From Phaeobacter porticola (lineage in GTDB: Bacteria; Pseudomonadota; Alphaproteobacteria; Rhodobacterales; Rhodobacteraceae), in contig NZ_CP016366.1 of assembly GCF_001888185.1 (NCBI RefSeq), positions 1-64,000 on the forward strand: 64,000 nt of DNA, read 5' to 3'. Made by a program: the position numbers and the translations under genes. Below are positions 1 through 64,000 of the stretch, in pieces. The notes under the pieces were generated by a model that worked only from the letters and a program-made list of their open reading frames with translations, was not told the DNA's origin and did not search any database. How positions within the stretch are numbered: the stretch's first letter is position 1; the number at the start of each line of letters is the position of its first letter.

Positions 1-1176
1 GTGACAGAGTCCACCACAATAAACCACCGCATCCGCGACAATGCCGAACGGCTCGCGGCCGCGTTGGAAAGCCATATGCTCAAGAGCTTTGCGCCCGATG
101 CGCGCAAGGAACTGCGCCTGTTCAGCGCGGGTGAATCCGCCGACCTGCTGGGAATTTCAGCGAGCTTTCTGCGCAAACTGCACTTTGACGGCCGCATCCT
201 TGATGTTCACACCACCCCAGGTGGCCGGCGCCATTATTCTGCCGAAGATCTGCTGGCAATCCGCCATACGCTGGAAAGCACAGCCAAGACGCCGGGCACC
301 TATCTGCCCGGTCGCCGCGAGGGCGACAAGGTGCAGGTGCTGTCCTTCCTGAACTTCAAGGGCGGATCGGGCAAGACAACCAGTTCGATCCACACCGCAC
401 AGCGGCTTGCGCTAAAAGGCTATCGCGTGCTGGCGGTGGATATTGACCCGCAGGCGTCGCTGACGACGTTGTTTGGCTATCGACCTGAGTATGATTTCCT
501 GGCTTCCGGCACCATCTACGATGCGATCCGTTACGATGATCCGGTGCCGCTCCAACAGATCATCCAGAAGACCTATTTCACCGGCATTGATCTGGCGCCA
601 GCTGGGCTGATGCTGCAGGAATTTGAACACGAAACACCGCAGGCGTTGATCAACAATATCCAGCCGCCTTTCTTTGCCCGCATGGCGACGGTGCTGCAGG
701 AGGTTGAGGCGGATTATGACGTGATCCTTTTCGACTGCCCGCCCCAGCTTGGCTATCTGACAATGTCGGCGCTTTGTGCCTCGACCGGGGTTCTGATTAC
801 CGTTGTCCCGAATATGCTCGATGTCGCCTCAATGTCGCAATTCCTGCAGATGAGCGCGGATCTTCTGGACGTGGTTGGCAATGCCGGCGCGCAGATGGAG
901 TTCGATTTCCTGCGCTTCCTCATTAACCGGTATGAGCCCAATGACGGGCCGCAACAACAGGTGGTTGCCTTCCTCAGGCAACTCTTTGGTAAAGAAGTCA
1001 TGACCGCGCATATGCTTAAATCTACTGCCGTTTCTGACGCGGGCCTCACTCAGCAAACTGTCTATGAAGTAGAGCGTACGCAGTTCCATCGAAATACTTA
1101 CGATCGTGCAATAGACTCTCTCAACCAAGTCAATGAAGAGATCGAAACACTCATTCAACATGCATGGGGTCGCTAA
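1..1176 (+). CDS. repA: RepA, ParA-type partition ATPase of a repABC replicon
   Basis: A 391-residue ParA-family ATPase that drives plasmid partition and, in repABC systems, represses its own operon. The N-terminal part (about residues 40-90) has a MerR-like helix-turn-helix. The deviant Walker A motif KGGSGKTT is at residues 120-127, followed by AVDIDPQ (about 145-151) and a Walker B-like ILFDCPP near 240. The frame starts with GTG at base 1, so a few upstream residues could lie outside the window, but 391 residues is the usual family length. Its stop overlaps the repB start by one base (TAATG), indicating translational coupling. Identification as RepA rests on domain order plus the repB-repC neighbours. 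Confidence 0.95.
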   Translation: MTESTTINHRIRDNAERLAAALESHMLKSFAPDARKELRLFSAGESADLLGISASFLRKLHFDGRILDVHTTPGGRRHYSAEDLLAIRHTLESTAKTPGTYLPGRREGDKVQVLSFLNFKGGSGKTTSSIHTAQRLALKGYRVLAVDIDPQASLTTLFGYRPEYDFLASGTIYDAIRYDDPVPLQQIIQKTYFTGIDLAPAGLMLQEFEHETPQALINNIQPPFFARMATVLQEVEADYDVILFDCPPQLGYLTMSALCASTGVLITVVPNMLDVASMSQFLQMSADLLDVVGNAGAQMEFDFLRFLINRYEPNDGPQQQVVAFLRQLFGKEVMTAHMLKSTAVSDAGLTQQTVYEVERTQFHRNTYDRAIDSLNQVNEEIETLIQHAWGR

Positions 1177-2153
1177 TGGCACGCAAAGGAATTCTCAGCT
1201 CTGACACCACTCCAACCACCGCCCAACGGTCCGAGCCAAAAGCCCGAATGATGCCACGTGGTGCGGTTGGGGCCCTGCAATCCTCGCTGACGCGGCTGCA
1301 GGAAAACGCGGTACAGGACATCGACGCCGCACTGATCGATGATGCCGGGCTTGAGGACCGTTTGGGTCTGGATGATGCCGCGCACCGTCAACTGGTCGAA
1401 AGCCTGCGCACCTATGGCCAGCAGGTGCCCGTTCTGCTGCGCCCCAATTCCAAGGTTCAGGGACGATTTGAGATCGTCTATGGTCGCCGACGGCTGAAAG
1501 CGCTGCGTGAGCTGGGGGTGCCGGTCAAGGCAATGATCCGCCAGCTGGATGACCATGCCCTCGTGATGGCGCAGGGTCAGGAAAATACGGCACGTCAGGA
1601 TCTGTCTTTTATTGAAAAGGCATCATTTGCCGCGCAATTACAGGACAGTGGCTATGACCGGCAGACAATCGCCGCAGCACTGTCAATTGATATGCCGATG
1701 GTGTCGCGCATGTTGAAGGTGGGCACAGCCTTTGACCTGGATTTCCTCCGTCAGATCGGCTCTGCGCCTGGCATTGGCCGCGAACGCTGGATGGCGCTGG
1801 CCAAGGCGATGCAGGAGCCGGGAGCGCGCGCCCGTGTGCTGGACCGAATGCGCACGCCCAACTTTCCGGCCGCGCCGTCCGATGCCCGGTTTGAGGCGGC
1901 ATTGGCCCTTGCACAACAGGCCAGAAGCGAAAAACCAAAACCCAAATCTGCCAAGACCCCTGCCCCGCATGCCCGCGTGCTTGAGGGGCTGAATGGCCGT
2001 CCTCTGGCTGACCTTCGCCGCAGTGGCAAGGGTGTCTCGGTGACGATCGCGGCAAAGGACAACGCAGAATTTGATGCATGGTTCGAGGCAAATGCCGAAA
2101 CCCTGCTAAACGAGCTTCACGAGCGTTTCATGACAGAAACCTCGGAAGAGTAA
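1176..2153 (+). CDS. repB: RepB, ParB-type centromere-binding protein
   Basis: A 325-residue ParB/RepB protein that binds parS and loads the partition complex. The start MARKGILS at 1176 is preferred over an ATG 12 bases upstream, because it overlaps the repA stop as TAATG and the sequence is typical of RepB N-termini. The ParB nuclease-like domain (about residues 55-140) includes YGRRRLKALRE and GQENTARQDLSFIEKA. A helix-turn-helix follows (about 155-180, DRQTIAAALSIDMPMVSRML). The C-terminal 90 residues should carry the dimerisation region. Its likely target is the palindrome found three times downstream (3455, 3601, 5265). Confidence 0.95.
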   Translation: MARKGILSSDTTPTTAQRSEPKARMMPRGAVGALQSSLTRLQENAVQDIDAALIDDAGLEDRLGLDDAAHRQLVESLRTYGQQVPVLLRPNSKVQGRFEIVYGRRRLKALRELGVPVKAMIRQLDDHALVMAQGQENTARQDLSFIEKASFAAQLQDSGYDRQTIAAALSIDMPMVSRMLKVGTAFDLDFLRQIGSAPGIGRERWMALAKAMQEPGARARVLDRMRTPNFPAAPSDARFEAALALAQQARSEKPKPKSAKTPAPHARVLEGLNGRPLADLRRSGKGVSVTIAAKDNAEFDAWFEANAETLLNELHERFMTETSEE

Positions 2154-2199
2154 CAAACAACAGGCAAGAGACAGGAAAGGAGGCACGAACCCCGGCAAG

Positions 2200-2251
2200 A
2201 AAAAAAGCCCCCCAGGACATACATCCCAGAAGGCTCATTTCAAACTTAGCA
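2200..2251 (-). ncRNA. Candidate counter-transcribed antisense RNA (inc-alpha ctRNA) opposing the repC leader
   Basis: The repB-repC gap carries a complete minus-strand transcription unit of about 50 nt. A hairpin (2207-2235, AGCC...GGCT with several G-U pairs) is followed on the minus strand by a run of T (2206-2200), the form of an intrinsic terminator. A good sigma70 promoter lies just upstream (2286-2258). In repABC plasmids a small antisense RNA from exactly this gap controls RepC synthesis and incompatibility. Position, size and signals all fit. The exact transcription start is inferred. Confidence 0.72.
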
Positions 2252-2257
2252 TCCTTG

Positions 2258-2286
2258 GAATACCCCCTTCGAATCATTGTTGTCAA
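2258..2286 (-). promoter_or_regulatory. Promoter of the antisense RNA
   Basis: On the minus strand TTGACA (2286-2281) is a perfect -35 box. It is followed after 17 bases by GTATTC (2263-2258) as the -10 box. Transcription would start near 2251 and run into the terminator hairpin at 2235-2200. Confidence 0.65.
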
Positions 2287-2338
2287 CTCTGTGCGCTGCA
2301 CAGGGGCGGATGATTTTTGCCTTTTCGTGAAAAAATCT

Positions 2339-3493
2339 ATGAAACATGCTTCCCAAGTCACGTTTGGGATGGCGGAGCCATGTGCCCTGCCCTCCGTGGA
2401 CAAATGGGACATCCTCTCAGCGTTGACCAAGGCAGCGCCCGAATTTGGTGTGTCTCATCGAACGCTCAGCGTTCTAAAAGCCCTGATGACATTTCTGCCA
2501 GAGCAAATGATTTCGGCAGAACGCGGTGGGACTGTGGTCTTTCCATCGAACCGCAAACTCAGTGAGCGGTTGAACGGAATGCCCGAAAGCACATTGCGGC
2601 GTCATCTTGCCAAGCTGGTCGAGACCGGAATTGTCAGCCGTCATGACAGCCCCAACCGCAAACGTTTTGCCCGCAACATCGGCTCGAACCGTGCGGTGGC
2701 CTATGGGTTTGACCTCTCCCCGCTCGCTGTCCACACCGCTCAGGTGCAGGCGATCGCAGCAGAGGCTGCCCTGAAGGCCGAGCGTATTGCCGTGCTACGG
2801 GATCGGCTCGCCCTGTTACGGCAAGAAATCCTGACATCAGATCTGCAGCTGCCCCCCCTGCCCCGGGAAACATTAGAACGCGCCCGCCTGACCCTACGCC
2901 GCCGCGCCGATGAGGCAGATCTGATCGCGCTGATCGACGCATTGACTGATATCGTCGCCACCCTGCCTGCCCCCCAGACACAAAACACGCAATTGGAAAC
3001 ATGCGCCGCGTCAGCGGAAATGAGCGGCAGCGACAACCATAATGAACGGCACATACAGTATTTAAATAAATCTATTTCTGACTCTGAAGGATCGCCACAA
3101 CCTGCAACGAAAGAGGCGGAGGACACATCAACGCAAAGCATAGAAGAGCCACTGCAAGATGTTCTGTCGTCCTGTCATGAATACAAGCAGTTCTTTCCCG
3201 ATGGCATCCGATCCTGGCATGATCTCACACGCACAGCCTGCCAGTTGGTGCCGATGATGGGGATTGAACAACCCGTCTTTCACGAAGCAGAGCGCATCAT
3301 GGGCACACAGAAAGCCTCTACGCTGGTGCTGTGTATGCTTGAGCGACTTGGCGAGATCCGCAGCCCGGGTGCCTATCTCCGTCGTCTATCGCAACAGGCA
3401 CGAGTGGGGCAGTTTTCGATCAGGACGATCATCGCATCAATCAGACAACGGCAGAAATTGTCAGCTGACAATTTTGACGCTGTTCCGGCCTGA
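2339..3493 (+). CDS. repC: RepC, plasmid replication initiator
   Basis: A 384-residue RepC, the replication initiator of repABC plasmids, whose origin normally lies within its own gene. The N-terminal winged-helix region is recognisable (LPSVDKWDILSALTKAA, then FPSNRKLSERLNGMPESTLRRHLAKL). The C-terminal domain follows a variable linker. ATG 2339 was chosen because it lies just downstream of the antisense-RNA region. The open frame extends upstream to 2078, overlapping repB, but that part has no RepC character. No strong ribosome site is visible, consistent with translation controlled by leader structure. A parS-like palindrome overlaps the last codons. Confidence 0.93.
   Translation: MKHASQVTFGMAEPCALPSVDKWDILSALTKAAPEFGVSHRTLSVLKALMTFLPEQMISAERGGTVVFPSNRKLSERLNGMPESTLRRHLAKLVETGIVSRHDSPNRKRFARNIGSNRAVAYGFDLSPLAVHTAQVQAIAAEAALKAERIAVLRDRLALLRQEILTSDLQLPPLPRETLERARLTLRRRADEADLIALIDALTDIVATLPAPQTQNTQLETCAASAEMSGSDNHNERHIQYLNKSISDSEGSPQPATKEAEDTSTQSIEEPLQDVLSSCHEYKQFFPDGIRSWHDLTRTACQLVPMMGIEQPVFHEAERIMGTQKASTLVLCMLERLGEIRSPGAYLRRLSQQARVGQFSIRTIIASIRQRQKLSADNFDAVPA
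3455..3474. promoter_or_regulatory. parS-like palindrome 1, inside the 3' end of repC
   Basis: A perfect 20-bp palindrome with core ATTGTCAGCTGACAAT. It follows the symmetry of known repABC parS sites (conserved GC-GC centre, outer A/T). The same core recurs at 5265-5288 and, with one central mismatch, at 3601-3620. Confidence 0.8.
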
Positions 3494-3600
3494 TCCGATG
3501 TTGCATGATACAGAACCCATGTGCCGACGCAGGCCATCCCTTAAGATCAGACCTGTGCAAATCTACGGCTTAGTGATGGTCTGAGATTTCATATATCAGA

Positions 3601-3620
3601 AAATTGTCTGCTGACAATTT
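3601..3620. promoter_or_regulatory. parS-like palindrome 2, downstream of repC
   Basis: Core ATTGTCTGCTGACAAT, identical to copy 1 except for one base next to the dyad centre. It sits in the repC-hydrolase gap (3494-3686), which holds no other recognisable feature. Confidence 0.75.
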
Positions 3621-3686
3621 CAGGGACACTACCCTAGAAACCAGAGACTTAACCAGAGAAGGAAAGCGGCAAGGGCAGGTGCATCA

Positions 3687-4571
3687 TCACGCACTCACCA
3701 CATCAATATCCTCGTTTGCTGTCTCGGGAAGTGCCAGCAGATCGCCCCAGACCGCCTCATTGCCCGCCCCAAGTATCTCGATATGGCCAAGGAACCTGTG
3801 ATCATAGTCCGCAGGATCAAACGTGACAAAACGCCCGCCACAATTACGCAAAGTGTCCGCATAGCGCTGAACCCCACTTGGCGGCACAACCACGTCGTCC
3901 TTGGCAACGCAAATCCGAAGCTGGGGCAGGGGGCGTTGGTAATCTGGGCGTGGCAGGGCGCTGCCGATATCGCAGGCAAAGAAATCACGACGGGTGCACC
4001 AGCGGCGCCACTGCCAATAAACCCCGCCAGGCAGATCGGAACCAAACCCCAGAGATTTTCCGGGCAGGTATCCCATCATAGCCGTTGCCAGCGGGCCAAG
4101 CAGAAACCAAAAGGCCAAAACAAAGGGGCGATAGCTCCACGGGTGGTCCCAATGATAGGCAAAGCCGCTGCCGATTGTCGTGATCCGGGTCACACGCGGA
4201 TCATAGTCATGGAAGGCCACGCCAAGCCCCCCCAGCGAGTGCCCCAGGATCCAGAGCGGCCCATGAGGGGCCAGATTCGTAAGGGTCGCCAAGGCCGCGC
4301 TTTGATCATCCAGCATCCAGTCCGCCATTGTCAGCGGGCTGTCTTTCTGGTGTCGGGACAGACTTTCTCCAAAGTCGCGGTAATCATAGGTCAGCACGTT
4401 TAGGCGCTGTTGCACCGCCCACTGCGCGAAATGGCGATAATACCGCTGCGGAACACCGGTGGCGCCGTTCAGGACCAAAGAAGCGCGGGGGGTACCGCTG
4501 GCCCGATAGAAAGTGCCTACCATCGTTGATCCTGCGCAGGGGATCGTGACTTTCTCAGCGGCCTGTTCCAT
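3687..4571 (-). CDS. Alpha/beta hydrolase under TetR control
   Basis: A 294-residue alpha/beta-hydrolase-fold protein. The nucleophile elbow is GHSLGG (about residues 109-114), and a late DHRFLGH supplies the likely catalytic His (about 260). A hydrophobic stretch near residues 145-165 may form a lid or membrane contact. The substrate cannot be predicted. It is divergent from a tetR gene across 85 bp holding two copies of a TetR-type operator, so it is very likely that regulator's target. The pair sits between the second and third parS sites and is not part of the replication machinery. Confidence 0.82.
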   Translation of the reverse strand: MEQAAEKVTIPCAGSTMVGTFYRASGTPRASLVLNGATGVPQRYYRHFAQWAVQQRLNVLTYDYRDFGESLSRHQKDSPLTMADWMLDDQSAALATLTNLAPHGPLWILGHSLGGLGVAFHDYDPRVTRITTIGSGFAYHWDHPWSYRPFVLAFWFLLGPLATAMMGYLPGKSLGFGSDLPGGVYWQWRRWCTRRDFFACDIGSALPRPDYQRPLPQLRICVAKDDVVVPPSGVQRYADTLRNCGGRFVTFDPADYDHRFLGHIEILGAGNEAVWGDLLALPETANEDIDVVSA

Positions 4572-4593
4572 CAGATTTTCTCACATTCCACTA

Positions 4594-4638
4594 CCTAGAC
4601 CACTTGGTCTATAGCAGCTGTAGACCAAGTGGTCTAGG
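4594..4638. promoter_or_regulatory. Double operator for the adjacent TetR regulator
   Basis: Two 16-bp near-palindromes in mirror orientation: TAGACCACTTGGTCTA (4596-4611) and TAGACCAAGTGGTCTA (4621-4636), each extended by CC/GG. TAGACC-n4-GGTCTA is the operator type known for LmrA/YxaF-like TetR proteins. Placement between divergent genes suggests control of both. Confidence 0.85.
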
Positions 4639-4656
4639 TGCGATAGGGATGACGCC

Positions 4657-5214
4657 ATGTCATCAAGTGAGAACCGCGATAAACTGATCCGCATTGCCTC
4701 CCGGCTGTTTCGCAGCAAGGGCTATAATGGGGTTGGGCTGAAAGAGATCCTTGTGGCGGCAGAACTGCCCAAGGGATCGCTGTATTATCATTTTCCGGGC
4801 GGCAAGGTCGAATTGGCTGATGCAGCAACCCGTTGGGCAGGTGATTGGGTGGCGCGGATGTTGGGCCAGTGTTTTGATGCCGCGACGAGTTTTGAAGAGG
4901 GTGGGGTAAAGGCCTGCGAGGCGCTTGCCGTAGCTGCTGATCACCACAACAGCGTGCCAGCCTGTCCCGTGGTCAGCATCCTTCAGGCGGCCCCATCCGA
5001 ACCCGCGCTGCGCAAAACTGCCGAAGAAATTTATGACACATGGACCGCGGGTCTGGTCGGACAGGCGGAACGGTTCGGGGTCGGCGACGCCCAGCAGGCA
5101 GCGCTGTCGCTGCACATGCGGCTGCAAGGGGCGTGGATCATCGCCTATGCCCAACAATCCGGTGCGCCCTTTCATCACCTCGCCGCAGAGCTGCGCGAAG
5201 GGATAACTGGCTGA
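4657..5214 (+). CDS. TetR-family repressor, LmrA/YxaF-like
   Basis: A 185-residue TetR regulator. The N-terminal helix-turn-helix (about residues 8-55) reads RLFRSKGYNGVGLKEILVAA then PKGSLYYHFPGGKVEL, the form typical of the LmrA/YxaF branch. The C-terminal ligand domain contains CPVVSI, also common in that branch. AGGG lies about 10 bases before ATG 4657. It probably represses itself and the divergent hydrolase, and responds to a small hydrophobic or electrophilic ligand (family inference). Confidence 0.92.
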   Translation: MSSSENRDKLIRIASRLFRSKGYNGVGLKEILVAAELPKGSLYYHFPGGKVELADAATRWAGDWVARMLGQCFDAATSFEEGGVKACEALAVAADHHNSVPACPVVSILQAAPSEPALRKTAEEIYDTWTAGLVGQAERFGVGDAQQAALSLHMRLQGAWIIAYAQQSGAPFHHLAAELREGITG

Positions 5215-5264
5215 TCTGGTGTGCCCCTAGATCGCGGTAGTGATACGGCCAGGGCAGGGGGCAG

Positions 5265-5288
5265 GAAAATTGTCAGCTGACAATTTTC
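5265..5288. promoter_or_regulatory. parS-like palindrome 3
   Basis: The longest copy: a perfect 24-bp palindrome with the same ATTGTCAGCTGACAAT core, extended to GAAA...TTTC. It lies between the tetR gene and ccdB, 1.8 kb from copy 1. Confidence 0.8.
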
Positions 5289-5337
5289 ACAACGGTGGGG
5301 CAGGGCAGGCAGTCGGACAAGAGGCGGCGTGCGCCCC

Positions 5338-5637
5338 TCAGATCCCTGTCAGCGCAAGGTCAAGCGCCTGCATGATATCGCTGTCACAGGATGCGAGGTT
5401 CAGGACAGGTGTTTTCAGCAGCGACGCGGGAACAGCCGAGAGAAACTGCGTCACCATCACATAGCGCCCTGAGCGAATGTCAAATATCGGGTTCAGCCGC
5501 TTTGCCGGTGCGGGTGCTGCATCAAGGGGCATCAGCGGCACAACGATCCGCGTGTTCAGGCTCTCAAGAAGATCGGCCTGAACATCCAAAAGATACCCGG
5601 TGCTGTCAGGGCTGCTGTAGACGTCGAACCGGGCCAT
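5338..5637 (-). CDS. ccdB: CcdB-family gyrase-poisoning toxin
   Basis: A 99-residue CcdB toxin. It has the family start MARFDVY, central VPLMPL, FDIRSGRYVM and the C-terminal region around DIMQALDLALTGI. CcdB proteins trap DNA gyrase; the antitoxin gene lies immediately upstream. The start at 5637 is chosen because its ATG overlaps the ccdA stop by one base (TGATG). An in-frame ATG further upstream would run inside ccdA. The role is plasmid maintenance, fitting its place beside the replication module. Confidence 0.93.
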   Translation of the reverse strand: MARFDVYSSPDSTGYLLDVQADLLESLNTRIVVPLMPLDAAPAPAKRLNPIFDIRSGRYVMVTQFLSAVPASLLKTPVLNLASCDSDIMQALDLALTGI

Positions 5638-5873
5638 CAGAAGGGGCGATAGCGATCCAGAGGCAAGCCATTTTCCTCGACCCACCGGTTTGATGATTGC
5701 AGCGCCGTTGCGTTTTCGCGTTTCCACTCTTCGGTCTTGGCTTCGTGCACAGCTTGCCGCAAACCGGCTTCAGCCGCCTGAGACAGATTGACCCCAAAAG
5801 CGCGCGCCTCCGACAAAAGCCCCTGATCCAACGTCAGGTTTGTCGGCTTTTTGGGTAAGGATTGTGACTGCAT
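5637..5873 (-). CDS. ccdA: CcdA-family antitoxin
   Basis: A 78-residue antitoxin. The N-terminal ribbon-helix-helix region (KKPTNLTLDQGLLSEARAFG) binds DNA. The C-terminal part (WKRENATALQSSNRWVEENG) is the toxin-neutralising tail and ends in the usual LPLDRYRPF-type motif. It is co-transcribed with ccdB with a one-base overlap. The start at MQSQS (5873) is preferred over codons eight residues upstream because it begins the conserved region. Confidence 0.92.
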   Translation of the reverse strand: MQSQSLPKKPTNLTLDQGLLSEARAFGVNLSQAAEAGLRQAVHEAKTEEWKRENATALQSSNRWVEENGLPLDRYRPF

Positions 5874-5938
5874 CGATCCACCTCTCATGCGCATCATATA
5901 TGCGCAGCATCTCTGCGGTCAAGTTCTGGAACCAGGGG

Positions 5939-6140
5939 CCACAAAAAGTGAAGGTGTCCTTCGGATTTTGTGACTGATCGAGGAAGGCCTTTTGGGTCCC
6001 TCAAATGTGTCCGACCCGGGTTCCGGTCTGTCTTTCCGGAATGAACGCAAGCAGGTGTCTTGCCCCAGTCCGTCGCTTCGCGGTGGGAGCATAGAGAGCT
6101 GCGCCACACCAGCGAAGTCGAGCTGGCGCAGCCGCTCGAG
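5939..6140. repeat. Diverged repeat, copy A (partner at 13795-14012)
   Basis: About 200 bp clearly alignable with 13795-14012 over the block ...CGG-TTTTGTGACTGA..., GGTCCCTCA-ATG-GTCCG, CGGT-TG and AGGTGTCTTG. Weak protein similarity continues downstream (copy A SRWEHRELRHT; copy B SWWRHKELRRT), so part of it may be a decayed coding region. The frame from 6045 to 6251 is open but has no convincing start. Function unknown. Confidence 0.6.
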
Positions 6141-6379
6141 CGGTTTCCCCTGGATGAGGCCTATATGCCATCCATCACACGGTTCATAGTCGATGTGGTG
6201 AAGGCCACCGGCACGTTTGAAACCTTCGAACCAGAGAATGATCCCGAATGATGGCACGCGATTGGTAGGGCAAAGGGTCGGGTGATGCGTGGTTTCGATC
6301 CCAGGACAGGCTCAAGGTCTGATGGTGTCCATGTTAGCCAAGAGTATCGACTTTCGCAGATTGTATCTCGGATAACCCG

Positions 6380-6460
6380 GGGCAGACAGCCCCGCCGCAT
6401 TCTTGAATGCGGGCGCGAATCCCAATTGTGTTGTCCCGGACAACACAATTGGTTGAAGGA
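6380..6460. other. Candidate origin of transfer upstream of mobC
   Basis: Immediately before mobC lies an almost perfect inverted repeat at 6422-6452. Two 15-bp arms, CCAATTGTGTTGTCC and its complement, are separated by one base. A shorter hairpin (GGGGCAGACAGCCCC, about 6380-6394) lies to its left. An inverted repeat directly upstream of a MobC-type gene is the usual architecture of an oriT. No nic site could be identified from sequence alone. Confidence 0.45.
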
Positions 6461-6467
6461 TGGACTA

Positions 6468-7058
6468 ATGCAGGATAGGCCGAGCGCCAGCGATGGGTCA
6501 CAAATCATTATGTCTCAGAAATCGGAAGTCGTAAAAAGCCGTGTGTCACCCGACAGCAAAGCCCGCTTTGAAGCGGTTGCTGCCGAGCACGGCGTGTCAC
6601 CTTCGAAGTTTCTTCGACAATTGGTTGAGACCGTTTCCGGGGACGCTGAGGTTCCCAGCAGTAAACCGAGCCAGGCGCGTAGAGAGGGTAAGTTGACTGT
6701 GCGTCTCGCGACGAGTGTTCGGGATGAGATCGAAAAGGAAGCTAGGGAGCAGGGGGTTCCTCCTTCAACTTGGGCAGCTAGAATTTTGACAGCCCGTACC
6801 TTGTCCGCGCCTCAGCCCGTTCAGGGTGAGCGGCGAAATATCCGCTCGGGGTTTCGGCAGCTTCGCGGTGCGGCAACGACCCTGAACCAGATTGCAGCGG
6901 CCATGAACCGAGGCGGTTTCACCGGCAGAAACTATGCTCCGGCGCGGAATGGGTTGAATGAACTGCGCGACTCGGTCGAGAGCCTGCGGGAACTGTTGAG
7001 GCAGTATGCTGCTGGCCGTTTGAAATTTCAGTTAGGGGGTGATCTGACCGATGAGTGA
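6468..7058 (+). CDS. MobC-like plasmid mobilisation (relaxosome) protein
   Basis: A 196-residue protein with an N-terminal ribbon-helix-helix-like region (SRVSPDSKARFEAVAAEHG...FLRQLVET). A second such segment follows (KLTVRLATSVRDEIEKEAREQG), then the MobC-type C-terminus GFRQLRGAATTLNQIAAAMNR and a helical end. MobC proteins melt oriT DNA for the relaxase. ATG 6468 is chosen because AAGGA lies seven bases before it. ATG 6510 is an alternative. It is followed, with overlap, by what seems to be the first codons of a truncated relaxase. Confidence 0.75.
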   Translation: MQDRPSASDGSQIIMSQKSEVVKSRVSPDSKARFEAVAAEHGVSPSKFLRQLVETVSGDAEVPSSKPSQARREGKLTVRLATSVRDEIEKEAREQGVPPSTWAARILTARTLSAPQPVQGERRNIRSGFRQLRGAATTLNQIAAAMNRGGFTGRNYAPARNGLNELRDSVESLRELLRQYAAGRLKFQLGGDLTDE

Positions 7059-7169
7059 TTTCAAGACAGAGCTTGGGTTTCAGGATTTCTGGGCGCACCC
7101 TGTACGCTCCGGTGCCGTCAAGAGAGCTGGACCAGAACTGTCTTACGTCAACGCTTTTGAGTCCAAATA
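7050..7169 (+). pseudogene. Probable 5' remnant of a relaxase gene
   Basis: A 39-codon frame (MSDFKTELGFQDFWAHPV...) overlaps the mobC end by nine bases and stops just before an IS3 fragment. Relaxase genes commonly follow mobC with such an overlap. From memory, this N-terminus resembles the region before the catalytic domain in some rhodobacterial MOB-P relaxases. No catalytic motif survives, so the call is tentative. Confidence 0.4.
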
Positions 7170-7224
7170 GCCGTATTTGATAAGAGAGTGTTCTTGGCTC
7201 ATCGTAACCATTGAGGAGTGGAAG

Positions 7225-7398
7225 ATGAGAAAGACATCCAAAATCCCAAACGAGAAGATCGTCAAAGATATCAAGCGTGCGGCCCGCAAACAGTATTTCT
7301 TTGAAGAGAAGATCAGAGTCGTTTGGGACGGCTTGCGTGGGGAGGACCGCATTGCTGAGCTGTGTCGCCGCGAATGCATATTGCAGTGCATCTATTAG
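7225..7398 (+). pseudogene. IS3-family transposase OrfA, 5' fragment
   Basis: The first about 50 codons match the OrfA helix-turn-helix of IS3-family elements (AARKQYFFEEKIRVVWDGLRGEDRIAELCRRE). The similarity then ends abruptly near 7375, and the frame runs into unrelated sequence (stop 7398). GAGGAG-type ribosome site before ATG 7225. An insertion scar within the mobilisation region. Confidence 0.82.
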
Positions 7399-7513
7399 CT
7401 TTGGTGCAAGCTGCATCTCGGTATAGATGAAGAAACACTGGAGCTCTGCGCGGTTGGCGTCACGATAAGCAATGTCGGCGACGCACCTATGCTGCCCAAC
7501 CTCCTGAATTAGA

Positions 7514-7605
7514 TCCCGCCCGACCAAGGGATTGCCACGGTCACCACTGATGGGGCTTATGACACGCGCAGATGCCACAATGTGATTGCCGCTCGCGGAG
7601 CTCCT
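7514..7605 (+). pseudogene. IS5-family transposase fragment
   Basis: A short in-frame stretch reads IATVTTDGAYDTRRCHNVIAARG. This is the block around the second catalytic Asp of IS5-type transposases. Nothing on either side continues the protein, so it is a scar. Its end runs in frame into the next hydrolase gene. Confidence 0.78.
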
Positions 7606-7647
7606 CCTTATCTATCTGTCAGATGGCAACGTTCAGGGCGATTTCAA

Positions 7648-8661
7648 TTGATACGGCAGTGGATTGTAGCGTGCGCCCTGGGGTTCACAGTCTTAGGGGC
7701 GCTGGTTGTTTGGCGCCTTAGCGATCATGATCTTGATTGGCGCCAAAGTGAGAGATTCAATTTCACTTCCGAGGGGTCGTCAATTTCGGGGACGCTTTGG
7801 CTTCCAGAGGGGGCCGCTCATGCAGCCGTCGTCTTCGTTCATGGCGATGGTCCACAAGACCGCGTTGCCGGTGGGGGCTACGCTCCACTCATCAACGTCT
7901 TCCTGGATCAAGGTATCGCCGTCGCGTCCTGGGATAAACCCGGTGTCGGCGGATCTGGTGGCAACTGGTTGCATCAATCCATGGCAGACCGCGCCTCTGA
8001 AACCCGCGCTGCCCTGAGTTTGTTAAATCAGCGCTTTGACGATGTGGCATTGGGGGCAGTCGGGTTCTCTCAAGCCGGATGGGTTTTACCGCAGCTTACG
8101 CGCCGGGACGCCGACTTTTTGGTTCTGGTCGGTCCTGCGGTATCATGGCAAGATCAGGGAGACTATTACACGCGCGTGCGCCTGGCCCAGGATGGCCTGG
8201 ATCCCCAGATGATTCAGGATATTATCGTGGCTCAGACTATCGCTGACGACCATGCGTTTGGTCCGAAAGCGCAGGTTGAGAATGCGCCAACCGGCATGTC
8301 GGTGGATCGATGGCACTTTATTCGCGAAAATCGAGACGCCGACGCACGATTGGACCTGGCACAGCTCGACCTTCCTTTGCTTGCTATATGGGGGGCGGAC
8401 GACTTGAATGTTGATGCTGAAAATGACGCTGCACTCTATAGAAAGTCATTGGAAGCGGGAGGCGTTCACAACAAAATCATTCTCTGGCCGGCTGCAACGC
8501 ACGGTCTGCTTAAGTCCTCGGCCTACAACTGGCAGCTAACCGAAGACTGGTCCTTGTTTGCGATCGCGCGATTCCTCGCCGAAGGGCGGTTTGCCTTCGC
8601 GCCCGGTGCTCTCGATGAGATCACTGGTTGGATCAAGGAGCGGAACCAAATTGAGCATTAA
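7648..8661 (+). CDS. Membrane-anchored alpha/beta hydrolase
   Basis: About 337 residues. An N-terminal membrane segment (IVACALGFTVLGALVVW) is followed by an alpha/beta-hydrolase domain: FVHGDGPQDR oxyanion loop, nucleophile elbow GFSQAG (S in place of the common GxSxG centre pattern G-F-S-Q-A-G), ADD (acid) and ATHGLL (His). The family resembles dienelactone hydrolase/CocE-like esterases. The frame continues upstream into an IS5 fragment, so the native start may be lost. TTG 7648, just before the membrane segment, is the best remaining candidate. Its neighbour is a convergent AraC regulator. Confidence 0.75.
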   Translation: MIRQWIVACALGFTVLGALVVWRLSDHDLDWRQSERFNFTSEGSSISGTLWLPEGAAHAAVVFVHGDGPQDRVAGGGYAPLINVFLDQGIAVASWDKPGVGGSGGNWLHQSMADRASETRAALSLLNQRFDDVALGAVGFSQAGWVLPQLTRRDADFLVLVGPAVSWQDQGDYYTRVRLAQDGLDPQMIQDIIVAQTIADDHAFGPKAQVENAPTGMSVDRWHFIRENRDADARLDLAQLDLPLLAIWGADDLNVDAENDAALYRKSLEAGGVHNKIILWPAATHGLLKSSAYNWQLTEDWSLFAIARFLAEGRFAFAPGALDEITGWIKERNQIEH

Positions 8662-8757
8662 GGGATCGTGCTACGATGATTGCGATCCTCAGCCCCAACC
8701 TTGTGCACTCAGCATCTGCTGGGTGGTCGAATACTCGTGTTGGTACTCTCATCTTGG

Positions 8758-9963
8758 TCAGCGCTTCTTGGACCGGTATTGTGAAGGCGTTTGCCCCAGC
8801 TCACGTTTAAATGCCGTGTAGAACGACGAGCGCGAATTGAACCCGACATCGTAGGCAATTGCCAAGATAGTCGCGTCGCTACTGCGCAGCCTGTTTTTTG
8901 CATCCTGGATACGCCAATGATTTATGTAGTCAAAAAACCGTTGGCCGATCTTTTCGTTGAGTGCCTGAGATGTATAATGCGTGGTGGAGCCAATCCTGTC
9001 TGACAGATCCCAAAGGGAAAGGTCGGGTTGCAGGTAAAGGTGTTCATCTTTCATCAGGGTCTCAATCTTCGTGGCAATCCGATCAAGGCGGGTGTCACTC
9101 AGCCCGGAACGGCCGTATTTTCGCGCTGGCAGTTCCGTCACAGGGCCAGTTGAGTGTGTCGTAAAGGGCGGCACAATCCCTGGTCGTTGACGCAGGCCCC
9201 AAAGGGCAATACTCCAAGTCACAGTGTACCTTACGATGATGGCTGCCAGAAGTGAATCAAACACAGCAGCCCCAGGAAAGTTCAGGTCAAACTCCGAGAC
9301 CACAATCGCAACGACGTTAAATGCCCAGTATGCAACGACAGAGATTGCCAACCAGCGCGCCCAAGCTAACTCTCGGCTCTCGTTGCTGGCGAAGAGATCT
9401 TTCAGGCGCGTCCGGTAACGGCTAAGCCGCCGCAAGATCATCACAGAGTAGATTGGCACCAAGGCATAGAACAAGATCGTTGCGCCATAAAGACCAGCCA
9501 TAGCAATGCTCTGCCATATCACCAGGTCTTTCGCGCCCGGTTGCAGGCCGGCCTGTAAGGGGGCTGGTAAAAGCAAGATGTACAAGTAGAGAATACAGGC
9601 GAACCCGATAGGCAGACCGTGCCATACCGAGCGCGGAACGGCGAACGTTATAGTGGGATCACGCGTCAACCGCAGAACATAGAGCCAAAGCAGAAAAGGC
9701 TGGCCCATGGTCATCGGAATCTCTACCAGCTCAAACGCAAGGTTCATAAACCCCGGTTCGCCACCCGGCAGAAGATATGAGACGGGCAGCGCGAGTAGTT
9801 CAATGGACTGGGCGACAAAGAACAGCGCCAATGGCAGCCTGACGCGCCGATGCCGGTCGGGAAGCAATAACAGATTCGCGCAGAAGGTTGATAGTACCAG
9901 TAGTCCGACGGCGGCAGCCAAGCGGAACGTTTCTTGATCAAAATTTAGCGCTGCGGGGTCCAT
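8758..9963 (-). CDS. AraC-family regulator with an N-terminal multi-pass membrane domain
   Basis: A 401-residue protein. The first about 260 residues contain around seven hydrophobic segments. The last 100 form an AraC DNA-binding domain (LSLWDLSDRIGSTTHYTSQALNE; then ATILAIAYDVGFNSRSSFYTAFKRELGQTPSQYR). Membrane-embedded AraC proteins of this layout are common, and their signals are largely unknown. The nearest possible targets are the convergent hydrolase (7648-8661) and the serine hydrolase-RTX gene 78 bases upstream of its start in the same direction. Confidence 0.88.
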   Translation of the reverse strand: MDPAALNFDQETFRLAAAVGLLVLSTFCANLLLLPDRHRRVRLPLALFFVAQSIELLALPVSYLLPGGEPGFMNLAFELVEIPMTMGQPFLLWLYVLRLTRDPTITFAVPRSVWHGLPIGFACILYLYILLLPAPLQAGLQPGAKDLVIWQSIAMAGLYGATILFYALVPIYSVMILRRLSRYRTRLKDLFASNESRELAWARWLAISVVAYWAFNVVAIVVSEFDLNFPGAAVFDSLLAAIIVRYTVTWSIALWGLRQRPGIVPPFTTHSTGPVTELPARKYGRSGLSDTRLDRIATKIETLMKDEHLYLQPDLSLWDLSDRIGSTTHYTSQALNEKIGQRFFDYINHWRIQDAKNRLRSSDATILAIAYDVGFNSRSSFYTAFKRELGQTPSQYRSKKR

Positions 9964-10040
9964 GTGGCGACTAGTATCCAGATATTAGCAGGGCCCGCAC
10001 GGTGGATGCCCGTGCTGCCCTGCATGTCTCTTTGTCAGGT

Positions 10041-11912
10041 TCAGAAGATGAAACTATCTTCCGTCAAGGGCTCAAGCGAAGTTGCAAAGATCGAGACTTC
10101 GGCATCGGCATAGCTGATCTGCGTATGGTTGCCGAATGTGCGGATCTCCAAATCCTCATAAATCAACCCGGTCTGTGAGAAATCCAATTGGTCCTTTTCA
10201 GCATTGAAATCAAAGATGAGGTCTCGACCGGAATCGAGTTGAAATACGAATGTATCCGCACCTTTGCCTCCCCACAGGTAGTCGCGTCCGGCGCCGCCTT
10301 CCAATGTATCATGCCCCGCGCCGCCGCGCAGTATGTCAGTCCCGCCGTCTCCCGATAGTATATCATCGCCTTTTCCGCCGCGCAGATGGTCGCGCCCGGC
10401 GCCACCGCTCAGGTTATCGTCACCTCGATTACCGACGAGGAAGTCGCTGCCACGTCCCCCGTCCAGATGATCGTTTCCTGCACGCCCTCTCAGATGATCA
10501 TGCCCACTGCCACCATCAATTTTGTCACTGCCATACCCGCCGCGCAAATGATCATTTCCTTGTAACCCGATAAGCTGGTTATCGCTTTGCGCGGAGTTTG
10601 GCGCGTGCCGCAATATATCAAAGTGATCCGTGGTTTGCGCGCTGATCCACAGTGTTGAGCCATCCTGAAAACTGAAACGCCCAGTATCAAGCTCCGCGAC
10701 CCCTTGGTCAAAGGTCAGGCTCGCGTCTCCCAGTGCAAAAACTGTCTGGGCCCCATCGGGCGCATCGCTATCTTCGGTGAGTGTAATCTCGGCGGCAGTG
10801 CCGGCAATGGTAAAGCTCTCGGCAGCCGGGTCGAAATTGACCCATGCATCATCATTGTACACGGTTGCAAATGCGTCGACCAATAGGTTAGTCGGTTCTG
10901 CGTTCGAATGGGACGCAGCGATGGAAAATATCGTGCCAGATTCAACATGAAGGAACGTTGCGGTATTTGTGCCTAACGTCCCGCCTTGGAAACCGATAAA
11001 CTGTTGCCCGAAGATCTCTCCAGATGAAAGGCCAAGGCTTTCGCCTTCCACGCCAGGCGTTCCATCCGGTGCCCTGAAGTCCAGCATCTCCTCCATTTGC
11101 TCAGCGGACAACAGGCTGCGCGACACCAGCAAAGCGTCAAAGAAGCGGATCATGTCGGATGTGGTTGAGACGACACCACCAGCTGCGCCTAAATCCATCA
11201 TTACGTCGGTCACATCCAGGATCTGCCCCGGGGAGAGTTCCGCATAGGAGTGCAACAGGTTCTCTGCGCGCCCGTCTGACCTCAACGCGCTGTCCTGCAT
11301 ACCCGCCGCTGAGAAAATGCGGTCTTCGAGAACCTGGCCGAAGCTGTCTCCGGTGACCTGTTCAATCAGCTTCTGCAATAGCAAAAAGTTGGTGTTTGAG
11401 TATTCATATGCTTCCCCCGGGGCAAAGGAAGCAGGCTCCCCCGCAGCGATCGCTAGAAGTTCGTCGACACCAACGGGACGGTCAGGATCCAGCAGAAGCA
11501 ATTCAATGAATGCCGGGTTACCGGATTGGCCCGGCACGGTATCAAAGTCAGGGATTCCGGAGCGGTTGGCCAGCAGCTCCCGCACCGTGACTTCGTTGAT
11601 ATTAGAAATGCCTTCTAGACCAGATAGGTCCATTTGGCCTGCTAGCGGCGCATCAAAATCGATCATCCCTTCACCAACCAACTGCTGCACAACGACCGAA
11701 GTCATCATCTTGGTTTGCGATCCGATCTCAAACTGATTGGAGGTACTGGCGGCTTGGTCTCCGCCCCGTTCAACCGTGCCGGAGGCATTGTGTACCGACA
11801 GTCCGCTGCGGGCAATTTCAATCAAGACAGCAGGTGCTGGGCTGTTCTCTGCAAAATCCAGCAATGCACGGGTTGGTGCTTCTTTCAGTGCAGCTGGGTC
11901 GAAATGGGACAT
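10041..11912 (-). CDS. Secreted serine beta-lactamase-fold hydrolase fused to RTX calcium-binding repeats
   Basis: 623 residues. Residues 15-360 form a class C beta-lactamase/DD-peptidase-like domain with SQTK (Ser65, Lys68) as the SxxK motif and YSN (171-173). Residues about 450-552 are RTX nonapeptides ([24 protein letters not shown]), typical of proteins exported by type I secretion. No N-terminal signal peptide is present, in agreement. ATG 11912 is preferred because AAGGA lies seven bases upstream. An in-frame TTG 24 bases earlier is less likely. No type I exporter is nearby. The enzyme's substrate is not predictable. Confidence 0.88.
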
Positions 11913-12044
11913 GTCAGTATCCTTGTGTTGATCCAAGTAAAACGAACCAACTGGTCCGCTTTACCCTGCCTGTCACAGAGAATTTATGCTGGCGTCCGGA
12001 TCGGTCGGGGCGGACAAATTCATCTGTACCCAAGCCACATCACC

Positions 12045-12239
12045 ATGAAAAAGTCCCTGAGATCGGAAATCGATCTTTCCCAGCTACGGATATTCCCGTG
12101 CCGCATTGCCGAGCTTCAGCTCCGTGTTGCGGTCATGAACGGATTCACCGCGCTTGGCATATCCGTTACAGAGGCCGTGCGATAAGTCCGTCTGGGGAAA
12201 GGGGAACCTTGGCCCTCAACCGATTTGCGCAACAGAGTC
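12045..12239 (+). pseudogene. IS5-family transposase 3' end with right terminal repeat
   Basis: The frame 12045-12185 ends in RIAELQLRVAVMNGFTALGISVTEAV, the usual C-terminus of IS5-type transposases. Downstream, CGATTTGCGCAACAGAGTC (12221-12239) is nearly the complement of the IS5 left end found at 30719. Only the 3' tail of the element remains. The rest of the 11937-12415 gap shows nothing else. Confidence 0.72.
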
Positions 12240-12415
12240 TTGTGGCAACCAAAACTGTCCAAACGCACCTAGCGGCGCGTGGTGGTTCTTCAGTTTATCT
12301 CAGACCAGCAGATGTCCACCGCGGTGGACAAGTGACACACGAGTAAGCCTTGATGAAAATCTCGCAGCCCATGGAAGAAATCGGCGGCCAGGCATTACAC
12401 CCTAAATCCCTAAAG

Positions 12416-13618
12416 TTATTGTGGGAGGTCACCATCTCCAAAGAGGTTTGGAAAAAGCCGCTCTCGATAATCCAACGGAAACGCCAACCGAACTGGCGTC
12501 TTCGGCGAGGCGGAAGTCAGGTATCCGGCGGCGGTCAGTTTACTCAGCGTGTTGCGAGCAGTACGCTCGGATGTCTTGAGCACAATCTGCGCATCGCCTC
12601 GTTCCAGTGCCCCATGCCGAAGAACCGCCGAGATTAGTTCCGGCGCTCGCTTGTCATCAATGGTATCTGCAACGAGACGACGATACCGTTGGTCCAATCC
12701 GCCGAGATCGAACAATCTTGCTGAGAAGCTGATCTGGTCGAGCGTCACCTTTAGGAACCATTCACTAAACGTCTTCAGTGCCGCTTCTGACAGGTTCCCC
12801 CGTCCGTCGCGGTCTCCGCGGCGTGGGCTGTCGGCCAGATCCATCATCCGTTTGTACTCGCCCCGATCGGTTAGCCCGCGGGCCAGCCCACGTGATACCG
12901 ACCAGAGCCCTTGGCCACCAATCCCCGCTGTGAGGGCCATGGCATGAGACATCAGTCTGCTGACACGGCCGTTACCATCCGGGAAAGGGTGGATGTAGTT
13001 GAGCCGGTGATGTGCAGAGGCGATCGCGATGATCCGTCCGCTCGAAGACCGCGCCGCAATCTGAAATCGTTTGTCGAAATGGTCCATGAATGCCGCGACG
13101 CGCGACGATGAAGGAGGTAGGTGGCGCCCGACCGCAACTTCCCGATCGTCATCCTGGCGCATGCGTCCCGGAACGATGGGTTCTTGTGTGCCGTCGGGAT
13201 GTTCGATGACCCGAAACTCATCCGGCATCTCGTCGTAGAAGCTCTTATGGACCCAAGTCAGGAATTCGACTGATGTGGGGCGGGGCAGGGTGCCTATGCG
13301 ATGCATCTCATCGATGGCCCGTTGAACGATGACGTGCGCCCGGGCCTCAAGGGCGAGAGGGCGGGTTTCTTCCTCAAGCTCGGCACCAGCCAGCGCCCTT
13401 TCGATGTCGCGGGGGCGCGTGTTGTGTCCTTCGATCAGGTTGGAGTAGTAGCAGTTCATCACACGGACGAGATCGGCAAGTTCGGCTGCGCTGTCAGGAT
13501 GCAACCCTTGTCCCAGCCCGGTAGCTTCCCTCTGGATGTCGACCGAAAGGTCTGCCAGTTCTGTAGGAATATGCTCCTCAAAGAAGCAGGGTTCGATCCT
13601 GGCGGGTGTTTCCAGCAT
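12416..13618 (-). CDS. Fic-family AMP-transferase-like protein
   Basis: 400 residues. The Fic core motif HPFPDGNGR is intact, so it should transfer a nucleotide moiety (typically AMP) to a hydroxyl side chain of a target protein. An N-terminal SNLIEG fits the (S/T)xxxE(G/N) inhibitory-helix motif, placing it in the N-terminally self-inhibited class. The last 100 residues resemble a winged-helix domain (ERTARNTLSKLTAAGYLT), so it may bind DNA. MLETPARIEP (13618) is the likely start; the frame is open further upstream. No separate antitoxin is present, consistent with built-in inhibition. Confidence 0.9.
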   Translation of the reverse strand: MLETPARIEPCFFEEHIPTELADLSVDIQREATGLGQGLHPDSAAELADLVRVMNCYYSNLIEGHNTRPRDIERALAGAELEEETRPLALEARAHVIVQRAIDEMHRIGTLPRPTSVEFLTWVHKSFYDEMPDEFRVIEHPDGTQEPIVPGRMRQDDDREVAVGRHLPPSSSRVAAFMDHFDKRFQIAARSSSGRIIAIASAHHRLNYIHPFPDGNGRVSRLMSHAMALTAGIGGQGLWSVSRGLARGLTDRGEYKRMMDLADSPRRGDRDGRGNLSEAALKTFSEWFLKVTLDQISFSARLFDLGGLDQRYRRLVADTIDDKRAPELISAVLRHGALERGDAQIVLKTSERTARNTLSKLTAAGYLTSASPKTPVRLAFPLDYRERLFPNLFGDGDLPQ

Positions 13619-13794
13619 TTTGCCGATCTTCCATGTTTGCAAAGTAGTTGAAAAATAAACACATTTCGTACTTTCAATCAAGGTTTTGCCGATATGCGTT
13701 GCCGATCTTGGTTGCCGATCTAGAATTGCTGCATGAAATCAATGGCTTCGGCAGATGTGCCGGGCTTTTCGGTTTTGTTGTGTGCCCAAAGGGG

Positions 13795-14012
13795 CCGGAA
13801 AAAGAGAAAGTGTTCTTCGGGTTTTGTGACTGACGGACAAGGGCGTTTGGGGTCCCTCAGATGGGTCCGGGCCGGGTCCCGGTCTGCCGTTCCTGATCAA
13901 GGGCATTCCCATGCAAACAGGTGTCTTGCGCGTGTTACGCGCCACCGCTGCCTCGTGGTGGCGACACAAGGAGCTACGCCGAACCGGCCAGACGGGGCAG
14001 GCACAACGGCTC
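13795..14012. repeat. Diverged repeat, copy B (partner at 5939-6140)
   Basis: Matches copy A over about 200 bp. The rest of the 13619-14010 gap contains no gene I can support. Like copy A, it lies beside a toxin-like gene (Fic here, ccdAB there). Confidence 0.6.
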
Positions 14013-14041
14013 AAGCGCGAGACTGTCCTGCGTGACCTCGG

Positions 14042-14293
14042 CTATCTGAAGCAGGCGGCGTTATTGCCAAACGCGCATGTGATCTGCGGACAGGGCGGGA
14101 CATTCTTCCATCTCGGTTGGACCACCGTTTCGACTCTCGCGCCGATCGAGCGCTTTTCCTTGGCCAGCCGCGCCTGCATCGCGGCAATCCCGTAAGCGGC
14201 GGGAACTTCGGGAAGGGCCCATTTTGCGTCTGCGCTGGAAAAAACCACGTCGCAGGAGGCCGTATAGACGGCACCGCCGCCGATGGCGTACAC
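14042..14293 (-). pseudogene. Enoyl-CoA-hydratase-like fragment
   Basis: An internal stretch reads YAIGGGAVYTASCDVVFSS then ADAKWALPEV. This is the crotonase-family block containing the oxyanion-hole Gly pair. It is fused, out of context, to the CoA-transferase remnant, and the downstream residues no longer look like the family. A rearrangement scar. Confidence 0.5.
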
Positions 14294-14983
14294 GCATGAC
14301 GCTCTCCGGGTTCATAGGTGCGTTTGACCTGGGCAATCACCTTGCCGCCACAGGCCTTGACCGCCAGCGCGATCGCCAGATTGGACGACACCAAGGGATC
14401 GTCCTCAAAACACAGGTTGCCGTGTTTGTCGGCCGACGTCGCCCGGATGATGCCGTAGTCGAGATGCTGGCTCGGAAAGAAAAGGTGCGGCTTGCCGCGG
14501 AAATCGATCTTTTCGACGATGTCCTCGGTTGTACAGGGCGTGACCTTGCCGCCATCCAGATCGGGATCGACAAAGGTGCCGATGCCGACCTCGGTCAGAT
14601 AGCCGGGGCTACGCCGCGCAACCAATACATCATGACGCCGATATGAAAACTGTAGGCCTCGATCTTGTCGGCCCGGACCTGACCCATCGACCGGGGCGTT
14701 CGCCGGTTTTCGGATCGGGCGGGTTGATGAACGACCCGGTAATCAACCGCTTGGTCATGCCGTCGTGCATCAGGTTGTCGATGCCCTTGATCGCGCCGTT
14801 GTCGCCCTCGAAGCAAGGGACATAAAGCGTCAGATCGCCCGGCGCACCGGTATCAAGGTAACGCTGCCCCAAGCTGCACAGCAGCTTTTCCGGGACGATC
14901 CAGCCGATGACGCCAACGATGGCCAGGGTGGCACCGGACGGAATGTCGGCAACGGCGGTTTCGAAATCGGTGATCTTGCTCAT
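14294..14983 (-). pseudogene. CoA-transferase family I gene, frameshifted and truncated
   Basis: The N-terminus MSKITDFETAVADIPSGATL and the following GVIGWIVPEKLLCSLG are typical of acyl-CoA:acetate/3-oxoacid CoA-transferases. The frame is lost near 14670-14690 and continues in another frame (QVRADKIEAYSFHIGVMMYW). It is lost again, then continues as GYLTEVGIGTFVDPDLDGGK...NLAIALAVKACGGKVIAQVKRTYEPGE. The C-terminal catalytic half is absent. It follows the DctM remnant by seven bases, so these were once one operon. Confidence 0.82.
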
Positions 14984-14990
14984 GGGATCC

Positions 14991-15436
14991 TCACATCAAA
15001 ACAGAAGGCAGCCAAAGGGCGATTTGCGGAAAGGCGATCAGGAGCGCGATGGCCAGCGCCTGCAGGAAGATGAACGGCCAGAATGAGCTGTAGATGTCGC
15101 CCATGGTGATGTCGTCGGGCGCGACACCTTTCAGGTAGAATGCGGCCGGACCGAAAGGCGGTGTCAGATAAGACATCTGCATGTTCATCGTGAACAACAC
15201 GCCGAACCAGATCGGGTCATAGCCGGAGCCGATGATGATCGGCACGAAGATCGGCATGGTCAGAAGCAGGATGCCGATCCAGTCCATGAACATGCCAAGC
15301 ACGAACAGGATCAGCATCATCACGATCAGGATCGCCAGTGGCGACCAGTCGAGCGCGGTGATGGCCGAGGTGACATAGGCCGCACCGCCAAAGAAGTTGT
15401 AGACGCGGATGAGGCTTTGGCTGCGGCCGCGTCCCA
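14991..15436 (-). pseudogene. TRAP transporter large permease (DctM), 3' fragment
   Basis: About 145 C-terminal residues of a DctM permease. They include FVLGMFMDWIGILLLTMPIF, SYLTPPFGPAAFYLKGVAP and a final membrane helix. The in-frame sequence begins near 15436, where it joins the Na/Pi cotransporter remnant. The N-terminal two thirds are missing, so it is not functional. Confidence 0.8.
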
Positions 15437-16270
15437 GCTTTTAAAAAGCACGATTGAGGCGCGCAAAATGGTCTCGGTCGTTTCGCCCATCTTCATGATT
15501 TCGCGGGTCGCGCAGTCCAGTGCCCGGGGCGGCTGATCAAGGGCGGCGGGATCCAATGCCGTGGTCTGGATCGCGTCGGCATTTGTTGCAGCGTGTTCCG
15601 GCATCATGTGTTCGGCCAGCACAGTGATCCATTTCAGAAACGGCATGGCCAGCAGGGCCAGCCCGGCATTAAAGGCGAGGTGCAGATTGATCGCCTGCCG
15701 TGATGCGCTCTCTCCGAGCCATGTGAGAAGCCCGGGGTTTCGCAACAACACTACGAGCAGTAGCGCGGCGCCTCCACCACGCAGCACAACGTTGGTCACC
15801 ACGACTCGACGGGCGATCAACGGGGCGGTGAGTGTCAGCATATAGGCCAGAAAAGCGCCGCCTGCGTTCGCACCCAATACCATCGCCGCTGCGCCGGTAG
15901 GAGGCAGCAGTCCTTGCGCCGAAAGCGTCACAAAGAACAGCACGGCGGCAACCGAGGAATGCACAGCCCAAGCAAAGAAAGCGCCGATCACAAAGGATGT
16001 CAGAACATCGCCGCCCAGATAGCGCATGACGCCGATCGTGGCCGGGTTGTCGATCAGCGGGCCGGTGGCGGCGCGGATCATGTCGAGCGACACGAAGATA
16101 AGCGCAATCCCGATCAGTATCCGCCCCAGCTGCCGTATTTCGTTGCGCGAGCTGCGCAGGAACAGAATGACACCGACAAGCAAAAGCAGCGGCACCAGAA
16201 AATCCTGCCGTAAAAGCAGGACTTGCGACACAATGGCCGAGCCGACATCCGCGCCAAGCAGAATGGCCAT
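15436..16270 (-). pseudogene. Na+/phosphate cotransporter family protein, internal fragment
   Basis: About 270 residues of a NptA/PNaS-type carrier. The second repeat motif ILLGADVGSAIVSQVL is near the start, HSSVAAVLFFVTLSAQG is in the middle, and the beginning of the PhoU-like domain (REIMKMGETTETILRAS) is at the end. The 5' end is cut by an IS3 fragment at about 16270 and the 3' end is cut by dctM at about 15436. Confidence 0.8.
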
Positions 16271-16551
16271 ACGCTGGCAGCGAATACCGTGCGCTGCTCG
16301 GGTCCGCGAAGATCATCCAATCAATGAGCCGAACCGGTGAATGCCTGGACAACGCTCCAATGGAAAGTTTCTTTGCGTCACTGAAAAAGGAGTTGGTGCA
16401 CCAAAACCGGTTCAAAACGCGCGCTCAGGCAAAGGCCGCGATCTTCGAATACATAGAGGTATTCTACAATCGCCAGCGCCGGCACTCCGCCATAGGCTAC
16501 CAAACCCCTGCGCAAGCATGCGAAACCATGACTTGGAAAAGCGCAGCATAG
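16270..16551 (+). pseudogene. IS3-family transposase OrfB, C-terminal fragment
   Basis: Reads YAGSEYRALLG...SMSRTGECLDNAPMESFFASLKKELVH and ends in FYNRQRRHSAIGYQTPAQ. This is the last about 90 residues of an IS3-type DDE transposase with its final catalytic Glu. The start is truncated at the junction with the cotransporter remnant. Confidence 0.88.
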
Positions 16552-16725
16552 GGTCAATAATCAAACTGTCCGGAAATCGGGACGAACTCCACCCTTTCGC
16601 TGCAGTCGGAGCGGGCAATGGAGACGCAGACAATCCTGATCTGCGCCTGTAGAGAGGATGCATGTGATGATAGTTCAAGCTTTACTCGCGCCCGCAGCAA
16701 GATCATCTTGGCGTCAAGGAGAAAT

Positions 16726-17238
16726 TCAGAAAACCCGTTTGAGCCCGTGTATCGCGGCGCGCAGCAAAACACGTGAATAGAGTTTGTGGAACCCCATCAG
16801 GGTACGAAAGACAAACCCTATTCCGCCTGCCTTCCCGGTTTGCGCGGGCTTCGGGACAACCGCAGACCCGAACCACAGCTTTGATGCCCCGCCCTGAGCC
16901 GGCTCAACCATCAGCCAGGTTCTTACCCGTCCCTTCTCCACCTCCATCAGCAACTCTTGTTCAGTACGCTGCACGGTTTTCCAGCTGGCTAACCGGTCAC
17001 TTTCCGCCGCCGCCAAGGCAGCGACACCTTCTTTGAACGTTGGCTTGAAAGCAGCGAGTGCCAGCAATGCCCGCTCGATCCGGAAGACGCGTGAATCAAA
17101 CATCGCCACGATGTAGTCGTTCAGCGATGGTGTGAAACCCACGTGCGCCACAAATGCATCTACATGAAAACCCGGCCTTTCCGCAAACTGCTGCAATAGG
17201 CTGCCTTCGGGGATGCCGTTTTCTTCAACCTGTCTCAC
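16726..17238 (-). CDS. Conserved hypothetical protein in a TetR operon
   Basis: 170 residues, not recognised. Soluble, mostly alpha/beta-looking, with a polyketide-cyclase-like feel: VEKGRVRTWLMVEPAQGG, then KLWFGSAVVP, and a C-terminal basic amphipathic helix. Third gene of an operon: its ATG overlaps the TetR stop by four bases. Co-regulation with a TetR repressor and a small membrane protein suggests a stress or lipid-linked role, which is inference only. Confidence 0.65.
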   Translation of the reverse strand: MRQVEENGIPEGSLLQQFAERPGFHVDAFVAHVGFTPSLNDYIVAMFDSRVFRIERALLALAAFKPTFKEGVAALAAAESDRLASWKTVQRTEQELLMEVEKGRVRTWLMVEPAQGGASKLWFGSAVVPKPAQTGKAGGIGFVFRTLMGFHKLYSRVLLRAAIHGLKRVF

Positions 17239-17780
17239 TCGCCCCGCGTCCGTTTCAGATAGGCTGCCAAGAGACTATCAAACGCGGCCCCCAGCTTTTT
17301 GCCTTGCACCGGCAGGTCATTCTGCCAGATCATCTGTGACCCGACAAACACCGCATACTCCAGTTCAGCTAGGTCCCGCGCGCTTACTGCCCCTAGTGCG
17401 CCGGATTGCGCATGAAGGCTGGTCAGAAAATCAATGCGTTTCCCATCTATCGCCGCAAGCTTTGCTCCGACCATGCGGTTCTGGTAGCCAAACTGCCGCA
17501 TGGCGACTTCGATCCGGTGATCCAGGTCTACGACCAGCAAATTCAATTGTTCGGCCTGCGCTCCGGACCCGGCAATAACGTCGTCTGTGCATGTCTTTTC
17601 CCAATAGGCGATCAGATCGGAAATAAATGCTGCGTGATCCCTGAAGTGGAAGTAGAACGCTCCCGTTGTGCGCCCCTGCGCCTTGCACAGGTTTGCAAGT
17701 TTCACCCCGTCCGGGCCAAGATTGGCGAGCTGAGCCAGTCCGGCTTTCAGCCAGTCATCTTTTGAGAACCGCACGGTCAT
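17235..17780 (-). CDS. TetR-family transcriptional regulator
   Basis: 181 residues. N-terminal helix-turn-helix: WLKAGLAQLANLGPDGVKL and CKAQGRTTGAFYFHFRDHAAFI. The start at 17780 (MTVRFSKDDW) is chosen because it overlaps the upstream gene's stop as TAATG; the frame is open further. Middle gene of a three-gene operon. A dyad in the operon promoter (18190-18212) is the probable operator. Confidence 0.9.
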   Translation of the reverse strand: MTVRFSKDDWLKAGLAQLANLGPDGVKLANLCKAQGRTTGAFYFHFRDHAAFISDLIAYWEKTCTDDVIAGSGAQAEQLNLLVVDLDHRIEVAMRQFGYQNRMVGAKLAAIDGKRIDFLTSLHAQSGALGAVSARDLAELEYAVFVGSQMIWQNDLPVQGKKLGAAFDSLLAAYLKRTRGE

Positions 17781-18157
17781 TAAAAGAGGCTCCCCCAGAA
17801 ACCGAGGATCGCAATGGGGACAAACAGCCACCCTTGCGGCAGGTCGATGAATGCCAGGTCAGCTTTCGAAAACTGACGCAGGCCAATGCCCCAAAGGGCA
17901 AAGAGTGCGGCCATGACACTGCCCATGACGGCAAGATCATTGCTTCCGCCCCAAAGAGCGGGCCAAAGGAACAGGAGGCTCATAAGGCCAAGGCTGATCG
18001 AGACCAGATGCCAGCAGTAGTACGCTACGTATTTAGGGTGTTTTGCCAGATCGCCTGAGGCCAGCAACGGGCGCGCCACCTCCGGGCCGCCCATGAAAAC
18101 GTGAATTAGGGTAATGATGGCGGACAGGCCGCCGGCCGCAAGAATGGGATATGCCAT
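17780..18157 (-). CDS. Small four-helix membrane protein
   Basis: 125 residues with four hydrophobic segments (about 5-25, 45-65, 75-95, 103-122). Not assigned to a named family. ATG 18157 is preferred over GTG 18166 because AAAGG lies eight bases upstream. First gene of the operon with tetR and a hypothetical gene, with overlapping junctions. Confidence 0.75.
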   Translation of the reverse strand: MAYPILAAGGLSAIITLIHVFMGGPEVARPLLASGDLAKHPKYVAYYCWHLVSISLGLMSLLFLWPALWGGSNDLAVMGSVMAALFALWGIGLRQFSKADLAFIDLPQGWLFVPIAILGFWGSLF

Positions 18158-18189
18158 GGCAAACACCTTTGAAGTTCAATCTCGAGAGA

Positions 18190-18212
18190 AAGTAACATAA
18201 CTTAGGTTACTT
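18190..18212. promoter_or_regulatory. Inverted repeat, candidate operator of the TetR operon
   Basis: AAGTAAC (18190-18196) and GTTACTT (18206-18212) form a 7-bp dyad separated by nine bases. It lies 33 bases before the first gene of the operon, the size and position expected for TetR binding. Confidence 0.6.
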
Positions 18213-18237
18213 AAAAAGTATAAGTCTTCGTGTCGGT

Positions 18238-18660
18238 CAGGCAAAGTTCAACGCAGTTGTCAGATAGCTAAACGAACAACCTGGAAATACCTCGCAATGC
18301 TAAACCCCAGCCGAGAGGCCTGAGCAATGCTACGGCGATCCGTTGAAACCACACCCGCACCTTGGTCACTTCCCATCGAAAGATCACCGCATCGCGCCCG
18401 TCCGAACGGCGGCAGTCTGCACGAACGGCCCCATTTTCCTCTGCCATGCGGCGGGTGAAACTCGGTTGTGCCGCGGGTCGACGTGCTGCGAGTGCGCGCA
18501 GCAAGAAATCGGGATGTCGGCTGTGGGCTGGGTGCCGTCTGTTGTCGCGTTTGGCATCACAGCAGCTTCGTGCAAATACTCGTGGTTGCCCTTGAGCTGG
18601 CGCCAATACTTGACCATGTTTTATAACAGATCAGGCACATTGATAAGGTAGACGAAAGCC
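18238..18660. other. Gene-free stretch
   Basis: About 420 bp with open frames on both strands but no recognisable protein, start or repeat unit that I can support. Confidence 0.4.
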
Positions 18661-18840
18661 ATGGCAGAACGTTTTGAGCGCCACCGTCAAGCTTGGACAC
18701 AAGAGGAAATTCAAAAACTGCACCAACTGGTGTCAAAGGGGATGGGCTTGAAGGCCATTGCCAAAGCTCTCACGCGCTCTGAGGAATCAACCAAGAGTAG
18801 AGCGAAGCTTGACAAGATAAAAATTAAAAAAGCACGCTGA
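18661..18840 (+). CDS. Small SANT/Myb-like or GcrA-like DNA-binding protein
   Basis: 59 residues: RQAWTQEEIQKLHQLVSKGMGLKAIAKALTRSE followed by a Lys-rich tail. The W-x(n)-EEI-x-L pattern with a second helix pair resembles SANT/Myb-type folds. The basic C-terminus (KLDKIKIKKAR) supports nucleic-acid binding. A weak ribosome site precedes ATG 18661. No operon partner. The identification is by pattern only. Confidence 0.6.
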   Translation: MAERFERHRQAWTQEEIQKLHQLVSKGMGLKAIAKALTRSEESTKSRAKLDKIKIKKAR

Positions 18841-18957
18841 TTTTGGTGCCCTTAGTATACTCCTGTCGTTCTTTTCAGTCACGAGCAAGGGCTGCTTAGG
18901 GCTGAGATCGACGTGCAGCGGCAGCAAACTGTGACGGTCTGGGCAGTGGCGGCTGTG

Positions 18958-19008
18958 GGCTCAACCACTCGCCTAAGCCCACTTCAGCGGACAGCAGGAT
19001 CGAGCCCA
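18958..19008. repeat. Dispersed intergenic repeat, diverged copy
   Basis: Begins GGCTC and ends CGAGCCCA with AGCGGAC in the middle. This is the same frame as the better-conserved copies at 20041-20092 and 21658-21709. Confidence 0.45.
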
Positions 19009-19043
19009 TTGTGGCGATTGCACCAACAAGGTTACTAGGACCG

Positions 19044-19937
19044 ATGAATGAGAACCAAGACATCTTCTCCCATCGGGAAACCGGCCCCAATTTAAGCGTT
19101 CAACGAAGCTCGGGCGCAGAGGTTTTTCCTTATTGGAGTTTTACCAAAACCGTAATCGCGATCTGTGCCTTAAAAATCGTGGAACTGGGCAAGCTCGATC
19201 TGGACGAACATCTCGCAGACCATGACTTCTCGCTTCGCCAGTTACTGAATCACACCGCTGGCTTGCCGGACTACTATTCCCTGCCGGGCTACAGGAAAGC
19301 GGTTGCGAATGATGAAGAACCTTGGTCTGCTGACCACCTGTTCAATGCCACGATGGCGCAAGGCAGTTTGTTTGTGCCGGGGGAAGGCTGGGCCTATTCA
19401 AACCTTGGTTACATGCTGGCCCGCGATTTAATTGAAGACGTCGCTGGTTCGTCATTCTCCAGCCTTGTCAGTGAGATGATCTGCGATCCTCTCGGGCTGG
19501 ACAGCATCGAACTTGCGACAACTAGAAAACACCTCTCACGCGTTCACTGGGATGGAGCAAAGAGGTATCATCCAGGATGGGTATATCACGGATGTCTTAC
19601 TGGAACTGCCGCAGACGCTGCACGGCTATTACATGCTCTGTTTACGGGAAGGCTGCTCAACGCGGATATCCTTGAACAGATGCTGATCGGTCATCCTCTT
19701 GGCGGCGCTGTTGAAGGTCGGCCTTGGACGAAATGCGGCTATGCAACTGGCCTTATGAGCGGTCGGTGCGGGAGTGTCGGTCGCACTGTAGGGCATTCCG
19801 GCGGGGGGCCCTACAGCGTCAATGCAGTCTATCATTTTCCTGATCTGAAGGGCCCGGTTACGGTTGCGAGCTTCACGGATGGGCGAAATGAGGGCGTTGC
19901 TGAGTTCGCTGCCGTTGAATGTGCCGGTCAGAACTGA
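19044..19937 (+). CDS. Serine beta-lactamase-fold hydrolase (class C-like)
   Basis: 297 residues. SFTK (Ser32, Lys35) is the SxxK motif, with AYSN (YxN) in the middle and GHSGGG as the third motif. The complete catalytic set indicates an active esterase or peptidase of the beta-lactamase/EstB type. No signal peptide, so cytoplasmic. ATG 19044 is preferred over GTG 19011 because AGGA lies immediately upstream. Standalone gene; the substrate is unknown. Confidence 0.85.
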   Translation: MNENQDIFSHRETGPNLSVQRSSGAEVFPYWSFTKTVIAICALKIVELGKLDLDEHLADHDFSLRQLLNHTAGLPDYYSLPGYRKAVANDEEPWSADHLFNATMAQGSLFVPGEGWAYSNLGYMLARDLIEDVAGSSFSSLVSEMICDPLGLDSIELATTRKHLSRVHWDGAKRYHPGWVYHGCLTGTAADAARLLHALFTGRLLNADILEQMLIGHPLGGAVEGRPWTKCGYATGLMSGRCGSVGRTVGHSGGGPYSVNAVYHFPDLKGPVTVASFTDGRNEGVAEFAAVECAGQN

Positions 19938-20040
19938 CCGCGTAGCAGTCTTGCTGTAGTTGAGCGTTGAAGGTCCGCTTGGCTCCGTTCGCGACGCGCT
20001 GCACATGCGAAAGGCCGCGAGATGGCCGACGGCGGCTCAG

Positions 20041-20092
20041 GGCTCGAACCACCAGCTTGTGCTCTCAGCAGCGGACGGAAGGGCCGAGCCCA
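20041..20092. repeat. Dispersed intergenic repeat, copy 1
   Basis: 52 bp, about 48 of 52 identical to 21658-21709. It starts GGCTCGAACC and ends GAGCCCA, with CTCTCAGCAGCGGACGGAAG in the centre. The GGGCTC/GAGCCC ends are complementary, so it can fold as a hairpin. The surrounding gap 19938-20335 holds no gene. Confidence 0.7.
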
Positions 20093-20335
20093 GACCGGAT
20101 TTTCCATTCTGTGCTGCGTGCGCTCGCAGCGCGGAAACTTCTGCCGTTGCGAAAATCTTGATGCGACGATGCGGCGTTAGCAGCGGACGTTTGCCCCGCT
20201 AACAGTAGCCTCGGATGGGCAGGCACTGCATTGCGCACAACGCAGTCATTCTTCTGACATCTTCGAATGACAATAGCGTTGATACGACCAAATTCCTGTT
20301 AGAGATCATTCTACAAACGCAAGGATAACAAAATA

Positions 20336-21407
20336 GTGAAAGATTGCACAAAGCTTATAGTGTTCAAGACGTTGGGCCTGTCTTTCGCGAGTTTATCAGC
20401 TCAACTCGTGTTGGGGTTTGGTGCAATGGCTGAAACTTGTGTGGCAGCAAACGGTGCTAGCCGTGAGGGGATTACGATTTGCGACTTAGGGGTGCTGCCA
20501 GGAGGAAAATCAAGCTTCGCGAAAGCGGTCAGTGAGGACGGATCCACGATCGTTGGTGTGAGCGGCTCGTCTCAAGGAGATCGCGCATTTCTTTGGACTG
20601 AAGAAGGTGGGATGATTAGTGTTGGGAACACTCCCTGGAGGTTCCGAAAGCCAGGCACGAGATGTGAGCGCTGACGGTAGCGTTATCGTTGGAAGCAGCG
20701 ATACCGCCGAAGGACAGCGCGCTTATATTTGGACCAAAGAAACCGGCATGCTCGTCCTTGATGACACTATGATGGATATTCAATCATCAGCTAGGGCGGT
20801 CAGTGCCGATGGAACGGTCGTGGTGGGATCAACGGGCGGCACCGCTGACCGCAGGGCATTCCGTTGGACCAATGAAACCGGAATGACAAGAATTGGCACC
20901 GGAGAGTTGGACAAAGATTGTGCCGCGCTTGGTGTGAGTGACGACGGTACCACAATTGTCGGTAGGGTGGATTTTAAAGCGTTCCGTTGGAACGAGGCGC
21001 AGGGGATCGCCCTGATGGCACCAGAAGAAAGTTCGGTGGCCTTTGATGCATCCAATGACGGGACGATAATCGTTGGTGGTATGGGGCCTGTTTTTAGCAA
21101 AAGGAAAGCCGTCCGATGGAACAAAAGCGGCGCGGCCCAAGATGTTTATTCAAATCCCGATAGCCTGCGCTCTACGGCGCTCGACATTAGCCCAGAGGGA
21201 AAGGTCATCGTTGGAGCAATAGATAGACACACGGCCTACATGCAAAGGCATGATGAAGACCTGACTATCCTTGGGGGGCTGAACAGGGATGATGCCGATT
21301 TTGTTAGTGATGTAGCTAAGGGAAGCGGCTTAGGCGGCACCATCATAGTCGGATCGTCAACAGGTTATGACGGGCACCGTGCGGTCCGATGGCTACTTTC
21401 GGAGTGA
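20336..21407 (+). pseudogene. Exported HAF-repeat protein, frameshifted
   Basis: An N-terminal signal-like segment is followed by about seven HAF-type repeats (DLGVLPGG, AVSEDGSTIVG, RAFLWTEEGGM and so on). These repeats occur in secreted bacterial proteins of unknown function. The first frame fails near 20618. After dropping one base, the repeat continues exactly in register as GTLPGGSESQARDVSADGS. Apart from that single-base insertion the gene is intact to 21407, so it may be a recent lesion or a sequencing error. GTG 20336 has AAGGA ten bases upstream. Confidence 0.8.
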
Positions 21408-21657
21408 AACAGCGAAGGGCCGGTTTAGCACTGGCACCTGATCTCGGATTTCGATGGCTGCTTCGGCGAAATGCGCTGAATCGAGACGAGAAGCCTGCTG
21501 CAACTGCGAGGTAATGCTACGCTAGCGAAATTGGAAAATCTAAGGTCGCTATTCCCGCACCCCTATCGTTCGTTGGGCATGTTTTGAATGGCTGCAAAGC
21601 GCCAATTGCGTCGCGCTGCGCAAGCGAAGGCCTGGCAAGCGATCAAAGTCCGCTGTG

Positions 21658-21709
21658 GGCTCGAACCGCCCGCCTGTGCTCTCAGCAGCGGACGGAAGGG
21701 CGGAGCCCA
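21658..21709. repeat. Dispersed intergenic repeat, copy 2
   Basis: Near-identical partner of 20041-20092; see that entry. It lies in the 21408-21747 gap between the HAF gene and the LysR gene, where no coding sequence was found. Confidence 0.7.
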
Positions 21710-21747
21710 AATTCACAAATGCTGCACCAACCACGAATGACCGCTGA

Positions 21748-22656
21748 TCAACCGTCAACCCATACTGGTGCCTTCCCGATATGTTTGATCAGGAAGTCCA
21801 TGAAGACGCGCACCTTGGCTGAGACGACGTTGCTTTTTGGGTAGATCAACCAGAGGGCGGGTTGCTCTGCCAGTGCGTATTCGGGCAGCACGTGTGTCAG
21901 CGCACCGCGTTTGACCTCCTCATGGACCAACCAGAGAGAATTTACTGAAATACCTGCGCCGTCCAATGTCGCGCGCTTTTGTGTCAATCCGTCATTCAAA
22001 ATCAAACGATGTGCGGCTTGTTTTGGGTCCAGATCGGCCGGCCTACCGTCGCTCGAAATAAGTGGGCGAGGCTCCAGATTACGGAATGCGATCACTCGAT
22101 GTGACTTCAGATCGTCGGGATCAATTGGCGTGCCGTATTTCTCGAGATATGCGGGCGAAGCACACAAGATGCGCGTGTCGTCGGCCAGTTTTCGGGCTGT
22201 CAGACTGCTACTTTCAAGAACCGCGTTGCGCAGGGCAAGGTCATAACTGCCTTCAATCAAGTCAAATTGCGCATCCGACAGATGCATGTCCAACGTGAGG
22301 TCGGGATAGGCGTCCATGAACGTTGGCAAAAGCGGTGCGATGTACATCTGCGCAAATGTGCTGGGGGCGGCGAAGCGCAGGGTGCCACTGATTTTCGTCT
22401 GCCCTTGGCCGAGGGCTGCGAGGGCGGCCTCTTCTTGGGAAATCATCTCGCGCGCGTAGGGAAGGAAATCCTGGCCCTCCGACGACAGCGAAATTTTGCG
22501 TGTTGAACGGTGCAGCAGCTCCGCGCCCAAAAGGCGTTCCAGCTTGGCAATACGGGTGCTTGCAACGGCGGGGGCCATGCCCAGCGTGCGGCCCGCTGCG
22601 CTGATGTTCAAGGTCTCGCTGGCGAGAACGAAGAGGCGGAGGCTTTGCGTATCCAT
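21748..22656 (-). CDS. LysR-family transcriptional regulator
   Basis: 302 residues. N-terminal winged helix: MDTQSLRLFVLASETLNISAAGRTLGM and ASTRIAKLERLLGAELLHRSTRKI. The periplasmic-binding-like effector domain follows. Divergently transcribed from the CmcJ-SDR-crotonase genes across a 96-base gap, so it is the likely regulator of that set in the classical LysR arrangement. Confidence 0.93.
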   Translation of the reverse strand: MDTQSLRLFVLASETLNISAAGRTLGMAPAVASTRIAKLERLLGAELLHRSTRKISLSSEGQDFLPYAREMISQEEAALAALGQGQTKISGTLRFAAPSTFAQMYIAPLLPTFMDAYPDLTLDMHLSDAQFDLIEGSYDLALRNAVLESSSLTARKLADDTRILCASPAYLEKYGTPIDPDDLKSHRVIAFRNLEPRPLISSDGRPADLDPKQAAHRLILNDGLTQKRATLDGAGISVNSLWLVHEEVKRGALTHVLPEYALAEQPALWLIYPKSNVVSAKVRVFMDFLIKHIGKAPVWVDG

Positions 22657-22752
22657 TTTATTCTTTTTCGGAATAGTGAAATCATATTCTGGTAGTTTTT
22701 ATATTTCTTGAGGGGCGTATCTACAAGTGCAAGAGACAGCAAGGACCACCCG

Positions 22753-23517
22753 ATGACACAGACCGCGACAGTCAACTACCACGTTCACAAACCCGAACAG
22801 CAGGCGTTTGAGCTGGATGCGGGTGGCATCGTCGGCAATCTTATCGCGCCAGAACTTGCACCCACGCAGATCGCTGTCATGGATGTCGCACCGCGCTTTG
22901 AAGATGCGTCCGTGGGTTTCGCCGCATTCCCGACTGAAGTGGAGGCGTTTGATACCAATGACGACTGGCGGCCTGCTTATGATGCCGAGCTTAGAAAGCT
23001 GCTAGCAGATAAAGTCGGGGCGCAAGACGTCGTGGTGTTTGATCATACGGTGCGCGTGGATGATCCAGAGGCCGTCCGCAAACCGGCGCGTAATGTTCAC
23101 AGCGACTACAGCGCTGACGGGGCCGAGCAACGGTTGATCGACATTTTGGGCGCGGACAAAGCGGCAGACTGGAGCAAAGGGCACTACGCCTTTATCAATG
23201 TCTGGCGTCCAGTGGAGGCCCCGATCAACTCTGCACCATTGGGGTTCATACGACCGAATAGTGCCGCTGAGGAAGACTGGATTTTGCTCGACTTAATCTA
23301 TCCAGATCGCAAAGGGCAGATCATGGGACTGGCGGCAAACCCGGATCATGAGTGGATCTACATGTCCAAGATGACCCCCGACGAGGTTGCCTATTTCAAC
23401 ATCTACGACAATCAGGGCCGTCCTTCGATCGCACACAGCGCGCTGGATATGGTCGAAGACCCGACACTTCAAACTATTCGCAAAAGCATCGAGAGTCGGA
23501 CGCTCGTCCGCTACTGA
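22753..23517 (+). CDS. CmcJ/NvfI-family oxidoreductase
   Basis: 254 residues resembling CmcJ/NvfI-type proteins, related to a fold of Fe(II)/2-oxoglutarate oxygenases. Supporting features are ARNVHSDYSADGAEQRL (the usual His-x-Asp/Ser region), YAFINVWRPVEAPINSAPLGF and HSALDM near the C-terminus. ATG 22753 was chosen; the open frame extends upstream without family similarity. First gene of a LysR-controlled set with an SDR and a crotonase. Confidence 0.8.
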   Translation: MTQTATVNYHVHKPEQQAFELDAGGIVGNLIAPELAPTQIAVMDVAPRFEDASVGFAAFPTEVEAFDTNDDWRPAYDAELRKLLADKVGAQDVVVFDHTVRVDDPEAVRKPARNVHSDYSADGAEQRLIDILGADKAADWSKGHYAFINVWRPVEAPINSAPLGFIRPNSAAEEDWILLDLIYPDRKGQIMGLAANPDHEWIYMSKMTPDEVAYFNIYDNQGRPSIAHSALDMVEDPTLQTIRKSIESRTLVRY

Positions 23518-23583
23518 CCACATAAATTTTGGAACGGACTTCTGAGCGACCCGTTTCCCACACAACTGATGAAGGGGACCACC

Positions 23584-24372
23584 ATGACCAAGACGATCCT
23601 TATCACAGGTGCCACTGATGGCATCGGCAAATTGACCGCGAAGACACTGGCCGCCGAAGGACATACGATCCTGATTCACGGTCGGACTACCGAAAAGCTG
23701 GAGAAAGCTGCTAAGGAAATCGGCGGGACAACAGAAAGCTATGCGGCCGATCTGACGCATATGGACCATGTCCAAGTGATGGCAGCTGACATCCGCAAAG
23801 CCCACGACAGCCTTGATGTCATCATCAACAACGCAGGCGTCCTGAAGCTGCGGGATACCATAACGGATGATAGCTATGACGCGCGCTTTATGGTCAACAC
23901 CTTCGCGCCTTATGTTTTGACGCAAGCGTTGCTGCCGATCCTTGCGGACGATGGTCGTATCGTGAACCTGTCTTCGGCTGCGCAGGCCCCGATTGATATC
24001 GAGGCGCTGCACGGGCGTAGACAACTTGATCACAACCCCGCCTATGCACAAAGCAAACTGGCGCTGACAATCTGGACCCGTGAACTGGCGAAAACCCTGC
24101 CCGCGGATCAGGTTGCCGTTGCCGTCAATCCCGGCTCGCTTCTCGCCTCCAAGATGGTCAAAGAAGGCTACGGCATGGAAGGCAACGATTTGCAAATCGG
24201 TGCGGACATTCTGCGCGAAGCCGCCATTGGCGCGTCGTTTGCAGATGCCAACGGCAAATACTTCGACAATGACAACCGGGTGTTTGCCAACCCCCACGCC
24301 GCTGCGCTCGATGCGGGCCACTCTGCGCAGGTGATGCAGGGCATCAAGGACGTCATCGCCAAGATTGGATGA
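23584..24372 (+). CDS. Short-chain dehydrogenase/reductase
   Basis: 262 residues, classical SDR. The cofactor motif is TGATDGIG (residues 8-15), NNAG lies near 86-89, and the catalytic S...YAQSK motif (YxxxK) is near 155-159. ATG 23584 has a GGGGA ribosome site. Residue R32 in HGRTTEKLEKAA suggests NADP(H). Between a CmcJ-type oxygenase and a crotonase, it is probably part of one small-molecule pathway. The substrate is unknown. Confidence 0.9.
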   Translation: MTKTILITGATDGIGKLTAKTLAAEGHTILIHGRTTEKLEKAAKEIGGTTESYAADLTHMDHVQVMAADIRKAHDSLDVIINNAGVLKLRDTITDDSYDARFMVNTFAPYVLTQALLPILADDGRIVNLSSAAQAPIDIEALHGRRQLDHNPAYAQSKLALTIWTRELAKTLPADQVAVAVNPGSLLASKMVKEGYGMEGNDLQIGADILREAAIGASFADANGKYFDNDNRVFANPHAAALDAGHSAQVMQGIKDVIAKIG

Positions 24373-24472
24373 CGCAGACGCCGGTCAACCGCCCGGCATC
24401 CTAATACGAAGAACTTTGAAACCAAACCAATTCGGCAGAGCATTCTGCCGGAAACAAGAAAGGACTGTCCAA

Positions 24473-25318
24473 ATGAAGTACGAAAATTTCTCCACCTTTG
24501 ACGTTAAAGTCGAAGACGCCATCGCGACTGTTACATTCGATTTTGGCACTGTGAACGTGCAGGGTCAGGAAATGCTAGCTGATCTCAACAGCCTCGCCAT
24601 GCGCCTTGAAATGGACCGCGACGTAAAGGTCGTTGTGTTTGAATCGGCCAACCCAGAGGTTTGGGTCTGCCACTACGACACCGAACTGCTCCAACACCTT
24701 AGCACCGAAGAAGTGTCCCGCGACGAGGCACAGCTTTTGGACCTTCAGGCCATTTGCGAACGCATCTCCAAAGTCCCACAAGCGACCATTGCCAAGCTCG
24801 AAGGGTTTGCACGCGGCGGCGGTCACGAGTTGGCGCTCGCGTTGGACATGCGCTTTGCTGTGCGGGGCAAGTTCAAGTTCATGCAGATGGAAGTCGGCAT
24901 GGGCATTCTGCCCTGTGGCGGTGGTGCCTCGCGCATGGCCCGCCAAACAGGACTGGGGCGCGCCTTGGAAATCATCCTCAGCGCACGGGACTTTGATGCG
25001 GATGAGGCCGAAGCCATGGGCACAATCAACAAAGCGTTCGAGGCAGACGAGATCGACGCTTACGTTGACACGCTTGCCAAACGGATCGCCAGCTTTCCAG
25101 CGGAGTCCATCAATGCCTGCAAACAGATGGTGTACGAATCCATCGACAAGCCAATCGACGAAGCACTCAAGGCCGAAGCCTACTGGCTCTACCAAGCGAC
25201 CAGCAAGACACCTGCCGTCAAGCGGTTCACCGTTGCCGAAGAGCAAGGGCTGCAACACGACATGGAAAACCAACGCAATTGGGAAAAAATGGTCATGGAT
25301 GTGCAAGACATCAACTGA
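24473..25318 (+). CDS. Enoyl-CoA hydratase/isomerase family protein
   Basis: 281 residues, crotonase fold. The oxyanion-hole segment is FARGGGHELALALDMRFA, followed by MGILPCGGGASRMARQTGLGRALEIILSARDFDADEAEAMG. The usual first catalytic Glu position (about GMGILPCGGG) is altered, so the chemistry could differ from simple hydration. ATG 24473, with AAGGA about 11 bases upstream, starts the conserved region. Last gene of the LysR-controlled set. Confidence 0.88.
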   Translation: MKYENFSTFDVKVEDAIATVTFDFGTVNVQGQEMLADLNSLAMRLEMDRDVKVVVFESANPEVWVCHYDTELLQHLSTEEVSRDEAQLLDLQAICERISKVPQATIAKLEGFARGGGHELALALDMRFAVRGKFKFMQMEVGMGILPCGGGASRMARQTGLGRALEIILSARDFDADEAEAMGTINKAFEADEIDAYVDTLAKRIASFPAESINACKQMVYESIDKPIDEALKAEAYWLYQATSKTPAVKRFTVAEEQGLQHDMENQRNWEKMVMDVQDIN

Positions 25319-25392
25319 CCCCGTGATCCCAAGAATGACGAAATCTGTTTCGGTGTCACGGACGCCGGAACCATTTCGAATGGAAATCAATC

Positions 25393-25527
25393 ATGCACGT
25401 AAACGCACTCGAAACCGCCCGCGCTGTGGACCGTCCATCGCGTGAGGCCATGCTGCAACGCCATCCGTCGGTCCACACGTTCTGGAACCAGAACAGCGAC
25501 CTGTTCGCACAGGCTTGGGCAGAATAG
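25393..25527 (+). CDS. Short open frame, possibly a truncated gene start
   Basis: 44 codons (MHVNALETARAVDRPSREAMLQ...). It looks coding in composition and follows the crotonase gene by 74 bases, but is not recognised. It may be a 5' stub of a lost operon gene. From 25528 to 25764 I see nothing else. Confidence 0.3.
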   Translation: MHVNALETARAVDRPSREAMLQRHPSVHTFWNQNSDLFAQAWAE

Positions 25528-25764
25528 GAAAAAACGGGTGATGGCGCAGACCCCATGCTGCGAGGATCGTTTTCAAAGGGGGTAGAAAGGGGTGGAACGG
25601 GTTTTCGGGCGGATCATGCGCCATCAGCCGTTAGGCCCGTCTAAGCCCCCCTCTTTCGCCAACCCCTCTCTGACCTTCGATCTTGCCCCCGACACCTGCC
25701 AGGGCTGAGTAGTGCGGCATGGCAGGGCATTGTGGCCTCATGACACAGGCCAACTCCATAGAGG

Positions 25765-26423
25765 TTAATGAGAACGCATTTCGGTCAGCACTTGCTCAAA
25801 ATCAATATTGAACTCTGATCGGCAGACTTCCGGTAGACTGCTGCCCGGGAAGCGAAAATTTATCGCCGCACTCAGCTCCATAATGCGCATCTTAACAGCA
25901 TTTCGGCGCAACGCGATGTGTGTGTTTTTGTTAGCAGTGTCTTCCAGGAAGCGATAGTTTTCTTGGCACTCATCTTTTAGCTGGGTGCGTTCAGCATTTT
26001 GCAATTTGGCAACCTGCTTTTCTAACTTACGGCGAATATTCGAGCCACAGATCAGAGAAATTAGACCGTGTTGCGCATCGGCATAGAGAGCGTCGGACAA
26101 CTCATAATGGTCAAATTTCGAAAGGTCTTGATAATCGCACACAAAGTTTTCAGAGGCGTGGCAGTCCGAAAGGGTCGCGCGCGCGGCTTGGGGAATAGAG
26201 GTCTTGTCAAAGTTGCTGCTGCTGGTCCAAGAACGCGGAGCTCCTGTGCAAAACAAACGGATAGACCGGTCATCTTCATTTCGTATGGCGCGCCAAAACG
26301 CGTCCTTCGAAAATGTGTACCCACGCTTCATTAAAGCCTCAATCGCATCGTCAGGCTCCAGGGCTGCGACGACTTGCTGAGTTGCAGCAGCACTTTCCCT
26401 CGTAGCGTCTATCAGCTTGTCAA
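25765..26423 (-). pseudogene. C-terminal part of a gene split by the IS21-type element
   Basis: The frame is open from the IS21 left end (about 26423) to the stop at 25765, with no start at its true beginning: LIDKLIDATRESAAATQQVVAALEP, then DDAIEALMKRGYTFSKDAFWRAIRNED. The latter resembles an ankyrin-like or sensor segment seen in membrane-anchored proteins, followed by about 150 residues with several Cys. The upstream part is probably 28848-29075 on the other side of the element. Function unknown. Confidence 0.55.
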
Positions 26424-26544
26424 TGAGCGTTCAAAGTTGACCCGGTTTCAGCATTTAAAATTGACCCACCCCATGTGGCGCAAAGCCCCCAGGCGGGCCG
26501 CCCTCATATAGCGAGTCCGTCTGGGGGCTTTGCTTTCGGGACGG

Positions 26545-27276
26545 TTACTTTTCTCTGCGGCTTTTGCTCTGAGCAAAGCGATAGGACGTGTTGCCGGTTT
26601 CGATGATTGCGCAATGGTGGGTGACGCGATCCAGCAGCGCGGTGGTCATCTTGGCATCGCCAAAGACCGAGACCCACTCTCCGAACTCCAGGTTGGTGGT
26701 GATGATGACGCTGGTTTTCTCGTAGAGCTTGCTGATCAGATGGAACAGCAATGCTCCGCCAGACTTGGGGAACGGGATGTAGCCCAGCTCGTCGATGATG
26801 ACGCAATCCAGAGCCGAGAGTTGCCGGATGATCTTCCCGGCATTGCCCTCGGCCTGTTCCTTGATCAGGGCGTTGATCAGATCGACGGCGTTGAAGAAGC
26901 GTGCCTTCTTGCCGTTGGTGATCAGGGTGGTGCCCAAAGCGATGGCGATATGGGTTTTGCCGGTGCCGGTTCCGCCCACCAGGATGAGGTTGTGCGCCTC
27001 TTGGGTGAACTGCCCTGTGCAGAACGGTTCGATCTGGGTCTGGGTGATGGCGGCAGCACCATAATCGAAGGTGGCGAAGTCCTTATGATGGGGGAACTTC
27101 GCGATCCTCATTTGATACTGGATAGAGCGCGCCCGCCGCTCTACAGTCTCCGCGTCGATCAGTTGCTTTATCGCTGTGGTCAGACTTGGTGGCTTGCGCG
27201 CGGACAGCAAATCATGTGCGCAAGCTGCCATTCCGTGCAACCTCAGGGCGGTCAGTTGGTCGATCAGGGCGTTCAT
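26545..27276 (-). CDS. istB: IstB, IS21 helper ATPase
   Basis: 243 residues, AAA+ ATPase that assists IstA. Walker [12 protein letters not shown] (about residues 100-110), Walker [12 protein letters not shown], and sensor region TTNLEFGEW. Intact full length. ATG overlaps the istA stop by four bases, as is usual for IS21. Confidence 0.95.
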
Positions 27277-28772
27277 GCGGCAACCTCCTCAGTCGAGCAC
27301 AGGATCTCATAGCGCTTGCAGTCGGCCTCGGGTCGCAGGGTCAGTTGCGGATAGGCATAGGCTTCGCTGAGCGGCGTGATGACCGGCTCCACCAACTGGT
27401 TAATCAGGTTGATGATGGCGGGCAGGCGGAGGGTGTTTTGTGCCACGGCCAGTTCACAAGCCATCTCGACAACCTCGATCCCGTGATCCTGGACGAGCAG
27501 AAGCAGATCAACGAACTCCCGATCCCCGCCCTTGTCTGCCATGTAATGTTCCCTGATCTGGTGCATGGCCTCAGGCAGTTGCCAGTCCACGAAGGGTGCG
27601 CCATTGCGTAGGGCGCCGGGCTTGCGATCCAGCAGAGGAACATAGTGCCAGGGTTCAAAGTAGCTGACGTTGCGGGTGAAGCGGCGCTTATGCTCGGCGA
27701 TGATATCCTGGCCCGACACCAGCATAATCCGGCCCGCATAAGCGCGCAGCGACACATGTTGACCGGCAAAGTGGGACGGGACGCTGTAGCGGTTGCTGGC
27801 ATATTGAACCAGGCAAGTGGATCGGACACGAACCGTCTTCTCAACATAGCCGTCAAAAGGCCGACCCAAGGGGCGCAGCTCGGCGCGTTCGTCTTCGAAC
27901 ACCTCGGCAATCGTGCGATCCTGCTGTTCGGGATGGGGACGATTGGCCAGTTCTTCACAGCGCAGGCGCAACCAGTTGTTCAGCGCATCAAGATCTTCAA
28001 AGGCAGGCTTGGGCACAAACAACCGGCCGCGCAAAAACTGGACCTGGTTCTCGACCTGCCCCTTCTCCCAACCCGCTGCGGGCGTGCAGGCAACAGGTTC
28101 CATCACATAGTGGTTCATCAGAGCCAGGAACCGGGGATGGAATATCCGGTCCTTCGAGCGGGACACATAGGTCACCATGGTCTTGGGGTTATCAATGATC
28201 ACCCGTCGTGGAACCCCGCCATAGAAAGACAGTGCCTGCACAAAAGCATCCAGAACCATCTCCTGGGCTTCGCCGGGATAGGCGATCACCAAAGGCTTGC
28301 GGCTGTGGCACAGGCGGAAATGGGCAACCTAGATCTTTTGTTCAACGCCGCCCAGGACAACCCGTTCTTCGCTCCAGTCAAACTGAAGGGCGTCACCAGC
28401 AGCAAAATGCAGGGGGATAAAAGCATCGCCAGAACCGGCGCCAGCCCGCTTCAGATCGCGGACAAATCGCTGAACTGGAGAATAGGACCCGGTGTAGCCT
28501 TCCACCACGAGCTGCTCATAAAGCTTCTGGGCCGTTCGCCGCTCCCGACGTGGTCGCTTCTGGTCCTGATCGAACAGTTCCTGAAGCCGGAGATCAAACC
28601 CGTTGCACAGTTTGTGCCGAACCGGTGGAGCCTGGCGCTGGTAGCTCGGCGGGCTCTCATCCTTCAAATACTTCTTGATCGTGTTGCGCGATAATCCCGT
28701 CGCCCGCGCAACAGACCGGATACTGCGCCCTTCAACCAGCACCCACAGACGGATCTTCGATACACTTTCCAT
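27273..28772 (-). pseudogene. istA: IstA transposase with an in-frame stop
   Basis: A helix-turn-helix (GRSIRSVARATGLSRNTIKKYL) is followed by the DDE domain beginning FDWSEERVVLGG. A TAG at 28331-28329 interrupts the frame between VEQKI and VAHFRLCHSRKP; one base change from AAG would explain it. The rest (PGEAQEMVLDAFVQ, IIDNPKTMV...) continues in the same frame to 27273. The element is therefore probably immobile unless the stop is read through. Confidence 0.88.
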
Positions 28773-28847
28773 CAATAACACCTGCTCTTTCCTCCGCACT
28801 TGAAGCGCGGATGTTAACGAAACAGGTGGGTCAATTTTACTCGCTCA

Positions 28848-29075
28848 TAACCCACCTAAGTGGGTCAATTTCGCATGCCGATTCACAATCAGCTCATCAA
28901 TGCCCTTCACCACTGTGCCGGGTTTGACGAGGGAGAAATAGCCAATTGTGATTGTTATGAATATTGCGATGGCGCCAAGCACGGTCTGCGTGACCGAGTG
29001 TTTTGCGAAAAATGCCTCTGCTTTGCTCTCAAATTTAGGCAGGCTAAAAATCTTCGACCAAAGCTTCTTAAACAT
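28848..29075 (-). pseudogene. N-terminal membrane-anchor part of the gene split by IS21
   Basis: MFKKLWSKIFSLPKFESKAEAF is followed by one clear membrane helix (VLGAIAIFITITIGYF) and SLVKPGTVVKGIDELI, then the sequence runs into IS21 end repeats. It matches in direction, and in the ID-LI style of its end, the orphan C-terminal part at 25765-26423. ATG 29075 has GGAG upstream; ATG 29087 is an alternative. Confidence 0.5.
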
Positions 29076-29087
29076 CACCATCTCCAT

Positions 29088-29967
29088 TGCACAGGTTGAT
29101 CAGAGCTTTCTGCGTGTCAACTTCCTGAATTTTCGATCCAACATCAAACACAAAAGCCAATCACGATTGGGGGCTGTTGCAGAACTCTGACGCCTAAGGG
29201 TTCACTTCGCGAATCCATGTGTCCCAGCACCGCAGCGTCAAACTCGCTCCGTGAACGGCTGCTCCGGACCGATCTCGCCTCGTTAGCGGGCTTGCCTCCT
29301 GGGCTTTGCAAAAGGTGCAATCTGCGCTGATGCATGCTCAGGTTGGCAGGCGGCACCCTCGAGGCAATCTGCTATATGTACATTGGCTGGGAGGAGAGCT
29401 TGTATACCACTTAGATCTTCTACGCCCCGCTGTAGCTTCTCGATGAGACAATCAACTTTGACCACTGTGTCGAACTTCAAAATAATTTGCTGCAACTTGA
29501 AGTGTCCGAGTTTGCAAACGGAAGTGTCCCGCTACAATGCATGTTAGGAGACACTTCATATTGCAGTAACCGGAAGAGGCCGGAGGAAGCCGGACAAACC
29601 CGGATGAGGCTTAAAAAAAGGCTTTCATGGGGGTACGAAGAGGGCCTACCAAGTTGGCGCTTGTCTTGCACAACCTGAAAACCGCGCTGATAACGGTCGG
29701 ATATCAAAAACCAAGACAGCTCGAGTTGCAAATTATTCGGATCCACCTGCCCCAGTATTGCCTGGGCTACGCTCATATTGCTGGCTTCACAAAGTGTGAC
29801 CAGCGACCAAGCACAGACCTTCGTTCCTGCTAAAGCTAAGGTCCGCTGCGAGCCCGAATTACCTGATGCTGTTCACGGCATGAGTGTCTGCTTTCGGAAT
29901 GTAGCCTTGAAAGTCACTGCTGGAGCAGCCAGTAGGCATGAAGTAATCTGCCGGAAAGGGAACTGTT
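29088..29967. other. Orphan region without a recognisable gene
   Basis: About 880 bp. A minus-strand frame at 29776-29477 (99 codons, MSVAQAILGQVDPNNLQLEL...) looks mildly coding but is unrecognised. A second at 29495-29283 (70 codons) follows it with a small overlap. Stretches at 29210-29300 and 29810-29850 resemble the dispersed intergenic repeat style (GCTCCG..., GGTCCGCTGCGAGCCCG). No confident call. Confidence 0.35.
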
Positions 29968-30708
29968 ATGCGATGCGGGCTTGAAGTGATCGAGCAGGGT
30001 GACGGGCCTGTACTGGTGCTGCTGCATGGTGCAGGCGTTGACGCCGCGCTATGGAAGCCACAGATAGATCTGTTCTCCAAGCAGTATCACGTGATTGCGC
30101 CCAACCTCCCGGGTCATGGGCGGAGCGCTCCCGTCCAAAGCGTCGAAGAAATGGCCTATGTCGTGCGGGCCATGCTGCAAGAGAAAGGTATCGCGCAGTA
30201 TGCAATTGTCGGGCTGTCTCTGGGGGGCATGGTCGCTATAGAAATGGCAGGGCGCTGGCCTGACGAAGTTTCGCATTTGGTGACGGTTGAATCTGTTGCG
30301 ACTGTGTTCGAAGGCGCTTTTGGGAAAGAATTAGCAGGTTGGGCGATGTTGCTCTTCAAAGTTATACCACCCTCAATATTCATGGCACTTCCAGCAAGTG
30401 CGATGGGCGCAAAATCGCAGGATGCAGGCAAATACGTTCAGGACGCGATTGCCAAAATGACCGCAAAGAACAACTACACTGTAATGCACGCAGCTTCCCA
30501 ATATGACGGACGCGAACGCCTTTCCAACATTACTGCGAAAACGCTGATCATGGTTGGGGCTCTAAATAGAAAAACGCATAAGCGAGCTCAAAAGATGGCT
30601 AACGCAATTCCAGAGAGTGAATTTTTGGTCATTCCTGCAGCCAGCCACATCGCCAACCGTGATGCGCCGGATTTTTTCAATGCATCCGTACTCTCATTTC
30701 TCAGTTAG
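29968..30708 (+). CDS. Alpha/beta hydrolase
   Basis: 246 residues. LLHGAG oxyanion loop, GHGRS, nucleophile elbow GLSLGG (about residues 89-94) and C-terminal AASHIANRD with the catalytic His. Typical soluble esterase/lipase-like enzyme of the broad family; the substrate cannot be inferred. GGAAAGGGA ribosome site before ATG 29968. Flanked by the orphan region and an IS5 fragment. Confidence 0.85.
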   Translation: MRCGLEVIEQGDGPVLVLLHGAGVDAALWKPQIDLFSKQYHVIAPNLPGHGRSAPVQSVEEMAYVVRAMLQEKGIAQYAIVGLSLGGMVAIEMAGRWPDEVSHLVTVESVATVFEGAFGKELAGWAMLLFKVIPPSIFMALPASAMGAKSQDAGKYVQDAIAKMTAKNNYTVMHAASQYDGRERLSNITAKTLIMVGALNRKTHKRAQKMANAIPESEFLVIPAASHIANRDAPDFFNASVLSFLS

Positions 30709-30718
30709 GCACGGATTG

Positions 30719-31267
30719 GGCTCTGTTGCGCAAATCGGGTGAGGGATTCATCTCATGCATCCAGCGTGATAGCTGGGGGGCATGAGCAGACCAACACCCC
30801 CGACCTACAAGATCAAGACCTGGCGGGCCTATAACGAAGCGCTGAAGCGTCGTGGCTCGCTGACGATCTGGTTCGATCCCGAGATGACGTGGGAGGCCCG
30901 GCCGACCGGCAAGAGAGGCCGACAGCCCATCTATAGCGACGCCGCGATCAAGACCTGCCTGACGATGAAGGTGCTGTTCCGCATGGCGCTCAGGCAGACG
31001 ACCGGCTTCGTGGAAAGTCTCCTGCGATTGAGTGGATTGGACTGGTCGGTACCGGATTTTAGCACGCTTTCACGCCGCCAGAAGTCTCTCGCCGTGAACA
31101 TCCCGTATCGTGGTTCTGAGGGGCCGCTACACCTGCTGATCGATAGCACTCGGATAAAGGTAGAGGGCGAAGGCGAGTGGAATGAGCGTGCAGTGGCCTA
31201 TTCTGGTGCCACCGCGCGCCAATCAGTGTTGTTTCTTGGACTTCGTCTCCAATGCGTTGGAAAATAA
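30719..31267 (+). mobile_element. IS5-family element, left part only
   Basis: The left terminal repeat GGCTCTGTTGCGCAAATC starts at 30719. The transposase begins at 30782 (MSRPTPPTYKIKTWRAYNEALKRRGSLTIW) and continues through the first catalytic region (LLIDSTRIKVEGEGEWN). Similarity stops near 31175, where the frame enters unrelated sequence. The 3' two fifths and right end are missing. Confidence 0.85.
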
Positions 31268-31369
31268 GCGGAGGTTGCGTGTGTAGTGCATTGTAGGTGA
31301 CTGTACCCGAAGGCGCTGGATGCTGTCGTAGATCGGTCTTTGTCCGGCTACCTCAGTGACCTGGGCTTA

Positions 31370-33118
31370 TTAATGCTTGCGCGGCGGCCAGGGTGTCTTG
31401 GGCAGGCCAGTCAGCGGCTCGCCCAGAAGGGGCGAGGTCAACGCATAGACGCCGTTCACGGCAAAGGCCCAGATAATATTTCGGTCATATTCCACAAACA
31501 CAGCAAAGACGGCATTGTCGAACGTCCAGTCTGGCACCTCATCGGGGGTGGGAAAGGCGGGTACGTAGTAGCCGGAGATCTCCGGTTTTGCGGGATCCTC
31601 GACGTCAAAGATCTGGATCCCCGCGTTGTAGAAGGCGTAGATCACAACTCCGTCGCGCCCGCCTCCGGGCTGGTCGATGCCGCCGGAGCGTTTCGGCCCG
31701 AAACTGCCACCGCGCTGGCAATAGTCGGTGAAATCGGCCTCTGGGGGCGGCGTCGGGCGCGGGAATGTGGCGGCAACTGTGGGGTTGGCCGGGTCAGAAA
31801 CGTCGATTGAGAAGATGTCTTTGTAGGGCTCATAGCAATTCGAATTCATCGGGTAGCCGTTTGAGAACACATGCCCAGTGCGGGCGTACTGGCTGACATC
31901 AACATTGTCGAACTCAGTACCGGCAAAGCTGGGAGCGACTTGCAGGTCACCCTGCGGCGTCGGGTTGGCCGGGTCGCTGACATCGAAGGTCCAGAACCCG
32001 AGCCCGCCCATGCCGCCAAAGCCGATGGTACCGCCGTCCTCGATCGGGACAGGCAGGGCCAGCGGATTGCGCGAGCCCATCCAAGATGTGCGGTTGCCCG
32101 CGCGTGGGTTCTCCAGATAGGCCGCGAGGTCTTCAGGGGAGTCGATGTCCTGCCCGGGCACCGACAGCTGGCTGACGAATTCAGGGTTGGCAGGGTCGCT
32201 CATGTCCCAAATCTGGTAGCCGGGCGAATGAACGTAGTCGGGATATTCGGTCAGCGCAAAGCTGTCTTTGGGGGCTGCGGACAGCACCATGTAGCGACCG
32301 CCAGTCCAGGCCGGGGCATCCAGAGATCCGGACCCCTGTTGTTCACCGATGGGGGCGTCGGGGTTGACGCGGTCGGTGGTGCGTTCGGCGATCATGGTCC
32401 AGTCCTCCGGGGTCGGGCCGTTCATCTCAAAAACCCGGAAACCTTTCAGCGAGGTATAGTTGCGCACCAGGGCAACGCCCTCGGCGTCTTCGGATTTGCG
32501 GCCCATGACGCCAAAGCGGCCGATTTCATAGGACGCAACCGCGACGTGCTTTTGCAGCCCCTCGTGCCAGACAACGGTCAGGCCACCGAAGTAATCGGTG
32601 ACGTTCTTACTGTCGAATTCCTCACTGGAACCTTTCGGCCCCCAGACGCCGCCATCGCTGTAGACCTCAACGGCATTGGCAGGGTCAGTGATGTCCAGCA
32701 CGCGCATGTAATCGCGGTCATGTGTGTAGAGATAGCGCTTGCCATCCATGTCGACGGCATTGGCCCATGCATGCCAGGGCGAGGTCACTGCCGGGTAAAA
32801 GGCCAGTACATCGACGTTCTTGGCATAGGAGTTCTGGTCCCAACCTTCCAGCTGGCCGGGGAAGTTCGGTGCAAAGGACGACAGCGGTGAGGCTTTCGGC
32901 GCAACAAAGGCACCAGCTTCGCCGATCATGCCATAGTCGCGTCCTGGCTCAGGTGGGGCAGGTGGGTTGTGCGGCGTAGCCTCGAACCAGCGCTGCACGA
33001 TTGGGTCGCGGATATCGATGACACCGGGCTCTCCGCCGCCACCTGCAGCATGGGCCATGGGTGCAAGCAGGCTCACAGCCAGCGTAAAAGATAAGGGCAG
33101 ATGGTAAAACTCAGGCAT
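31370..33118 (-). CDS. Secreted LVIVD-repeat beta-propeller-like protein
   Basis: 582 residues. Signal peptide of about 25 residues ending MAHA, so periplasmic or outer-surface. Multiple repeats of the type LDITDPANAVEV, WDMSDPANPEFVS, FDVSDPANPT and FDVEDPAKPEISG are LVIVD repeats, thought to form beta-propellers. No catalytic motif is visible. AGGGG ribosome site before ATG 33118. Standalone gene; the function of this family is largely unknown. Confidence 0.85.
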   Translation of the reverse strand: MPEFYHLPLSFTLAVSLLAPMAHAAGGGGEPGVIDIRDPIVQRWFEATPHNPPAPPEPGRDYGMIGEAGAFVAPKASPLSSFAPNFPGQLEGWDQNSYAKNVDVLAFYPAVTSPWHAWANAVDMDGKRYLYTHDRDYMRVLDITDPANAVEVYSDGGVWGPKGSSEEFDSKNVTDYFGGLTVVWHEGLQKHVAVASYEIGRFGVMGRKSEDAEGVALVRNYTSLKGFRVFEMNGPTPEDWTMIAERTTDRVNPDAPIGEQQGSGSLDAPAWTGGRYMVLSAAPKDSFALTEYPDYVHSPGYQIWDMSDPANPEFVSQLSVPGQDIDSPEDLAAYLENPRAGNRTSWMGSRNPLALPVPIEDGGTIGFGGMGGLGFWTFDVSDPANPTPQGDLQVAPSFAGTEFDNVDVSQYARTGHVFSNGYPMNSNCYEPYKDIFSIDVSDPANPTVAATFPRPTPPPEADFTDYCQRGGSFGPKRSGGIDQPGGGRDGVVIYAFYNAGIQIFDVEDPAKPEISGYYVPAFPTPDEVPDWTFDNAVFAVFVEYDRNIIWAFAVNGVYALTSPLLGEPLTGLPKTPWPPRKH

Positions 33119-33343
33119 AGAGATCCCCTGTTATTGGCGCTGACATACGGCTGCTCAGGTGTTGCTGCGGTTACGTCGGCCTGTTCTCGTTGCCCGAAAG
33201 CCTACGTCACGCCGGGTCTTGCTCAGTTAATATTCCGGGAAATTGGGTAGCAAAAAATCGAATACCTAGAGCTGAGGCGCCGCGTCCAAGCCGCAATTAG
33301 GGGAGGTCTATCAGGGCGGTTTTCAAGCGTGACCAAGGCGAGG

Positions 33344-34222
33344 TCAGTTCAGGAGTAGCAACGCGCTGCCGAACCCGACGAGCAGTGTCGCCATCACTCC
33401 GTGCGGCGTCGGTCGGAGCCGCTGGCGCAACAGTAGCGCGGCAAACAGGGCGCTGAACAGCACGTCGAGTGCTCCTATCAGGGCGACGCTGGTGACAGAG
33501 GTGTGTAGTAAGGCTGCGAGCTGCAGCGTCTGCCCGGCTGAAAGCAACAGCCCTGTGCCAAGAAACCCGGGGCCGCGGTCTATAAGCAGGTCGTGCAGCC
33601 TTGTGCCCTTGTCTTTTCGGCCGCTTAATAAAGCCCAGCCGATATAGCACAGGCAACCTGCCATGGCGCCGACACATGTTGCCAGCAGCGGGTCGGGCAG
33701 CTGCAGCAGCCCCAATTTACGCAGGCTGTAGGAGAGCGCGTAGCTGGCCGCCGATAGCAACCCCAGCAACACCCCCGCCAGCGTTCCCAGCGGCGCCGCG
33801 CCGCCCGCGAAGGCAAATACCCCGGCCACCACCAGCACCCCGCCGATCAACTCGGCAGGGTCAGGCCAATCACCGATTATCAGGATGGCAAGCGGGATGG
33901 CAAAGAACGGGATCAGGCGGCGCAGCATTGCGGCCCCGACCGGACCCAGGATTTCGGTGGAGCGGTACATAAATAGCCGCCCGAGCACGGTGGCAAAAAC
34001 ACCCGCCAGGGCGAACAGGGCGAGCGCTTGTTTATTGGGGGCGCCGGGCTGCAGGGCGGGTTCGGGGCCGGCCAGCAGCCACAGGGCCCCGGTTAGAAAG
34101 GCGGTCATCAGCACCGACAGGAACACCCCGCCGTCGCCCCGCCGCTGGCTGCGGCTGCGGGCGATGGTGACGCCGGCAATCCCGTAGCAGGCGGCAGATA
34201 ACAAGGCGAACAGCTCTCCCAC
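33344..34222 (-). CDS. DMT-superfamily (EamA) transporter
   Basis: 292 residues with about ten hydrophobic segments arranged as two EamA halves. The conserved ends are MGELFALLSAACYGIAGVTIARS and GALDVLFSALFAALLLRQRL. Probably exports or imports a small metabolite. Lies downstream of the DHDPS-like gene, separated by a strong terminator hairpin, so it may have its own promoter. It belongs to the same strand and island. Confidence 0.88.
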   Translation of the reverse strand: MGELFALLSAACYGIAGVTIARSRSQRRGDGGVFLSVLMTAFLTGALWLLAGPEPALQPGAPNKQALALFALAGVFATVLGRLFMYRSTEILGPVGAAMLRRLIPFFAIPLAILIIGDWPDPAELIGGVLVVAGVFAFAGGAAPLGTLAGVLLGLLSAASYALSYSLRKLGLLQLPDPLLATCVGAMAGCLCYIGWALLSGRKDKGTRLHDLLIDRGPGFLGTGLLLSAGQTLQLAALLHTSVTSVALIGALDVLFSALFAALLLRQRLRPTPHGVMATLLVGFGSALLLLN

Positions 34223-34273
34223 AGGGACCTCAGATGGTTGGTAATTACGGGCAGGGGCAGGGGCGAAAGAAAC

Positions 34274-34300
34274 GGCCGCGCGGCTTCTGTCCGCGCGGCC
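34274..34300 (-). terminator. Strong hairpin terminator after the DHDPS-like gene
   Basis: A perfect 10-bp G+C stem (GGCCGCGCGG, loop of seven, complement), followed on the minus strand by a T-rich stretch (CGTTTCTTTC). It lies 62 bases past the stop of the gene at 34362. Confidence 0.7.
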
Positions 34301-34361
34301 TGGAGATAACAGAGCCTTTCAGATCCGGACTGAGCGATCGCTGCCCGCCGGGTGCGTCCAT

Positions 34362-35315
34362 TCAGAGTTTCAGCCCGCAGCCCTCGAACGCCTCGCGGAT
34401 GGTGGCTTTTTCCGTCTTGGTCAGGTTCAGCATCGGATGGCGCACCGGGCCGCCGACCTGACCCAGCAGCTCCTGCCAGTATTTGCCGAAGGCCTGCGGC
34501 TTATCCGCCGGACGGCTGCGGGCGATTGCCTCGCGCACGGGGTTCAGGCTGTCGCGCAGCTTGCGGGCCTCGGCGAATTTGCCTTGGAAAGCGAGCTGGG
34601 TGTAATCGTGCATCCGCCGGTCATTGCGGGTTTGCAGCTGATACGGCGGCGAGGAACAGAGGTAGAGCTTCCAGTCCAGCTCTTCGATATTGTCCAGCCA
34701 TTCGTCCTCTGAGGCGGTGGAGACGTGGATCTTGTCCCCCACCATATGCGACAGGCGCACATACATTTCGCGTGGGACTGAGTATTTGATGGCGACGATA
34801 TTGGGCAGCTCGGCGATGCGGGCGCATTCTTCGGGCTGCATCAAGTAGCCGCTGTCAGGGTGGCTCCACATGGCAATGCCGATGTTCAGCTGATCGCAGA
34901 GCGCCTTGTAATACTGGTAGAGAACTTCGCCCTTGTCCTGCACAAAGCTTAGCACCGGGGCATGCACCACGACGTAATCCGCGCCGCAGTTTTCGGCATG
35001 TTTGGCCAGCTCTAGCACGGTGTTGAAGTTCTGGTCGGACACCGACATGATGGTGCCCGCTTTGCCGCCGCATTCGTCGACGGCGATTTCAAAGTTGCGC
35101 TTACGCTCCTCCAGACTCATCGAGAAGAACTCGCCCTGTTTGCCAGCGATGAACAGCCCCTGAATGTCCAGATCGTCGATCCAATGGCGGATGTTGGAAC
35201 GTAGCCCGGCCTCGTTCAGAGTCAGATCCGCGTTAAACGGGTTAAGGGCTGCAGCCCAAATCCCCTGCATATGCTCGCGGGCGTAATCCTTGGCTTCGTG
35301 TCTTGAGTAGTTCAT
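34362..35315 (-). CDS. Dihydrodipicolinate-synthase-family lyase, divergent
   Basis: 317 residues, DHDPS/N-acetylneuraminate-lyase fold. The Schiff-base Lys is at residue 177 (VAIKYSVPREMY). The substrate loop reads GKQGE (about 59-62) instead of the usual GTTGE, and the usual tyrosine segment reads IAMWSHPDSG. It is therefore not a lysine-pathway enzyme but a pyruvate-type aldolase or decarboxylating hydratase of unknown specificity. ATG 35315 has AAGGA upstream. Divergent from aspartate dehydrogenase and within the kynurenine-type island. Confidence 0.82.
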   Translation of the reverse strand: MNYSRHEAKDYAREHMQGIWAAALNPFNADLTLNEAGLRSNIRHWIDDLDIQGLFIAGKQGEFFSMSLEERKRNFEIAVDECGGKAGTIMSVSDQNFNTVLELAKHAENCGADYVVVHAPVLSFVQDKGEVLYQYYKALCDQLNIGIAMWSHPDSGYLMQPEECARIAELPNIVAIKYSVPREMYVRLSHMVGDKIHVSTASEDEWLDNIEELDWKLYLCSSPPYQLQTRNDRRMHDYTQLAFQGKFAEARKLRDSLNPVREAIARSRPADKPQAFGKYWQELLGQVGGPVRHPMLNLTKTEKATIREAFEGCGLKL

Positions 35316-35503
35316 GCGCCGATCCTTGTTCGCTGAATGGCCGGGAGCGCGCCGCGCGGGGGGCGCCATAATGGTCAGCGCCCAGCATTCCGGTCAGCCG
35401 GGCAGAAAACAAATCCAAAGAAGTGATCCTGATATAACCAAAATTGCCATCAGGCTGTCCTGAAAAGCGGATATTAGAGGGGCAAACGAACGGGGATTGT
35501 TTA

Positions 35504-36298
35504 ATGAAAATCGCTCTCATCGGGTTTGGTGCCATGGCGCGATATGTCGTGGATCAATTGGCGAACGGCCGGATCGAAATCGCTGCTATCATCGTGCCGG
35601 AGTATCAGATCGCGCCGCTATGCGACGAGCTTGGCAAGCGGTTCAACTTCGTTACTGGAGCCGTCGAGGCAGGGAACGGCGTTGACCTGTTTGTTGATTG
35701 CGCGGGTCATGGTGCGTTGCTGCAGCACGGAGTCCAAATCCTTCGTGCGGGACATGACCTGTTGACGGTGTCAATTGGGGCGCTCGCTGATGCCGCGCTG
35801 TTGGAAGAACTGGACCGCGCCGCTGCGGTCGGCGGCGGTAGCATTCGTTTGGTTTCCGGCGCGATTGGCGCCTTGGATGCGTTGCGCGCTGGCCGGATCG
35901 GAACGCTGCAGGCGGTGCGCTATATTGGCCGCAAACCGCCGCAGGGCTGGGTCGGCTCTCAGGCGGAGCAGGTCCTGGACCTTGGCGCGCTGGCCGGTGC
36001 GGCGCAGGTACATTTCCGCGGCACCGCCCGCGAGGCCGCGCTGCAGTACCCGAAAAACGCCAATGTCGCCGCCGCGGTGGCACTGGCGGGCATCGGCTTT
36101 GACAATACGCAGGTGGAGTTGCTGGCGGATCCTAGTGTCAGCCGTAATATTCACGAGATCGAGGCTGAGGGCGATTTTGGCTCATTCCGCTTCTCCATCG
36201 AGGGCAATCCGCTTCCGTCAAACCCGCGCACCTCTTCGCTTGCGGCGATGAGCGTGATAGCTAGCATCAATCAATATGCCGAGCGCATTAAATTCTGA
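35504..36298 (+). CDS. L-aspartate dehydrogenase (NadX-like)
   Basis: 264 residues. Rossmann motif IGFGAMARYV at the N-terminus. The mid region SGAIGALDALRAGRIGTLQAVRYIGRKPPQGW and the C-terminal YPKNANVAAAVALAGIGFDNTQVELLADP are diagnostic for the DUF108/aspartate dehydrogenase family. These enzymes interconvert L-aspartate and oxaloacetate/iminoaspartate with NAD(P). Its place in a catabolic island suggests a degradative or analogous amino-acid deamination role. A homologue acting on another amino acid is possible. Confidence 0.85.
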   Translation: MKIALIGFGAMARYVVDQLANGRIEIAAIIVPEYQIAPLCDELGKRFNFVTGAVEAGNGVDLFVDCAGHGALLQHGVQILRAGHDLLTVSIGALADAALLEELDRAAAVGGGSIRLVSGAIGALDALRAGRIGTLQAVRYIGRKPPQGWVGSQAEQVLDLGALAGAAQVHFRGTAREAALQYPKNANVAAAVALAGIGFDNTQVELLADPSVSRNIHEIEAEGDFGSFRFSIEGNPLPSNPRTSSLAAMSVIASINQYAERIKF

Positions 36299-36317
36299 CA
36301 CGCCAGGAATATAACAC

Positions 36318-37265
36318 ATGGTCAGCCGCCACACCCGGATCGTTGAAAAGGTGCAAACCCGGCTGAAGTTCCGGCAGCTCCGTCTGTTGGTAGCGGTAGG
36401 GCAGCACCAGAACATTCAGGGTGCGGCGCGCGAACTGAATGTCTCGCAGCCGGCGGCCACCAAGATGATCAAGGATCTAGAGCTGGATTTTGAGGTCCAG
36501 CTGTTTGACCGCACCAACCGTGGGGTCATCCCCACGGCCTATGGTGAGGCGCTGATCAGGCAGGGGCAACTGATCCTGGCGCAGGTGTCAAACGCCGCGC
36601 AGGAGCTGGATGACCTCAACGATGGCAGTAGCGGCCGGGTGGTGATCGGCTCGCTTCTTGCAGCCTCGTCAGGGCTTTTGCCGCAGGCGATCGATCAGCT
36701 GATGCAAGAGCGGCCGCATGTGGCGGTGAAGGTGGTCGAGGGTACCAATGACGCGCTTATGCCCGCACTGCGCCGCGGCGCGATTGACATGGTGGTCGGG
36801 CGGCTGCCAACCCACCGTCACCGCGATGAGATTGCTCAGAGCAAACTGTTTGATGAAACCATCGTGGCGGTGACCGGCCCGGACCATCCGCTTGTGGGGC
36901 AGACAGGGCTGAGTTTCGAGGATCTGAAGCCCTTCGGCTGGATCCTGCCACCGCCGGAAACCAGCCTGCGGCGGCAGGTCGACATGTTTTTCGGCGGCCA
37001 GGGCATGTATGCACCGGCGTCGCATGTGGACTCGGTGTCCTTTCTGACGAACCGCAGCCTGCTGCAGCGGCGCTCCCTGATCTGCCTTATGCCGCGCCAT
37101 GTGCCGGAGCAAGATATCGCCTGGGGCAGCCTGTCCAGGCTGGACTGGCAGGTGCCCTTTGGTGCCGGGCCAGTTGGGATTTCGCTGAACGCCAAGGCGC
37201 GGCTGTCACCGGCTGCTAAGGCGCTGATCGGTTATCTGGAGCAGGCCACAGCCGAACAGTCATAG
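36318..37265 (+). CDS. LysR-family regulator of the island
   Basis: 315 residues. Winged helix at about 17-75 (LKFRQLRLLVAVGQHQNIQGAARELNVSQPAATKMIKDLE), followed by an effector-binding domain. Same strand as aspartate dehydrogenase, 19 bases behind it. Its last six bases overlap the convergent dctM gene. Likely regulates the DHDPS-like/aspartate-dehydrogenase genes, the TRAP carrier, or both. Confidence 0.93.
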   Translation: MVSRHTRIVEKVQTRLKFRQLRLLVAVGQHQNIQGAARELNVSQPAATKMIKDLELDFEVQLFDRTNRGVIPTAYGEALIRQGQLILAQVSNAAQELDDLNDGSSGRVVIGSLLAASSGLLPQAIDQLMQERPHVAVKVVEGTNDALMPALRRGAIDMVVGRLPTHRHRDEIAQSKLFDETIVAVTGPDHPLVGQTGLSFEDLKPFGWILPPPETSLRRQVDMFFGGQGMYAPASHVDSVSFLTNRSLLQRRSLICLMPRHVPEQDIAWGSLSRLDWQVPFGAGPVGISLNAKARLSPAAKALIGYLEQATAEQS

Positions 37266-38522
37266 CAGCGCGGTGGACAGCAGAGGCCAGTAGCTAAGCG
37301 CCACCAGAACCAAGGCTACCGCCAACAGGAATGGCCACAGCGCGGATAGGATTTCAGCCACCCGGATGCCGGTCATTGATGAGGTGATGAACAGTCCAAC
37401 GCCGACCGGTGGCGTTAGCAGCCCCAGCACCAGATTCAGGCACAGCACCACGCCGAACTGGAACGGGTCTATGTCATAGGAGCCGGTGGCAATCGGCAGC
37501 AGGATCGGGGTGACCAGGATCACTGCCGCGATGCCGTCGATCAACATGCCCACAAACAGCAGCATCGCGTTAACAATCAACAGAAAGAGAAATGGATCGC
37601 TGGTGATGGCGGTGATGGATGCAGCCAGCTTCTGTGGCAGCGCCTCGTAAACAACCACCCAGCCGAACACATTGGCCGCTGCGATCATGAACACCACCAT
37701 GCCGGAGTTGACGGCGGTGCGGCGGAATAAGCTGAAGAGCCGTGGCAGTGTCAGCCGTTGGCCAGAGAACCAGGCCATGGCAAACGCCACAAGCGAGGCG
37801 ACGGCGGCGGATTCGGTAGGCGTCGCCACGCCGAACAGGATGCCGCCGATAATGGTCACGGGTATCAGGCTGGCGGGCAGGCAGCCCAGTAACGCCTGTG
37901 CCGCGTCTGACCGTGACATCCATTGCCCCTGCGGGAAGCCTTGTGCGATTCCGATGAGAGTGACGACAACGACAAAGGTTCCAAACAGCAGCAGTCCCGG
38001 GAGGATGCCCGCGATGAACATGTCGCCGATCGGCAGCTGCGCCAGGACGCCGTAGATCACAAACATCATCGATGGCGGAACCACTGGCGCCAGAAGGCCA
38101 CCCGCAGCCGTCGTCGCGGCGGCAAAGCCGGGGCGGTAGCCTTCTTGCTTCATCGCGGGCACCATGGCGCGGCTCATCACTGCGATTTGACTGGCGGCAG
38201 AGCCGATGATCGCTGCCATGAACATGTTGGCCAGAAGATTGATATAGGCAAGGCCGCCGCGAAAACCGCCGACAAAAACCCGTGCGGCCTGAACCAGCCG
38301 TCGGGTCATGCCGCCCTCGTTCATCAGTTCCCCGGTCATCATAAACAGCGGGATCGCCAGCAGACCGTAGTTTTCAAGACCAGAAAACAGCTGCTGGGCG
38401 AAACTGTCGAATAGCACCGCGTTTCCGCTAGCTTGCACATAGGTGATCGCAGTCAGGATAAGCACAAAGGCCACCGGCACCGCGCAGAACATGCAAAGAA
38501 TGAAAACGGCGACTGTCGTCAT
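37260..38522 (-). CDS. dctM: TRAP transporter large permease DctM
   Basis: 420 residues with about 12 membrane helices; forms the transport channel of a TRAP carrier. Conserved segments are GLENYGLLAIPLFMMTGELMNEGG, AAATTAAGGLLAPVVPPS, GVLLTPPVG-type LGLLTPPVGVGLF and the final helix. Its start overlaps dctQ by four bases. The third gene of the dctP-Q-M operon, intact, unlike the DctM scrap at 14991. Confidence 0.95.
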   Translation of the reverse strand: MTTVAVFILCMFCAVPVAFVLILTAITYVQASGNAVLFDSFAQQLFSGLENYGLLAIPLFMMTGELMNEGGMTRRLVQAARVFVGGFRGGLAYINLLANMFMAAIIGSAASQIAVMSRAMVPAMKQEGYRPGFAAATTAAGGLLAPVVPPSMMFVIYGVLAQLPIGDMFIAGILPGLLLFGTFVVVVTLIGIAQGFPQGQWMSRSDAAQALLGCLPASLIPVTIIGGILFGVATPTESAAVASLVAFAMAWFSGQRLTLPRLFSLFRRTAVNSGMVVFMIAAANVFGWVVVYEALPQKLAASITAITSDPFLFLLIVNAMLLFVGMLIDGIAAVILVTPILLPIATGSYDIDPFQFGVVLCLNLVLGLLTPPVGVGLFITSSMTGIRVAEILSALWPFLLAVALVLVALSYWPLLSTALL

Positions 38523-39052
38523 GATTGTTCCTTGCGGTCGACCGAGGTGGTGAGGTTATTGAGGCCGTGCAAGATCAGGCCGAAAGCAAAGATCCACATG
38601 ATGGACCAGACCCAGACCTTGCGTACTCCCAGCGTGCTGGTGGCCTCGGAATAGATGAAATTGAAGGTGGCACCCTGGAAGGTTTCAACGTCAAAGCCAG
38701 CGCGCGCGAACTCCAACGGCAGGAACCAGCGCCAACAGAACCAGGCGGTCAGTAGCGCTAGCGCAAAGACCACCGCATCGACGAGGCACGATAGCATCCG
38801 CGCGATAGCTTGCGGCAGCGCGTCGGTGACAATGGTGACGGCGACCGCGTCCTTGTGGTGGACCGCAGCTGAGGCTGCCAATAGCGTCATCCAGATCATG
38901 GCATAGATCGCCAGTTCATCCACCCAGAATAGCGCAAAGCCGAGGTTGCGGGTCAGCACGTTCAGCAAGATCAGTGCGGTGACCGCGGCGGCAAGAGTGG
39001 CGGCGCAGGCCAATTCCGCCCGTGCCCATTGCCGGGAGAAAGTCTGAAGCAT
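38519..39052 (-). CDS. dctQ: TRAP transporter small permease DctQ
   Basis: 177 residues with four membrane helices. The typical DctQ block FALFWVDELAIYAMIWMTLL and the GIxxKE-like region HHKDAVAVTIV are present. Couples DctP to DctM in proton- or sodium-driven uptake. 90 bases downstream of dctP and overlapping dctM. Confidence 0.93.
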   Translation of the reverse strand: MLQTFSRQWARAELACAATLAAAVTALILLNVLTRNLGFALFWVDELAIYAMIWMTLLAASAAVHHKDAVAVTIVTDALPQAIARMLSCLVDAVVFALALLTAWFCWRWFLPLEFARAGFDVETFQGATFNFIYSEATSTLGVRKVWVWSIMWIFAFGLILHGLNNLTTSVDRKEQS

Positions 39053-39142
39053 TTGGAAAAGCCATGAGTTGGGTCTTGAATATCAGGGCAGGGGCGGGGC
39101 TTGGCGCGGCCGCCCTTGCCATACTGGCGGGGTTGTGCGCGG

Positions 39143-40255
<1,113 letters not shown>

Positions 40256-40275
40256 TCAGGGGTTGTTCTCCGCGG

Positions 40276-41781
40276 TTAGACGGGCAGGGCGCGGCGGTTC
40301 TGTTTACGCATGTAAAGCGCAATGAAGGCCAGATTCACCACCAACAGCGCCAACGCCACGGGGTAGTTCACCAGCTCCTGTATAGATCCGCCGGTGAGGC
40401 TGTAGGCCTGCGACAAGGTGGTCTCAAACCGGCTGCCCAGAAAGAAGGCAATGATGAACACGATCACCGAGAAACCTAACGCCGAAAGCACCAGCCCCAG
40501 CAGCGTGCAGGCCAGCATAGTGTAGAGGCCGAACATGCCGCCCGCGCCCAGGTAGACGCCGGTAATGCACAGCAGCAGCGCCAGAGTGAAGATCACCAGC
40601 TCCGGCGCTCTGACCACCGCGGACCATAGCCGCAAGCCTGCCTGGCCAACCCAGAAGTTCATGAAATTGGCAGCGATCATCGCCCCGAACAATCCGTAGA
40701 TCAGCTCTGCCTGTTGGTCGAACAACAGCGGCCCCGGCTGGATGCCATGGATCTTGAAGGCACCGATCAGCAGGGCTGCACCGACGCTACCGGGGATGCC
40801 CAGTGTCAACAGCGGGATCAGGTTGGCCCCGACCACCGCGGAGTTTGCCGATTCCGCCGCCGCGATGCCTTGGATATTGCCTTTGCCGAAACTGTCCGGA
40901 TCCTTGGCGCTCTCGCGGGTGGCGGCATACGCAATGAAGGCCGCTGCGGTGGACCCGATGCCGGGTAGTGCTCCCAGAACCGTGCCAATCGAGGCGCCGC
41001 GCAGCATCGCAAAGCGGCAAGACCAGTACTCGCGCCAGCTGATGCTGCGGTCGGCGGCGGGCTGGTCGGCTGGGATCTCAACTGCGGGGCGCGACAGACC
41101 GCTGCCTTGGGCTAAGCGGCGCAGCACCTCGGGCAGCACGAGAATGCCCAAGGCAATCGCTTCCAGTGGAATGCCGTCATAGAGCTCAGTCTGGCCGAAG
41201 ATCAGTCGTGGTGTGGCGTATTCCGGGTCCAACCCGACGGTGGCAAGCAGCAGACCCAGGAACAGTGCGACACCGCCGCGGGCGATGGTGCCTCCAACCA
41301 GGCAGACGATCACCGTAAAGGCAAGCAACAGCAGGAATAGGATCTCCACCGGTCCCAGTTTCAGCGCCACGATGGCCAGCGGCGCAGAGACGGTGATCAG
41401 GATAATATCGCTGGCGGTGTCGCCGGTGACCGAGGAATAAAGCGCCATCCGCATTGCCTTCAGCGGCTTGCCTTGTCGCGCCAGCGGAAAGCCGTCGAGC
41501 GCGGTGGCAGCGGCATCGGGCGTGCCCGGGGTATTGATCAGCACCGCAGGCACCGCGCCGCCTACCAACCCGCCTTTGCCGATGCCGACTAGGAAGGAAA
41601 TTCCCACTAGGGGGTCCATGACAAAGGTAAACGGAATTGCAATGGCAATTGCCATCACCGGACCAATGCCGGGAACCGCCCCGACAAATTGGCCGAGGAC
41701 CACCCCGGCCAGCACATACAGCAGAACCACCGGGGTGAATGTCCCCGCCAGCCCCGCCAGAATTACATCAAACGGCACCAT
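40276..41781 (-). CDS. tctA: Tripartite tricarboxylate transporter, TctA large permease
   Basis: 501 residues with about 11 membrane helices. Diagnostic motifs: GQFVGAVPGIGPVMAIAIAIPFTF, GALPGIGSTAAAFIAYA and LIPLLTLGIPGSVGAALLIGAF. The channel of a TctABC carrier. Last gene of kynU-tctC-tctB-tctA, 12 bases behind tctB. The 40199-40275 gap before dctP carries A/T-rich promoter-like sequence for the dct operon. Confidence 0.95.
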   Translation of the reverse strand: MVPFDVILAGLAGTFTPVVLLYVLAGVVLGQFVGAVPGIGPVMAIAIAIPFTFVMDPLVGISFLVGIGKGGLVGGAVPAVLINTPGTPDAAATALDGFPLARQGKPLKAMRMALYSSVTGDTASDIILITVSAPLAIVALKLGPVEILFLLLLAFTVIVCLVGGTIARGGVALFLGLLLATVGLDPEYATPRLIFGQTELYDGIPLEAIALGILVLPEVLRRLAQGSGLSRPAVEIPADQPAADRSISWREYWSCRFAMLRGASIGTVLGALPGIGSTAAAFIAYAATRESAKDPDSFGKGNIQGIAAAESANSAVVGANLIPLLTLGIPGSVGAALLIGAFKIHGIQPGPLLFDQQAELIYGLFGAMIAANFMNFWVGQAGLRLWSAVVRAPELVIFTLALLLCITGVYLGAGGMFGLYTMLACTLLGLVLSALGFSVIVFIIAFFLGSRFETTLSQAYSLTGGSIQELVNYPVALALLVVNLAFIALYMRKQNRRALPV

Positions 41782-41793
41782 CGCTCCCCCTCC

Positions 41794-42216
41794 TCAGGGC
41801 AAAAGACGTCCCAGCAGGACTTCAAAAACGGTCCAGATCAGCAACGGTCCTGCAAGACCGCCTATGGCCAACCACAGCGGTCGGCGCTCCCCCACCAGCC
41901 AAAGCAACCCCAGCGCCAGCGCTGGGGCGGCCAAGAGAAACCCGAAGTGTTTCATCGCCAAGACTCCGGCCAGTGCGATAAAGTAAACCCCGGTAGTTTT
42001 CGCTGCCTGCCGCAGATCAAGCGTGTGTGCTTCCTCGCGCTGACAGGCCAACGCGCCACCGAACAGGCCGATCACTGCGGCATAGACGCTGGGCAGAACC
42101 TCGGGCGGGATAGAGCCGTCGGGGTAGACGGTTTCCGTCTGTGCCGGGATCACTCCCCAGATCATCGTCGCAGCGAAAATGACAAAAAAAACACCGGATA
42201 TGCGTTGCAAGGTCAT
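41794..42216 (-). CDS. tctB: Tripartite tricarboxylate transporter, TctB small permease
   Basis: 140 residues with four membrane helices, the usual TctB size and topology (MTLQRISGVFFVIFAATMIW; ...AGVLAMKHFGFLLAAPALALGLLWLVG). ATG 42216 has AGGAG upstream. A 7-bp G+C hairpin (42235-42266) lies in the tctC-tctB gap and may tune expression within the operon. Confidence 0.85.
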   Translation of the reverse strand: MTLQRISGVFFVIFAATMIWGVIPAQTETVYPDGSIPPEVLPSVYAAVIGLFGGALACQREEAHTLDLRQAAKTTGVYFIALAGVLAMKHFGFLLAAPALALGLLWLVGERRPLWLAIGGLAGPLLIWTVFEVLLGRLLP

Positions 42217-42278
42217 GGCTTTCTCCTGTCGCAAAGCCCCGCGGCGCAAGTTGCAGCCACGGGGCTAGGGATGGGGCG

Positions 42279-43226
42279 TTACTGGGCAAACAGCGCGCCG
42301 ATGGGCCCCAGCGAATCCTGCATCATCTGCCGTGTACCTTCGGGGCCGAGGTTGGCCGCAGGAGCGCTGACCGCGTTCTGCACCACGGTCTGCACCGCCT
42401 CATCGGCCACGGCTTTGTCCATGGCATCAGCAAGCGCGGTCTTTACGCCTGTGGGTAGACTGCCGGGGGCTGCAATGTAGAAATAGGGAGCGATGAAGAA
42501 ATCATGGCCGGATTCGATCAACGTCGGCACATCGGGCGCAGAGCTGAGCCGCTTGTCCGACAGGCTGGCGATGGTCTTTATCTGGCCCTCTTCGATGAAC
42601 GGCAGGTGGGCGCCGGTGCCGAAGGCGGCATCAACCTGGCCCCCCAGTAGCAGCTTATTCATCTCGGCGCCGCTTTCGGCTTTGACCATGCGGAAACTAA
42701 CGCCTTCCTGCTGGCCGATCTTTTGCAGGATTGCCTTTGCGTCTGGCGCGTCCCAGGCGATCTTGGCAGAGCCTTCCGTGCGGGCAAATTCCACCAGTTC
42801 CCCAATCGACGAGAACGTTGCATCGCCGCCCGCGATCAGTGCGGTTTCTGCCACGGTGACGGTGCCGATGTAGTCAAAGCTGTCCAGTGTAAAGGGCAGC
42901 GAGTCGGGACGCTGACTAAGCGCCATCAGCGGCGGGATGTTCACCGCCATGCCCAGCACCAGCCCGTCGGGTGCTTCGTTGACAAGAGCGCTGAGCATGG
43001 CGACACCGCCGCCGCCAGGACGGTTTTCCACAACCACATCCCAGCCTGTCTGGCGTTCGATGGTGGCCGCGAGTACTCGGCCCATGGTATCGGTTTCGCC
43101 TCCGGCCCCAAAGCCAATGCGCAACACAATGGGTTCTTCCGGCGTCCAGGCAGCTGCCGCTTGCGGCAGACTGAGGGCCGTTGCAGCTGCAAATGCAACT
43201 GTCTTGAGCAGGTTATTGAGTTTCAT
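42279..43226 (-). CDS. tctC: Tripartite tricarboxylate transporter, TctC binding protein
   Basis: 315 residues, periplasmic. Signal peptide ending about AAAA (residues 1-24). BugT/TctC fold motifs WTPEEPIVLRIGFGAGGETDTMGRVLAATIE, VVENRPGGGG and the terminal domain. Bug-type proteins bind carboxylates, often aromatic. GGAGGA ribosome site before ATG 43226. The gene follows kynU by 190 bases. Confidence 0.93.
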   Translation of the reverse strand: MKLNNLLKTVAFAAATALSLPQAAAAWTPEEPIVLRIGFGAGGETDTMGRVLAATIERQTGWDVVVENRPGGGGVAMLSALVNEAPDGLVLGMAVNIPPLMALSQRPDSLPFTLDSFDYIGTVTVAETALIAGGDATFSSIGELVEFARTEGSAKIAWDAPDAKAILQKIGQQEGVSFRMVKAESGAEMNKLLLGGQVDAAFGTGAHLPFIEEGQIKTIASLSDKRLSSAPDVPTLIESGHDFFIAPYFYIAAPGSLPTGVKTALADAMDKAVADEAVQTVVQNAVSAPAANLGPEGTRQMMQDSLGPIGALFAQ

Positions 43227-43333
43227 GTGGTCCTCCCGTTGGTTTTTGAAATCTTTGGCTCTGCGTACTGGTGGTGGCCACGGGGCATCATTCTGCACCC
43301 GATGGGATGAAGAGTTTCAGGCGCAGAGCAGGA

Positions 43334-43373
43334 GACGTCACGGGACGTGCCGCCAGGGCGGTCCCGTGACGTC
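43334..43373 (-). other. Long perfect hairpin between kynU and tctC
   Basis: A 13-bp perfect stem, GACGTCACGGGAC and its complement, around a 14-base loop in the kynU-tctC gap. No T-run follows on the minus strand, so it is more likely an mRNA-stability or partial-termination element than a full terminator. Confidence 0.5.
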
Positions 43374-43416
43374 AGTGGTTTAGGGGCAGATGCCGCACAC
43401 GGAGCGCGGCGGCCGG

Positions 43417-44667
43417 TCAGGTCACGGTGTTGACGACGTTAAAGCGGTCTTCTTTCCACTCTTCGGTTTTCATCACCTCATAAAGGTGGTTGGCGGCGTC
43501 CCAGACATCGGCAAAGCGCAGGTACAGCGGCGTGAAGCCGAAGCGCATCACGTTGGGCTGGCGAAAGTCGCCGATCACGCCACGGGCAATCAGCGCCTGC
43601 ACAATGGCATAGCCGCCCTCGGCGTGGGTTAGTGAGACCTGACCGTTGCGTAGCGTGCCGTCTTTCGGGCTGTAAAAGCCGATACCAAAGTCATCAGCGA
43701 AGCTCTCAACCAGCTGGACGAACAGATCCGACAATGCCCGGCCTTTGGAATAGAGATCGGTGATTTCGACATCATCAAAGACCGCTAGTCCCGATTGCAG
43801 CGCGCGCATAGACAGGGTGTGCTGGGTGCCGCACAACAGCGCACGGGCGCCTTCACCCTGGCGGTAGCTCTGCTCGAATTTGAAGGGTGCGGCATGGCCA
43901 TGCCAGCCGGAGAGCGGCTGGGTGAACTTGCCGTGGTGGCGCTTGGCTGCATAGGCATAGGCGGGTGAACCTGGCCCGCCGTTGAGGTATTTGTAGGTAC
44001 AGCCGACCGCGAAATCGACATTCAGATCGTGCAGATCGACCGGGATCACTCCGGCAGAATGGCACATGTCCACCATCACCAATGCGCCGCGTTCATGCGC
44101 CAGCTTGGTCAACGCCTTTACGTCGCGGATCACGCCAGAGCGGTAATCCACGTGGTTCAGCATCACCACCGCTGTGTCGGCGTCGATCATATCCTCGATC
44201 CGGTCGCCGTCGCGGCCTTCTAATGCCAATGTGGCGCCGTCCAAAGTGGATCGGACGCCCTCGGCCATGTAGAGATTTGTCGGAAAGGAGGTGCCTTCTG
44301 CCACGATTTTGCGACGGCCAGGCTTCATCGAAAGCGCTGCGTGCAGAGTCTTATAGATGTTGAGGGAAGTGGTGTCACAGACCACAATCTCGCCCTCGCC
44401 GGCGCCCAGCAGCTGGGCAAGGCGGTCCCCCAGCGTGTCGGTCAGCATAAACCAGCCGGCGGTGTTGTGGCTGCGGATCAGCCCCTTAGCCCATTCTTCG
44501 CGCATGGTTCGGTCGATACTGTCGAACACAGCTTTCGGAGCCGGACCCAGAGAATTGCCATCCAGGTAGATGGTGCCTTCTTCAATGAAGAACTCGTCGC
44601 GCTTGTGCGCCAGCGGATCTTGGCTGTCCAGAGCCTCGGCGGCGCTGCGGGTGGGGGTGAGGGCCAT
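43417..44667 (-). CDS. kynU: Kynureninase
   Basis: 416 residues, PLP-dependent. It hydrolyses kynurenine or 3-hydroxykynurenine to anthranilate or 3-hydroxyanthranilate plus alanine. The Schiff-base Lys226 is in CTYKYLNGGPGS, Asp200 is in MVDMCHSAG, and GNSLGPAPK near the N-terminus and GWHGHA are all kynureninase signatures. ATG 44667 has AAGGA upstream. First gene of kynU-tctCBA, and divergent from a GntR regulator whose operators lie between them. With 3-hydroxyanthranilate dioxygenase nearby, 3-hydroxykynurenine is the likely substrate. Confidence 0.95.
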   Translation of the reverse strand: MALTPTRSAAEALDSQDPLAHKRDEFFIEEGTIYLDGNSLGPAPKAVFDSIDRTMREEWAKGLIRSHNTAGWFMLTDTLGDRLAQLLGAGEGEIVVCDTTSLNIYKTLHAALSMKPGRRKIVAEGTSFPTNLYMAEGVRSTLDGATLALEGRDGDRIEDMIDADTAVVMLNHVDYRSGVIRDVKALTKLAHERGALVMVDMCHSAGVIPVDLHDLNVDFAVGCTYKYLNGGPGSPAYAYAAKRHHGKFTQPLSGWHGHAAPFKFEQSYRQGEGARALLCGTQHTLSMRALQSGLAVFDDVEITDLYSKGRALSDLFVQLVESFADDFGIGFYSPKDGTLRNGQVSLTHAEGGYAIVQALIARGVIGDFRQPNVMRFGFTPLYLRFADVWDAANHLYEVMKTEEWKEDRFNVVNTVT

Positions 44668-44723
44668 TGGCTTTCCTTCTCGGGCTGGGTGTGCGACTGA
44701 TAAAATCAAAGTGAACACCTAAA

Positions 44724-44754
44724 ATCGTATATGATTTAATTTATCGTATACGAT
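44724..44754. promoter_or_regulatory. Twin operators for the GntR regulator
   Basis: Two 12-bp palindromes, ATCGTATATGAT (44724-44735) and ATCGTATACGAT (44743-44754), 19 bases apart centre to centre. GTATAC-centred dyads are typical of FCD-type GntR regulators. They lie between kynU and gntR and may control both. Confidence 0.85.
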
Positions 44755-44775
44755 TATTTCTCTGGAGGTCAATCT

Positions 44776-45498
44776 ATGGATTTGCCCACGTCGTCAAAAT
44801 CGGAAATGGCCTATCAATTCCTGCTCAAACAATTGATTGAGGCGAAAATTCCGCCCAAGGCGCCACTGCGGATCCCGGCGTTGGGAAAGGACAGCGGCTT
44901 GGGTGTGACACCGATGCGCGAGGCATTGCGGCGACTGGAGAGTGAGCGATTCGTGGTGATGGAGAACAATCGCGGCTTCCGCGCCGCGGCTGTGACCCAA
45001 GCAGAGCTGATGGACCTCGAAGGCTGTCGGCTCGTGATCGAAACCGCCCTGCTGCGCGAGGCGATTGCGCATGGTGATGATGTCTGGGAGGCAGAGATCC
45101 TATCCAGCCACCATCTGCTGGCCAAAGCGGTCGAGCCGGCGGAGACCAGCAATCTTGATGACTTACGGTTGTGGTCGGACCGGCACCGCGGTTTCCATAG
45201 GGCGTTGTTGGTGGCGTCGCGCTCGCAATGGCTGAATTTGTTCTACGATCAGATTTCCAACCATCTGGATCGGCATTTCTTCAGCATGTTCACAGGCGAC
45301 AACCGCGGTAAGTTCCTTGGTAGCACCGAATTGATCGCTCACAGTCGCGCCGCCCTTGGCATTGCGCACCACACCAAGCTGATGGAGGCGGTATTGGCGC
45401 GCGACGAGGATCGGGCCGTGCGCCTGCTGGAAGAGCACGCGGGCTTCACCCGTCGCTTCTTTGACCGAGTGGAAGATCAGAGCGAGAGCAGCCCATAG
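44776..45498 (+). CDS. GntR/FadR-type (FCD) regulator
   Basis: 240 residues. Winged helix at about 5-70 (PALGKDSGLGVTPMREALRRLESERFVVMENNRGFRAAA). The C-terminal FCD domain has His/Asp metal-ligand positions (RHRGFHRALL, HHTKLMEAVLARDEDRAVRLLEEH). GGAGG before ATG 44776. Divergent from kynU and upstream of aldh-haaO, so probably the pathway repressor. The effector is likely a pathway intermediate. Confidence 0.93.
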   Translation: MDLPTSSKSEMAYQFLLKQLIEAKIPPKAPLRIPALGKDSGLGVTPMREALRRLESERFVVMENNRGFRAAAVTQAELMDLEGCRLVIETALLREAIAHGDDVWEAEILSSHHLLAKAVEPAETSNLDDLRLWSDRHRGFHRALLVASRSQWLNLFYDQISNHLDRHFFSMFTGDNRGKFLGSTELIAHSRAALGIAHHTKLMEAVLARDEDRAVRLLEEHAGFTRRFFDRVEDQSESSP

Positions 45499-45552
45499 GT
45501 AGGTGAGCAGATTGGCTATCAGGAAACAGCATATCTGCTTTCCCGGATATCA

Positions 45553-45614
45553 GTTGAACGCTTGTGCCAGGCCTGCGCCTAATCGGGTCGTTCAACTCCA
45601 GGAGGCGCAGGCAC
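45553..45614 (+). promoter_or_regulatory. Aldehyde dehydrogenase leader with two competing stems
   Basis: Two perfect inverted repeats cross each other: GTTGAACG (45553-45560) with CGTTCAAC (45589-45596), and CCTGCGCCT (45572-45580) with AGGCGCAGG (45603-45611). The second stem buries part of the AGGAGG ribosome site (45600-45605). The two stems are either mutually exclusive or form a pseudoknot. Confidence 0.5.
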
Positions 45615-47045
45615 ATGTATCTCGATCTCAACCTCTTTATCGATGGCCAGTGGCGGAAGGCGGAGCGCAGTATCGCGGTCGTGAACCCGGCCAGCGAAGA
45701 AGAATTGGGGCAACTGCCCTGCGCCGGTCGCGTGGATCTGGAGGATGCGCTGGCGGCGGCGGAGCGAGGGCTGGCGGTCTGGAGTCGCACCGCGCCGCGT
45801 GAACGTGCCGATATCATCCTGCGCGCCGCCGCGCTGATGCGCGAGCGGCAGGAAGAGATTGCGCAGACCATCACATCCGAGCACGGTAAGCCGCTTGCGC
45901 AGGCCCGGCTGGAGGTTATCCGTGGCGCTGAGTTTTTTGAATGGGATGCAGGTGAGGCGATGCGAGCCTATGGGCGTGTCATTCCGGCGGCGGCGGGCTC
46001 AAAACTGTCAGTCCATCATCATCCTATCGGAGTGGTTGCTGCGTTCTCACCGTGGAACTTCCCGATGAGCCAACCTGCTCGCAAGGTTGCGGGGGCGCTG
46101 GCATCGGGCTGTTCGATTATTCTGAAGGCGGCCGAGGAAACGCCCGGCGGCGCGGTGCATATCGTGCGTGCGTTTAAGGATGCGGGCCTTCCGGCCGGTG
46201 TGCTGAACCTAGTGTTCGGAGTGCCTTCAGAGATCTCTGAATATCTGATCCCACAGCCGGCGGTAAAGCTCGTGGCTCTGACCGGGTCCACTGCCGTAGG
46301 GCGCCAGCTGACAAGTCTTGCTGCCAGGCACGACACCCGCGCGCTGATGGAGCTGGGCGGCCATGCGCCCGTCATTGTCTGCGAAGATGCGGATGTGGAA
46401 AAGGCTGCGGTCAGTGGCGCCATCCGCAAGATGCGCAATACCGGTCAGGTCTGCACCTCGCCGACCCGTTTTTTTGTTCATCAGAGCATTTTTGAGGAGT
46501 TCAAGGCCCGCTTCACCGAGCGCGCCGCCTCAACCGTCGTTGGCAACGGCGTGGAGCCAGGCGTCGAGATGGGGCCAACCGCTAACGAGCGCCGCCTCCC
46601 GGTGCTGACGGCGCTGGTCGAGGATGCGGTCGCCAAGGGCGCCGAGCTGCTGACCGGCGGTGCACGGCTGGGCGACCTGGGCTATTTCTTTCAGCCTACT
46701 GTGCTGGCCAATGTTCCGCCTGAGGCACGGATCATGCAGGAGGAGCCCTTTGGGCCGATTGCGGTGCTGAATCCGGTGGCGGATCTGGATGCAGCCATCG
46801 CCGCCGCAAATGCGGTGCCCTACGGGCTGGCGGGCTACGGCATGACAAACCGCGCCGACTACATCGACCGGATGATCGACGAAGTCGAGGTCGGCAACCT
46901 TTCGATCAACACGCTGGAGGCCTCTCTACCGGAAACCCCCTTTGGCGGGGTCAAGGCCAGCGGCCATGGCCGCGAAGGCGGCGCCGAGGGCTTGGACAGC
47001 TATCTGACTGTCAAGAACGTTTGGCATGCCCGCAGCATCGCCTGA
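45615..47045 (+). CDS. NAD(P)-dependent aldehyde dehydrogenase
   Basis: 476 residues, ALDH superfamily. SPWNFPM (catalytic Asn), ELGGHAPVIV (Glu) and the catalytic Cys in NTGQVCTSPTRFFV are present. PFGGVKASGHGREGG is at the C-terminus. The sequence resembles the succinate-semialdehyde/aldehyde dehydrogenase branch more than classical 2-aminomuconate-semialdehyde dehydrogenases. ATG 45615 has AGGAGG. It lies 45 bases before haaO in the same transcript, so its likely substrate is the semialdehyde formed from 3-hydroxyanthranilate or a derivative of it. Confidence 0.9.
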   Translation: MYLDLNLFIDGQWRKAERSIAVVNPASEEELGQLPCAGRVDLEDALAAAERGLAVWSRTAPRERADIILRAAALMRERQEEIAQTITSEHGKPLAQARLEVIRGAEFFEWDAGEAMRAYGRVIPAAAGSKLSVHHHPIGVVAAFSPWNFPMSQPARKVAGALASGCSIILKAAEETPGGAVHIVRAFKDAGLPAGVLNLVFGVPSEISEYLIPQPAVKLVALTGSTAVGRQLTSLAARHDTRALMELGGHAPVIVCEDADVEKAAVSGAIRKMRNTGQVCTSPTRFFVHQSIFEEFKARFTERAASTVVGNGVEPGVEMGPTANERRLPVLTALVEDAVAKGAELLTGGARLGDLGYFFQPTVLANVPPEARIMQEEPFGPIAVLNPVADLDAAIAAANAVPYGLAGYGMTNRADYIDRMIDEVEVGNLSINTLEASLPETPFGGVKASGHGREGGAEGLDSYLTVKNVWHARSIA

Positions 47046-47090
47046 ACCGCCGAGCGCAAGGCAACAGTTACAGTCCAAAGGAGATCAAAT

Positions 47091-47657
47091 ATGTCCAATC
47101 ATCCCACTCTGAAGCCTTTCAATTTTCAAAAGTGGCTGGCCGAGAACGCGGACAAGCTGAAACCGCCGGTTGGCAATCAGCTGCTGCACAAGGACGGCGA
47201 CGGCATGATTGTTATGGTGGTCGGCGGCCCCAACACCCGCTGCGATTTTCATGATGATCCAGTGGAGGAATGGTTCTTTCAGCAGAAGGGCGACATGATG
47301 ATCAAAATCGCGGATGGCGGTAAGATCTATGATGTGCCGGTGCGAGAGGGTGAGGTGTTCATGTTGCCGCCGCATGTGCGCCATGCGCCGCAACGCCCAC
47401 AGGAGGGATCAATCGGCATCGTCGTCGAAGCGCCGCGCCAGCCCGGTATGAAAGAGGGCTTTGAGTGGTTTTGCTTCAACTGCGAGGCGCTGGTTCACCG
47501 TGAAGAGGTCACGCTGGATGGTACAGACGGCATCGTCTCGGCATTGCCCAAGATTTACGAGGCATTCCACTCCAATATCGAGGCGCGCACTTGCAAGACT
47601 TGTGGTGAGGTCCATCCAGGCAAGGGCAAGCCGCCGCAGGGATGGGTGCAACTTTGA
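47091..47657 (+). CDS. haaO: 3-Hydroxyanthranilate 3,4-dioxygenase
   Basis: 188 residues, cupin dioxygenase that opens the ring of 3-hydroxyanthranilate to ACMS. The catalytic iron ligands are His54, Glu60 and His98. Arg50 and Arg102 fit the substrate-carboxylate binders. Cys128/Cys131 and Cys168/Cys171 form the second, rubredoxin-like iron site of bacterial enzymes. GGAG before ATG 47091. Follows the aldehyde dehydrogenase. The gene symbol nbaC is also used for this enzyme. Confidence 0.96.
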   Translation: MSNHPTLKPFNFQKWLAENADKLKPPVGNQLLHKDGDGMIVMVVGGPNTRCDFHDDPVEEWFFQQKGDMMIKIADGGKIYDVPVREGEVFMLPPHVRHAPQRPQEGSIGIVVEAPRQPGMKEGFEWFCFNCEALVHREEVTLDGTDGIVSALPKIYEAFHSNIEARTCKTCGEVHPGKGKPPQGWVQL

Positions 47658-48030
47658 ATTGACCCCCCAGTACGGGGCCGTCGGCAATTCTGACTGCGCG
47701 GTGATCACCACGGCGCGCGCAGTTGGTAGCTTTGTTTTCAATATGCTGAGGCGACGGGGAGGAAGCTGGAAATATCCATGCAAGCTATCTCCTCGATCAT
47801 CTTGCAAAGGCTCCGTCAAAGCCTTTGCTCAAAATTGACTACGGTGGCGATAGCCTCGCCATTACTGCCGAGATCGGCTTGGGCGCTCTCTCAAAAAATT
47901 ACTGGAAATCGTCACAAGCCTGAAGGCGCGAGAACTCGGGAGTGATCCGCCTCGAAGAACGGCTCGATGCCGCGTGCACCGGCGGTGAGGAGCAGCGCAG
48001 GCTATCATCTGCGCCGCTGGTTAACTGTGG
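47658..48030. other. Gap after haaO
   Basis: About 370 bp. Plus-strand fragments from about 47790 to 48000 look faintly coding (KPLLKIDYGGDSLAITAEIGLGAL...), perhaps a gene remnant, but no family, start or element can be named. Confidence 0.3.
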
Positions 48031-48240
48031 TCAGTCGTTGTTGACCAGGTCCTTCAGTTCATCCGCAATCTGCGTATCGGCATCGGCTTTGTCTACTTGG
48101 TCAGCCAGATCCCCCTTTAGCGCGCCTTCTGTGTCTGCATGGGTGGGATCACCGTTTTCACCCGCACGGTTTTTCAAAGGGATATGCTGTTCAGATCCAT
48201 TCAGATCATACAGCTGCTCTTTCGGTTCGAACTTTGTCAC
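48031..48240 (-). CDS. Small acidic hypothetical protein
   Basis: 69 residues, very acidic and hydrophilic (MTKFEPKEQLYDLNG..., ending DELKDLVNND). Probably disordered. The GTG start at 48240 has AGGAG eight bases upstream, which supports translation. No family recognised and no operon partner. From 48241 to 48655 I see no further gene. Confidence 0.55.
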   Translation of the reverse strand: MTKFEPKEQLYDLNGSEQHIPLKNRAGENGDPTHADTEGALKGDLADQVDKADADTQIADELKDLVNND

Positions 48241-48655
48241 GGAACTTGCTCCTGTTCAGCTCAGATCAGCCGACGACCGCCGGCTTAGCTGCGTTTGATT
48301 GATATACAAGTAGAACAGTCGACGCGGAAGAAGGTTCCTGCCACCCGCCAATCCAAGCTGTTTTTTTAGCATCTTATCCGACTGCTCGCGGTCAAATCGC
48401 TGATGTCAGGAAACAGTTCTCACTTGCAGGTAGGGGCGCTGTCTGCCAAGGTGGCAATCTTCAACTATGTATGGCTTCTGAAACCCGCCCCGACGACACT
48501 CTGCCAGAGGCGAGAAAGTGGCAAAAAATCAGAGCATTTGTGAACTCAAGATGCAGCTGCCCTTCGCTGCACGCTGTCTGAACCGGTAAGATGCGGACGA
48601 AGCTGACGTTGAGCTGTCTAAATTCAATGTCGGCTTGTAGTGGTCGAGCGAAAAA

Positions 48656-49108
48656 TCACTGAAGGTTCTCAACAACTTTCCAGAATTCGGCCCACGCTGT
48701 TCTTTGTTCAGAGGGAACCCCATCTTCATTATCATTGACTAACTGCTCAGGAGTTGCCCAAGCAACACTTAGAGGTCGCGCAGCGCGGCATAATTGCTCC
48801 GCTTGTTCTTTAGAGATTTCGCTGCCCGAGATCAGCGTTAAGCCCTCGTCATCCTCTGAAATTTGCTGCAACGCATCGAGGTGAGTTCGCAGGTCAGCGC
48901 TCTTCGCATCTTCTGGAAACGCAGCAATAAGTGTCTCAAAAGTAGCCAAGTCTTGTTCGCGCGCTCCTTGGCAGGCCCATTTAATAGCGATAGGATGCAA
49001 GATAAAATCAAAGCCAAAAAATACGTTGATTTCCGGATTTGATTGAGCGGAAGCAACCGAAGCCATCATGCTGACTGAGAAAGCTATTCGTTTGGTTGCT
49101 CTAATCAT
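48656..49108 (-). CDS. Exported hypothetical protein
   Basis: 150 residues. Signal peptide of about 21 residues ending VASA, then a soluble mixed domain with two Cys (WACQG, LCRAA) that could form a disulphide in the periplasm. Not recognised. ATG 49108 is used; a GTG lies one codon upstream. Confidence 0.6.
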   Translation of the reverse strand: MIRATKRIAFSVSMMASVASAQSNPEINVFFGFDFILHPIAIKWACQGAREQDLATFETLIAAFPEDAKSADLRTHLDALQQISEDDEGLTLISGSEISKEQAEQLCRAARPLSVAWATPEQLVNDNEDGVPSEQRTAWAEFWKVVENLQ

Positions 49109-49470
49109 CACAAATACTTTTAGGAGTGAACATTGGCGTCACCATGTTGCCACTGAAGCCCTTTGGCAATCCCCAGACGCGCAAGTCGAGGTCGTCTAAG
49201 CCGACGTTCGCGACGAGCGCAGCATCGGTCAGAACGGGCTCACAACCGACCGATGCCCATGCGGCAATGCCATTGCGGCGGGATGAACGAGACCGGCCAT
49301 TCGCCAATCTCGCCAAAACCATGATTTTGCAGGGGATCTGACGATACGCTGCCGTTGGATGTCAATGAGCCGATGTTCAGGGCGTAGGCGGCGAAATCTG
49401 ATAACGAGCCCACTTCAACGAATGCTGCGGGTTGAATAATTGGCGGCTTTGGTCGCATGGGCCAAAACGC
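49101..49470 (-). pseudogene. Degenerate unrecognised coding remnant
   Basis: Two minus-strand frames read like one protein joined by a frameshift near 49270: KPPIIQPAAFVEVGSLSDFA then SDPLQNHGFGEIGEWPVSFIPP, continuing as IAAWASVGCEPVLTDAALVA then GLDDLDLRVWGLPKGFSGN. No family assigned. The 25-codon frame 49543-49620 before the MFS gene overlaps its start (TGATG) and may be a leader or stub. Confidence 0.35.
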
Positions 49471-49619
49471 GTCCCACGAAGGTATGTTTCCTCATGGAGT
49501 GCTGGTGGCGTTAGCCGAACATCAGTAGTGTTCGGTCTGATCATGGTGCTAAAAGATTTGAGAACCACTTTGAACGGACGTGTCTCCGACAAGCACATCT
49601 TTAGCAAAGGGGTTTCCTG

Positions 49620-50837
49620 ATGAGCCGCGCCGAACGTTTAGCTCTGTATGTCGCGCTGACTGCGATCACTGCTCTCGCCATTGACGGTGTCCTTCCCGCA
49701 ATGCCGATGATCGAGGCTGCCTTCCCGCCATCACCGCCATTCTCGGGCGCTCAGATCGTTACCGCCTTTGTGCTTGGTATGGCTATCGGTGAACTGGTGA
49801 TTGGACCATTCAGCGATGCGGCGGGGAGGCGCCCTGCGGTGATTGTTGGTCTTGCTATCTTTGTCTTTGGCACCGTCGTCGCCGCCACCGCGGACAGTTT
49901 CTCGGCGGTGATTATTGGCCGTTTTTTTCAAGGTGTGGGTGTTGCCGGACCGAAAATCGGTACGCGCGCAATGATCCGTGACCGCTACGCTGGCTCTGAC
50001 ATGGCTAAGGTCATGTCCGTCATCTTCACCTTGCTCATCCTCGTCCCAATGATTGCGCCCGCCATAGGTGCCGCTGTCGCGGCGTTCGTCGGCTGGCGTG
50101 GTATATTTTGGGCATATCTGACATTGACTGCCGGTCTTGGCACCTGGCTGTGGATCCGCCATCCTGAGACACTGACCCTCGAAAGAAGAGTGCCTTTGCA
50201 ACCTCGGCGGTTAGCGCGAAACATCAAGATAGTTGCAAGTCGCCTCGACGTCATGCCTGTGGTGATCGCCACTGGTTTCGTTTTTGGAGCGCAGCTAACC
50301 TATTTTGCAGTGGCTGCGGATATCTTCATCGTTTTGTACAGACTTCCAGAGATGATGCCCGCGCTATTTGCTGTCCTTGCCACAGGCACGGGCGCAGCGC
50401 TCCTCTTGAACGTTCGCCTCGTTGGGCGCACTGGCATGGAGGTCCCGATACTCTCCGGCCTACTTCTGCTAGGCGCATCGGGAGTGGGCCTCCTTACGGT
50501 TGCGGCGCTCACGGATGGTCACCCCCAGCTGGCGGCTTTGCTCGGTATAGCGTGGTTTGGGTTCTTCGCTCTCGGTCTCTTGTTCGGCAACCTCAACGCA
50601 TTCGCCATGCGTCCACTTGGGGATTTAGCAGGGCTCGGATCTTCGATAATTGCGTCAGTCTCTAGCATCGTGGCATTTGCTTTCGCCTCAGCGATAGAGT
50701 TGGTAGCAGAGGGGCCGGTTTGGGCCGTCGCCTGGGCATTCATACTCGCCGCGCTGCTATCCGCCGTCTTCATGCTGGTGGCTCTCCCAGATGGATCTCG
50801 CAAGCGGCTCCTCCGCATCATCAGCAGTCGCAGGTGA
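49620..50837 (+). CDS. MFS multidrug exporter, Bcr/CflA type
   Basis: 405 residues with 12 membrane helices. Typical drug:H+ antiporter features: D22 in the first helix (TALAIDGVLPAMP), GPFSDAAGRRPAV as motif A, and GRFFQGVGVAGPKIGTRAMIRDRYAG as motif C-like and loop region. Probably exports a toxic compound. No nearby repressor. Confidence 0.9.
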   Translation: MSRAERLALYVALTAITALAIDGVLPAMPMIEAAFPPSPPFSGAQIVTAFVLGMAIGELVIGPFSDAAGRRPAVIVGLAIFVFGTVVAATADSFSAVIIGRFFQGVGVAGPKIGTRAMIRDRYAGSDMAKVMSVIFTLLILVPMIAPAIGAAVAAFVGWRGIFWAYLTLTAGLGTWLWIRHPETLTLERRVPLQPRRLARNIKIVASRLDVMPVVIATGFVFGAQLTYFAVAADIFIVLYRLPEMMPALFAVLATGTGAALLLNVRLVGRTGMEVPILSGLLLLGASGVGLLTVAALTDGHPQLAALLGIAWFGFFALGLLFGNLNAFAMRPLGDLAGLGSSIIASVSSIVAFAFASAIELVAEGPVWAVAWAFILAALLSAVFMLVALPDGSRKRLLRIISSRR

Positions 50838-50840
50838 TCT

Positions 50841-51065
50841 TCAGTTCGATATGAAACCGCGCCTTTTTTGCGAGTATTTGTTGAAGCGGACTTTGGCGCA
50901 ACCGCAGCGAAAGTTCATTTTGTCCCGCCTCTGCCGACCTTGACCTAGATCGCGGTGATGCGAGAATTGCGGGAGGGTCGCGGCAAGGGCAAGGTGGGCG
51001 CGGTAGGCTTCGCGGGCAGACTGGGCCTTTTGCAGCCGGTCTGCTTCGTCCAGTTGGAATTTCAC
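50841..51065 (-). CDS. Short open frame of doubtful status
   Basis: 74 codons (MKFQLDEADRLQKAQSAREAYRAHLALAATLPQF...), convergent with the MFS gene. The first 40 residues look helical and coding, the rest does not. The frame is open upstream without a start, suggesting a remnant. Nothing else is seen in 50838-51147. Confidence 0.3.
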   Translation of the reverse strand: MKFQLDEADRLQKAQSAREAYRAHLALAATLPQFSHHRDLGQGRQRRDKMNFRCGCAKVRFNKYSQKRRGFISN

Positions 51066-51147
51066 GCCGATCAGGCGGCTACTGCAACCAGAGCGGTCAC
51101 GGTTGCCGCACCCGCTTCAACCGAAGGTGCATGGCGTGACAGCCACC

Positions 51148-52218
51148 TCATACTGCGGGCATTTGTTGTGTGGCACAGTGGATACCGCCACCCATCTCGC
51201 CCAACGGGTCTACGTTCAAGGTGATGATGTCATGGCTTGGGTAATGTTTGGCCAAGGCGTCTTTGGCGATTTGATCAGTCTCGGGGTCCCCGAATTGGGC
51301 CGCGACCACACCACCGTTGCAAACGTAGTAGTTGGCGTAGGAGGCAACAAAATCGATGCTCTCGATGCGACGGCGGACAGGCTCGGGGATGACGTCAACT
51401 TCAAGTCCTTCCGCGACAAGGAGATCATGTGTATCAGCCGCTGCCGCGTGAAACGGATCGGACATATCGAGTTCGTCGGGAAGATTGATCAGCACACGAC
51501 CCGGCCCCGTAAATCGCGCAAGACTGTCGATGTGATAGTCCGTGATATCTTCGCCCCATACGCCCTCAGACCAAATCATCCGCTCAGCACCATAGGCCCG
51601 CAAAAGGCGGGCTTCGACCTCATCGCGCGAAAGCCCCGGATTGCGATTGTCGTTCACCCAAGAGCTTTCGTGGGCAAGCAACAAGCCGCGACCATCTTGC
51701 TCGACGCCGCCTGCTTCACCGCGTAAGCTTGTGGAAAGAAAATCTAATCCAAGGCGATTTGCGACTTGTTCAGCGATCTGACTATCGCGCACATTGACCT
51801 GTTTTTCACCCCAGCCGTTAAACTGGATATGTCTCACGGCGATGCCACCTTTACCATCTACCACAAAGATTGGCCCAGCATCGCGACACCACAGATCTTC
51901 GGTTGGAACATCCCAAAGTTCAACGCGTTCCGATAGCTTCCGGCGTGCGCCCGCGTGATCGGCGTTTGCCGCCAGCATTGTGACCGGCTCAAATTCCGAG
52001 ATGACATTGGCGATATTCGCAATCGTTTGTTGCGCCATGTCCAGAAAGAGCCCATCGGGATGGACACGCCGATTAACGGGCCACTGCATAAAGGTGCGCT
52101 GGTGCTGTGCTTCTTCGGGCGGGACATAGAAACCATCACCGGACTGCGCAAAAGAGGGCCCTGCTAAAGTCATCGCGCCCAGGGCTCCCATCCCGCCAAT
52201 TACATCACGTCTAAACAT
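51148..52218 (-). CDS. Tat-exported agmatine deiminase/peptidyl-arginine-deiminase-family protein
   Basis: 356 residues. The N-terminus MFRRDVIGGMGALGAMTLAGPSFAQ is a twin-arginine-type signal (RRD), so the enzyme probably works in the periplasm. The family core is intact: FMQWPVNRR, DLWCRDAGPIFVV, NGWGEK, the His of YHIDSLARF and the catalytic Cys in GGGIHCATQQMP. The family hydrolyses guanidino groups (agmatine to N-carbamoylputrescine). ATG 52218 has TAGGA upstream. Export is unusual for agmatine deiminases. Confidence 0.88.
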   Translation of the reverse strand: MFRRDVIGGMGALGAMTLAGPSFAQSGDGFYVPPEEAQHQRTFMQWPVNRRVHPDGLFLDMAQQTIANIANVISEFEPVTMLAANADHAGARRKLSERVELWDVPTEDLWCRDAGPIFVVDGKGGIAVRHIQFNGWGEKQVNVRDSQIAEQVANRLGLDFLSTSLRGEAGGVEQDGRGLLLAHESSWVNDNRNPGLSRDEVEARLLRAYGAERMIWSEGVWGEDITDYHIDSLARFTGPGRVLINLPDELDMSDPFHAAAADTHDLLVAEGLEVDVIPEPVRRRIESIDFVASYANYYVCNGGVVAAQFGDPETDQIAKDALAKHYPSHDIITLNVDPLGEMGGGIHCATQQMPAV

Positions 52219-52243
52219 TGTCCTACGCCTTATTGTCTGGGTC

Positions 52244-52400
52244 TCAGTTTGCTGCGGTTTTGTCGAATAGGCCTTCAAGATGCGCAATGAACTCTGTGCA
52301 GAACGTAATCGAGACATCTTCTGGATCATAAAACGCATTCGCGTCACCGCAGGATTCAACTTTGACTATATCAACACAGAGGTGATCGGTTCCAGCATTA
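52244..52400 (-). pseudogene. C-terminal fragment of a DUF4344-like protein
   Basis: The frame reads VESCGDANAFYDPEDVSITFCTEFIAHL, close to the conserved CG-x-NAFY-P...CxE end of DUF4344 putative metallopeptidases. The upstream part is replaced at about 52400 by an unrelated plus-strand fragment. Confidence 0.55.
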
Positions 52401-52416
52401 CGCAAGTGATGGCACG

Positions 52417-52785
52417 GTGATTGGCACTGAAGGCACGCTGGATCTCGGTACTCAGACAACAAATATGTTTGGCGCCGAAGGAGGGAAGGTGATCCTTCTT
52501 GAGGGCGGAGGGATTGCCGTAGCCTGGTGGACACTTGTTGATGGCGAGAGCAATTTGGCAGTGCAGAGCTTTGCGCTGGATGGCAGTGCCCTTACGGATG
52601 CCACTTTGATTTTGGCCGAGGGGTCATCGACCTTCGATCTTGACCAATATCCCAATGGTTCCATCGTGCTCACATGGGATGAGAATGGCAGTATCTACGA
52701 ACAATCTATTGACGCGCCACCACCGCCGATGACGGCGATCATCATCTGGACCTGTCGCGATTTGATGCCGGCCCGGGCGCTCGTT
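52417..52785 (+). pseudogene. Internal fragment of a large secreted (type I substrate) repeat protein
   Basis: About 105 residues of a repeat domain (GGGIAVAWWTLVDGE, QSFALDGSALTD, YPNGSIVLTWDENGS). These resemble the beta-sheet repeats in very large RTX-type adhesins. A frameshift follows at the Pro-rich end: the other frame reads ADDGDHHLDLSRFDAGPG. Both ends are cut. Confidence 0.5.
52745..52774 (+). repeat. Left copy of a 30-bp inverted repeat flanking the IS3 remnant
   Basis: Begins TCTGGACCTGTCGCG and ends GATGCCGGCCC. 29 of 30 bases match the complement of 54064-54093. Confidence 0.8.
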
Positions 52786-52958
52786 TAAGCCACCTTTTGT
52801 TCGAATGCGACCGGGCTTCCAGCCCAGTGCTGAGTGTCGGCGTCGCGGATTTTAGAAGCCGTTGATGTATTCAAAGATCGCCATCTCGGCTTGCCTGCGG
52901 GTTTCCCATGATCTTCGCCAGATCAATTCTGCCTTGATGGTTTTGAAGAACGTCTCGA

Positions 52959-53004
52959 CCACTGCTCGGCAGGCGATTTGCAGTGCAAATCTGCCGAGAG
53001 GGGC
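52959..53004 (-). repeat. Mini hairpin insertion 1
   Basis: 46 bp between CYDNA and VETFFK of orfB. Outer stem CTCGGCAG/CTGCCGAG, inner stem ATTTGCA/TGCAAAT. Confidence 0.75.
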
Positions 53005-53154
53005 CGCATTATCGTAGCAGTTTCCTGTCCCGCTCATCGATACCTTGAACCCGTTTTGGCGCAGGATCTTCTGATCGTCGTGAGAACAGTATTGCGATCC
53101 ACGATCCGTGTGGTGAATGCAGCCTTTTGGCGGTGACCGGCATGCGATGGCCAT

Positions 53155-53196
53155 CCACCGCCCGGCAGTGGTTTGCCTGCAAACCATGAGAGGGAT
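53155..53196 (-). repeat. Mini hairpin insertion 2
   Basis: 42 bp between RAL and MAIACRSPPKG of orfB. It has the same GAGAGGG and CCGCCCGGCAG ends as insertion 1 but a different inner stem, GGTTTGC/GCAAACC. Confidence 0.7.
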
Positions 53197-53383
53197 CAGC
53201 GCCCGGATCGCCAGATCCCGTTTCATTCGATTGCTCACCGCCCAGCCGATGACCCGCCTGGAATGCAGGTCCAGAATCACTGCGAGATACAGCCAGCCTT
53301 CACGGGGCCAGATATAGCTGATGTCACCTTGTGTTTGCGCGTTCTGACAACAGATATGCCGTTCTGGCGCATTAGGCGGCCCA

Positions 53384-53427
53384 CCACTGCCCGGCAGGCG
53401 AATGCAAAGCATTCTGCCGAGAGGGGC
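53384..53427 (-). repeat. Mini hairpin insertion 3
   Basis: 44 bp between DIGHR and GRLMRQNG of orfB. Ends nearly identical to insertion 1; inner stem GAATGC/GCATTC around AAA. Confidence 0.75.
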
Positions 53428-53652
53428 GACGGTGCCCGATATCCAGACCAATCTCTTTCAGCTCCTCCGTCATCCGTGGCCTGCCATAGCTGCCCAAGCT
53501 GAGGCGCAACTGTTCCTTGATATGCGCCAGTGCCACCAGATCACTGCGCTGTCTGCAGCTGGCCGGACGGCTGCGGAAGGCCCGCAGACCGCGCGGACCA
53601 ACATCCATGACATCACACAGCCGGTGGGTGGGAAAGCTGTCGCGGTGTTCCT

Positions 53653-53695
53653 CCCCTTCCGGGACATTGCTACGCAATGCCCTGCCGGGCAGTGG
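53653..53695 (+). repeat. Mini hairpin insertion 4, opposite orientation
   Basis: 43 bp between FRFIH and EHRDSFP of orfB. Ends CCCCTTCC and CTGCCGGGCAGTGG, inner stem CATTGC/GCAATG around TAC. Inverted relative to insertions 1-3. Confidence 0.7.
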
Positions 53696-53744
53696 ATGAA
53701 CCTGAACCTCATGGCCTTTGGCCCGCGAAGAACTGCGTTGCCTT

Positions 53745-53788
53745 CATCGGGAAAACAGTCCCCCGGACTGTTTTCTGGTCCTCTTCAG
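53745..53788. repeat. Hairpin insertion 5 at the orfA/orfB junction
   Basis: About 44 bp between REIL and KATQFFAGQRP. It has an 11-bp perfect stem (GAAAACAGTCC and complement, loop CCC). Its flanking ends differ from insertions 1-4, so it may be another family. Confidence 0.6.
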
Positions 53789-54063
53789 TTTAAGATCTCC
53801 CTCTCCTCCTTGAGAATGCGGTTCTCACGTCGAAGCCGGTCATTCTCTTGGACCAGGCTCAAATCCTCGTGCGACACTACATCCGTGTCCCGGTGTGCCG
53901 TGATCCATTTGTTAAGCGTTGACAGGCCAACACCAGGATCATCAGCAACCTGCTTGCGGTTAAGCCCGCTGGTCAGCGCTATTCGCAACCGCATCAGCTC
54001 GGAATTCGTCCGTCCGGTTCGTGCCCATACCTCGTCTCCTTTGGTGCAGTAAATGCGATCAAA

Positions 54064-54093
54064 GGGCCGGCATCAAACCGCGACAGGTCCAGA
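54064..54093 (-). repeat. Right copy of the 30-bp inverted repeat
   Basis: Complement of 52745-52774 with one mismatch. It lies at the point where nnrS loses similarity. Confidence 0.8.
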
Positions 54094-54663
54094 CCTGCCT
54101 GGGACGCAATCGAAGCCAACCTGTAGTCCATAGCCCTGCGCCACGTAATCACCGACAAGCGCCTCGTAGTGAAACAGCACATTGGCCAGCGTAAAGACAG
54201 CAAGCAGGGCCAGCACGATCAGGGTGCGCCAATTCTTCCCTGCGACGATCTCGCGCAGGATCAGGCAGCCAAGCATGATGGGAAAGGCGAGGTCGATTGC
54301 GGGGGCCAGAAGCGGCGGAAACTGCTGGGAGAACAGGATAGTCGCGCGCCCGACGCACCAAACCGCAAAAAGCCCCACCAACCGCCAGCCGACGATGGGC
54401 AAACGCCCGGTCCAGTTGGGCACGGCTGTCAGCAAGAAACCGGCAAGAACCGCGCCAAGATAGCCGAACAGGAATTCATGCGCATGCCATGAGCCGCGGT
54501 CGAACCGGGACGGCAGGTCGATCCCGCCCATCAGAACCGCCATCCACAGGCCCATGGCCACGATGACCCAAATCGCCCCGAAAAGGAAGAACGGACGGAA
54601 GCCAAAGCTGAAGATCGCAGGCCCTTTCCAGCTACGCATCTGTTCTGCGGATGACTGCGGCAT
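54073..54663 (-). pseudogene. nnrS: NnrS family protein, 3'-truncated
   Basis: About 180 recognisable residues with five membrane helices: FSFGFRPFFLFGAIWVIVAM, RGSWHAHEFLFGYLGAVLAGFLLTAVPNWTGR and so on. NnrS proteins are heme- and copper-containing membrane proteins linked to nitric-oxide stress and denitrification; the full family length is about 400. Similarity stops near 54120, where the 30-bp repeat and IS3 remnant begin, so the second half is lost. Its start overlaps the DUF6522-like stop (TAATG). Confidence 0.88.
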
Positions 54664-54906
54664 TATGGTCGCGCCGATGTTACGCGGGACGTCGTCAGAC
54701 CCGTCCCGTCTTTGCCACATGTCAGGCGTACCCAGCGATAGCGGTGAAAAAACGTCAGCCTGACTATGTCAGCGTCTTCGCCTTCACCTGTTTCGAAACA
54801 TGAGGTGATTTCGCCCGCCCGCATCAGCAGCTGCACCTCTTCCAGGGGGCAGATCGAGCAACTTTCCAAGATCGAGGGCGTCAATTGCGAGCTGGTCGCT
54901 GCTCAT
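54663..54906 (-). pseudogene. DUF6522-like small protein, single-base frameshift
   Basis: The first frame (MSSDQLAIDALDLGKLLDLP) and second frame (LEEVQLLMRAGEITSCFETGEGED...RLTFFHRYRWVRLT) together make one about 80-residue DUF6522-type protein, a family often found in denitrification loci. One extra base in a run of five G/C near 54850 breaks the frame. It could equally be a sequencing error. Coupled to nnrS by TAATG. Confidence 0.65.
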
Positions 54907-54929
54907 GTCGATTTTCAATGCGCCGCTTC

Positions 54930-55154
54930 CTAGTCTGCCACATCCATCAGATGACGAATGTGTTTCGCAAAATACCATGTGGCAGGAATTCCAAGACCCG
55001 CGCCCAACAAGATTGATAGGTTGGTGGAGAGGATCGGGCCACCGATCCAGCTAAAGATCAGGGCTGCAAAGAACACGTTGACCGCAGCCGCAGCCGCCCC
55101 GAAAGGATAGAGCACCAAAGCGATCTTGCGCGTGGACCATCCCGCCCGTGTCAT
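54930..55154 (-). CDS. Small membrane protein of the nor operon
   Basis: 74 residues with two hydrophobic helices (LVLYPFGAAAAAVNVFFAALIF; TNLSILLGAGLGIPATWYF). ATG 55154 overlaps the upstream gene's stop by four bases, so it is co-translated with the nor genes. Similar small membrane proteins occur next to norD in rhodobacterial clusters. Role unknown. Confidence 0.75.
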   Translation of the reverse strand: MTRAGWSTRKIALVLYPFGAAAAAVNVFFAALIFSWIGGPILSTNLSILLGAGLGIPATWYFAKHIRHLMDVAD

Positions 55155-55333
55155 CTGCGCGCCACCAACCACTGTACGGCTACCATGCTCAGCACCAGCA
55201 TGATGCAGGCCAATGCGTACCAGAACTCGGCCGTTGCCGACTGTGCCTGAGGAATCGGTCGCTCGAAGCTTTGCGCAAAGAGGCGCGAGCTTGCGATGAC
55301 GAAGACCCCGGTGAGGGAAAGAAAGAAGCGCAT
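55151..55333 (-). CDS. Small membrane protein, possible NorF analogue
   Basis: 60 residues with two hydrophobic stretches (MRFFLSLTGVFVIASSRLF; FWYALACIMLVLSMVAVQWLV). It starts one base after the norD stop. Size and position resemble norF, a small gene needed for full NO-reductase activity in Paracoccus, but sequence alone does not prove it. No norE-like (subunit III-like) gene is present. Confidence 0.7.
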   Translation of the reverse strand: MRFFLSLTGVFVIASSRLFAQSFERPIPQAQSATAEFWYALACIMLVLSMVAVQWLVARR

Positions 55334-55334
55334 A

Positions 55335-57233
55335 TCAGGTCTCCTGTGTCAGTGTACGGTAGATGTCGGGCAGCGCGCGCAGCAGGCGTTCGGGGTTTGG
55401 CAAAAGAGCAAACCCTCCGCGCCCGAAAATGCGGGCGAACCAGTCCTGCCCATCCTCGTCGATCACCACGCCGTGCAGGCGTTGGCCTGCTGCGCGTGCC
55501 TCGCGCACCGCCATGTGGCTGTCTTCGATCCCGTGCTGGCCTTCGTAGTGGTCCAGATCGTTGGGTTTACCATCGGTCAGCACGATCAACAGCTTGCGTG
55601 CACTGGGTTCCTCTGCCAATTGCGCGCTGACATGGCGGATCGCGGCACCGAGGCGGGTATAATGACCGGGCTTGAGCGCGCCAATATTGGCGGTGATCAC
55701 GGGTGACATCGGGTCGTCAAAGCCCTTGCAGCGGGTCACGAACACCCTGTCACGGCGGAGCGATGAGAAACCCCAGATACCGCAGCGGTCGCCTGCCGCG
55801 TCGATCCCTACGGCCAATGCCGCCATCGTGTCGCGGGCCACGTCGATGACGCAGGTATCGCCGATCGCCGCTTCGGTTGATCGGGAGGTGTCAATCAGGA
55901 AGGCAACCGAAACGTCGCGATTCATCTGCTGCGCGGCTTGCCAGATCCGGTCAGAACCGCGCCCGGTGGCGACCATGTCGGCCCGCGCGGTCAGGGCCGC
56001 ATCAAGGTCCAGTTCTGCCCCGTCGATCTGGCGCGGTTGCAGCACGCGGCGCGGGCGCAGGGTTTCAAACTGGCGGCGGACTTCACGGACATATCGGTCA
56101 TTTGGTGTATAGGTTTCCCCATCGGTTACGGCTGGCGCATCAAGCACTCGGCAGTGACCTTCCATGTAGCTGCGCGACCGATGGTTCCATTCAAGGTAGG
56201 TGTGCTTGCCCGCCAGCGCCTCGTGATCGGCATCGGCTGGCGACAGGTCAAGATGCAGGCGCAGCCGGGTGGCGATCTTGCTGTTCTGTTTCGAAAGGGT
56301 GATCCGGTCCTGATCGTCGGCGGCCTTCTGGGCGTTCTGGTCATCATCGTCATCGATGCTGCGATTAATATTCATGGATTCGACCCATGACAGGATCGAT
56401 TCAAAGCGGTGGATGATGAAACTGTCTTTGCGGTTGTGCTGGTCCTGATCTTTGCGCTCTCCCAGCTTGCGGCTGCTTGGTGCAGCATGGGGCGCCGGTG
56501 CGGCTGGATCCGCCTCGTCATCGTTGGCAGCTTGCCGGCCCGAGCCGGGACGTTCAAAGCATAGCCAGATTGGGACAGGGGCGCATGGCATGTAATTGCG
56601 CGCGTCTGTATCAGTGGCATCAAGCGCGGATGAACTGCCCTTTAGCTGGTCGCGGACCGCCTGTTCCAGCGCGGCCTCTTGCGCGGGCCGACGCATAACG
56701 GGCCGCGCGTCTGCACAAAACGCGGCCATCGCGAGATAGCGGTCACGCAATCCGGGGCAGACCAAATAGGCCCTGTCTGCAGCCGCTGCATTCGCGCGAA
56801 TCTGTGCGCAGTCCAGTGCGTGGCCGGTGGTGTTCAAATCGAGCCCGTCAACATCGGTTAAGGCGGCAAGTGCCGTCAGCCAGAAAAAGGCCGCGCGGTT
56901 GAGAACCTCATCGGGAAAAGCCTCCATGACAGGTGGCAACGCGAGCCGTTCCCCATCGAAGCGCGCGACCCATTCCCGATCACGCTCGGCCCCGAGTTTG
57001 CGGCGCATGAGTTGACGGTGCTGCACAAGGCTTGGCGCAGCCTCGGCCAGCTCAACGCCAGGCGCACCGCCGAGCGCGCGGAAGAGAACAGCAAGGCTGG
57101 GGCGTACCGAGGCTAGCGCGACGCTTGCTTTGGGGTGCGTGACACCGGCGCCGATCCCGCTGGCCATGTCGTGCCAGAGTTTTCCAACCGTTTCTTCGGG
57201 ATCCATGAGGTCGCGCAGGTGCATGGCCGTCAT
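55335..57233 (-). CDS. norD: NorD, VWA-domain NO-reductase activation protein
   Basis: 632 residues. The C-terminal von Willebrand A domain (about residues 430-620) contains the metal-site motif DTSRS and later LTDGKPNDLDHYEG. An acidic, low-complexity linker (about 230-320) precedes it. NorD works with the NorQ ATPase to insert the non-heme iron of NO reductase. Start overlaps norQ by four bases. Confidence 0.95.
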   Translation of the reverse strand: MTAMHLRDLMDPEETVGKLWHDMASGIGAGVTHPKASVALASVRPSLAVLFRALGGAPGVELAEAAPSLVQHRQLMRRKLGAERDREWVARFDGERLALPPVMEAFPDEVLNRAAFFWLTALAALTDVDGLDLNTTGHALDCAQIRANAAAADRAYLVCPGLRDRYLAMAAFCADARPVMRRPAQEAALEQAVRDQLKGSSSALDATDTDARNYMPCAPVPIWLCFERPGSGRQAANDDEADPAAPAPHAAPSSRKLGERKDQDQHNRKDSFIIHRFESILSWVESMNINRSIDDDDDQNAQKAADDQDRITLSKQNSKIATRLRLHLDLSPADADHEALAGKHTYLEWNHRSRSYMEGHCRVLDAPAVTDGETYTPNDRYVREVRRQFETLRPRRVLQPRQIDGAELDLDAALTARADMVATGRGSDRIWQAAQQMNRDVSVAFLIDTSRSTEAAIGDTCVIDVARDTMAALAVGIDAAGDRCGIWGFSSLRRDRVFVTRCKGFDDPMSPVITANIGALKPGHYTRLGAAIRHVSAQLAEEPSARKLLIVLTDGKPNDLDHYEGQHGIEDSHMAVREARAAGQRLHGVVIDEDGQDWFARIFGRGGFALLPNPERLLRALPDIYRTLTQET

Positions 57234-58024
57234 CCGTAGATCGTGCTGACCAGATCACGCAGGGCTTGCTGCACGTCTGGCTCATCGCTTAGCGGCTCGA
57301 CTATCGCCGCCTCAAGTGCCCGGGTCACGCCCATACCGCCAGCCATAAGAGTGGCGGCATAGATCAGCAAACGGGTCGAGACACCTTCCTCAAGGTCCAT
57401 GCCGCTTAGATTGCGGATATTGCCTGCCAAGCGGACCAGCGGTGCGACACGGCCCGCTTCCAGCCTGCTTTCGGAGGCAACCACAGCAATCTCGGTTTCC
57501 GCATCGGGAAAGTCGAAGCTGATCGACAGAAAACGCTGCCGGGTTGACGGTTTCAGCCGCTTGAGAATATTTTGGTAGCCGGGGTTATAAGAGGCCACTA
57601 GCATGAACTCCTTGGGTGCCGCCAGCTCTTCGCCGGTGCGGTCGATCATCAGCGTGCGCCGCGTGTCCGTCAGCGGGTGCAGCACCACGGTTACGTCCTT
57701 GCGGGCCTCCACCACCTCGTCGAGGTAGCAAATGCCTCCCTCGCGCACGGCGTGGGTCAGGGGGCCATCGACCCAAACGGTTTCCCCGCCCTTGAGCAGA
57801 TAGCGCCCGATCAAATCCGATGCCGACAGATCGTCATGGCAGGCGACGGTGTACAGTGGCTTGCCCAGACGCGCCGCCATATGCTCGACGAAACGTGTCT
57901 TGCCGCAACCGGTCGGCCCCTTCAGAAGAAGGGGCAAACCGTTGTCATGGGCCATCTCGAACAGGTCGCATTCGTGCCCCGTCGGTTGATAGAATGGCAG
58001 GGTTAACGTGTTTTGAATGTTCAT
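57230..58024 (-). CDS. norQ: NorQ, MoxR-type AAA+ chaperone
   Basis: 264 residues. Walker A GPTGCGKTRFVEH (about 36-48), Walker B ICYLDEVVEARKDV, sensor ASYNPGYQ and Arg-finger region RQRFLSISFDFP. CbbQ/NorQ family; remodels NorB together with NorD for iron insertion. Three bases behind norB and overlapping norD. Confidence 0.96.
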   Translation of the reverse strand: MNIQNTLTLPFYQPTGHECDLFEMAHDNGLPLLLKGPTGCGKTRFVEHMAARLGKPLYTVACHDDLSASDLIGRYLLKGGETVWVDGPLTHAVREGGICYLDEVVEARKDVTVVLHPLTDTRRTLMIDRTGEELAAPKEFMLVASYNPGYQNILKRLKPSTRQRFLSISFDFPDAETEIAVVASESRLEAGRVAPLVRLAGNIRNLSGMDLEEGVSTRLLIYAATLMAGGMGVTRALEAAIVEPLSDEPDVQQALRDLVSTIYG

Positions 58025-58027
58025 GGC

Positions 58028-59377
58028 TTACTCTCCGGGAACTGGATTGGCCGGGCCGGGCGCAATGATCTCATCCCTGCGCACCACCAGCAGGGAATAG
58101 ATGAACAAGAGCGCACCCGTCACCACACAGGCTCCAGCACCAAAGCGCATCATGTAGAAGATCGACAGGCTTTCCTGCACCTCCATGTAGTAGTCGCCGA
58201 CCACACGCTGCATATGCGTCTGGATGGTACCCGCGAAGGTCAGCACGAAAGTCATGAAGGCCATGCCGCCCGTCATCAGCCAGAACGAGGCCATGTTGAG
58301 CACCTGATTATAAGGGGCACGTTCCCGTAGCATCGGCATCGCATAGCTGAAGATCGCAAGGTTCAGCGCAACATAGGCCCCGTAGAATGCAAGGTGCCCG
58401 TGGGCTGCGGTGATCTGCGTGCCGTGACTGTAGAAGTTGACACCGTGCAAGGTGTGCAAGAAACCCCATACACCCGCGCCAAAGAAGGCGACCGTGCTGG
58501 ACCCAAGCGACCACAGAAGCGCTGCCTTGTTGGGATGGTTCTTGCGGCCCTTCCATACCATCACAAATGCAAAGCTCATCATCAGGAAGAACGGGATCAC
58601 CTCGAAGGTCGAGAAGATCGAGCCAACCCACTGCCAGTAACCGGGCAAGCCGATCCAGTAGAAGTGATGGCCTGTGCCAAGGATGCCCGAAAAGAGCGCG
58701 GTGGCGACGATGACATAGAGCCATTTTTCAACGACTTCACGGTCTACGCCGGTCAGCTTTAAGAGGAGGAAGGCGAGGATCGCGGCCATCACCAACTCCC
58801 AGGTCGCCTCGACCCAAAGGTGTACGACGAACCACCAGTACATTTTGTCCAAGCTGAGATTGTCGGGGTTAATGAAGGCAAAAACCCACAACAGTGACAA
58901 GAGCCAAAGCCCCATCAGCAGCACGCCGGTGATCGCAGTTTTCCTGCCCGCCAGAACGGTCATCGAGATGTTGAGCAGGAAGATCAGTGCCGCCACAAGG
59001 ATGCCGAATTTCACCCAGAGCGGTTGCTCCAGAAACTCGCGTCCCCCATGGATGCCGACAAGGTAGCTGCCGACTGCCCCTAAAGTGCCGATTAGCAAGA
59101 TGATCAGTTGGATATAAGCCAGCTTGGTCGAGTAAATTTCGCGCTCGGATTCTTCGGGAATGAGGAAATAAGCCGCACCAAAGAAGCCCAAAAGCAGCCA
59201 GACGATCAGCGCATTTGTATGGATCATGCGGATCACGTTGAACGGCAAAAGTTCCGATAAGAAGTTGGGCGAGACATAAATCCAACCCGCGAGAAGCCCG
59301 CCGATCACCTGAATGCAGAACAGCGCCAGGGCCGCAAGGAAGTACCAATAGGCCACTTTTTGTGATTGATATTTCAT
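58028..59377 (-). CDS. norB: NorB, cytochrome bc-type NO reductase large subunit
   Basis: 449 residues with 12 membrane helices. Heme-copper-oxidase fold with the conserved histidines (MIHTNALIVWLLLG; GTGHHFYWIG; HGHLAFYGAYVALN). HLWVEATWELVMAA carries the glutamate typical of NO reductases. Reduces NO to N2O in the cytoplasmic membrane. 20 bases behind norC. Confidence 0.97.
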   Translation of the reverse strand: MKYQSQKVAYWYFLAALALFCIQVIGGLLAGWIYVSPNFLSELLPFNVIRMIHTNALIVWLLLGFFGAAYFLIPEESEREIYSTKLAYIQLIILLIGTLGAVGSYLVGIHGGREFLEQPLWVKFGILVAALIFLLNISMTVLAGRKTAITGVLLMGLWLLSLLWVFAFINPDNLSLDKMYWWFVVHLWVEATWELVMAAILAFLLLKLTGVDREVVEKWLYVIVATALFSGILGTGHHFYWIGLPGYWQWVGSIFSTFEVIPFFLMMSFAFVMVWKGRKNHPNKAALLWSLGSSTVAFFGAGVWGFLHTLHGVNFYSHGTQITAAHGHLAFYGAYVALNLAIFSYAMPMLRERAPYNQVLNMASFWLMTGGMAFMTFVLTFAGTIQTHMQRVVGDYYMEVQESLSIFYMMRFGAGACVVTGALLFIYSLLVVRRDEIIAPGPANPVPGE

Positions 59378-59397
59378 GGTTTGTCCTTTCTCGCGGG

Positions 59398-59850
59398 TTA
59401 CCCGGCCTCGGTAGGAGGCCAGCCCTGTGTGTCAGTCTGATCTGCCCATCGCAGAAACTCGGCCAGGCCGCGAATGTCCTCGTCGGTTAGTTCATAGCGG
59501 GGCATTTGACGGCGGCCTTCGGTGCCGCTGGGTTGCGCCTCGATCCAACCTTTGAGCGTCTCGAAAGCGTCTTCAGGGTCTTCCAGAACACCCCAGCGGG
59601 TCATCACATTGCCAACCTCGGGGGCGAAATACGCGCCTTCCCCATGCAGGCTGTGGCAATTGATGCAGGAGTTCTCCTCCCAGATATGCTTGCCGTGAAC
59701 GACCGCCTCGCTCAGCTCCATTCCGGCGGTTGAGGTCTCAACGACGTATTTGTGGGAATGGACGGTCATCGCCACAAAGACCACGACGAAGAATATCGAG
59801 CCTCCGTAGAAGATATTCCGCGCCCGCGATTTGGTCAGAAATTCCGCCAT
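59398..59850 (-). CDS. norC: NorC, cytochrome c subunit of NO reductase
   Basis: 150 residues. One N-terminal membrane anchor (IFYGGSIFFVVVFVAMTV) and one heme c site CINCH (about residues 60-64). A distal Met lies in QMPRYELTDEDI. Delivers electrons to NorB. First gene of the nor operon. The FNR/NNR-type box at 59910-59923 lies 60 bases upstream. Confidence 0.96.
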   Translation of the reverse strand: MAEFLTKSRARNIFYGGSIFFVVVFVAMTVHSHKYVVETSTAGMELSEAVVHGKHIWEENSCINCHSLHGEGAYFAPEVGNVMTRWGVLEDPEDAFETLKGWIEAQPSGTEGRRQMPRYELTDEDIRGLAEFLRWADQTDTQGWPPTEAG

Positions 59851-59909
59851 TGGCCGGTCTCCTTAAATTCGGGATGACCAATTCCTAACGACAGGCGCTG
59901 TATGCAAGT

Positions 59910-59923
59910 TTGCGCCAGCGCAA
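59910..59923. promoter_or_regulatory. FNR/NNR-type box between norC and the DUF1858 gene
   Basis: TTGCGCCAGCGCAA, a near-perfect dyad matching TTG-n8-CAA, between divergent norC and the gene at 59971. The adjacent Crp/Fnr regulator is the obvious binder. Confidence 0.8.
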
Positions 59924-59970
59924 CGTTTGATTGAATTTCTGGGCTAGTCTCACTAGATCAGGAGAAAGCC

Positions 59971-60180
59971 ATGCGACAGCCAAAATTGGATGACCCTGAT
60001 CTGCCACTGGCCGATCTGATGACATATTGGCCGGACACGATACCGGTATTCCTGCGCCATAAGATGCTATGCGTCGGTTGTTTGATCAGCCCGTTCCATA
60101 CCACTGTCGATGCCTGTGCGGAATACAGCCTCGATGAGAGGGAATTCTTGGCCGAGCTTCGGGGTGCGGTGGGTCTTTAA
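59971..60180 (+). CDS. DUF1858-domain protein (ScdA/hybrid-cluster N-terminal type)
   Basis: 69 residues: LADLMTYWPDTIPVFLRHKMLCVGCLISPFHTTVDACAEYSLD. This is the DUF1858 fold, with CVGC and a further Cys. Family members are linked to NO stress and iron-sulfur repair. GGAG before ATG 59971. Divergent from norC and probably under the same FNR/NNR box. Confidence 0.88.
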   Translation: MRQPKLDDPDLPLADLMTYWPDTIPVFLRHKMLCVGCLISPFHTTVDACAEYSLDEREFLAELRGAVGL

Positions 60181-60186
60181 CGCCTG

Positions 60187-60903
60187 CTAGGCTTGACTGA
60201 TCTCCACCAACGCGTGCGGGTTTGTCACCGTAATACGTTTGCGTTTACTCTGAACCAGACCGCGCTTTTCCCACCCGCTCAGCAGACGACTGATGGTATG
60301 CAGTGTTGTCGCAGTCAATTCGGATAGGTCCTGCCGGGTGATAGGAAAGTCAATCTCGATTCCATCGGGTGTTTTCCGACCCGTTTGATTAATCAGGCGC
60401 AGCAGCGCATTGGCGACGCGTTGTTCAACCTGCTGGGTCGCCATTTCCACGACACGGTTGTGCATTTCTTCCAGCCGGTTGCCGACAGTCTTGTAGGTTT
60501 CCGTCGAAAAGCCTTCGTAGTCGGCAACAAAGCTATCCCAGAGGCGTGTGGGCCAACTGAGCACAATGGACTCAGTCGCAGTCATGGCGGTGGCTGGATA
60601 GGTGTCGCGGCCAAAAGCCTTCGCGATCCCCAAGAGTTGCCCCGCTGGGATATGAAGCGCGGTCACTTGTTCGCCAGTAGGCGTGATGCGCACCACCCGG
60701 ACATACCCGTCAAGCAGCATGAAAAAGCGATCTGCGGGCGCGCCCTCATCAAATATCGCAACGCTTTCGTCGCATCGGCTTGACGTGGCCTGATCGAGGA
60801 TCGCACGAATGTCGCGCCGTTCCAGTTTAGAAAACGGCGGCAAATACGTGAGCAGGCTTTCGTCTAGCCGTGGCAACGTTTTGCGGGGTGATGTCTCGTT
60901 CAT
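60187..60903 (-). CDS. Crp/Fnr-family regulator of denitrification (NnrR/DnrD type)
   Basis: 238 residues. Cyclic-nucleotide-binding-like domain (about 20-135) and C-terminal winged helix (PITRQDLSELTATTLHTISRLLSGWEKRGLV). It lacks the cysteine set of Fe-S FNR proteins, with only one Cys in the N-terminal part, so it is more likely an NO-sensing NnrR/DnrD-type protein. Located between nor and nos genes, with boxes at 59910 and 60982 as likely targets. Confidence 0.92.
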   Translation of the reverse strand: MNETSPRKTLPRLDESLLTYLPPFSKLERRDIRAILDQATSSRCDESVAIFDEGAPADRFFMLLDGYVRVVRITPTGEQVTALHIPAGQLLGIAKAFGRDTYPATAMTATESIVLSWPTRLWDSFVADYEGFSTETYKTVGNRLEEMHNRVVEMATQQVEQRVANALLRLINQTGRKTPDGIEIDFPITRQDLSELTATTLHTISRLLSGWEKRGLVQSKRKRITVTNPHALVEISQA

Positions 60904-60981
60904 ACAATTCGTTGTCCACGATGTAGCCGGAAAAGACCATAGATGACCGTTGCTGGTTCATTCGGAAAACCCACAAGCAGT

Positions 60982-60995
60982 TTGTCCTAGCGCAA
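60982..60995. promoter_or_regulatory. FNR/NNR-type box before the nos genes
   Basis: TTGTCCTAGCGCAA matches TTG-n8-CAA. It lies 79 bases before the regulator start and 64 bases before the first nos-side gene, so it could serve both directions. Confidence 0.7.
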
Positions 60996-61059
60996 AGTTC
61001 CACCACGCCATTTCGCTAGGCTTCGGGCCAACACCTAACGCGATCTGAAAGGAAAGACG

Positions 61060-61194
61060 ATGATCCGCACATTGGCAACCGGCCTCGCAATCGCAGTTAT
61101 GATGGGCAGCGCAGCGTTTGCTGAAACCTATCGCGATCTCTTCGCGATAGATCAAATCACGTCGATCGATTTGGAGCTAGCTACCCTGCCATGA
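61060..61194 (+). CDS. Tiny exported protein coupled to nosC
   Basis: 44 residues: signal peptide ending SAAFA, then only about 23 residues (ETYRDLFAIDQITSIDLELA...). AAGGAAAG ribosome site before ATG 61060. The stop overlaps the nosC start (ATGA). It is either a true micro-protein, a leader that couples translation, or the stub of a lost periplasmic gene. Not recognised. Confidence 0.5.
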   Translation: MIRTLATGLAIAVMMGSAAFAETYRDLFAIDQITSIDLELATLP

Positions 61195-61643
61195 AGAATG
61201 TGTTCGCACTTGTTCTCGGCCTTTTGCTGACAGTGTCACTGGCATTGTACGGCTCTACCGGTATGGCAAACGTCGGGCCTAACGTAGTCTTCTCTATGGA
61301 AATCTGCGCAGACGGAGTTGCGAAAACGGTGTCGTTCGACGCCAATGGTAACCCTGTTGAGCAAACGCAGACCTGCTCCAAGTGCCTGACATGTTGTCTA
61401 GCTCTCGAAGTTCTGCCCCCCGGAATGTGGTCGCTTGTTCCATCGTTGAATCGTTTGGACATGGAGGCGGTGAACCCCGTCGCTCCAAACCCCATCAAAA
61501 ACAAACGAAACCTCTATCCCGCGCCGCGTGGCCCTCCGGATGAGCAATTTCCCATGCCGAGTCTGATCACATTTGATTGGTCAGCCAGCCGCCGAATGCT
61601 GCGCAGCGACGGGCGACCTATTCCTAAGGACGCCGCCGCATGA
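61191..61643 (+). CDS. nosC: NosC, small exported Cys-rich protein of the nos operon
   Basis: 150 residues. Signal peptide (MKNVFALVLGLLLTVSLALYGSTGMA), then CSKCLTCC at residues 62-69. The CxxCxxC-type motif and position directly before nosR match nosC of Paracoccus-type nos clusters (nosCRZDFYLX). Function unknown, perhaps metal or redox handling. The C-terminal half is Pro-rich. Overlaps nosR by four bases. Confidence 0.8.
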   Translation: MKNVFALVLGLLLTVSLALYGSTGMANVGPNVVFSMEICADGVAKTVSFDANGNPVEQTQTCSKCLTCCLALEVLPPGMWSLVPSLNRLDMEAVNPVAPNPIKNKRNLYPAPRGPPDEQFPMPSLITFDWSASRRMLRSDGRPIPKDAAA

Positions 61644-63841
61644 ATATTTTACCATCCTCCCTAAAATTAATGGCGATATGCGCAACGGTACTCTTGTTCG
61701 GGCTTCCTGTTGCAGCAGACACAGTCCTGTCCAAGCTGTTGCCGGACCTCGCTGCTGCCGAACTGGTCGAGGGTGCCGACACCTTTGGCGGTATTCATCC
61801 CGACATTCCGGTTGTTCAGGTTTTAAAGGCCGGCGAGCGGATCGGTTGGGCCTACATTACGTCGGATTTTGTCTCAACCACTGGCTATTCCGGTAAGCCC
61901 ATTCACACGATGGTTGCAATTGATGATGCCGCCCAGGTCATTGGCGTGGAACTTGTCAAGCACTCCGAACCGATTGTGCTGATCGGCATTCCAGACGCTA
62001 AGGTAAAGGCGTTGGTGGCCAACTACCGAGGTCTTGACTTGGTAGCCGAAGCTGAATCTGGCGGCACTGCACACCAGCTCGATATCATTTCAGGTGCGAC
62101 TGTGACGATCATGGTGATCGACGATTCAATCGTTCGCGCCGGTCTTAAAGTGGCGCGCCAGCTTGGGCTGGGTGGCCTCGTGGTGGCCGAAGCAAGCGCG
62201 GGGCCGCAGTTTGAGATCCACCCTGACGCGGAAGCGGCGTCAGAGTGGATGACGCTGGAAGGTGACGGTACATTACGACGCCTCTCGCTCGACGTGGGTC
62301 AGATCAATGTCGCCTTTGCAGCGATGGAAGACGAACGTGCAGGCAAACGCGCCCTGACCGAAGACCCCGAGACAACATTCATTGAGATGCAAGCAGCGCT
62401 TGTTTCACACCCTGCGATTGGGCGTGCCATCTTGGGGGATGATGTTGCCGCCAATGTGCAAAACTGGCTGGACGAAGGCGATCATGCGGTCGCGATCGTA
62501 GGCCGAGGTCTCTATTCCTTTAAGGGGTCGGGTTATGTGCGTGGTGGCATTTTTGATCGGATTGTACTCATTCAAGATGACGTATCGGTCCGCTTCCGTG
62601 ACCGGATGCACAAGCGGATCAACACCATCGCCGCCGAGGGCGCGCCAGTTTTTGCCGAAGCAGACCTGTTCAAAATTCCAGCTGACAGTGGCTTTGACCC
62701 CACCAAGCCTTTCCGCATCCAGCTTTTGGTGCAGCGCGACGTTGGTGCAATTGAAAAAGTATTCACCACCTTTGATCTTGGCTACCAATTGCCGCCTCAG
62801 TACATTCGCGCCATCGCCCCTGCACCCGCCGCGGAAATTCCGGACCGGGTCGCCGCAGTCACATCACAGACTGAGCTGGATGCGCAGCAGGCACTCTGGA
62901 AGCGGATATGGCTGGGCAAGCAGATCGAGATTTTTGTCCTGGGAGCCATGTTGGCCGTCTTGACAGGGGTGTTCTTTTTCCAGTTTTTTGCAGTCCGCAA
63001 TGAGCGTGCTTTCTACTGGTTCCGCATAGGGTTTTTGACGGTAACGCTGATTTACCTGGGTTGGATTTGTAATGCGCAGCTGTCGGTGGTGAACCTGATG
63101 GCGCTGTTCAGTTCGCTTGTTTCCGGCTTCAGCTGGCAGGCGTTTTTGTTAGACCCGCTGACCTTTATCCTGTGGTTCTCGGTGGCGGCTGCACTCTTGT
63201 TCTGGGGGCGGGGTGCCTATTGTGGTTGGCTGTGCCCTTTTGGTGCGCTTCAGGAATTGCTCAATCAAGTGGCGCGCAAACTGCGCATTCCGCAGTGGAC
63301 CCTGCCATGGGGCCTGAATGAGCGTCTATGGCCCTTGAAATATATGATTTTTCTCGGTCTGTTTGGTGTCTCTTTGACCAGCATCGAACAGGCCGAACGG
63401 TTGGCTGAGGTTGAACCGTTCAAGACGGCGATCATCCTGAACTTTGTCCGCGCATGGCCATTCGTAGCTTATGCAGCCGCCCTGCTGATCGCTGGGCTGT
63501 TCGTCGAACGGTTTTTCTGCCGCTACCTATGCCCTTTGGGCGCGGCACTCGCCATTCCCGCACGTTTGCGGATGTTCGACTGGCTCAAGCGATACAAGGA
63601 ATGTGGCAGCCCGTGTCAGACTTGCGCACATCAATGCCCCGTTCAGGCGATCCATCCAACAGGTGAGATTAACCCAAACGAGTGCATCAACTGCCTGCAT
63701 TGTCAGGTGCTCTATCAATCAGAAACAACCTGTCCCGTTGTCATCAAGAAAATGAAACGACGGGCCAAAGACAGGGCCGGTCCAGACCTTGAACGGTTTG
63801 TCGACCATCCGAACCAAAAAATCAAAACCACAACCACATGA
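61640..63841 (+). CDS. nosR: NosR, membrane FMN/Fe-S protein for N2O reductase
   Basis: 733 residues. Signal sequence, then a periplasmic FMN-binding domain with SGAT at residues 151-154 (Thr154 as the covalent FMN site). About six membrane helices follow (from about residue 430), with two cytoplasmic CxxxCP motifs (CGWLCPFGAL, CRYLCPLGAA) and two 4Fe-4S motifs (CGSPCQTCAHQCP, CINCLHCQVLYQSETTCP). Needed for nosZ expression and electron delivery. Followed after 11 bases by nosZ. Confidence 0.96.
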   Translation: MNILPSSLKLMAICATVLLFGLPVAADTVLSKLLPDLAAAELVEGADTFGGIHPDIPVVQVLKAGERIGWAYITSDFVSTTGYSGKPIHTMVAIDDAAQVIGVELVKHSEPIVLIGIPDAKVKALVANYRGLDLVAEAESGGTAHQLDIISGATVTIMVIDDSIVRAGLKVARQLGLGGLVVAEASAGPQFEIHPDAEAASEWMTLEGDGTLRRLSLDVGQINVAFAAMEDERAGKRALTEDPETTFIEMQAALVSHPAIGRAILGDDVAANVQNWLDEGDHAVAIVGRGLYSFKGSGYVRGGIFDRIVLIQDDVSVRFRDRMHKRINTIAAEGAPVFAEADLFKIPADSGFDPTKPFRIQLLVQRDVGAIEKVFTTFDLGYQLPPQYIRAIAPAPAAEIPDRVAAVTSQTELDAQQALWKRIWLGKQIEIFVLGAMLAVLTGVFFFQFFAVRNERAFYWFRIGFLTVTLIYLGWICNAQLSVVNLMALFSSLVSGFSWQAFLLDPLTFILWFSVAAALLFWGRGAYCGWLCPFGALQELLNQVARKLRIPQWTLPWGLNERLWPLKYMIFLGLFGVSLTSIEQAERLAEVEPFKTAIILNFVRAWPFVAYAAALLIAGLFVERFFCRYLCPLGAALAIPARLRMFDWLKRYKECGSPCQTCAHQCPVQAIHPTGEINPNECINCLHCQVLYQSETTCPVVIKKMKRRAKDRAGPDLERFVDHPNQKIKTTTT

Positions 63842-63852
63842 AAGGAAAAGAC

Positions 63853-64000
63853 ATGTCAGAGGAAAAGAAGCTACCAATCTCGCGCAGGGCCCTTATAGGC
63901 GCGACGGCAGGCGGCGCGGCCCTTGCCGGAACTTGGGGTGGTCGTGCCATGTTGACGGGCGGCGCGGTTGCAGGCGCAACTCTTGCCACAACCACCAGCG
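63853..64000 (+). CDS. nosZ: NosZ, nitrous-oxide reductase (5' part only)
   Basis: The first 49 codons before the window ends. A twin-arginine signal (ISRRALIGATAGGAALAG) of the type used by clade I NosZ, which folds with copper in the cytoplasm or periplasm and is exported by Tat. AAAGGAAA precedes ATG 63853. The identity rests on the signal style and the nosR neighbour. Confidence 0.88.
   Translation, partial: MSEEKKLPISRRALIGATAGGAALAGTWGGRAMLTGGAVAGATLATTTS

Follow-up and report, generated by a model that had tools for sequence, protein, structure and literature searches.

The window, a stretch of 64,000 nucleotides from the genome of Phaeobacter porticola (GCF_001888185.1; 4.2 Mb in 6 contigs), contains on its minus strand a copy of an IS3-family insertion sequence (IS) at 52745–54093. 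The copy is bounded by 30-bp terminal inverted repeats (52745–52774 and 54064–54093, 97% identity), has an integrase core domain (Pfam rve), and is 131 bp short of its full sister copies. The orfB (transposase) remnant (52852–53451, minus strand) is a 199-aa open reading frame (ORF) matching rve and rve_2 and open through hairpin elements 1–3 (see following). The orfA remnant (53785–53994, minus strand) has an extra base near its start that is present in all four sister copies. The right end of the IS lies inside an nnrS gene (54073–54720), for which the match covers only positions 2–168 of 371, and no second nnrS part was noticed among those ORFs left of the IS that were searched. The other copies of this genome are at C1:2617348, C1:2248230, and C1:2463366; two of them are full (L001 and L002) and the last is partial (L003).

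The aligned full sister copies measure 1478 and 1481 bp, whereas the three intact relatives that serve as empty references, found on Phaeobacter, Pseudosulfitobacter, and Roseovarius plasmids, have 1230 bp. The surplus consists of six inserts (42, 39, 40, 41, 41, and 43 bp) and a base or two. Five of the six are present in the window copy. The sixth is missing because a 131-bp stretch between GTCACC repeats, which holds this hairpin in the full copies (L001:1513–1555), is gone from both the window copy and the partial one at C1:2463366; the alignment places the junction at 53323–53328 of the window. A preliminary description of this DNA had proposed five hairpin insertions of 42–46 bp that are foreign to IS3 elements. 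The insertions are where it placed them and none is present in the three empty relatives, but their lengths are 39–43 bp. A Leisingera IS3 copy (L021) carries two hairpins, one of them at a site also occupied in the P. porticola IS3, where the P. porticola hairpin is one base shorter. Since two of the empty relatives (82.0%, 80.9%, and 77.8% identity to the P. porticola IS3) are nearer to it than the Leisingera copy (79.1%), the common site is better read as two separate insertions, though loss is possible.

Five of the six inserts of the full copies form one family, type 1, with lengths of 39–42 bp. In the window these are element 1 (52959–53003, plus strand; 42-bp insert at about 52960–53001), element 2 (53155–53195, plus strand; 39-bp insert), element 3 (53384–53426, plus strand; 41-bp insert at about 53385–53425), and element 4 (53653–53695, minus strand; 41-bp insert at about 53654–53694). 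They score 56.1, 42.3, 67.1, and 63.4 bits, respectively, with R1, a covariance model of the type-1 hairpin built partly from the copies of this genome. The type-1 design combines CCACTG with a CCC/GGG foot and an internal loop (GGCA/GAGA), followed by an upper stem of roughly nine pairs with a short loop. The ends and the foot are constant, and the upper stem is variable yet paired. The fifth insert of the window (53746–53788; 43 bp) has an 11-bp perfect stem and a 3-base loop, and is inserted in a T-run, which lies between the two reading frames and reads A6G on the coding strand. It belongs to a second family, type 2, and had rightly been set apart from the four that share ends. Element 4 is inverted, as originally described; in the full copies, the same is true of two of the five type-1 elements. 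The claim of perfectly self-complementary stems holds in the window and fails in the sister copies, where element 3 has one mismatch.

The folding z-scores of single elements are individually modest (−3.9 to −1.5), so that it is the evidence from the family as a whole, model matches and covariation, that decides whether the structure exceeds chance. Among 14 copies, 8 of the 12 pairs are changed on both sides. In an alignment of the best 150 of 176 matches (80 loci, 122 distinct rows), this is the case for all 12 pairs, and none of 500 shuffles does as well; paired cells amount to 95.3%, compared with 76.4% for shuffles and no more than 52.2% for slid controls, in an alignment that was fitted to the structure and whose copies are related to each other. 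Hence the conservation of structure proposed from the window copies is borne out. Rfam gives no match above the gathering score in window positions 51000–56000, and in its one weak partial match there the type-2 hairpin scores 21.8 bits with RF02604, compared with the 137 required.

Type-2-like hairpins of several end classes occur in other fetched loci. They are also found on plasmids (31 records, of which Paracoccus accounts for 17). Further hairpin classes, topped by [A/G]TCC-NNN-GGA[C/T] and having three or more sets of ends, were seen in loci that also hold type-1 hairpins (among them L107, L121, L125, L151, L152, L162, and L164). There are also 36-nt variants with type-1 ends and a short stem (L045, L046, L060, L062, L071, and L073; two are in the P. 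porticola genome). Several lie beside a T-run or a T-rich stretch, and those may be terminators.

Copies of the type-1 hairpin exist well beyond this IS. In the P. porticola genome R1 gives 22 matches at E ≤ 1. Twenty of these have E ≤ 2e-5 (17 belong to the four IS3 copies, and the other 3 to copies matching an IS5 transposase by homology), and the two weak ones are the 36-nt variants. At E ≤ 0.1, 17 of 41 genomes have matches, all among the 25 that belong to the same family, Rhodobacteraceae, and at E ≤ 1e-4 matches are found in 73 of 198 genomes of this family, so that a lack of copies in related genomes, which would have counted against the preliminary description, is not what is observed. 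A class-wide draw of 289 genomes yields 5 with a match at E ≤ 1e-6. Two of these genomes belong to other families, and the match in one of the two is in a gene that resembles an IS91 transposase by eye. An exact scan of the genome collection for the end pattern finds at least 120 stretches. Among the matches listed, 79 of 80 titles name what we take to be Rhodobacterales, and one says Enemella. The latter record (L129, JAFKDC010000007.1, titled Enemella evansiae) is probably mislabelled or contaminated, and its hairpin flanks are those of a contig of a Rhodobacteraceae genome (G008). Viral contigs give no match to the end pattern. Among 72,556 plasmids a similar 43-mer is present in 99 records; among the 60 listed, the match coincides with an annotated gene in three (two transposases and one hypothetical protein), and two lack any annotation. 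A plasmid of Dinoroseobacter shibae DFL 12 is among the carriers. The type-1 family is widespread in one mostly marine bacterial group, mainly within other jumping elements, apparently as a parasite of parasites. No published description of it was found among the titles and abstracts of the open-licence literature or with exact sequence strings, and a word search of PMC13386836 gave no mention.

Transposase DNA, toward which the preliminary description pointed, is the main location. The host census covers 83 pattern copies in 80 loci, among the end-pattern matches listed. By Pfam or homology 76 of the 83 are in IS genes, and four more are assigned by eye (L143, L152, L153, and L166). Of the three elsewhere, L103 and L160 look intergenic and the host of L110 is unassigned. 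For the by-eye hosts, Pfam gives a weak HTH match for L143, only an unrelated weak match for L153, and none for L166; L152 was called outside the Pfam scan. Counted as distinct sites among the matches listed, 51 of 58 are in ISs by Pfam or homology, plus four by eye. The translated flanks of the matches listed form clusters of 29 (IS5-like) and 27 (with the IS3 reference) and further groups of 5, 2, and 2, whose representatives match DDE_Tnp_1, rve, rve/rve_3, DDE_Tnp_IS66, and DUF4096 in Pfam. The 11 singletons match DDE_3 (below cut-off), rve (two, one below cut-off), Transposase_mut, IstB, Mu-transpos_C_2, rve_3 (two), HTH_21 (below cut-off), Transposase_20, and TnpB_IS66. Pfam names thus indicate at least six host IS families (IS3-like, IS5, IS66, IS21, IS256 [Mutator], and IS110), and IS30, IS630, IS481, IS1182, and IS91 are added by eye. 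In a second, partly overlapping sample of 56 model-found loci, 41 are linked to the first hosts and four more are IS-like by eye (L086 with Pfam support); the other 11 are six 36-nt variants, the weak match L074, a toxin-like gene (L049), and three unassigned hosts. Hairpins are also clustered: 60 additional copies lie no more than 1.5 kb from one of the 83 seeds, versus 13 at a greater distance (in 364 of 566 kb).

Three single loci deserve mention. The L049 hairpin is in a gene resembling, by eye, the toxin of a bacterial toxin-antitoxin system. L053 and L110 have hairpins from different sources in host sequences that, judged by eye, seem to be of the same kind. At L004:1057–1099 the left flank of the hairpin corresponds to about residues 195–216 of an IS5 transposase and the right flank to about residues 37–135, a pattern that would result if two hairpins had recombined and the intervening stretch had been lost.

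The target was analysed at 58 distinct sites, from the 80 copies with enough flank among the matches listed. It is one-sided. On the forward strand it reads element / G A T/C G/A (on the other strand, N[A/G]TC / CACTG...). Counting the last G as shared, the position after the element is A in 44 of the 58 distinct sites, the next base is T or C in 52, and the third is G in 34. The opposite flank is nearly flat, and only its adjacent base deviates slightly, to C or G. The commonest 5′ flank tetramers at these 58 sites are CATC (24), TGTC (6), TATC (4), CGTC (4), and GATC (4). Comparison of occupied and empty IS3 copies indicates that the flanking bases originate from the target, and no target duplication was seen in the IS3 hosts compared with empty relatives. 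Insertion in both orientations, suspected from the window, is general. The hairpin is on the coding strand in 38 cases and on the template strand in 39 (77 callable of 139 copies). Of 77 lengths, 55 leave a remainder of 2 when divided by three, 18 leave 1, and 4 leave 0. Where copies could be mapped (53 of 169), insertions recur at homologous codons of diverged ISs, which may be explained by conserved GATG-like codons. The recurrent DSTGI site of IS5 was detected by pattern in 2 of 394 genomes, a number that does not suffice for tracing how stems evolve in place.

Among 169 distinct-site copies there is no clear link between the 5′ end of the hairpin and the target, and ATC is the commonest target for each of the 5′-end variants CACTG, CATTG, and CGTTG. 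Three position-pair tests reach p < 0.02, uncorrected. The strongest (p = 0.00045) contrasts A-ends with G-ends at the second element position, and several of the G-ends (CGCTG with TCC) resemble the short intergenic class.

These observations lead us to favour, with middling confidence, the view that the hairpins are a family of non-autonomous mobile DNAs of about 41 bp, nested in ISs and perhaps moved as single strands by an HUH enzyme. They insert next to the one-sided target in either orientation and mostly into ISs, and one IS can collect several. They usually shift the frame and thereby break the transposase gene; the transposase for a laden IS was probably supplied in trans. Laden copies have nonetheless multiplied, and the hairpins therefore travel with them. 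For example, the P. porticola genome has four copies of its laden IS3, and genome G019 has six IS3 copies with four hairpins each that are at least 99% alike. Nesting inside a multiplying element is at least one way to spread. The conserved foot (CCC/GGG with the internal loop GGCA/GAGA) would be the recognition site, and the upper stem would need only to pair. As in IS200/IS605 and REP/TnpA-REP, an HUH-type (Y1-like) enzyme, here encoded at some other locus, would cut and join the folded single strand.

The search for an enzyme that mobilises the hairpins gave no candidate. The Y1_Tnp domain is absent from the P. porticola genome, and of the 198 family genomes 18 have it; a hairpin lies within about 1.5 kb of only 1 of 30 Y1 loci, where it looks incidental. 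On these counts a Y1 transposase is not supported as a linked mobiliser. The mobiliser could possibly be an HUH protein of another kind, have been lost, or be plasmid-borne.

Elements of IS200/IS605, including non-autonomous derivatives, have hairpins, insert at a one-sided target, and make no duplication. Likewise, the type-1 hairpins insert beside a short one-sided target, which is a preference, and show no duplication in IS3 hosts. Unlike IS200/IS605, the family has no transposase gene and one hairpin only, and shows no clear guide–target link, the bases 5′ of the hairpin being those that set the target in IS200/IS605 according to PMC8266576. The family also differs from miniature inverted-repeat transposable elements (MITEs), in that no duplication is seen and a single short hairpin takes the place of two terminal repeats around a body. 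MITEs are non-autonomous elements that multiply in trans and have terminal repeats and target duplications.

A bolder form of mobility, which we consider unlikely though worth keeping in mind, is a dedicated system (hyperparasite or defence) that plants hairpins in intact ISs of many families faster than ordinary mutation breaks them. If so, the ISs of this bacterial family would be repeatedly disarmed and yet carry the hairpins along.

The location of the hairpins might instead reflect random insertion followed by survivorship, copies persisting only in dispensable DNA such as dead ISs. Broken transposase genes do tolerate inserts, and a few copies exist elsewhere (the two intergenic by eye and the one in the toxin-like gene). 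However, intergenic DNA is also largely dispensable, and only 2 of the 83 pattern copies listed are there. If ISs made up 29% of dispensable DNA, a share that is assumed, the presence of 55 of 58 distinct sites in ISs would have p ~3e-26; with the Pfam/homology cases only (51 of 58) this becomes ~1e-20, or ~1e-9 at an assumed share of 50%. The IS preference may in part reflect the copying of laden ISs, though it persists after reduction to distinct sites. The state of the hosts also speaks against survivorship. An automatic count, by alignment to the intact protein, gives 6 of 22 laden IS3/IS5 copies without any other lesion. Manual reading gives 14 of 27, some of them partly aligned and a few being sister copies; frameshifts with 13–14 inserted codons were there taken as hairpins missed automatically (missed hairpins show up as frameshifts with 11–14 inserted codons), and the doubtful L095 was left out of the 14. 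The hairpins are thus often the sole lesion found, and with about half of the examined laden ISs free of further lesions, many of these ISs were not long dead at the time of the hit. Survivorship is therefore an unlikely explanation of the distribution.

One would next think of REPs, which are described as palindromes of 20–50 nt in many copies, probably trans-mobilised as single-strand elements by TnpA-REP (PMC8266576), with a conserved tetranucleotide tag, mostly GTAG, and a mostly intergenic location (PMC8266576 and PMC3733652). That the hairpins are members or relatives of such GTAG/CGTC-tagged repeats mobilised by TnpA-REP (RAYT) would agree with their size, their single imperfect hairpin, their copy number, and their short preferred 5′ sequence, which is CGTC at 4 of the 58 sites. 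It is quite unlikely, given that the bases 5′ of the palindrome are variable (CATC, the commonest, at 24 of 58) and derived from the target instead of being a conserved tag, that the copies are mostly intragenic and mainly inside ISs (2 of 83 intergenic, among the matches listed), and that no Y1 gene was found in the P. porticola genome, as opposed to the tyrosine transposase gene that accompanies REPs. The family is nearest in kind to such small palindromic repeats, and differs from them in its ends, its target, and its residence mainly inside ISs.

The laden ISs could also be autonomous if the hairpins were removed or skipped at the level of RNA or the ribosome, like introns or bypassing elements. 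With the hairpins removed in silico, orfA and orfB of the G019 IS3 are open end to end, and those of the P. porticola IS3 are open except for one base in orfA; in the full P. porticola copies the raw frame, too, stays open for 363 codons although it crosses several hairpins. Moreover, laden ISs have multiplied, and no full hairpin-free copy of the laden IS3 was found in G019 or in the P. porticola genome. Yet the equal use of the two strands and the predominance of lengths of 2 modulo 3 speak against skipping, and the type-2 hairpin splits the A6G run of the P. porticola IS3, the presumed frameshift site. The six G019 copies differ by 12 nonsynonymous and 3 synonymous changes (neutral expectation, 0.74 nonsynonymous), and one has lost the orfA start codon. 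This ratio is as expected without selection, and would also fit a live IS whose copies are individually unselected. Overall, skipping appears improbable.

The same data bear on the resemblance, originally suggested, to Rickettsia palindromic elements and mitochondrial bypassing elements (byps). The former are palindromic inserts that keep the frame within genes of Alphaproteobacteria, and the latter are hairpins of about 40 nt inside genes. Because the frame is not kept (4 of 77 lengths divisible by three) and the strands are used equally (38:39), this likeness is unsupported. In addition, the hairpins are much shorter than Rickettsia palindromic elements, both comparisons are at odds with hosts that are mainly transposase genes, and there is no clear sign of the skipping typical of byps. 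A cellular or plasmid-borne anti-IS system inserting hairpins into intact ISs would agree with the at least six IS families hit by Pfam, the several hits per copy, and the frequent lack of another lesion, but is very improbable, as the Y1_Tnp search found no such machinery, non-IS sites are hit too, and killing one copy brings little benefit.

As mobile hairpins nested in ISs, the family would be among the smallest mobile DNAs and one that resides chiefly within other mobile elements, with a well-defined structure, target, and range of hosts. It may help to explain why some IS copies of this bacterial family are broken. The occupied and empty sites form a natural set for asking how IS copies are distinguished from the rest of the genome. 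Apart from the IS, the window contains perfect palindromes at 3455–3474, 5265–5288, and 6422–6452; the first two have TTGTCAGCTGACAA in common and may be operator sites.
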